Of a stretch of 24,787 bases of DNA, positions 1 to 24,787 are shown piece by piece; within the stretch, counting starts at the first letter, position 1; each line of letters begins with the position of its first letter. The position numbers and the translations under genes are program-made. The notes under the pieces were generated by a model. It did no database searches and was not told the origin of the DNA. It saw only the letters and a program-made list of their open reading frames with translations. Source of the DNA: a virus; the IMG/VR virus record IMGVR_UViG_3300044647_000339, positions 1-24,787 of that record; one strand, given 5' to 3'.

Positions 1-90
1 GAGCTGCATCAGGCAGCCGCAGATCTTGCACTGCCACTGCGGCAGTAGCAGCTGCTCACAGGATTTGCAGATAGCGAGACGGCTTTCCAT
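1..90 (-). CDS. Zinc-ribbon small protein, partial (runs off the window)
   Basis: The first 30 codons are visible, starting at ATG 90-88, which shares one base with the TGA stop of the tail-tip gene (TGATG). The visible peptide has Cys-X2-Cys pairs at residues 8/11 (CKSC) and 21/24 (CKIC), with another Cys at 26, typical of a zinc ribbon. The reading frame is open to the window edge. Position right after the J-like gene suggests a late gene, perhaps a virion or assembly accessory protein, but the function is unknown. The zinc-ribbon reading rests on cysteine spacing only. Confidence 0.7.
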   Translation of the reverse strand, partial: MESRLAICKSCEQLLLPQWQCKICGCLMQL

Positions 91-2387
91 CAGACTGTTG
101 TGTAGTCGATAACGACCGTACCGTTAAGCTTGGCATTCTTCAGCGTAACGATTGGAGTGGCAGTCCACGGTTCATTTGGCAAGCCACCGGTTCCACCGTC
201 GAATCTGCAGTAGTTCGGCGTTGTCAAACTAGGCGGCGGGCCAAGCGGCGGTGTCAATACAAATGCCGATTGAATAGCTCCTGCGCTGTCTCGTTTCAGC
301 ATGATTCGCGTTCCAGTGCCTGGATCGTATGACCCTATCCACATCGGTTCGCCATAGCTTGTAATTGTGTATTGGCCGTTGCTTGATCCAAGCGGATAAA
401 AGCAGCTGACGCCAAATCCTGATTCAAAGGTCAACACACCACCACCGCCACCACCAGCGACTGTTCCTGATCCCATTGTTGCGCTGCTGCTGCTCTTGGT
501 GCCATCTACGCATTCGATCACATTCAAATACTCATCGCCGTTGCTGCCGAATGCCACAAAGCTGCCGGGGTCACCGCCAGAGCCGCTCAGCTGCAGCTGT
601 GGCGTTCCAGGCTGATTGAGCTTGGTTTCGTCGATGTAAAGCACCGTGCTGTTTGCCACGTCAATCTGCGATACCAGAACGCCATTGACATACCAGGACG
701 AAACGGCAACGCCACCACCAGGGCAGGGAGCATTGGGCCTGATCAGCGTGCCTTGGCCGATCGGGTCGGTGCCGGTGCTGCTGGTGCCGTTGTACGACAG
801 GAACGGCTGCGGCTCATACGGATCCGGTGGATTTGTCTCTGCAGCACCAGGAGGTGCTTCGATGCCACCTGTCAGGCTTGACCCGAAGTCGAGTGGTGTG
901 CCATTCGTGAACGTCTCAGCTGGCACGCTGGTATCTGTGCTGCTGTTGATGTCGCAGCCAACGCCGCTCTTGTTGCTGGTCAGCACCACGCCTGACCCAA
1001 CGGCTGCTGCCACATCAACAGCCACCAAGCTGCGGCCTTGGCTGTCAACCGGGAAGTGCGTCAGCTCCAGCGTCAGATCGCCGCGCAGTGTCTTGGTCAC
1101 ACGGTTCAGCTCATACAGGAAGTCATGATCGACGCTTGCTGTTCCGCTGGCAGCACGGGTCAGTGTCACCCGCACAATGTCGCCAGGCTCCAGCAGGGTG
1201 TTGAAGACACCAGGGCGACAGGAGAAGCGCAGTGTATGGGTGATGTACTTGCGCCTGGCCAAGATGTAGGCGCCAGCTTTCACGGCATGATTCTCGACTG
1301 TGCAGAACGCGCTCATGTCGTGCTGCTCAAACGGGCCATTTAATGCCGTCTGGCCATAGCGCACTTCAGCGGTGCGGATGATGCCGAAGTCATCAGTCAG
1401 CTGCTGACGCCAAAGCATTTGAGCGCAGAACGGCTTGCGATCTGCCAGTGGGGTGTAAGTAATCTCAAAGCTGCCGGGCAGTACGTGCTCCTCTGTAAAC
1501 GTAAATTCCCAGTTGATAGAGCCTGTATTGATTGTGTAATCATTATTGATTGGCAGCAGTGGTCGCAAGCCACGTTTACCTAGGTTTCTGGTTTCAGTCA
1601 CCAAGAGGTAAGGCGAGAACCTTGCCAGAAGGTCTGGCAGGTTTGTGCTCTCTTTCAGGTTGACATCACAGTTAAAGCGATTGATGTTCAAGAAATTAGC
1701 CGCTCGCGTCAGTGCCGTTGTATCGACCAGCGTGCTCGGAATCTTGCTGCTATTGATCAGGCACCAGTGCACAAGGTCGGCATAGTTGTTGCTTGATCCG
1801 GTGACGCTATCCACCAGCCGGGTGACAATCATTCCATTGCGGATGAAGCAATGAACCTGACGGTTCCATTGGTCGAAGCCGTTCGGGATGGTCACGCTGA
1901 AGCTCAGCGTGCTCATGTCGGAATAGACGCCTACGGTGCCGCAGTAGTAGCTGGCTTCAGGCATCGTGTAGCCTGCGCGGGCCACGATCACATTGCCTGG
2001 TGTCCAGGTGCCAGCGCGGCGGTTGTAGGTCTGGCTGAAGCTGCCAACCCTGCAACTGCGCTGGAACATGTCGCGCACCTGGATGCTGCCGATCTGCCCT
2101 TCGCTCAAGACGAGGTGGTAGTAGGCCGTGACGTTGTTGGTGACGTCATTTTCGAACCGGCATTCAGATGCACCAGGGCTGATCAGAACACCGCCGGTGC
2201 CGTTGGTTTCATCGCGGCGGCAGAAGACAATTGGCACCGGCTCACCAATCACGATCGAGCGCTGTTGCGTGTCCAGTTGGCTGGAGCCTTCAGCAGCGCC
2301 TTCACTCAGTGGCGGCTGAACCTGCCCTGCCTCGATAGCCAATAGCGCCAGCGGGTCAGCGGTGGTGATGATGTTCACAGCCTGCAC
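90..2387 (-). CDS. Tail-tip / host-specificity protein, gpJ-like
   Basis: A 765-residue protein starting at GTG 2387. The N-terminal part has the tail-hub signature around residues 46-71 (IGEPVPIVFCRR, then GGVLISPG). The central part, around residues 330-450, resembles the tail-tip domain seen in phage J proteins (GAYILARRKYITHTLRFSC, then LEPGDIVRVTLTR). The C-terminal third is Gly/Ser/Thr-rich, with a Gly run near residue 650, and is probably the exposed variable receptor-binding part. The gene overlaps the end of the upstream minor tail gene by 13 bases. It is the last large late gene, as J is in lambda. By family, it closes the tail tip and contacts the receptor. A GTG three codons in is an alternative start. 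Confidence 0.8.
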   Translation of the reverse strand: MQAVNIITTADPLALLAIEAGQVQPPLSEGAAEGSSQLDTQQRSIVIGEPVPIVFCRRDETNGTGGVLISPGASECRFENDVTNNVTAYYHLVLSEGQIGSIQVRDMFQRSCRVGSFSQTYNRRAGTWTPGNVIVARAGYTMPEASYYCGTVGVYSDMSTLSFSVTIPNGFDQWNRQVHCFIRNGMIVTRLVDSVTGSSNNYADLVHWCLINSSKIPSTLVDTTALTRAANFLNINRFNCDVNLKESTNLPDLLARFSPYLLVTETRNLGKRGLRPLLPINNDYTINTGSINWEFTFTEEHVLPGSFEITYTPLADRKPFCAQMLWRQQLTDDFGIIRTAEVRYGQTALNGPFEQHDMSAFCTVENHAVKAGAYILARRKYITHTLRFSCRPGVFNTLLEPGDIVRVTLTRAASGTASVDHDFLYELNRVTKTLRGDLTLELTHFPVDSQGRSLVAVDVAAAVGSGVVLTSNKSGVGCDINSSTDTSVPAETFTNGTPLDFGSSLTGGIEAPPGAAETNPPDPYEPQPFLSYNGTSSTGTDPIGQGTLIRPNAPCPGGGVAVSSWYVNGVLVSQIDVANSTVLYIDETKLNQPGTPQLQLSGSGGDPGSFVAFGSNGDEYLNVIECVDGTKSSSSATMGSGTVAGGGGGGVLTFESGFGVSCFYPLGSSNGQYTITSYGEPMWIGSYDPGTGTRIMLKRDSAGAIQSAFVLTPPLGPPPSLTTPNYCRFDGGTGGLPNEPWTATPIVTLKNAKLNGTVVIDYTTV

Positions 2388-2839
2388 CCCTTGCCGATCA
2401 ATGCCGTGGTGAATGTGCGCGGTGGGATCTGCGCTCCAACCGGCGCCAAGCTGGTGCCCAGCTGCATCGTGATTGAAGTGAAGCTGCCGTTGGCGCTCAC
2501 CAGCTCGCCGTTGTACTGCGCGACCAGCTCCTGGCCGGTCTGTGGCGTGACATTGCCCAGTACGGGATCGAACTGGTAGATGAGCAGCTCCACCAGGCGG
2601 GCATCACGCAGCGCGGTGGTGACTGCAGTCATCACCAGGCTGGTGGCTGGCAGCGTGATGCTGATGCCGCTCTCATCGCCGGTTTGTCCTGCCGTAATGC
2701 CATCAGCCTCAAACGGCTGGTAGTTCCACTGTGCGCTGTTCCATGTGACGGTGGCGTGCGCGTAGTAGGACTGCCAGCGGGTGTAGGAGACACCGGCGCT
2801 GTCATAGATCCTGAGGTACTGGGATTGAGCGCGTGCCAT
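2375..2839 (-). CDS. Minor tail protein, gpL/DUF1833-like position
   Basis: A 154-residue protein between the tape measure and the J-like gene. It is beta-rich by composition and ends in a conserved-looking tail, PPRTFTTALIGKGCRL. Such a C-terminus, with Pro-Pro-Arg and a late Cys, recalls minor tail proteins that join the tube to the tip (lambda L, DUF1833 and DUF2163 relatives), but I assign it mainly by position. Lambda has M, L, K and I between H and J; here one gene fills that space, so no K-type peptidase is present. The start ATG at 2839 follows the tape-measure stop by three bases, with a GGGGA tract upstream. Confidence 0.65.
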   Translation of the reverse strand: MARAQSQYLRIYDSAGVSYTRWQSYYAHATVTWNSAQWNYQPFEADGITAGQTGDESGISITLPATSLVMTAVTTALRDARLVELLIYQFDPVLGNVTPQTGQELVAQYNGELVSANGSFTSITMQLGTSLAPVGAQIPPRTFTTALIGKGCRL

Positions 2840-2842
2840 TGG

Positions 2843-5083
2843 TTAGCGGATCCCCAGCGCAGTGCGTGCTGCTGGCGTGCGGATGCGGCCCAGCACGCCC
2901 TCGGCGGTCGCTCGCATGGCACGTTCCATGTCGGTCACGGTGACGTAGCGCTGGCCATCGAACTCCATCACCGGGCCGGTGTTGATGTTGATCACTGGCG
3001 ACTTGCCGCCACCGCCGGCCAGGACGGCATCACCTCGAGCACCAGCCAGGAAGCTGCTGCTGGCTGCGGCCATCTTGGATTCGGGGATGATGTACTCACG
3101 CTGGCCACCTTCACCAACCATCGCAAGCGTTGGCCGGTTGACGGTGCCGCCCTGCGCAAAGGCTGGCACTTTCATCGGTGGCACCAGCGGGATGTCAGGC
3201 GCTGGCAGCTTGTTGAACGCTTTGATCAGCACATTGATCAATCCAACTGCAAGATTGATCCGATCGACAACGTACTGAAGAATGCCGCGAAAGATGTTCT
3301 TCACCACACCGGCAGCAGTCTCAAATGCTTTTCTTGCAAAGCCTGCTGCACCATTCCATAGATCAAGCCAGAACTTGCGGATTGGTTCGCCCCACTTCCA
3401 CAGCCACTTCAAGAAATCACCCAGCGGCTTTCTGAATGCAATGCCCATCGCAACCACAGCTGCAACAGCCAGCACCGTCCAGCCGACTGGGCCAGAGAAG
3501 AACGCCAGCAGCGCCGGCAACACAGTGCCAGACAGGAAGGTCAGCACACCAGCGAAGGTCAGCTGAATGACTGTAAGGATGCCAGCAATGATGCTGCCAG
3601 CGGAACTAAAGGTTAGCCCCAGCACCCCTGCCAGCTGGATGATGTTGAGCAGGAACGATACGATCCCAGGCAAGATTACAAGCAATCCGCCCAAAACCGC
3701 TGTGGTTGCTTGAAGCCACCTAGGCATACTGCCAAAGGCATTGCCAAGTCTTGTCAAACTGTCTAGCAGTTTGTCAAAGAAAGGCAGCAAGCCAGATTTG
3801 GTCAGCGATGCAGTGAGTCCTTCAACCCTTGACTGCAATGCTCCTAGCTTGTCGTTGAAGGCATCGGCACTTTGAGCAAAGTCGGTTGTGATCGTTGCGT
3901 TGTAGGCCTCGATGCCTTCGCGGCCATTGTTTAGCACTGGAATCAAACCTGGTCCTAGCTTCTTGTTGAAGAGATCCATTGCAAGACTGGCCTTGTCGGC
4001 TCCATCAGGGAGCTTTGCAAGCGCTGTGGCAATGTCCAGCATCACCTCGCCAGTTGGGCGAATTTTGCCCGTTGCATCCACTGCGCTAACGCCAAGGCGT
4101 TGCATTGCCTTGCGGAATGCCTCAGGTCCGCGCTCACCAGCTGCTAGCGCATCAATTTGATCTTGCGCTCCCTTTTTGATAATTTCACTTTGCCGATTAG
4201 ATGATTTTTTGATTATTTCTTCTTCGTTTGTTTTTTGGTCATTCAAAGCGTCTTCGTCAGCTTGCTGTGCATCACGCAGCTGTCGGCTGCGCTCTTTGCG
4301 CTCGTTTTCAAAGCGGTTTCGCAGTGCGCGCGTTCTATCTTCTTGTTCATAGCGCAATGCGCTCAATCTCGATGATCGCGCCGTTTCGGTAAGTCTTACG
4401 TCATTTTCAATCGCAACACGGCGCTGTTCATACTGTTCATCCAGTGCTCGCTCTTGCTGCGTCAGGGCCTGGTCTGATGCTTCGCGCTCACGGTCTGACT
4501 GATCGTTGTAGCGATCATCTAGCAAGCGCTGCTCTTTGCGGTAGCGCTTGTTCAGTTCTTTCAGTCTGTCGTCAGTTTCATTTTCAAGCAATGTGATTCG
4601 AGATTCTGCCTGGTTGCGCAGTGCATCTGTTTGATCACGCTCAGCCTGCTCGGCCTTCCTCGCCATCTCTTCAACTGAATCGCCAAACCTCTGAGTTGCG
4701 CCTACTGACAGGTTCAGGTTCCTGCCCAGCACAATCAAACCTTTGCCGACATCTTCAAGTGATGAGCCGCTGTCGCGCGCAGCCTGTTGAAATCTGCTGA
4801 GCTGTTCCACGCTGACGCCAGTCTTCTGCGCCAGGTCGTTCATGTCGTCTGCGGCATCAATGGCTTTCTTGCCCATTGCCACCAGGCCGACACCACTGAC
4901 CAATGGGATCAAGCCGCCCAGGGCGCCACTCAATCCACCGGCGCTGGTCAGCAGTCCTTTCAGGCCGCCGCTGGCACGCTCTGCACCCTGCTTCAGGCTG
5001 CCAAGGCCGCGCGCCATTGCAGCAATCGCACCGTCACCTTCAGTGATTGCCTTGATCTTCAGCAGCGCCTGCATTGATGCCAT
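2843..5083 (-). CDS. Tail tape measure protein (gpH-like)
   Basis: A 746-residue protein that scaffolds tail assembly and fixes tail length. Residues 85-120 carry a typical tape-measure block (AQKTGVSVEQLSRFQQAARDSG, in part), continued at residues 322-390 (AFRKAMQRLGV, then LPDGADKASLAMDLF). Between them, residues 135-315 form a very charged Arg/Glu/Asp/Gln-rich helix, almost certainly a coiled coil. Residues 455-550 contain several hydrophobic segments. The C-terminus has AFAQGGTVNRPTLAMVGEGG, common near the end of such proteins. At the usual rate of about 0.15 nm per residue, the tail would be about 110 nm (inference). The start shares a base with the stop of the chaperone extension (TGATG) and a GGAGAAG tract precedes it. 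Confidence 0.93.
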   Translation of the reverse strand: MASMQALLKIKAITEGDGAIAAMARGLGSLKQGAERASGGLKGLLTSAGGLSGALGGLIPLVSGVGLVAMGKKAIDAADDMNDLAQKTGVSVEQLSRFQQAARDSGSSLEDVGKGLIVLGRNLNLSVGATQRFGDSVEEMARKAEQAERDQTDALRNQAESRITLLENETDDRLKELNKRYRKEQRLLDDRYNDQSDREREASDQALTQQERALDEQYEQRRVAIENDVRLTETARSSRLSALRYEQEDRTRALRNRFENERKERSRQLRDAQQADEDALNDQKTNEEEIIKKSSNRQSEIIKKGAQDQIDALAAGERGPEAFRKAMQRLGVSAVDATGKIRPTGEVMLDIATALAKLPDGADKASLAMDLFNKKLGPGLIPVLNNGREGIEAYNATITTDFAQSADAFNDKLGALQSRVEGLTASLTKSGLLPFFDKLLDSLTRLGNAFGSMPRWLQATTAVLGGLLVILPGIVSFLLNIIQLAGVLGLTFSSAGSIIAGILTVIQLTFAGVLTFLSGTVLPALLAFFSGPVGWTVLAVAAVVAMGIAFRKPLGDFLKWLWKWGEPIRKFWLDLWNGAAGFARKAFETAAGVVKNIFRGILQYVVDRINLAVGLINVLIKAFNKLPAPDIPLVPPMKVPAFAQGGTVNRPTLAMVGEGGQREYIIPESKMAAASSSFLAGARGDAVLAGGGGKSPVININTGPVMEFDGQRYVTVTDMERAMRATAEGVLGRIRTPAARTALGIR

Positions 5084-5421
5084 CAGCGCTTCTCCGCTTG
5101 CTTGTTGATCAGGTCCCGTGCGTGCAGCTCCATCACCTGCAGTTCCTCGAGCGTGGCGCCAGGGTCGCGGATCCCATACAGGCTAGCCAGTTGCAACACC
5201 ACGCCATAATCCAAGCCGATCACGCCATTGCCGCTGGCGCGCCATTGCGTCATGCAGCGCAAGAACAGATCAACAGCATCAGCATGTTCAGGCCACAGCA
5301 GATACTTCTCTGGCTCTACATGGTGTGGCTCCAGGATGATGCCATACGCTGCTGCATCAGCCTGAAGCTGCGCCGTGTCACCCTTGCTGCTGCGCATCAG
5401 GTGATCAACGGCGCCGGTCAG
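5083..5421 (-). CDS. Tail assembly chaperone -1 frameshift extension (gpT-like, DUF1799)
   Basis: The region encodes 104 residues from ATG 5397, preceded in frame by eight more codons (LTGAVDHL) reached by a -1 shift from the upstream chaperone gene. The protein matches the DUF1799 pattern: LLWPEHADAVDLFLRCMTQWRASGN, in part, then GVIGLDYGVVLQLASLYGI, and an LQVMELHA end. DUF1799 proteins sit just before tape-measure genes. ATG 5397 has no Shine-Dalgarno sequence, which favours expression as a fusion of 238 residues, join(5798..5421, 5421..5083), like lambda gpGT. The T part normally binds the tube protein while G coats the tape measure (known for lambda, inferred here). Confidence 0.85.
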   Translation of the reverse strand: MTGAVDHLMRSSKGDTAQLQADAAAYGIILEPHHVEPEKYLLWPEHADAVDLFLRCMTQWRASGNGVIGLDYGVVLQLASLYGIRDPGATLEELQVMELHARDLINKQAEKR

Positions 5422-5427
5422 TTTTTT
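5370..5427 (-). promoter_or_regulatory. Programmed -1 frameshift signal: slippery heptamer plus stem-loop
   Basis: The heptamer A AAA AAC (5427-5421) lies in the right phase in the last sense codons of the chaperone gene (GCA AAA AAC TGA). Six bases downstream begins a stem: GCGCCGT (5414-5408) pairs with ACGGCGC (5376-5370). It continues after a small internal loop as TCACC (5404-5400) with GGTGA (5382-5378). A shift back by one base opens the frame into the DUF1799 gene without a stop. Heptamer, spacer and structure all fit a canonical signal. Confidence 0.88.
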
Positions 5428-5798
5428 GCTTTGGCCTTCTCGATGCTGTCGATGTAGGTGCCAACCAATGCCTCAGCAACGGTTGCCACCTCGAGCAGCT
5501 GCGCCTTCACCGCTTCTGAATAGGGGATCTGCGTGGTGTTGTCCGGCTCAAAAATGCCACTCCAACCCACCAGGATCTCATCAGCGATGGCGCGCGTTGG
5601 GATCTGATCAATCGGCTCGTCGTTCTTCACCGCATGACGCAGCCGCTGGAAGTCGATAGCAAGCTCCTCCAGGCGCGACTGCGGCAGCCGCTTGAAGACC
5701 GCCTCAAACTGATGAGTGCGGTAGCGGCCATCATCCACCTGCTCACGCACCGTGATCGGCCAGCGGAAGGTTGGCGTTTGCTCGAGTACAAATCCCAT
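5418..5798 (-). CDS. Tail assembly chaperone (gpG-like)
   Basis: A 126-residue protein directly after the tail tube gene. It has the tail-chaperone layout: an N-terminal beta part (TFRWPITVREQVDDGRYRTH, in part, then FEAVFKRLPQSRLEEL) followed by helices and a lysine-rich end, SIEKAKAKN. Its last codons hold the A AAA AAC slippery site, so most ribosomes stop at TGA 5420-5418 and a fraction continue into the gpT-like part. In lambda, gpG and gpGT recruit the tape measure and tube subunits and are absent from the finished virion. The start is ATG 5798, just after the TGA of the tube gene; there is no clear ribosome-binding site, so coupling is likely. Confidence 0.88.
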   Translation of the reverse strand: MGFVLEQTPTFRWPITVREQVDDGRYRTHQFEAVFKRLPQSRLEELAIDFQRLRHAVKNDEPIDQIPTRAIADEILVGWSGIFEPDNTTQIPYSEAVKAQLLEVATVAEALVGTYIDSIEKAKAKN

Positions 5799-5799
5799 C

Positions 5800-6732
5800 T
5801 CAGGTCAACGCCAGGGACCATTCGTCATTGCCGGCACCGCTCGGCAGCGGCCGGAATGGCAGCGTGATCATCGTGACAGCGTCTGCCTCTTCAATCGACG
5901 GCGCATCAAACGCGCATGTGCTGGCAGTGAAGGTGACGATGTTGCCGGCGGTTTGACCGTGCTGCCAGCTGATGCTGCCGGTGGTCTGCGCGCTCACGAT
6001 CGCCAGGAAGTCCTTAGTGGCGAAGTTCGGCAGCTCGATGGTGATCGAGCCGCTGGGTGCCCGGCCGGTCACCAGCACCTCCTTGGTGCAGCCAGCCAGC
6101 TGCCTAAAGGTCATGTCCACACCCAGGCTCATGCTGAATGCCGACATGCAGGCCGAGAAGCCATGCACGCTCACTGCGGTGGTGTTGTCGCTGTTGACGG
6201 CAACAGGGCTGGCCTGGGCTGAGTAGGTCGGCGTTGGCAGCGACAGCGCACCAGGTGCGGTGTACTGACCCATCTGGTCAAATGCCAGGGTCGGCACTTC
6301 ACCAGCGCTGAGGCTCAGCTCTGCCGTGCCGCGGATGCCGGTGATCGCCTGCCGCGCACCGTCGTCCTTGTAGAAGTCCATGGTGTAGCTGCTGAAGCTG
6401 CTCGACACCGGCGAGTAGGTGACGCTGGTGCTGGCCACGATCGCTTCAGCGGCTGCGCAGCTACGCATCAAAGCGCCCCAGCGTGGCGCGGTGCCGGCGG
6501 TGCCACTGCCAGCCAGCTCAACGGTGGCCTTCACCGGCACCGATCGCTGGGTGACGATGCTGGCGCGATTGCCGAAATAGCTCTGGATCGTCTCACGCTC
6601 GGTGAGCTCGACCGCCAGCGGCTGCACATCCAGCTCAGTGAACAGCAGCGCATCACTGGCAGCTGGTGAGCTGTTGGTGTTGTAGGTCGTTTCGATCTTG
6701 CACAGTGCAAGTCGGTTGCGCCAGAGCGGCAT
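5800..6732 (-). CDS. Major tail tube protein (gpV-like)
   Basis: A 310-residue protein rich in Ser, Thr, Ala and beta-type segments. It starts MPLWRNRLALCKIETTYNT, a pattern common to siphovirus tube proteins (a short N-terminal segment followed by a 'E.tYnT...P...DA' stretch). It lies immediately before the chaperone pair and tape measure, the usual site of the tube gene. The ATG at 6732 is preceded by GAGG with a 7-base spacer, inside the stop of the 49-residue gene. The C-terminal part (SGSITIELPNFATKDFLAI) may be a second tube-like or Ig-like unit. Family assignment rests on position and overall pattern, not on catalytic residues. Confidence 0.82.
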   Translation of the reverse strand: MPLWRNRLALCKIETTYNTNSSPAASDALLFTELDVQPLAVELTERETIQSYFGNRASIVTQRSVPVKATVELAGSGTAGTAPRWGALMRSCAAAEAIVASTSVTYSPVSSSFSSYTMDFYKDDGARQAITGIRGTAELSLSAGEVPTLAFDQMGQYTAPGALSLPTPTYSAQASPVAVNSDNTTAVSVHGFSACMSAFSMSLGVDMTFRQLAGCTKEVLVTGRAPSGSITIELPNFATKDFLAIVSAQTTGSISWQHGQTAGNIVTFTASTCAFDAPSIEEADAVTMITLPFRPLPSGAGNDEWSLALT

Positions 6733-6734
6733 GA

Positions 6735-6884
6735 TCAGGCCTCAGGTTGCGGGGAAGGGTCTGCAGCGTCCGCGCTCTGGGCCGCTGGTGTTTCATCACG
6801 CAGCACCCATTCCCACTTCTTGGTATCCAGCAGATAGCTGCCACCGGCACCGGGATAGGCAGGAAGTGGTCGGGAATCAGGCAC
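6735..6884 (-). CDS. Small late protein of unknown function, GTG start
   Basis: A 49-residue open frame from GTG 6884 to TGA 6737-6735, two bases before the tail tube start. The core, GGSYLLDTKKWEWVLRDETP, looks like real protein, and the tail is Ala/Pro/Asp/Glu-rich. Small genes with this make-up (a short beta core and a disordered acidic tail) also occur after the capsid gene here (10708-10908). No ribosome-binding site is evident, and there is no other in-frame start downstream of the upstream TGA. It fills the only gap in the tail operon, so I think it is translated, but the function is unknown. Confidence 0.5.
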   Translation of the reverse strand: MPDSRPLPAYPGAGGSYLLDTKKWEWVLRDETPAAQSADAADPSPQPEA

Positions 6885-6903
6885 TGCGCAACAGGATCGC
6901 CAC

Positions 6904-6913
6904 GCTCAGGCTA
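6904..6913 (-). promoter_or_regulatory. TAGCCTGAGC motif, copy before the tail-tube pair
   Basis: An exact copy of TAGCCTGAGC on the minus strand, reading CCATAGCCTGAGC. It lies just after the stop of the tail terminator gene and about 20 bases before the GTG of the 49-residue gene. TAGCCT fits the TAnnnT form of a bacterial -10 box. No convincing -35 box is seen. Confidence 0.45.
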
Positions 6914-6922
6914 TGGATTGCC

Positions 6923-7345
6923 TCATGCTTCCAGGTTGTTGATGCTGGTGCGGTATCTCACCTGATAGGTGCAGACCAGCCAGAGGGTGGAGAAATCAGC
7001 GCGATCAAATTGCGGATCCACGCCAGTCGGCACCATGTCGATCACCAGGCCGCCTAAGGAGCGATCACCCATCAGCTCGTTGTGCATGGCCACAACGATC
7101 GGGTCGGCCTCCTGATGTGGCACCACGCCGCGTGCATAGATGGCCACCAGCACATCCAGCGACCATTCCAGTTTGCAGGTGTTCACCACGCTGGGGTTGT
7201 CCCGGCCAGGCTCGATCACGATGGCTGGCGCTTCGTCGCGATTGAAGGCCTGCTGCCTGCTGCGGAAGACGCGCCCATCGACACCGCTGGTGTTGATCAG
7301 CAGCGTTTCAACGCGCGCCAGGATCTGCTCTCGTTTGCTGCTCAT
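6923..7345 (-). CDS. Tail terminator / completion protein (gpU-like)
   Basis: A 140-residue protein starting MSSKREQILARVETLL, followed by VDGRVFRSRQQAFNRDEAPAIVIEPG (in part), the typical opening of minor tail U-type terminators: a helix, an arginine-rich strand, then a conserved 'P.I.i.pG' strand. The end, FSTLWLVCTYQVRYRT, is a beta strand also typical of the family. In lambda, gpU caps the tail tube and forms the joining surface to the head. Its gene lies before the tube gene, as here. Start ATG 7345 shares a base with the stop of the upstream giant gene (TGATG). Confidence 0.75.
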   Translation of the reverse strand: MSSKREQILARVETLLINTSGVDGRVFRSRQQAFNRDEAPAIVIEPGRDNPSVVNTCKLEWSLDVLVAIYARGVVPHQEADPIVVAMHNELMGDRSLGGLVIDMVPTGVDPQFDRADFSTLWLVCTYQVRYRTSINNLEA

Positions 7346-9987
7346 CAGTCGTGTGCCTTGATCATCACGTAGCCAGCGGTGACGCCTGAGCCGGCGGTGC
7401 TCACCCTGACGCGCATCAGCGCAGCGTTGATGTCCACCACCGTCAGCTGCACCGTGGAGCTGGCCACAGCGGTGAGCGGTGTGCCGATTGCGTACCAGCT
7501 GGCGCCGTTGTCGTCGGAGCCCTCCATCTGGAGCGCTGGTGCCGTGGTGGTGATTGCGCCGACGTTGACCACCAGCTGGGCGCGGTTGCCGGCATCCCTG
7601 GTGTCCAGGCTTGGCGTCGTGCTGTTGAGGGTGGTCAGCACGATGCTGCGATCAATCAGCTGGCGCACGGCTTCGGAGCTGTTGCTGTTCTGCAGACGGT
7701 TGATCGCCCTGGTGAACGATGGCGTGGTGCCGCCGACGGTCTGCACATAGCGCACCCGGTTGCCGACAATCCTGATGAGCGGTGAGCGGTAGATTCCCGT
7801 GCCGGTAATCCTCGGGAAGTCGTAGACCTTGAACCAGTTGCCGCCCGAATCGTCAGATTCCTCGATGGCCACATCCAGCGTTGGCGTGGTGCCTGTGACT
7901 GCGGTGACCGGAATGCTGACGCTGTAGCTGGTGCCAAACGTCGGTGTGAATGCCGCCGTGGTCGTGGTTGTTGTCAACGCGGCTGAGGCCACATCCGCGA
8001 TGATGCCCGGCAGCGCCAGGTTGGCAGAGGTGACGGCTGCGACGGTGCCTGTGCCGATGTTGGCGGTGACCGTGCCGCTCACCGGCTGGGTGCCCAACGC
8101 ACCGCCCAGCACCTGCACCGGCAGCGCATGGCTGCCAACAGGATCGCTACTGGCTACTCGAATCTTCTGCCGTCCCTGATCCTCAATCTGAATAAATCCG
8201 GTTGTCAGTGTGGTGGTGCTGGCCGGCGCAGTGCTGCCGTTCTGCACCACGATGAACAGATACAACACCGTGTCAGGATCAGGAACGTTCTCGATCCTGC
8301 TGGCTCGGTTTGTCCACTGATAGCCGGTGTTACTGGCCACCAGCGCATCAGAGAATCCGGCCGTGAATACGTCAAAGTTGATCTGCCCAACATGGCCAGG
8401 CGTCGCGGTGGTGTTGATCGTGGCGGTGGTGTTGCCGCTGTTCCAGCCACGGCGCTGTGCGTCGAAGTTGGCATTGGTCGCAGTGGTGCCGCTGTACTCC
8501 AACTGGATGTGATTCCAGCCGTACAGGGTCAGGGTGCCGCTGCCGGATGCCGGCCATGCTGCAACGGTGAAGGTGACTGTGAGCCCTGAGACGCTGGCAA
8601 TGGCATAGCGGCCTGGGATGCCGGCGGCGCCAGTGATTCGCGACAGTCGCACGCTCTGGCCGACATTGGCCGCTGTGAACGGGTTGGTGGTGGGGAAAGT
8701 GACTGTGACGCTGGTGGCGCTGTTGATTGTGTAGGACAGCGCCGCACCAATCAGATCAGCCAGCTCAAACCTGAATGTCTGGTTGACGATCCTCTGAGAC
8801 AGGATCACCTTCAGGCGTGCCAGCAATGATCCTGAGAACGTATCAATCGAGCGGATCACCGTTTCGCTGTTGGCGGTGGTGCCAGTCGTGATGACAAGGT
8901 TTCCGGCCGACTGGTTCACCGTCATGCCGCTGCCCGTCTGCAGCAGGGTGAACTCCTCAGCCGCTTTGCCGACGATCCCGCTGCCGACTTCAGCAAAGCC
9001 CGCACGCATGAATGCTGGGCTGGTGTTGATCACCTCTACAGGCGTGGCCCGCAGCTCGGTGTCCGTCAGCCCGCCACCGCCAGCCGGCAACACCACCGGC
9101 AGCCGGCCGCTGTCCAGCGCCGGAAGCTTCCCGTTCACTGCTGCCAGCGTCGTCTCTGTTGCGGCGCCAGTGGGGAGCGGCAGGGCACTGGCGCTCACCG
9201 GCTGCGTGGCCTGCCAGAAGGTGCCAGACACAGGCACCGCCGTGGCTCGCAGCTGGACATCAGTCAGCGGTCCTGACACCGGCTGCGTTGCCTGCCAGAA
9301 CGTGCCACTTACAGGTACCGCCGTGGCGCGCAGCTCGGTGTCGGTCAGCGGGCCAGAGACTGCAGCAGTGCCTGTGATCGACACGCTGCCGCTGATCGGC
9401 TGTGTCGCCTGCCAGAACGTGCCGCTCACCGGCACCGCCGTGGCGCGCAGCTGGACATCAGTCAGCGGTCCTGACACCGGCTGCGTCGCCTGCCAGAACG
9501 TGCCACTTACAGGCTGCGTGACGCCGCTGCCATCCACCGGCAGGCGGCCGCTCACCAGGGCCGGCACCTTGCCATCGATGCTGCTCAGGCTGCTGTTGCC
9601 GGTCGTCTGATTCGCGGCCGTGGCAACACCGCTCACGCTCACCGGAACGGGTGATGCGCGCAGCTCTGCATTCGTCAGGCCGCCGCCGCCACCACCGCCG
9701 CCGCCGCCACCACCGCCGGATGAGGTCAGGTCATCGATGAACACCTGCAGCCGATCCGCAGCGCTCATCGACTGCGTGCTGAACTCAAGCGTCAGCGTCG
9801 TGTTGCCACCGCCGGTGGTCAGCACCGCGCCCTTCGATGGCACGTTGAACTGATACAGGATCGTGCCGCTGGTCACGTTCGTGATCAGCAGGAACTGCTC
9901 CAGCGTGTAACTGCCAGGCACCACCACAGTGCCGGCATTGGCGGCGCCGGGCGTGAAGCTGTAGCTGGAAAGCAGTTGCTTGGCCAT
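7345..9987 (-). CDS. Large repeat-rich virion protein (head or neck fibre candidate)
   Basis: An 880-residue protein between the FII-like connector and tail terminator genes. Residues 1-90 form a small beta domain, and residues 91-103 are 13 consecutive glycines. Residues 105-315 hold repeats built on LTDxxLRATAVPVSG and SGTFWQATQPVSG (five copies of the first, four of the second). A middle domain (about 325-640) follows. The C-terminus has two related beta domains (about 660-765 and 770-880) with TPTLDVAIEESDDSGGNWF and APALQMEGSDDNGASWY. The same domain occurs in the 127-residue protein encoded just after the capsid gene. The make-up is that of a fibre or decoration protein. Its place in the head-tail joining block suggests attachment at the capsid or neck, but a tail location is possible. 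Confidence 0.72.
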   Translation of the reverse strand: MAKQLLSSYSFTPGAANAGTVVVPGSYTLEQFLLITNVTSGTILYQFNVPSKGAVLTTGGGNTTLTLEFSTQSMSAADRLQVFIDDLTSSGGGGGGGGGGGGGLTNAELRASPVPVSVSGVATAANQTTGNSSLSSIDGKVPALVSGRLPVDGSGVTQPVSGTFWQATQPVSGPLTDVQLRATAVPVSGTFWQATQPISGSVSITGTAAVSGPLTDTELRATAVPVSGTFWQATQPVSGPLTDVQLRATAVPVSGTFWQATQPVSASALPLPTGAATETTLAAVNGKLPALDSGRLPVVLPAGGGGLTDTELRATPVEVINTSPAFMRAGFAEVGSGIVGKAAEEFTLLQTGSGMTVNQSAGNLVITTGTTANSETVIRSIDTFSGSLLARLKVILSQRIVNQTFRFELADLIGAALSYTINSATSVTVTFPTTNPFTAANVGQSVRLSRITGAAGIPGRYAIASVSGLTVTFTVAAWPASGSGTLTLYGWNHIQLEYSGTTATNANFDAQRRGWNSGNTTATINTTATPGHVGQINFDVFTAGFSDALVASNTGYQWTNRASRIENVPDPDTVLYLFIVVQNGSTAPASTTTLTTGFIQIEDQGRQKIRVASSDPVGSHALPVQVLGGALGTQPVSGTVTANIGTGTVAAVTSANLALPGIIADVASAALTTTTTTAAFTPTFGTSYSVSIPVTAVTGTTPTLDVAIEESDDSGGNWFKVYDFPRITGTGIYRSPLIRIVGNRVRYVQTVGGTTPSFTRAINRLQNSNSSEAVRQLIDRSIVLTTLNSTTPSLDTRDAGNRAQLVVNVGAITTTAPALQMEGSDDNGASWYAIGTPLTAVASSTVQLTVVDINAALMRVRVSTAGSGVTAGYVMIKAHD
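9196..9530 (-). repeat. In-frame DNA repeats of the fibre-like gene
   Basis: Four copies of a segment encoding SGTFWQATQP alternate with segments encoding LTDxxLRATAVPV. Adjacent copies are almost identical at the DNA level, so recent duplication or gene conversion is likely. Such repeats can change number by slippage or recombination. Confidence 0.8.
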
Positions 9988-10328
9988 TACTCCATCACAA
10001 TCTGGAAGGCTGTGCTGTTGTCTGAATCATTCACTGATGCTGGCGTTGTCGTGATCGCCAGCGGCACACGGCAGAATGTGCCGTCGTCGGTCAGCATCGG
10101 CTTTTGCTCCACGATGTAGCCAATGCCATCCACCGTGATCGCGTCGCCATACTCAAGGCCACCGAACTTGGATGCCTCAGCAGTCAGCATGTAGGGGATG
10201 AACACCACATCGCCGCCGAGTGCCATCTCGCTGTCCTGATCCAGGATGCCAACACCGGAAACGGCGCCAGCTGAGCAGCTGACGCCGAAGTCGGCAAGGT
10301 ACAGAGTGGGATCCTCTGTAAAAGCCAT
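9987..10328 (-). CDS. Head-tail attachment protein (gpFII-like)
   Basis: A 113-residue protein. MAFTEDPTLYLADFGV opens it and FGGLEYGDAITVDGIGYIVEQ follows near residue 55, then a beta hairpin with the end TFCRVPLAI. This is the pattern of lambda FII-type attachment proteins: a disordered opening, a 'G..ydd' type segment and a 'Y.v......D..G..r..L' barrel. FII binds the filled head and gives the tail its docking site. The gene follows the capsid block as in lambda. Its stop TAA shares a base with the start of the fibre-like gene (TAATG), and its own start is coupled to the upstream stop (TGATG). Confidence 0.8.
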   Translation of the reverse strand: MAFTEDPTLYLADFGVSCSAGAVSGVGILDQDSEMALGGDVVFIPYMLTAEASKFGGLEYGDAITVDGIGYIVEQKPMLTDDGTFCRVPLAITTTPASVNDSDNSTAFQIVME

Positions 10329-10711
10329 CAGCCGTACTTGTTCACGCCGACAGCGTTCACCGAGAAGGTGAAGCTGGGGGTGGTGCCGCCGATGGTGTAG
10401 ACGATGCGGATGAAGCGACGAGCCTCGTCCTTGCTGATCACCAGGGTCTGCTGTGATGCAGTGGTGGTCACCGTGGTGAAGGCTGCACCGCTGATGGCGG
10501 TGTAGACGCCACCCGACGTGTCGCTGCTCTCAACCGTCACGGCCAGCGTCGGCGTGGTGCCGGTGCCAGCTGCAGAGTCGAGCACCAGGAACAGGTCGCC
10601 ATCGCGGGCCTGCACATCGACCGCGGTGCCGTTGCCGGTGGAAGTACGGGCAGTGGTGGGGTGAAGGTTGGAGAGCTGGAGTTTGTCCAGCGCCTGGCGC
10701 AAGATGGTCAT
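10328..10711 (-). CDS. Small virion protein with a domain shared with the fibre-like protein
   Basis: A 127-residue protein. Residues 50-120 (TPTLAVTVESSDTSGGVYTAI, in part, then FIRIVYTIGGTTPSFTFSVNAVG) match the C-terminal domains of the 880-residue protein, which reads VRYVQTVGGTTPSFTRAINRLQ. An N-terminal helix-like part (LRQALDKLQLSNLHP) precedes it. It sits in the slot where lambda has small head genes D or FI, so it may decorate the capsid. The start ATG 10711 overlaps the previous stop (ATGA) and has GAGG seven bases upstream. Function is inferred from position and the shared domain. Confidence 0.68.
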   Translation of the reverse strand: MTILRQALDKLQLSNLHPTTARTSTGNGTAVDVQARDGDLFLVLDSAAGTGTTPTLAVTVESSDTSGGVYTAISGAAFTTVTTTASQQTLVISKDEARRFIRIVYTIGGTTPSFTFSVNAVGVNKYG

Positions 10712-10908
10712 GATTCAACCTCAGGGGAAGGAACGGATTTGCGGCTCCGCTTGGGAGCTTCGGCTGGTTGGACTTCCAGCTCCACAGCAGGCACTGCCTT
10801 GTTGGAGCCGATCAGCAGATAGCCGTCTGCTTGCGATACCTCAAGGATGGAGCCCTCCGAGAAGGGCTCCCCAGAGATCATCACAGCGCTGACAATCTCA
10901 ATCCTCAT
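10708..10908 (-). CDS. Small head-module protein, unknown
   Basis: A 66-residue protein with a compact beta core, EPFSEGSILEVSQADGYLLIGSNKAVPA, and a charged tail with a KRSRK cluster. The core pattern (G...y..Gd...vs..da..Li..gkA) is common among very small phage proteins encoded next to capsid genes, whose role is generally unknown. It starts two bases after the capsid stop without an obvious ribosome-binding site, so it is probably translated by coupling. Confidence 0.6.
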   Translation of the reverse strand: MRIEIVSAVMISGEPFSEGSILEVSQADGYLLIGSNKAVPAVELEVQPAEAPKRSRKSVPSPEVES

Positions 10909-10910
10909 GA

Positions 10911-12716
10911 TCAGGTCCCGAACACGAAGGCGCCGGGCTGCTTGACGGCAAAGTCAAGATCCTGCAGAGCAATCACGCGGACGGTGCCAGCGGTGGCGCC
11001 GGTGATGTCATCCACCTTGAGATCAAGCCCAGACCAAAGGCCGAGGATCATCTGGCTGAAGTCACCGAACAGGCAATCGTTCGTGCCCAGCTGGTTGGTC
11101 ACCACCACGGGGTAGCCGTTGAGGGTGTCATCCATCAGGGCAAAGTTGCCCACGGTGCCGCCGGCCGACTTCTCCGTGGTCTTCAGTGCGCCGCGAGATG
11201 TGGCGTTGATGATGTAGTACATCGAGGCCACATCAGCGTTCGCCACTGCCACCTTGGTTTCCATCTCCACGTACTGGGCAAAGGTGCCAGTGCCGGTGAT
11301 GGTCTGGCTGCCCAGGCCGGTGGTGTTGGTCAGGCCCAGCGGCTGGTTGGTGGAACCGGTGCCGTAGATACCAGCGCGATCGATCTCAAGGCTCAGCACG
11401 CGAGCGAGATCATTGCGGATCATCGACTCAACGTCGATTGAACCCTGCAGCAGCAGCTTGCGGCTGTAATCCACGAAGGCCCCGATGGTCTTGGGGGTCA
11501 TCGAGATCTGATCGAAAGCCTGCTGGCTTTCGGTGGGCGCGGCATTTTCGCCAACCCAGAATGCAGACGCCGCCGAAGTTTGCCTCGGGATAGAGACATT
11601 GCCCTGCAGGCCGTTGAGCACGGTGGCGCCAACATTGGCCAGCGCCAGGCGGTTGCGCAGCAGATCGATGAAATCGCCGGTGCGCAGGTCGGTGCTCACC
11701 AGGTTGCCGCCGGCGGTGGCGGTGCCAACCAGCAGGTCACGCTGGCCGCGCAGCACATCGCTGGGAACCATGATGCCCTGGCTGGGCTTGCCGGCACGCT
11801 GCTGGGCAGCTTCCGAGCACTCACGTTCAAACGCTGCAGCTTCCCAGGCCTCGCGGTTGTTGGGATTGGCCAGTGCGTTGATGGCGCGCTGGAAGGAGAA
11901 GCTGCGCACTTCGCTGGCGCTCATGCCGATGTCAGCGCTGCCGCCGATCGGTTGAACAGCAGCAGCCGGTGCAGCGTGCTGCTTCGCGGAGCGCTTGCCG
12001 ATAGCGGCCAGCACATCCTTCATGGCATCAGCTTCGCTGGCGCCACGTTCGATCAGGCCCTGGGCCAGATCATCAGCCTTGTGCTCACGGCAGAGTGCCG
12101 TGATGGAGGCAACGCGGGAGCGCTCATCGGCCGCAGCCTGCGCCCGCACCGCCTCGAGATCGAGGGAAGTGTCTTCCATTGGGGGGTTAAGGGGTTGGGT
12201 TTGGGTTGCGGCCGTAGCCGCTCCATCGGCTTCGAGACTTCTCCCGATGCCAATGGTTGGATCGGCAGGAACGCCGACAATGGACACCTCGTAGGGACTC
12301 CACGATGTGGCGACGAAATCGCCGCTGCGCTCCTCCATCTGATTGATGGAGTACCCGACAGAGACATTGCGAAGAACGCCATCTGCCACGTCGGCCATCA
12401 CCTCCTGCGCGAACGCATTGCGGCTGAACTTGACCGACACCATGCCGCGCTTCTTGTCACCATCCAGCCAGGCACGCTCCACCACGCCAACCACACGGCT
12501 GGTGTCGTGGTTGAACAGCAGCGGCGCACCATCAGCCAATCGACTCAGGTCAACCGCTCCGCGGTCATGGCTCAGCACTTCATTGCCGAAGTAACGCTGA
12601 ACCGGATACTCACTGGAGAAGCTGAACTCCATCGTGCGCTCTTCGCTGATGGCGCTGCCATCCAGCTGCGCCGCTCGGCGATACGTCTGGCCTTCCAGAT
12701 CACGCATCAAGTCCAT
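10911..12716 (-). CDS. Prohead protease-major capsid fusion (HK97 fold)
   Basis: One open frame carries two proteins usually encoded apart. Numbered from the upstream ATG at 12728 (605 residues), residues 33-165 are an HK97-type prohead protease with LLFNHD (His74), NVSVGYS (Ser123) and PYEVSIVGVPADP (Glu147) as the likely catalytic triad. Residues 185-250 are a helical, charged scaffold-like (delta) linker. Residues 275-605 are an HK97-type capsid protein (LVSTDLRTGDFIDLLRNRLA, then IGAFVDYSRKLLLQ, then GIYGTGSTNQPLGL). The protease probably cuts itself free and removes the linker. I prefer ATG 12716 because GGAG lies six bases upstream; ATG 12728 has AGG directly against it. Both overlap the portal gene. 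Confidence 0.92.
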   Translation of the reverse strand: MDLMRDLEGQTYRRAAQLDGSAISEERTMEFSFSSEYPVQRYFGNEVLSHDRGAVDLSRLADGAPLLFNHDTSRVVGVVERAWLDGDKKRGMVSVKFSRNAFAQEVMADVADGVLRNVSVGYSINQMEERSGDFVATSWSPYEVSIVGVPADPTIGIGRSLEADGAATAATQTQPLNPPMEDTSLDLEAVRAQAAADERSRVASITALCREHKADDLAQGLIERGASEADAMKDVLAAIGKRSAKQHAAPAAAVQPIGGSADIGMSASEVRSFSFQRAINALANPNNREAWEAAAFERECSEAAQQRAGKPSQGIMVPSDVLRGQRDLLVGTATAGGNLVSTDLRTGDFIDLLRNRLALANVGATVLNGLQGNVSIPRQTSAASAFWVGENAAPTESQQAFDQISMTPKTIGAFVDYSRKLLLQGSIDVESMIRNDLARVLSLEIDRAGIYGTGSTNQPLGLTNTTGLGSQTITGTGTFAQYVEMETKVAVANADVASMYYIINATSRGALKTTEKSAGGTVGNFALMDDTLNGYPVVVTNQLGTNDCLFGDFSQMILGLWSGLDLKVDDITGATAGTVRVIALQDLDFAVKQPGAFVFGT

Positions 12717-14262
12717 CGCTATCTCCATCCTGGCTCAGGCTATCCAGTCCGAGTTGCTCACCTTCTGCAGAGTCTTCGTTTTCCTCTGCAGCTGGATCCA
12801 TCGGCTCGACATAGCCGCCCAGGTCGTCATCTGCTGGGTTGGTATCGAACTGCAGCTCGAGCTCCTGCGCGCGATCCACCTCTGCCTTGCGTGCCACCAG
12901 CAGCTCCTCGAGGTCGCCGCCCTGCTCAGCCACGATCTGCGCCTGGGTGGCAAAGCCGCACCGCACGGCCTCCTTGTAGGCGTTCACTTCCTTTTCAGGA
13001 TCAACCCAGCCCCAGCCGCGCGGGAACCACTTCACCGCGTCGTAGCGCTCTGGCATCAGCTCATAGCCAGGCAGATCCAGCTGGCCAACGGCTACAGCAG
13101 CGCGCATCCACTGCTCAAACACCGGCCGGTGCAGGTGCTCAATCATGAACTGCTGCAGCGTCCGCCAGTGCTCGCGCGACTCGAGCAGTTCCAGTCGGCT
13201 GCTGCTGTAGTTGGTCTGGCTGTAATCGGCCGACAGCGACGGATACGGCACGCCGGTGGTGGCCGCCACTGCACGGAGCATCGCCCGCATGAACGGCTCG
13301 AACTGACCGTCTGGTGCATCCAGGGTTGGCACGGTCACTGATTGACCGGGAAACAGGGTCTTGAACACTCCAGGCTCAAAGTTGCTGACGTGTTCACCTT
13401 CCACCACCTCCTCGCCCAACATCTCCCCAGCACCTTCAGGGCTGGTGATGAAGCCCATCAGGCTGCTCGCCGCACGGGCGCGCACAACCTCAGCTTCCTC
13501 GTACCCAGCCAGGTGATGCAGCCGCTTGATTGCCGCGGCGAACATCGGGACGCCTCTCGTCTGGCCCGGCCTTTCAATCGTCGCCAGGTGCAGGATCTCA
13601 GCTGCTGGCACCTCAACCAGCTGATGCCCGAGGCCGTTCTGGATGTCGCCCGGGTGCCGCGTGCGGAACGCATAGCTCAGCGGCCGGCCCCACCGGTCCA
13701 CCTTCACACCCATCCGCCATTCGCTGCCATCAGGCGCTGGCCCGTCGTTCTTGTCTTCCTTCACCAGGTCGGCCTCGAGCACCTCAAGCGCCAGCGGCAC
13801 GCTGCTGCCACCGAATGCCTGCGGCACCATGCGGATGAACACCTCACCGCTTTCAGCCATTGCCTGAATCGCCAGCCGGCTGATCTCGACAAAGCTCAAC
13901 CGGCCGGCGGTGTGGCATGTGCTCGGCCGGCACCACCGATCCCAGGCGGTTTCAATCTGACGGTTCAGCCGTTCATCCAGCCGCCCGCCACCACGCTGCA
14001 TCGGCACTTGCGCCTGCAGGCGGATGCCATGGCCGATCACGTTGCAGGCAATCGCGCGCAATGCCTGCCGCGCGTAGGCGTTATCGCGCACCAGCTGGCG
14101 GCTGCGGTTGCGCAGGCGCACCAGGCTGCTGTTGATCTCAGCGTCAGCGCTGGTGCTGCTGGTCACCCAGTCGGAGGTCAGCCTGCTGACTACCGCGCCT
14201 TCATACGCACGCCGGCCGCGACTGGCTGCTGGCTTGGCTTGCTTGCGCTGTCGCTTGCTCAT
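12700..14262 (-). CDS. Portal protein, lambda gpB family
   Basis: A 520-residue protein with the diagnostic lambda-type portal opening at about residues 50-83 (RNRSRQLVRDNAYARQALRA, then NVIGHGIRLQA). It continues with SRLAIQAMAESGEVFIRMV and LALEVLEADL, and a C-terminal helix with PYPSLSADYSQTNYSSSRLELLE (in part). It forms the dodecameric ring at the capsid vertex through which DNA enters, and docks terminase and connector. ATG 14262 overlaps the previous stop (ATGA), with GAGG nine bases upstream. The last 29 bases overlap the start of the protease-capsid gene. The acidic C-terminus (NEDSAEGEQLGLDSLSQDGDSD) is unlikely to be structured. Confidence 0.93.
   Translation of the reverse strand: MSKRQRKQAKPAASRGRRAYEGAVVSRLTSDWVTSSTSADAEINSSLVRLRNRSRQLVRDNAYARQALRAIACNVIGHGIRLQAQVPMQRGGGRLDERLNRQIETAWDRWCRPSTCHTAGRLSFVEISRLAIQAMAESGEVFIRMVPQAFGGSSVPLALEVLEADLVKEDKNDGPAPDGSEWRMGVKVDRWGRPLSYAFRTRHPGDIQNGLGHQLVEVPAAEILHLATIERPGQTRGVPMFAAAIKRLHHLAGYEEAEVVRARAASSLMGFITSPEGAGEMLGEEVVEGEHVSNFEPGVFKTLFPGQSVTVPTLDAPDGQFEPFMRAMLRAVAATTGVPYPSLSADYSQTNYSSSRLELLESREHWRTLQQFMIEHLHRPVFEQWMRAAVAVGQLDLPGYELMPERYDAVKWFPRGWGWVDPEKEVNAYKEAVRCGFATQAQIVAEQGGDLEELLVARKAEVDRAQELELQFDTNPADDDLGGYVEPMDPAAEENEDSAEGEQLGLDSLSQDGDSDGLDA
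12733..12742 (-). promoter_or_regulatory. TAGCCTGAGC motif, copy before the protease-capsid gene
   Basis: An exact minus-strand copy (GGATAGCCTGAGC) inside the 3' end of the portal gene, where it encodes Ser-Leu-Ser, and about 17 bases before the preferred capsid start. A strong capsid promoter here would fit the need for excess capsid protein. The protein-coding role alone could also explain it, so confidence is modest. Confidence 0.4.
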
Positions 14263-14834
14263 GCGCCGAACCTCACGAACAGATTGCGCGGATCACCAAG
14301 GCCCGCAGCCACCTTCTCGGCAGCACGCTCCCTGGTAACGATCGCCTTCAGCTGCGCTTCGCGCTCCATCAGCTGCGCCAAGTCGATCGCGGTGAAGCTG
14401 CGGCTGCCGATGGTGTATTGCTTGGCGCCCTTCACCACAATCGCCCGGATTGCAGCCTGCACTGCCTCGAGGTCCTGCTCGGCCTGGCTGCGGCCATCAA
14501 ATGCCGCCGGGTTGCTCACATAGCTCAGGCTTGGCATCACCTCCGTGATGCCGCTGCCCACCGTGATCACCGTGGCGCCGCTGCTGATCCTGCTCTGCCA
14601 GCTCCACACGCCCGCATCAAATCCAGCACTGGTGCCAGCTGGGATTGCCATCAGCCAGCCGCCATCACTGCGCGCTGTGCCCGTAACCGTCGCGCCTTCG
14701 TTGGTGGCGTTGAATCTCAGAAACGTCGTGAAGCTCCAACTGGCTGATGTAGCCGCTGCACCGTCAAGATCCAACGCAGCCGGCTCAATCCACTGCACCG
14801 TGTCACCAGCTCGAATTGCCGCCGGAACTGTCAT
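14259..14834 (-). CDS. gpW-like head-tail joining protein with an N-terminal beta domain
   Basis: A 191-residue protein between TerL and portal, exactly where lambda encodes W. Residues 1-110 (RAGDTVQWIEPA, WSFTTFLRFNA, WSWQSRISSGATVITVGSG) look like an all-beta Ig-like domain. Residues 120-191 (LEAVQAAIRAIVVKGAKQYT, then LAQLMEREAQLKAIV) resemble the helix-hairpin-helix of gpW. Lambda W is only 68 residues, so this is a fusion of a beta domain with the W-like unit. ATG 14834 has GGGAGG seven bases upstream; an AGCCT/AGGCT pair can form a hairpin across that site. The gpW call comes from position and the C-terminal pattern. Confidence 0.75.
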   Translation of the reverse strand: MTVPAAIRAGDTVQWIEPAALDLDGAAATSASWSFTTFLRFNATNEGATVTGTARSDGGWLMAIPAGTSAGFDAGVWSWQSRISSGATVITVGSGITEVMPSLSYVSNPAAFDGRSQAEQDLEAVQAAIRAIVVKGAKQYTIGSRSFTAIDLAQLMEREAQLKAIVTRERAAEKVAAGLGDPRNLFVRFGA

Positions 14835-14841
14835 CGCAAAG

Positions 14842-14858
14842 CCTCCCGGCTCAGGCTA
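14842..14858 (-). promoter_or_regulatory. TAGCCTGAGC motif overlapping a hairpin at the gpW ribosome-binding site
   Basis: An exact minus-strand copy (14858-14849; CATAGCCTGAGC) lies in the 28-base gap after the TerL stop. AGCCT from the motif can pair with AGGCT downstream, enclosing GAGCCGGG, which overlaps the GGGAGG ribosome-binding site of the gpW-like gene. If the motif is a -10 box, transcripts starting downstream would lack the hairpin, while read-through transcripts from terL would have it. Confidence 0.45.
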
Positions 14859-14862
14859 TGAA

Positions 14863-16773
14863 TCACCAGCCCGAGACAAATCCTCCAGGGCGTGATGCCA
14901 CCGGCGGCCGCCGCTTTGCAGCTGCTGCTGGCTGGCTGCCCTGCTGCTTCAGCTGCTGCTCCAGCTGCTCCCACATTGTTGCCCTGTTGTACCGGCGTGC
15001 CACCAGCTGCAATGCCGCATACGCCATCCGCGTGCAGTCGCCGCCTTCATCGCGTGCGCCTGATGGCAGCACCCAGCTGTAGGTCGTCTGGCCCTTGTCG
15101 CGCTTTGGCATCCGCTTCCACGGGAACAGCTCAGCCAGGAACTGATCCGTCGCTGCCATCCCGAAATGCAGGTAGCCAGGCCCGGGCTGCTCATTGCGCA
15201 GCCTGCCCTGCAGGTGGTTCACGCTGGCGTCATAACCCACGTTGAACAGCAGCACGCCGCGCTTGGTCACACCCTGGTTCTTGCGGTTCACGTCCACCGG
15301 CACACCACGACCAATCAGCGGCTTGCCCTTCTGGTGTGCGCCCTTCATCGGCACCCAGCTGGACGTGCGGCTGCGGCACCAATCACGCACTTCATGCGTG
15401 GCATAGCCGCCGTCGTCAATGCCGCCCATGGTCAGCTTGAGCTCGGTGCCATCGGCCTTGCGCCATTTGGTCCTGGCGATCTGATCCAACTGCGCCAGCG
15501 TCTCCGGTTGCTGCGGGTCGCCGTCGATCTCCCAGTGCCCCAGGTGCCAGCCTTCCTCACCGCGGCCCCAGCCCCAGACCGTCAACACCAACCGCTCACC
15601 GCTGGTGCCGCCGCCGCCCTGCACGTCAACGCCGGCGGTGATCAGCAGCACGCCATCAGGCACTGTGTCTTCCAGGTAGCCGTTGCCGGCTGCTTCGTTC
15701 TTGCGGCGCTCGGCCAAGCCATCGCCGGTCAGCTTGCCGCTGATGCTGTCTTCCCACGGTTCACCCAGCACCGTGTTGTGGAACGTCTGCATTGCATCCG
15801 GGTCACCCTTGCGCATTGCCTCGAGCGCTTCTGCGTGCTCACGAACCAGCACGCTCCAATCAGCTGCTGGTGAGTAGCTGTAGGCCGCCCAGATGTGGAA
15901 GCTGGCCAGGCCCGGCTGCTGGCTGATCGCTGTCGCACGCCACTCGCCGCGCTCCACCATCCATCGCTTCTTGCTGTGCGGTATCAGCTCCATGCAGTTC
16001 GCGCACTGATACGTGCCAGCCGCGCTGCCTTCCTTCTGCATCTGCTCCCATCGCAGCACCTGCATCGCCTGGCAGAACGGACACGGCACATAGAACCGCC
16101 GCTGGTCACCACGCAGAAACCACTCCTCGGTCTTGCCACCCTTGAAGATCGGCGTGCCGCCTAACCCGATCTTGCGGTCCCAGTAGTAGTCCGCCCGGTT
16201 GCGGCCCAGCTTGATCGGGTCGCCCTCGTCCAGCTTGGGGTAGGCGTCCACCTCATCGAACAGCACCACCTTCCTGGACTTGCGCCTGAAGCTGCGGCCG
16301 CTGGCAGCATTCACGATGTCGATCAGCCCGCCATTGCTCAGCTGCTTCAGCAGAATCGTGTTGCTCGCGGTGTTGCGTGCCTTGCTTTCTGAGATCAACC
16401 CACGCAGCACCGGTGTGTCTTCAAACAGCGGCTTCACTTCCTCCTTGCTGTAGCCCTCGGCGTCTTCCTTCACCGGCTGCACGATCATCACCGGGCATGG
16501 GTCCTGGTGGCTGAACAGCTGGATCACAACGCCCAGCATCTTGGTCCACCCCACCCGGGCAGACTTCATGATCGCCACTGTCTCCACAGCCGGATCAGTG
16601 AACGCATCAAGGATCTCGCGCTGATACGGCAGCGTGCTCCACCGGCCCTTCTCAGCTGCGTTGCCGGTCATCACCGCATACTCGTCGGCGTACTCGCTAA
16701 GCCGCAGCCGCGGCGGTGGCTTGAACCCAGCCAGGATCTGCCTCGTCAGTTCCGACACGTCGGCGGTGATCAT
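14863..16773 (-). CDS. Terminase large subunit, gpA family
   Basis: A 636-residue DNA-packaging motor and nuclease. The ATPase part has a Walker-A-like MKSARVGWTKM (residues 69-79) and Walker B VVLFDEVDAYP (169-179). A zinc-binding pair, CPFC at 231-234 and CANC at 257-260, is typical of the gpA family. The nuclease part has the acidic motif ITAGVDVQGGG (Asp383) and GGIDDGGYATHEVRDW (Asp453/454). The ATG at 16773 overlaps the TerS stop (ATGA) and has GAGG seven bases upstream. Lambda gpA cuts at cos; this supports cohesive-end packaging. The protein ends with a Lys/Pro-rich, probably disordered segment (AAKRRPPVAS). Confidence 0.95.
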   Translation of the reverse strand: MITADVSELTRQILAGFKPPPRLRLSEYADEYAVMTGNAAEKGRWSTLPYQREILDAFTDPAVETVAIMKSARVGWTKMLGVVIQLFSHQDPCPVMIVQPVKEDAEGYSKEEVKPLFEDTPVLRGLISESKARNTASNTILLKQLSNGGLIDIVNAASGRSFRRKSRKVVLFDEVDAYPKLDEGDPIKLGRNRADYYWDRKIGLGGTPIFKGGKTEEWFLRGDQRRFYVPCPFCQAMQVLRWEQMQKEGSAAGTYQCANCMELIPHSKKRWMVERGEWRATAISQQPGLASFHIWAAYSYSPAADWSVLVREHAEALEAMRKGDPDAMQTFHNTVLGEPWEDSISGKLTGDGLAERRKNEAAGNGYLEDTVPDGVLLITAGVDVQGGGGTSGERLVLTVWGWGRGEEGWHLGHWEIDGDPQQPETLAQLDQIARTKWRKADGTELKLTMGGIDDGGYATHEVRDWCRSRTSSWVPMKGAHQKGKPLIGRGVPVDVNRKNQGVTKRGVLLFNVGYDASVNHLQGRLRNEQPGPGYLHFGMAATDQFLAELFPWKRMPKRDKGQTTYSWVLPSGARDEGGDCTRMAYAALQLVARRYNRATMWEQLEQQLKQQGSQPAAAAKRRPPVASRPGGFVSGW

Positions 16774-17324
16774 CCCTTCACCTCACCAGCCGCCAGCTCA
16801 TCCAACGCCTCGCGGATCAGCGTGGTCAGCAGCTCCACCTCCTCGATCTCAAGGTGCGGGATCCGCTGCTTCGCCGTGCTCGGTACACCCAACAGCCTGG
16901 TGCGGGTGATGTTCACCGCTTGCCCCCACGCCAGCTCCACATCCTCACGCCGCAGCAGCAAACCTTCCTTCGTCTTGCGGTCCAGCTCCAGCAGGTTGGC
17001 CTTCTCGTACTCAGTCCGCGCGCGGCTGTCGTTGTAGGCCGGCAGATCAACAGGCAGCTCACGAGGTTGCGCCGGTGGCGGCTGCTTTGCAGCCTTCGCC
17101 TTGGCTGGCTTGGTGCGTTCGGCCGCCGGCCGCAATGGCTGCGGTGAATCGGTCCGCGTCCTGGTAATGGCAGCCCATCGCTGCTCCAATCGATCGCGCT
17201 CAATCAGCGGATTGCCATCAGGCCCCGGCGTTGTATCCAGCTCACCCTTGCGAATCTTCCGGTAGATGCTGCCTCTGCTCTTGAGGCCCAGCAGCGCCGC
17301 TGCTTCTGGAATGCTGATCAGCAC
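16770..17324 (-). CDS. Terminase small subunit, Nu1-like
   Basis: A 184-residue protein. Residues 1-45 form a winged helix-turn-helix (ISIPEAAALLGLKSRGSIYR, then KIRKGEL), followed by a Pro/Ala/Lys-rich linker at about 60-95. The helical C-terminus (RARTEYEKANLLELDRKTKE, then LLLRREDVELAWGQAV) matches the part of Nu1-type proteins that binds the large subunit. It recognises packaging sites in cos DNA and recruits TerL. The start is GTG 17324, chosen because it directly precedes the HTH; it has no Shine-Dalgarno site. It is the first gene after the terminator and promoter-like region at 17341-17475, so it heads the late operon. Confidence 0.87.
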   Translation of the reverse strand: MLISIPEAAALLGLKSRGSIYRKIRKGELDTTPGPDGNPLIERDRLEQRWAAITRTRTDSPQPLRPAAERTKPAKAKAAKQPPPAQPRELPVDLPAYNDSRARTEYEKANLLELDRKTKEGLLLRREDVELAWGQAVNITRTRLLGVPSTAKQRIPHLEIEEVELLTTLIREALDELAAGEVKG

Positions 17325-17340
17325 TAAGGCCGGCTTGTCA

Positions 17341-17376
17341 CACCTTGTCGCAGGCTATGGAACATGTGACAAGGTG
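17341..17376. repeat. 9-bp inverted repeat flanking the terS promoter-like motif
   Basis: CACCTTGTC (17341-17349) and GACAAGGTG (17368-17376) are perfect inverted copies separated by 18 bases. The spacer contains the minus-strand word CCATAGCCTG. An overlapping TGTGACA lies on each side. A dimeric DNA-binding protein would be expected to bind across the promoter. Confidence 0.75.
17348..17357 (-). promoter_or_regulatory. TAGCCTG motif before terS
   Basis: The minus-strand word CATAGCCTGCGA is a near copy of the TAGCCTGAGC series (it differs in the last three bases, CGA for AGC). It lies 24 bases before the terS GTG, between the arms of the inverted repeat. As a -10 box it would start transcription about 20 bases before GTG. 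No standard -35 box is found, so an activator may be needed. Confidence 0.5.
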
Positions 17377-17448
17377 CCTGTGACAGCGCAGGGGTTCGTG
17401 CGCGCTCCAGCCCCATGAGGTCGCCTTGTTGCGAAGCGTTCTCAAGCG

Positions 17449-17475
17449 AAAAAGTGGGTCGCGTTGGACCCGCAC
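17449..17475 (-). terminator. Rho-independent terminator ending the early/middle operon
   Basis: On the minus strand, GTGCGGGTC (17475-17467), with one bulged C, pairs with GACCCAC (17460-17454) across a CAACGC loop, followed by TTTTT (17453-17449). It lies after the gpZ-like gene and before the terS promoter region, so it separates the replication block from the late operon. The run of T is short. Confidence 0.6.
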
Positions 17476-17503
17476 TAAAACCGGGCGAGAGGGACCCGCA
17501 AAA

Positions 17504-18127
17504 TCATCGGCGGCCAAACCCTCGAGCCGCTTGGCCGAGTGCGCGCTCGAATCCTTTGGTGAACTGTTCTTGGATGCGCGCAGCCACATCAGCACGCAAC
17601 GCCTGACCGACGCGTGAGCTTCCCAGATAGATCGCACCGATTGATGGTGCATAGACGCTGTAGAGATTGCCCTTGCTGTCGCGGCGCAGCACCACCTGGT
17701 TGCCGCTGTTGCCTGTGGCGATGAACGCACCGGTGAAGGTCTGACGACCATCTGCCTTGATCACGGTGGCAGTGAGAGGCCGGCCACCCTTGGCTGGTCC
17801 CCAGCCCTTGCCACGTCCGAGGCCAGGTTGCTTGCCACGTTTGCCGGGGTTGGGCTTGACCTGGGTGAGTGTTGGGGGGCGTCGTGAGAAGCCGATGGTG
17901 GCGGTGTCGCCATCAGGCGAAAGCCTGACGCCGGTGATGTCTTTCTTGACCCGGGCGCTGGTGAAGTTGTAGGCGGAGGTGATGCCTTTGGCGACTGCTG
18001 GGGGTACAGCCTTGGCGGCATAGAGGATGCCACCCTTCTGGGCTTTGCTGAAGGTGTCAGGGGATAGGAAGGCCTGGAGCTTCTTGAGCTCATCAATGCC
18101 CTGGAGGGTGACGGATACCCTGGCCAT
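17504..18127 (-). CDS. Minor tail protein Z-like (displaced)
   Basis: A 207-residue protein. The opening (VSVTLQGIDELKKLQAFL), the helix LYAAKAVPPAVAKGITSAYN and the middle TATIGFSRRPPTLTQ match minor tail protein Z. The later parts RQTFTGAFIATGNSGNQVVLRR and SVYAPSIGAIYL fit the HK97 gp10/Z fold. In lambda Z lies between FII and U; here that place holds the fibre-like gene and Z lies before the terminase, separated by a terminator. A Lys/Gly-rich loop (KPNPGKRGKQPGLGRGKGWG) is unusual. The preferred start is ATG 18127, with AGG seven bases upstream, overlapping the previous stop (TGATG). Confidence 0.75.
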   Translation of the reverse strand: MARVSVTLQGIDELKKLQAFLSPDTFSKAQKGGILYAAKAVPPAVAKGITSAYNFTSARVKKDITGVRLSPDGDTATIGFSRRPPTLTQVKPNPGKRGKQPGLGRGKGWGPAKGGRPLTATVIKADGRQTFTGAFIATGNSGNQVVLRRDSKGNLYSVYAPSIGAIYLGSSRVGQALRADVAARIQEQFTKGFERALGQAARGFGRR

Positions 18128-18285
18128 CACTTCACCTGCCGAACCATGAGCACAGTCTCAGCAGGGTGGAGCTGGGTGTAGAGCCAGCGTGCAGCCCATG
18201 GGGACCGAGCGGTGATGCGGCGATCAGCAGTGCGGCCGCGTTCGATCTCGATCGTTACCCAGTAGTGCTGCAGGGTGAAGTGCAT
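18127..18285 (-). CDS. 52-residue protein, unknown
   Basis: A short open frame from ATG 18285 to TGA 18129-18127, coupled at both ends (TGATG with the signal-peptide gene, TGATG with the Z-like gene). The peptide (HYWVTIEIERGRTADRRITA, then SPWAARWLYTQLHP) shows two or three beta strands and a helix, so it could fold. No family is recognised. Its place next to the Z-like gene might suggest a head-completion role, but nothing in the sequence shows this. Confidence 0.6.
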   Translation of the reverse strand: MHFTLQHYWVTIEIERGRTADRRITARSPWAARWLYTQLHPAETVLMVRQVK

Positions 18286-18401
18286 CAGAAGCGCTGGCAG
18301 GCGTCAGGGGTGGGGCCGATGCAGCGGCTGGCGGTGGTTTCGCTGTGGCCGGAGTAGACGAAAGCGGCCAGGACGATGGCCAGCAGGATGGTGGTCTTCA
18401 T
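18285..18401 (-). CDS. 38-residue protein with a signal peptide, unknown
   Basis: From ATG 18401 (ATGA overlap with the nuclease gene) to TGA 18287-18285 (TGATG overlap with the next gene). Residues 1-16 (MKTTILLAIVLAAFVY) form a hydrophobic N-terminal segment after a Lys, followed by SGHS, a plausible cleavage area. The remaining 18-20 residues hold two cysteines (CIGPTPDAC), so a secreted or periplasmic disulfide loop, or a one-pass membrane peptide, is possible. Coupling on both sides supports translation, although no ribosome-binding site is seen. The function is unknown; lysis or superinfection roles are possible but unproven. Confidence 0.6.
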   Translation of the reverse strand: MKTTILLAIVLAAFVYSGHSETTASRCIGPTPDACQRF

Positions 18402-18721
18402 TGGAGCTGATGGAGTAGGGATCGGAGTTGTGATGTCGAGCAGATAGCGAACTGCTCGCCGGGGTCGGTGGTGCCTTTGCGCTTGACGACGAGGAAGCCG
18501 TAGGGCTTGTCGGCATTGCGCTGCTGGTGGTGGGTTTGATCCAGCCAGGCGCCGAGCGATAAGGCGCGGTGGTTCTTGCATTGGATGGCGGCCTGTGGTG
18601 TCCAGAGGTCGCCGCGGTCAAGGGTTGCGCCGGCGGGGATGCGTTCGCACGCGACCGCTTCCGCCAGGTAGGAGCAGACAAGGCGCTCGAAGGCGCTGCC
18701 CTTGGCCTTCTGTGGATTCAT
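18398..18721 (-). CDS. PD-(D/E)XK nuclease, Holliday-junction-resolvase-like
   Basis: A 107-residue protein with the order expected of small PD-(D/E)XK enzymes: KGSAFERLVCSYLAEA (conserved Glu helix, residues 7-22), IPAGATLDRGDLW (Asp at 35/38), AAIQCKNH (Q-x-K at 46-49, the catalytic lysine), and a following LGAWLDQTHHQQ helix, then YGFLVVKRKG. By family it cuts branched DNA or nicks DNA during recombination and packaging. It fits with the RecB-like nuclease and primase genes nearby. It overlaps the neighbours by ATGA on both sides. Whether it resolves junctions or is another nuclease of the fold cannot be told. Confidence 0.72.
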   Translation of the reverse strand: MNPQKAKGSAFERLVCSYLAEAVACERIPAGATLDRGDLWTPQAAIQCKNHRALSLGAWLDQTHHQQRNADKPYGFLVVKRKGTTDPGEQFAICSTSQLRSLLHQLQ

Positions 18722-18987
18722 TCGGCGGTAATGGTGCGGCTCAGGGTTGCCAGGCTGATTGCGTTGATGCCTGCTTTGGACAGGCTGCTGAGCTGCTCCT
18801 CGATCAGGGAAAGGATGCGAGTGCGTTCATCACGCCGGCCGGCTTCATAGGCCTGCGCTGTTGGCAGGGTGCTGGTGGCCAGCTCAATGGCGTGAGCGGC
18901 CAGGGCTCGGTCGGCTTCGATGGCATCGGCTGCTTCTTCGATGACGAGATCCAGCTGACGGCGGATGCGCTCGAGGGTGTCGCTCAT
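18718..18987 (-). CDS. Small helical protein, unknown
   Basis: An 89-residue, mostly helical, charged protein (MSDTLERIRRQLDLVIEEAA, then ERTRILSLIEEQLSSLSKAG). Heptad-like spacing suggests a coiled-coil or helical hairpin. It overlaps both neighbours by ATGA, inside the recombination block. No family is recognised. It could be a partner of the nuclease encoded just downstream, but only position supports that. Confidence 0.65.
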   Translation of the reverse strand: MSDTLERIRRQLDLVIEEAADAIEADRALAAHAIELATSTLPTAQAYEAGRRDERTRILSLIEEQLSSLSKAGINAISLATLSRTITAE

Positions 18988-19337
18988 GGCTTGGGTGCGC
19001 GGATGGTCCAGAAGGGACGGCCCAGGGAGCGGGTGGCGGTGCCATCAGCTTCGGCGGCCTTCTTGGCTGCTTTGGTCTGCGCTTCCAGTGCTTGAACGTG
19101 ATCGGGGTAGGAGAAGGAGGTGCGGCCTGCGGACCAGGAGAAGGCCCAGTCGTTGTGGGAGAAGGTGGGGTCGATGTCGCCGGCCTCCATGCGCTTGGAG
19201 AGCTCATCGAGCAGGAGGTCTTCGGTGTCCTTGAGCTTGGTGAGCGCTGCCTTGAGGTCTTCGAGGTGGAGGAGGAGGTCTTCTTCGGAGAGGCTGGCGG
19301 GATCGAGCTGAGAAGGCTGAGCGGGCGCGAGGGTCAT
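18984..19337 (-). CDS. Unknown protein of the recombination block
   Basis: A 117-residue protein. Residues 15-52 are an acidic/Leu-rich helix (SEEDLLLHLEDLKAALTKLK), followed by WAFSWSAGRTSFSYPDHVQ and a C-terminal KAAKKAAEADGTA helix ending in PFWTIRAP. The SWSAGRTSFSYP segment looks conserved and I have the impression of seeing similar proteins beside phage RecB/Cas4 nucleases, but no family name is certain. ATG 19337 lies directly after TCACCCCACCCC, with no ribosome-binding site, a feature shared with two other genes here. Confidence 0.65.
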   Translation of the reverse strand: MTLAPAQPSQLDPASLSEEDLLLHLEDLKAALTKLKDTEDLLLDELSKRMEAGDIDPTFSHNDWAFSWSAGRTSFSYPDHVQALEAQTKAAKKAAEADGTATRSLGRPFWTIRAPKP

Positions 19338-19349
19338 GGGGTGGGGTGA
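19336..19349 (-). promoter_or_regulatory. C-rich leader motif TCACCCCACCCCAT at a start codon
   Basis: The minus-strand word TCACCCCACCCCAT (19349-19336) includes the first two bases of the ATG of the 117-residue gene. The same 14 bases occur on the plus strand at 22826-22839 before the first rightward gene. No Shine-Dalgarno sequence is present. Confidence 0.4.
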
Positions 19350-19393
19350 AGGAACAGGAGCACCTTATCCGGTCGGTATGGCGACCGCAATCA

Positions 19394-20077
19394 TCAGAAC
19401 GGCGGCGGATCAGCATTCCGAGCCTTGTAGGTAGCCCAGGCGCCAGCCCACGCCAGCAGGCACTCAGAGCGGCTGTAGAGGGGGCTGAAGGTGGTCGAGC
19501 CAGGACGGCACCAGATGGTTTGCCCTGCGTCGTAGTGATGGCCGTGCGTGGCCTCCAGCGCCATGTATCCACCCAGCTGTGCTGCGGTGCTGTAGGTGGC
19601 GCCGTTCTCGCCCAGGCTCTTCAGGTCGGCCAGGATGCGCCGGCCGTCTTCATCGATGTAGGCAGCGTCATAGGTGCCGGCGACTTTGCGGCGGATGCAG
19701 CAGGTGGGGCGTTCGCTGGCGATCACCTGCAGCTGGTGCCAGCGGTCGTGCTCGAGGAGCGGCTGGATCCAGGTGCTGTGATCACCAACCGCCAGGGCGC
19801 CGAGCTCAGCGATGGCATGGCGGATCTGTTCGATGCCCCAGGGTGAGCCGGCGGTGGTGCCGAGCATGAGCTCAAGGGCGCGGTGGCAGTTGTTGCCTCT
19901 GGGTTCCCAGGTGGAGCGTGTGGCCATGATCCGCTGCATGGCGAAGTCGGATTTCAGGCAGCCGATGACGCCGGTGACGCTGATGGGGAACTCCAGCTGG
20001 CCTAGCCAGTAGCGGTGTTCAGGATCGCGGCGGTGCAGGCCATCGATCGGCGGCAGCCAGTGGGTGGGGGTGGGCAT
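19394..20077 (-). CDS. RecB/Cas4-type PD-(D/E)XK exonuclease
   Basis: A 227-residue nuclease. Motifs in order: SVTGVIGC (33-40), GNNCHRALELML (His65, in the helix before the core), AGTYDAAY (Asp137), ILADLKSL (Asp151, Lys153) and AAQLGGYMAL (Gln167, Tyr171). This is the RecB-family order of H, D, D-x-K and Q-xxx-Y. Such phage enzymes process DNA ends in recombination. A Cys pair (126/127) and Cys190 are present, but the four-Cys cluster of Cas4 is not evident. The start ATG 20077 has an A/C-rich leader with no Shine-Dalgarno site. The gene follows the 22-bp inverted-repeat region downstream of the primase gene. Confidence 0.85.
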   Translation of the reverse strand: MPTPTHWLPPIDGLHRRDPEHRYWLGQLEFPISVTGVIGCLKSDFAMQRIMATRSTWEPRGNNCHRALELMLGTTAGSPWGIEQIRHAIAELGALAVGDHSTWIQPLLEHDRWHQLQVIASERPTCCIRRKVAGTYDAAYIDEDGRRILADLKSLGENGATYSTAAQLGGYMALEATHGHHYDAGQTIWCRPGSTTFSPLYSRSECLLAWAGAWATYKARNADPPPF

Positions 20078-20328
20078 GGATGGGTGGGGGTGGTGAGGGT
20101 CGCGCGCGCGAAGTGAATGCGCACTTGTGACTCCACTGGCTCAGACTCCTGAGCCTGACTGGGGTTTGGCCTTGTCACCAGGCAGTCATCATGTGATTAC
20201 GGTGTGCCAATTCCTTTATTGGACTAGCGGAGTCACATGATGACTGCCTGGTGATCTGCTTAAAACTCTCTCTATGACAGGGTTTTTAGGACATAGAGTC
20301 ACATTGGAACGGACGCTATTAAGGGGGA
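20078..20328. other. Non-coding region: candidate replication origin or regulatory locus
   Basis: A 251-base gap between primase-helicase and RecB-like genes, the longest in the window. It holds a 12-base CG palindrome (20100-20111), a 7-bp hairpin GGCTCAG/CTGAGCC (20138-20155), a perfect 22-bp inverted repeat (20175-20196 with 20233-20254), and a 7-bp pair CTCTATG/CATAGAG (20270-20276, 20292-20298). It is locally A/T-richer than its surroundings. The word AGTCACAT recurs at 20231-20238 and 20297-20304. Such density of symmetry beside a primase gene suits an origin, but operator sites or an RNA structure are also possible. Confidence 0.5.
20175..20254. repeat. Perfect 22-bp inverted repeat with nested hairpin
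   Basis: The arms at 20175-20196 (starting TCACCAGGCAGTCATC) and 20233-20254 (ending GACTGCCTGGTGA) are exact inverted copies, separated by 36 bases. The spacer has its own CCAAT/ATTGG pair flanking TCCTTT. Each arm also has a partial palindrome, AGTCA-n5-TGACT or a variant. No run of T follows, so it is not a simple terminator. Confidence 0.9.
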
Positions 20329-22545
20329 TCACGGCGGCATGGGCTGATCGCCGTTCCGCTCGAGCCATTCCCGTGCGACTGGGGTGAGCTTCCAGTGGCC
20401 AGGCATTGAGGCAACCCTGGCGACCATGGGCCGCCTGCCGCCGCTGGCCCGGGTGAGGCTGTTGGCAACCGAGCCGCTGCTGTAGCCCTTGGCTTTGCCG
20501 AGCTGAGCGATGATCTCCCGCCGATGCAGCGATGGTTTGCCGGACTGCAAAGCCTCCCAGAGCAGCGTCCTGACGCCATGGCGCACGTCTCGGATCACCT
20601 CGGTCATGGCGGTGACGGCGAGCCGGCCGGTGTCTTCGTCGATCTGGTAATTGAACTCCCGAGCTGTTCCCTGCCGGCACTTGCGCACGATCCAGGTGCG
20701 GCGCCATGTGCTGATGCGCTTCTTGCCGGCTGACTTATCCGGCGGTCCTTCAAAGCCTTCATCGTCGCCACCTTCCATGACCGGCTGGATGCCGTGAACG
20801 ATGGAGGGGATCTCTTTCCATGCCTTGGCGCCGGCCGCCTCACCGCCGCCGGTACCGTCGTGGTTGAGCCAGAGCACCGCTGTGTGCTGACAGATCACCT
20901 CCTTGACGAAGGTGAGCAGCGCCGTGACTTGGCCGTTGTCGCAGTAGTTGAGATCAGCGCGGCTGGTGGCGGCCTTGCAGCTGTCGATGATCACCAGGGC
21001 GATCTTCTGGCTCTGCACGAAGTCAAGCAGCGCCAGGCAGCCACGCAGGCCGGCGTCCCAACCCAGTGCAGCCTGATCGGAATCGTGAGCCCAGACATGG
21101 AGCCGGAAGCCGTCATGGGTTGGACTGATCGCCGGATGGTCGGCCTTGCCCAGATCCTGCAGGGTGCGGATGAGCGGTGCGGGGCCTGAGTCGGTGGCGA
21201 TCATCAGGACGCTGCCGGCCTGCGGCTGCGCCTCACGATCGAGAAAGCCGGTGCCATCGATGATGGCGAACGCCATTGCCAGTGCTGCGGTGGTCTTGCC
21301 GGCGCCGGCTGGCGCATAGAGCAGGGCCTGATCGTTGGCAGGCAGGAAGCCCTCGAGCAGCCAATCAAGGCTGATCACCTTGGAGAGGTCGATCGATCGA
21401 TAGGTGGGCCGCTCCTTTGTTGCTGTGCCGGTTCGGTGCTGCTCCTGCTCGGTGAGCAGGCGGAACAGGGCGGCATTGATCTGGCCATCAGTGCGCCGAA
21501 ATCGCGCCATGATTTCCGCGCGCGCTTCCATCTCGGTGTCGTCGTCCTGGCTGCGGATGGCTGCCAGCGTCACCGTCAGCAGTTCGCGGTAGGTGGCCGG
21601 TGGTGGCTCGGTTGGATCAGCCGCTCCGGCGTCAGCGGCTGCGCCTGATGACTTTCCCGGCTGCTGCTCACCTTGCGGGCGGCGGTAGCGGAATCCACCG
21701 AGGGTATCGGCTAGGTAGTGCAGGGTTCCGATGGTGGTGCCGGAGCTTTTGAAGCTCTGCCACTTGGTGATGCACTCTTCCTCGTCGAAGTTGCTGCAGC
21801 CCTTGGACCAGTCCACCCAGTCGCTGATCAGGCCAGCGGAGACGCTGTGCAGGGCCATGCCGACCCGCAGCCAGCGGTCGTAGTCATCACAGGGGGGGAT
21901 GTGCTTGAGCAGCTCCTGTGCCCGGGGAATGTCGGCCTCGCTGGCCGGCTGGTGCTCCGCTGCCGCGGGTTCGGTTGAGGCCTTCAGCATTGGCCACAGC
22001 AACCAATCCGGTGCATCGGCCACCTGCTGCTCAGCAGGGGAGCGGCCATCGATCCAGCGGTAGCCCTCGGTATCAGGGTGCGCGCCAGCAATGACGGACT
22101 GGTGGCCAGTGCCGCGCAGTTCCAGCACGGTCCGACCGGCGTCGTTGTGCCAGACCCTGCGGCCGCGCAGATGGGGCCACAGATCAGGCGCCACCCTGAA
22201 GGCCATTTGGCGGCGGTTGATCACGCCACTGCTCCAGGCCACGGTGGGCGGCAGGTCGGACCAGATGCGGCCGTAGACCTCCTTGAACTTGGCCACGGCG
22301 CCGGTGCCATCGAAGTCCACGGCGATCACGCCGGACGGCTCACCGAGCACCAGGCCGACGGCCTTGACGAAGCTGGAATCCGCCAGCTCGGCAATTCCAT
22401 CGGCGTCGTAGGTGCTGTGGCACCAGTCCGTTTTGACGATGCCGGTGTTGGGGTCCACGGGCCGCTTGAGGCCATCGCATGGGATGAGCTGCCAGTCGGA
22501 ATCAACCAGCTGGAGCTCCGCAAGGAGCTCAGGGGTAAGGGTCAT
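20329..22545 (-). CDS. Primase-polymerase/helicase fusion for phage DNA replication
   Basis: A 738-residue protein. The N-terminal prim-pol domain (residues 10-185) has GVIAVDFDGTGA with DxD at about 77-79, and TVLELRGTGHQSVIAGAHP. A PriCT-like segment follows (LLKHIPPCDDYDRWLRVGMA, to about 285), then a Pro/Ala-rich linker. The RepA/RecA-like ATPase has Walker A YAPAGAGKTT (410-419) and Walker B IALVIID (515-521). A C-terminal winged-helix-like part (about 640-720) ends it. By family it primes and unwinds at the origin. The start is ATG 22545, sharing a base with the RHH stop (TGATG); GTG 22548 is less likely. Confidence 0.9.
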   Translation of the reverse strand: MTLTPELLAELQLVDSDWQLIPCDGLKRPVDPNTGIVKTDWCHSTYDADGIAELADSSFVKAVGLVLGEPSGVIAVDFDGTGAVAKFKEVYGRIWSDLPPTVAWSSGVINRRQMAFRVAPDLWPHLRGRRVWHNDAGRTVLELRGTGHQSVIAGAHPDTEGYRWIDGRSPAEQQVADAPDWLLWPMLKASTEPAAAEHQPASEADIPRAQELLKHIPPCDDYDRWLRVGMALHSVSAGLISDWVDWSKGCSNFDEEECITKWQSFKSSGTTIGTLHYLADTLGGFRYRRPQGEQQPGKSSGAAADAGAADPTEPPPATYRELLTVTLAAIRSQDDDTEMEARAEIMARFRRTDGQINAALFRLLTEQEQHRTGTATKERPTYRSIDLSKVISLDWLLEGFLPANDQALLYAPAGAGKTTAALAMAFAIIDGTGFLDREAQPQAGSVLMIATDSGPAPLIRTLQDLGKADHPAISPTHDGFRLHVWAHDSDQAALGWDAGLRGCLALLDFVQSQKIALVIIDSCKAATSRADLNYCDNGQVTALLTFVKEVICQHTAVLWLNHDGTGGGEAAGAKAWKEIPSIVHGIQPVMEGGDDEGFEGPPDKSAGKKRISTWRRTWIVRKCRQGTAREFNYQIDEDTGRLAVTAMTEVIRDVRHGVRTLLWEALQSGKPSLHRREIIAQLGKAKGYSSGSVANSLTRASGGRRPMVARVASMPGHWKLTPVAREWLERNGDQPMPP

Positions 22546-22715
22546 CACTTGCGGTGTTCCGACTCGGGAGCCTGAGCCAGAAGCGGCAGGGGGGACTCCA
22601 TTGCCCGCTGAATGCAGAGCCGGATGGCGGCTGATCGGGTGAGGCTGCCGCAGCGGGTTTGGCGCTCAATCCAGGAGGCCTGCTGCGGCGTGAGGCGAAC
22701 GGGTACGGGGTGCAT
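22545..22715 (-). CDS. Ribbon-helix-helix (Arc/CopG-type) regulator
   Basis: A 56-residue protein. VPVRLTPQQ (residues 4-12) is the beta strand that enters the DNA major groove, and QQASWIERQT and LTRSAAIRLCIQRAM (25-39) are the two helices with the typical RSxAIR motif. The C-terminus (LLAQAPESEHRK) is disordered. It is the first gene leftward, and ATG 22715 faces the rightward cassette across a 137-bp gap with a GTAGAC/GTCTAC inverted repeat. It probably represses its own and the divergent promoter. The family is clear from motifs; the operator is inference. It overlaps the primase gene (TGATG). Confidence 0.78.
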   Translation of the reverse strand: MHPVPVRLTPQQASWIERQTRCGSLTRSAAIRLCIQRAMESPLPLLAQAPESEHRK

Positions 22716-22738
22716 TTGGCTCAGTGTTCCGACCCAGT

Positions 22739-22755
22739 GTAGACGGCAAGTCTAC
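22739..22755. promoter_or_regulatory. Operator-like inverted repeat GTAGAC-n5-GTCTAC
   Basis: A perfect 6-bp inverted repeat with a 5-bp spacer (GGCAA), centred in the divergent gap between the RHH gene and the rightward cassette. It is 9 bases upstream of the plus-strand TAGCCT word, thus near where a -35 element would be. RHH dimers bind short inverted repeats of this kind. Confidence 0.55.
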
Positions 22756-22763
22756 GAGGTTGC

Positions 22764-22773
22764 TAGCCTGAGC
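22764..22773 (+). promoter_or_regulatory. TAGCCTGAGC motif for the rightward cassette
   Basis: The only plus-strand exact copy of the word that precedes the late genes. It lies 80 bases before the first rightward start. TAGACG (22740-22745) lies 18 bases upstream of TAGCCT and matches four positions of TTGACA. It may thus be the cassette promoter, overlapped by the operator-like repeat. Confidence 0.5.
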
Positions 22774-22825
22774 AAGTTCTCGCGCCTCTGACCGCAGGGT
22801 CCTTTTGGGCGCGCACCTCACTCAC

Positions 22826-22839
22826 TCACCCCACCCCAT
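22826..22839 (+). promoter_or_regulatory. C-rich leader motif TCACCCCACCCCAT
   Basis: The same 14-base word is found at the start of the 117-residue gene (minus strand, 19349-19336). Here it lies 14 bases before the ATG of the first rightward gene, within an A/C-rich leader that has no Shine-Dalgarno site. Confidence 0.4.
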
Positions 22840-22852
22840 TTCCATCCAACCC

Positions 22853-23137
22853 ATGACCCCAAGTCTTCAGGTTTTTGACGACCCCGAGATGCAGTTGACG
22901 GTTACCGCGCGAGCTGGTCTTAATGGCTGCTGGCTGGTGACGTTTGTCCGCCGCGGCCGCAAAGGCCATAAGCTTTTGGATCAATGTGCAGCATGGCTAC
23001 CAGGCGGGTGGTGGGATGAGCGGCGGTGGCATCCGTTAGGTGCGCGGTTGGTACCAGCTGCTGTGGTTGAAGAGGTGGAGCAATGGCTGCGCGGATACTT
23101 GTTGGTTGGTGATGCTCAGACTCAGGAGGCTGAGTGA
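22853..23137 (+). CDS. Rightward cassette gene 1, unknown
   Basis: A 94-residue protein from ATG 22853 (an earlier TTG in frame is unlikely). It has a beta-type N-terminus (MQLTVTARAGLNGCWLVTFV) and a basic RRGRKGHK loop. PGGWWDERRWHPLG follows, with a helix VEEVEQWLRGYLL near the end. Many tryptophans and arginines suggest nucleic-acid or protein binding, but no family is recognised. The leader is A/C-rich without a ribosome-binding site. It is the first gene of the divergent cassette. Its tail carries AGGAGG, which serves as the ribosome-binding site of the next gene. Confidence 0.68.
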   Translation: MTPSLQVFDDPEMQLTVTARAGLNGCWLVTFVRRGRKGHKLLDQCAAWLPGGWWDERRWHPLGARLVPAAVVEEVEQWLRGYLLVGDAQTQEAE

Positions 23138-23370
23138 TGATGGACAACACCCTGCTCGGCCGCTGTGTGGTGGCCTACGAGGAAGCCCTCAACACGATCA
23201 GCATCAACTCCTCTCGCCGCCGCGCAGGCATGGCCTCGGTGCTTGAGCACCTGGCGGCTGAGATCATCGTGATGCACCAGCGTGAACCGCAGCTGAGCGT
23301 TCATGAGCTGGCGCGGCGGCTGACGCTCGAAGCTGCCGGCGAGCTAGCTGGCTGGGAGGTGGAAGAATGA
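23137..23370 (+). CDS. Rightward cassette gene 2, small helical protein, unknown
   Basis: A 77-residue protein, all helical by composition (TLLGRCVVAYEEALNTISIN, then MASVLEHLAAEIIVMHQREP, then LSVHELARRLTLEAAGE). ATG 23137 shares a base with the previous stop (TGATG) and has AGGAGG seven bases upstream, the best ribosome-binding site in the cassette. No family is recognised; the SRRRAGM segment might be a basic patch between helices. Confidence 0.68.
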   Translation: MMDNTLLGRCVVAYEEALNTISINSSRRRAGMASVLEHLAAEIIVMHQREPQLSVHELARRLTLEAAGELAGWEVEE

Positions 23371-23489
23371 TGGGGTATCTAATTTGGGCGCTGATGATTG
23401 CCACGGCCTGTTTAATGCTCGGCAATCATCCCTGGCTGGCGTTGATGACCATGGTCATGGCCTTTGTCGTGAGGTGCTGCTGTGACTGA
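23367..23489 (+). CDS. Rightward cassette gene 3, tiny membrane protein
   Basis: A 40-residue protein from ATG 23367 (ATGA overlap with the previous stop; ATG 23370 is possible). Two hydrophobic segments, YLIWALMIATACLML and WLALMTMVMAFVV, are joined by GNHP, so both ends are on the same side of the membrane. It ends RCCCD. Size and topology fit a small phage membrane protein such as a holin or an inhibitor, with no sequence-based family. Confidence 0.6.
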   Translation: MMGYLIWALMIATACLMLGNHPWLALMTMVMAFVVRCCCD

Positions 23490-23592
23490 ACTGCTCACAA
23501 TCGCACTGCTGCTAGCCCTCGGCGCAGCGGTTGAGCTGTGCCTCAAAGTGGCCTTTGTGCGCCTGCTGCCGTTGCTGCTGAGGTTGCCTTGA
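23482..23592 (+). CDS. Rightward cassette gene 4, tiny hydrophobic protein
   Basis: A 36-residue protein from GTG 23482, with GAGG a few bases upstream, overlapping the previous gene by 8 bases in another frame. It is almost all Leu, Ala and Val (LLTIALLLALGAAVELCLKV, then AFVRLLPLLLRLP), so one or two membrane segments are likely, with Glu18 and Lys22 in the middle and Arg near the end. It forms a pair with the 40-residue protein. GTG and the small size make it less certain than its neighbours. Confidence 0.5.
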   Translation: MTELLTIALLLALGAAVELCLKVAFVRLLPLLLRLP

Positions 23593-23756
23593 AACCACTC
23601 CAGCTGTACCGCGTGGCATTCAGCCATGCCCCACCGCTCCACCTGATGGCCCGTGACCTTGCGCACGCCATCACCAGTGGCAAGGAGCTGTGCCCTGATG
23701 CTCAATTCCTGAGCGCCACGCTGATGCCCGAATGGGACAACACCGATGAAGCGTGA
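23589..23756 (+). CDS. Rightward cassette gene 5, unknown
   Basis: A 55-residue protein if it starts at TTG 23589, which overlaps the previous stop (TTGA) and has GAGG five bases upstream. The compact, conserved-looking sequence MKPLQLYRVAFSHAPPLHLM, then ARDLAHAITSGKELCPDAQF, shows one strand and one helix. A longer upstream frame (ATG 23538) would run inside the membrane-protein gene and has unlike composition, so I prefer TTG. No family is recognised. Confidence 0.6.
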   Translation: MKPLQLYRVAFSHAPPLHLMARDLAHAITSGKELCPDAQFLSATLMPEWDNTDEA

Positions 23757-24069
23757 TGCCTTGCGGCTCAGTCAGCACCAGTTCATTGAAACCAGTCGTG
23801 ATCACAACGGCCGGTACTTCATCGCCTATTCAGGTGGTGCCAGTGTGTTCTGCCGTGAAGCAGCAGAACTGCGGCGGTTCCTGAAGCTGCCCAGAACCAT
23901 CCCTATGAGGGAGGCGTTGGAATCATGGCTTGCCAGCCTGAGTGATCAGGATGCCGAGCGGGAGGCACCGCCAGCGGCTGCATCGGCAGAGCTGCTGGCT
24001 ACCGGGTTTGGCCCGGAGTGCCACCTGGATGAATCTGATCCCAACCACGCGACCAGGACGATCATTTGA
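23746..24069 (+). CDS. Rightward cassette gene 6, unknown
   Basis: A 107-residue protein starting at ATG 23746, 11 bases inside the previous gene. The N-terminal half (LSQHQFIETSRDHNGRYFIA, then YSGGASVFCREAAELRRFLK) looks like a small alpha/beta fold. The C-terminal third is Ala/Glu-rich and probably disordered. No motif identifies a function. It overlaps the next gene by TGATG, which supports coupled translation. Confidence 0.65.
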   Translation: MKRDALRLSQHQFIETSRDHNGRYFIAYSGGASVFCREAAELRRFLKLPRTIPMREALESWLASLSDQDAEREAPPAAASAELLATGFGPECHLDESDPNHATRTII

Positions 24070-24287
24070 TGCGATGCCCAGAGTGCAGCAGCAGCCGGCT
24101 GCATGTGGTGAGCACCACCAGCTGCGCTGATGGTCGTGTGGTGCGCAGGCGGCACTGCCTGATTTGCGATCACCGCTTCTACACCATCCAGCCGCTCGAG
24201 GTGCTGCTGCCTAAGGAGGCATTTCGGTGGGTGGAGCGCAAGGGGCAACGCCACGCCGTTGAGCTGCTGGGTGCTGATGGTCGCTGA
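24069..24287 (+). CDS. NrdR-like zinc-ribbon protein (stand-alone)
   Basis: A 72-residue protein from ATG 24069 (TGATG with the previous stop). MRCPEC (Cys3, Cys6) and RRRHCLICDHRFYTI (Cys30, Cys33) match the zinc ribbon of NrdR, the repressor of ribonucleotide reductase genes: two CxxC pairs, a VxxSR-like middle and an RRRxCLxCxxRFxT end. The ATP-cone domain that follows in full NrdR is absent; the remainder is a short helix (PKEAFRWVERKGQRH). So it may bind DNA without nucleotide control, or be a different short zinc-ribbon regulator. The homology is by motif only. Confidence 0.68.
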   Translation: MRCPECSSSRLHVVSTTSCADGRVVRRRHCLICDHRFYTIQPLEVLLPKEAFRWVERKGQRHAVELLGADGR

Positions 24288-24687
24288 ACGTCCGCTGCGG
24301 CCTGATAGGGAAGCAATGGCTGCGGTGTTGGCTGCTGCTGCTGCTGGCGCACCGCTGGTGGCTGATCGGCCGGTGTCTGAAGTGCGATGGGGTGTGCAGC
24401 GGATCGACATGGCCAACGGCTGGCAGCTGGCGATCTGGTGGCACGCTGATGGCGTGATGGGCCCACTGCATGGCGCAGTGGCACCAGGCGGTGGTGAGTG
24501 GGTGTATGGCTGCGATCGATGGCCGGATTGGTTGGCGGGGCCTGATGCGGTGGTGCTGGATCCGATCGAGCACCTGCTGACGGATGAACAGCGTGAGCAG
24601 CTGCGTGCGCGGCTGATGGCGTGCAGCTGCTGGCCGCAGCCAGAACGGGAGGAGGTGTATTGGTCGCCGGTGCGGTGGATAGGTTGA
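24277..24687 (+). CDS. Rightward cassette gene 8, unknown
   Basis: A 136-residue protein from ATG 24277 (upstream GTG 24271 and TTG 24259 are possible). It starts with an Ala-rich helix, then VRWGVQRIDMANGWQLAIWW, then MGPLHGAVAPGGGEWVYGCD, then RWPDWLAGPDAVVLDPIEHL, and a closing helix DEQREQLRARL. The middle block, with its many Trp and Gly, looks conserved and enzyme- or domain-like, but I do not recognise the family with confidence. It overlaps the zinc-ribbon gene and ends 33 bases before the cassette terminator. Confidence 0.68.
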   Translation: MVAERPLRPDREAMAAVLAAAAAGAPLVADRPVSEVRWGVQRIDMANGWQLAIWWHADGVMGPLHGAVAPGGGEWVYGCDRWPDWLAGPDAVVLDPIEHLLTDEQREQLRARLMACSCWPQPEREEVYWSPVRWIG

Positions 24688-24720
24688 TCGCGAGCTGATG
24701 GAGCTCCGAGTGGGAAACCT

Positions 24721-24751
24721 GCCACCTGCCGTGACAGCAGGTGGCTTTTTT
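24721..24751 (+). terminator. Rho-independent terminator of the rightward cassette
   Basis: GCCACCTGC (24721-24729) pairs perfectly with GCAGGTGGC (24737-24745) across a CGTGACA loop, followed by six T (24746-24751). It lies 34 bases after the stop of the last gene. This is the clearest terminator in the window, so the cassette is probably one transcript. The remaining 36 bases hold nothing I can identify. Confidence 0.92.
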
Positions 24752-24787
24752 GTGGGTGGCTGTTTATGGGCGGCACTCGGACTGGTT

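Follow-up and report, generated by a model that had tools for sequence, protein, structure and literature searches.

The locus raises the question of what function is served by a perfect inverted repeat lying in the 251-bp intergenic gap (20078-20328) between a primase-helicase gene and an exonuclease-like gene, and beginning 74 bases past the primase-helicase stop codon in the coding direction. The window, by which we mean the whole 24,787-nt (24.8-kb) virus record, carries its genes almost all on the - strand and encodes a lambda-type terminase, tail genes, the exonuclease and a protein that combines the domains Prim-Pol, PriCT_2 and AAA_25, as detected by Pfam and PHROG. In this protein, Pfam places Prim-Pol at residues 12-182 and PriCT_2 at residues 211-280; the C-terminal half consists of an AAA_25/RepA-like helicase domain (residues 393-555) followed by a predicted winged helix. 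A small ORF that looks ribbon-helix-helix (RHH)-like by eye overlaps the primase start and had no match in Pfam. Its counterparts are found 5' of the primase gene in most loci examined (the window and L027-L063), and the order of RHH-like ORF and primase gene resembles that of orf56-orf904 in pRN1. The host is probably a freshwater Synechococcus, because the nearest cellular match was a Synechococcus lacustris contig (L052) whose primase is about 80% identical. GC skew reached its minimum near 17 kb, which is uninformative for an origin in a 24.8-kb fragment alone. Elsewhere in the window, the gene at 7345-9987 contains five imperfect direct repeats of ~40-128 bases each (9037-9685).

The geometry described in the first-pass annotation was reproduced: the two 22-bp arms are perfect reverse complements with no mismatch, 36 nt separate them, and within this spacer CCAAT (20207-20211) pairs with ATTGG (20218-20222). 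Allowing mismatches lengthened the arms to 37 nt, at 84%, and left a loop of 6 nt. The same annotation had judged the repeat far beyond chance; the repeat scored 22, and 60 dinucleotide-shuffled versions of the gap averaged 6.8 and never exceeded 10. By both RNA and DNA folding, the z-score of the repeat region was about -8 to -11 relative to shuffles. The spacer is moderately A+T-rich, with a GC content of 47% versus 62% for the whole window. The inverted repeat occurs once in the contig, and a search of isolate phage DNA for it returned no match. The coordinates of these features are collected in Table 1.

Table 1. Features of the locus, with the motif classes of related arrays in the last line
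Feature	Position	Strand	Details
Exonuclease-like gene, downstream of array	19394..20077	-	PHROG 298 exonuclease, 1.8e-6
Iteron 8, outside hairpin	20126..20132	+	TGTGACT; ATTCACAT in L052
Arm 2 (coding direction), iterons 5-7	20175..20196		(A)TCACAT / GATGACT / TGGTGA(C) on - strand
Spacer	20197..20232		36 nt, 47% GC; conserved core CGCTAGTCC (- strand)
Nested hairpin CCAAT...ATTGG	20207..20222		Inner pairing kept in aligned A-type relatives (L033: one G-T pair)
Arm 1 (coding direction), iterons 2-4	20233..20254		TCACCA / AGTCATC / ATGTGA(CT) on - strand
A+T-rich stretch with CTCTATG/CATAGAG inverted repeat	20255..20296		Kept in alignment; candidate melting element
Iteron 1	20297..20304		ATGTGACT on - strand; L052 alignment reads ATGTGAAT
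Primase-helicase (initiator)	20329..22548	-	Pfam 4.6e-18, 1.2e-19, 7.3e-17; PHROG DNA primase
C-terminal domain, residues 628-739; candidate iteron-binding domain	20332..20667	-	AlphaFold2 pLDDT 83
Predicted third (recognition) helix, residues 691-702, includes residue 695	20443..20478	-	AlphaFold2 model and alignment
56-aa RHH-like ORF overlapping primase start	22545..22715	-	Ribbon-helix-helix read by eye
Array motif classes: GTGAA, CGGACA, CGTGACA, CGGGAA, CCAACA, GTGGG, GGAAAC, CCTAAC			3' of primase

Because a search of viral contigs with the exact arms is biased toward an intact arm 1, relatives were recollected by protein. The loci compared here are kin to one another and so not independent, the viral contigs are mostly fragments, and the motif words were picked after inspection of the data. 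Exact 22-bp symmetry was found only in the window phage and in contig L003, which has an identical repeat region. In five close (A-type) relatives, 20/22, 18/22, 13/22, 16/22 and 19/22 arm positions were paired; the pairing decays in L033 and L038, and in L033 the 13/22 pairing is accompanied by a weak DNA fold (z -2.2). Relatives preserved the arms less well than the spacer core and inner hairpin. The first-pass annotation had named absence from close relatives, or random placement in them, as grounds for refutation, and the answer divides: the perfect 22-bp arms decay, but an array of short sites is present at the same place. This array comprises about eight GTGAC-like sites in both orientations just 3' of the primase-helicase gene. 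In these alignments, the conserved unit is the iteron array and not the perfect arms.

Within the window, the array contains only four exact GTGAC copies (p 2.7e-3 versus the rest of the contig) and is partly degenerate, so that homology, rather than its own counts, was the main ground for its recognition. A cleaner form of the same class is found in L095, which is 72% identical to the window and has eight GTGAC copies; the counterpart of arm 1 in this contig reads GTCACAT/AGTCACA/ATGTGACT. The best explanation of the 22-bp inverted repeat appears to be two facing iteron sets that read as one palindrome. Several window iterons are degenerate yet mirrored between both arms, a hint that symmetry itself matters here. 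Five differences in the gap separate the window from L026, two of them within arm 2, and both of these perfect the pairing in the window. These arm 2 differences would fit either a template-switch correction between the arms or selection for symmetry.

The Synechococcus lacustris contig L052 differs from the window at the iterons in a coordinated manner. At the window iteron positions it reads ATGTGAAT, GTTCACAT, ATTCACAT/ATGTGAAT, GTTCACAT/GTGAATT, ATGTGAAC and ATTCACAT, and the window has GTGAC-, GTGAT- or TGATGAC-type copies at the aligned positions. Over 240 bases of L052 there are nine copies of TGTGAA and none of GTGAC. The replacement of GTGAC/T in the window by GTGAA in L052 is a concerted change that includes the first and last copies, which lie outside the hairpin.

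These observations bear on the main rival explanation, that the hairpin or cruciform is itself the functional origin, with the initiator recognising or assembling on the structure and the base sequence being of minor importance. Strong stems are present in the window, L052, L071, L058, L095 and the Bordetella phage BPP-1, three stem pairs are altered on both sides in L052, and the window arms mirror even their degenerate iterons. In pRN1, moreover, the stem-loop is required, a mutation in one arm of the stem was rescued by restoring symmetry, and the authors, who reported no iterons and observed no specific binding in gel shifts, propose the stem-loop or cruciform structure as the origin. This explanation was retained because the pRN1 results suggest that structure may matter too. 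However, motif copies persist in L033, where the stem and its fold are weak, and in L038, L053, L055, L046 and L049, where no long stem beyond that of shuffles was detected. Motif changes are shared by the copies within and outside the stem, and the motif follows a domain of the initiator protein, as described below. We consider structure as the principal determinant of this origin unlikely.

Arrays were also found at the same location in related Synechococcus phages, with a different motif in each class. When scored in the gaps before a homologous exonuclease or after the primase, motif counts mostly exceeded those of all shuffles and far exceeded those of the rest of the locus. Copy numbers per array were 7-13 for CCAACA, 7-8 for CGGACA and for CGGGAA, 7 for GGAAAC, 8 for CGTGACA, 7-12 for GTGAA and 11 for CCTAAC (S-LBS1). 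Two facing iteron sets are present in many arrays, with a tandem spacing of 8-11 bp. The cyanophage S-EIV1, which has a related primase, displayed no obvious array after the primase gene.

Several of these arrays have features of their own. Three consecutive arrays (GTGGG, GTTCAC and GGTCAC) follow a single primase gene in L047 (507-1500); the latter two are copies of one array, with a motif letter changed throughout, at matching positions. In L053, a second array-like stretch with GTTCAC copies starts ~390 bases past the primase stop. The S-LBS1 array (L076:6164-6568) follows the primase, occupies the end of the genome record and includes a stretch of ~115 bases repeated ~256 bases apart. The CGGGAA arrays of L065-L075 are flanked by homopolymer runs of ~9-14 bases, poly-C at one border and poly-G at the opposite one, and run length differs among close relatives. 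In S-CBS3 (L078:1330-1500), a cluster of GTGACAAA and TTTGTCAC, with four copies of GTGACAAA, lies within the part of the RepA helicase gene that encodes the C-terminal end.

The diversity of motifs allowed each neighbouring gene to be compared with the array. L028 has an exonuclease 97% identical to that of the window, an unrelated primase of the DUF3987 type, and a TGTTGGC array. In L037 the PrimPol half is window-like, the helicase and C-terminus are 82% identical to those of L045, and the array has the CGGGAA core of L045. L050 and L031 have a common helicase core (52%), and their C-termini and motifs differ. As judged from these alignments, the motif tracks the C-terminal domain of the initiator, the sole part that agrees in each comparison, and does not track the primase N-terminus, the helicase core, the upstream RHH-like ORF or the downstream exonuclease.

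By AlphaFold2, the C-terminal domain of the window protein was modelled as a winged helix with the order H-H-H-strand-strand-H, and Foldseek matched it to winged helices of the BlaI, MarR and MftR types with probabilities of 0.9-1.0 and E values of at least 0.01. No sequence similarity to the window's C-terminus could be detected in that of the CGGACA class, which also models as a winged helix, with lower confidence (pLDDT 66) and with structural matches to PerR, SmtB and ArsR-like repressors. Across the helicase-plus-C-terminal stretch, L095 is 72% identical to the window and both have GTGAC arrays and Ala695, whereas L052, at 86% identity, has GTGAA and Gly695. Residue 695 is Ala with GTGAC arrays and Gly (L052) or Ser or Arg (other lineages) with GTGAA arrays. 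Since fourteen columns in this stretch separate the GTGAC and GTGAA groups, residue 695 is a candidate only.

The same comparisons weigh on a second alternative, in which the array is an operator for an RHH-like or phage repressor that controls the exonuclease or the replication operon. RHH repressors bind short repeats, the array consists of short direct and inverted repeats 5' of a gene, and most of the examined loci have an RHH-like ORF upstream. However, similarity of the RHH-like proteins fails to track the motif: those of the window and L029 are 42% identical over 36 aa and the motif is the same, while those of L052 and L045 are 62% identical and the motifs differ. The small RHH-like protein was rejected as the array binder on this ground. 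Exonuclease similarity fails likewise, since L028 has a different motif despite its near-identical exonuclease, and a scan for sigma-70-type promoters, a weak test, returned no match. An operator function is thus improbable. A structured RNA in the gap, suggested by the annotation and by the very stable RNA fold, or more specifically a transcription terminator, is highly improbable: a scan for terminators, as G+C-rich hairpins with a T-run behind them, found no T-tract terminator; Rfam returned no family at gathering score, the sub-threshold matches being unrelated microRNA families; and the stem is not conserved in relatives, while copies outside it are conserved and change in concert. Mobile-element ends (a MITE or transposon), also raised by the annotation on account of the short spacer and favoured by perfect terminal inverted repeats and short length, can be dismissed almost entirely, as there is one copy in the contig, no empty site was seen, and position and flanks are the same in all close relatives, diverging in step with the surrounding DNA.

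The annotation's suggestion of an origin or an initiator-binding site is the reading best supported by these data: a cluster of short sites lies directly 3' of the replication gene, and its motif appears to change in step with the predicted DNA-binding domain of the initiator. We infer that 20126-20304 is likely the replication origin of a rep-ori cassette, with the C-terminal winged helix as the part that would bind the iterons. The evidence is all comparative, comprising the array, its position, the concerted motif change, the C-terminal co-variation and the predicted fold. In the proposed mechanism, the winged helix of the PrimPol primase-helicase would bind about eight iterons with the core GTGAC/GTGAT. 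The two iteron sets face each other across the 36-nt spacer, and the initiator would assemble on both, melting the spacer or the adjoining A+T-rich stretch. The RepA-like helicase would then be loaded at the melted site and the PrimPol domain would prime there, perhaps at the inner hairpin. The inverted repeat may also extrude as a cruciform and assist, as in the pRN1 proposal. The binding, melting, helicase-loading and priming steps are drawn from SaPI/PICI, P4, RSF1010 and pRN1 (PMC6092414, PMC7581432, PMC4234260).

As a type, an iteron origin adjoining the initiator gene is ordinary; what is unusual is that many motif classes swap with the initiator domain in one phage group. No description of such arrays in cyanobacterial siphoviruses was found in the titles and abstracts of the papers that a text search returned. 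A broader reading, which we put forward tentatively and regard as possible rather than probable, is that these arrays form a cyanophage origin family in which motif and winged helix co-change across many classes, some changes occurring by whole-domain swap and others by a few recognition-helix residues, and that "structure-only" stem-loops of the pRN1 type are facing tandem iterons. If true, pairs of initiator winged helices and iterons would provide a readable DNA-recognition code, and selection for new origin addresses would be suggested, whether through incompatibility, satellites or origin-targeting nucleases. What selects new addresses in these phages is the question raised by such rapid motif change. 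The position of the arrays also offers a straightforward guide to the origins of PrimPol/RepA-like phages, natural domain-swap pairs are on hand for testing how initiators choose their origin, and a sequence-based reading becomes available for the pRN1 stem-loop origin, whose authors name no binding motif.

Several known systems share parts of this arrangement. In SaPI/PICI elements, two groups of iterons separated by a spacer lie immediately 3' of the gene for the initiator, whose C-terminus is responsible for origin recognition (PMC6092414; PMC7581432). The initiators of SaPI as well as of P4 bind to repeats (PMC6092414, PMC7581432, PMC4234260). The window likewise has repeated short sites directly 3' of its initiator gene, but its initiator has PrimPol and RepA-like helicase domains and its spacer is moderately A+T-rich. 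It is also a phage with terminase and tail genes, unlike a PICI satellite, which is without virion genes of its own. P4 alpha is a single protein acting on repeats, with a primase, a helicase and a winged helix that binds the origin (PMC4234260); its primase is of the Toprim type, in place of the Prim-Pol family found in the window. The RSF1010 oriV, served by RepA, RepB' and RepC, uses a RepA-type helicase, iterons and short hairpins for priming (PMC4234260). By analogy, the nested hairpin of the window could be a priming site of this type, although RSF1010 employs three separate proteins and the window one fused protein. In Vibrio cholerae PLE, replication modules swap and iterons change, and the ICP1 nuclease Odn, which targets the origin, may select for such changes (PMC8263062); PLE differs from the window in its RepA_N-type initiator and its three repeats of about 30 bp.

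pRN1 and BIP-1 also resemble the window in layout: in each, a stem of ~20 bp that encloses a large loop is found 3' of the initiator gene. A PrimPol domain and a winged helix, the latter predicted in the window, are common to all, whereas the helicase is AAA_25/RepA-like in the window and SF3 in the other two. In BPP-1 (record positions 26607-26710; L080:608-711), two copies of TTGCCTCGT face two inverted copies in a 22-bp stem with a 60-nt loop, located between bbp27 and bbp28 on the downstream side of the primase gene; this stem is a candidate origin of that phage. The distance from the primase stop to this stem, which is past bbp28, is about 470 bp, and the stem is possibly not the one that the pRN1 authors show in their Fig. 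6. The Sulfolobus plasmid pRN1 has a succession of small RHH-type gene, PrimPol/helicase/winged-helix gene and downstream stem-loop origin, an order that the window matches if its small ORF, RHH-like by eye, is counted as such a gene. Its proven origin (L081:385-484) has a 21-bp stem and a 58-nt loop, and each arm carries TGTCCA twice, 9 bp apart (shuffle P 0.006). The pRN2 stem contains only GTCC-N5-GTCC, which is within chance (shuffle P 0.39). The pRN1 stem can be read as tandem short motifs facing inverted copies, the organisation seen in the window, where the array differs in having additional iterons outside the stem.
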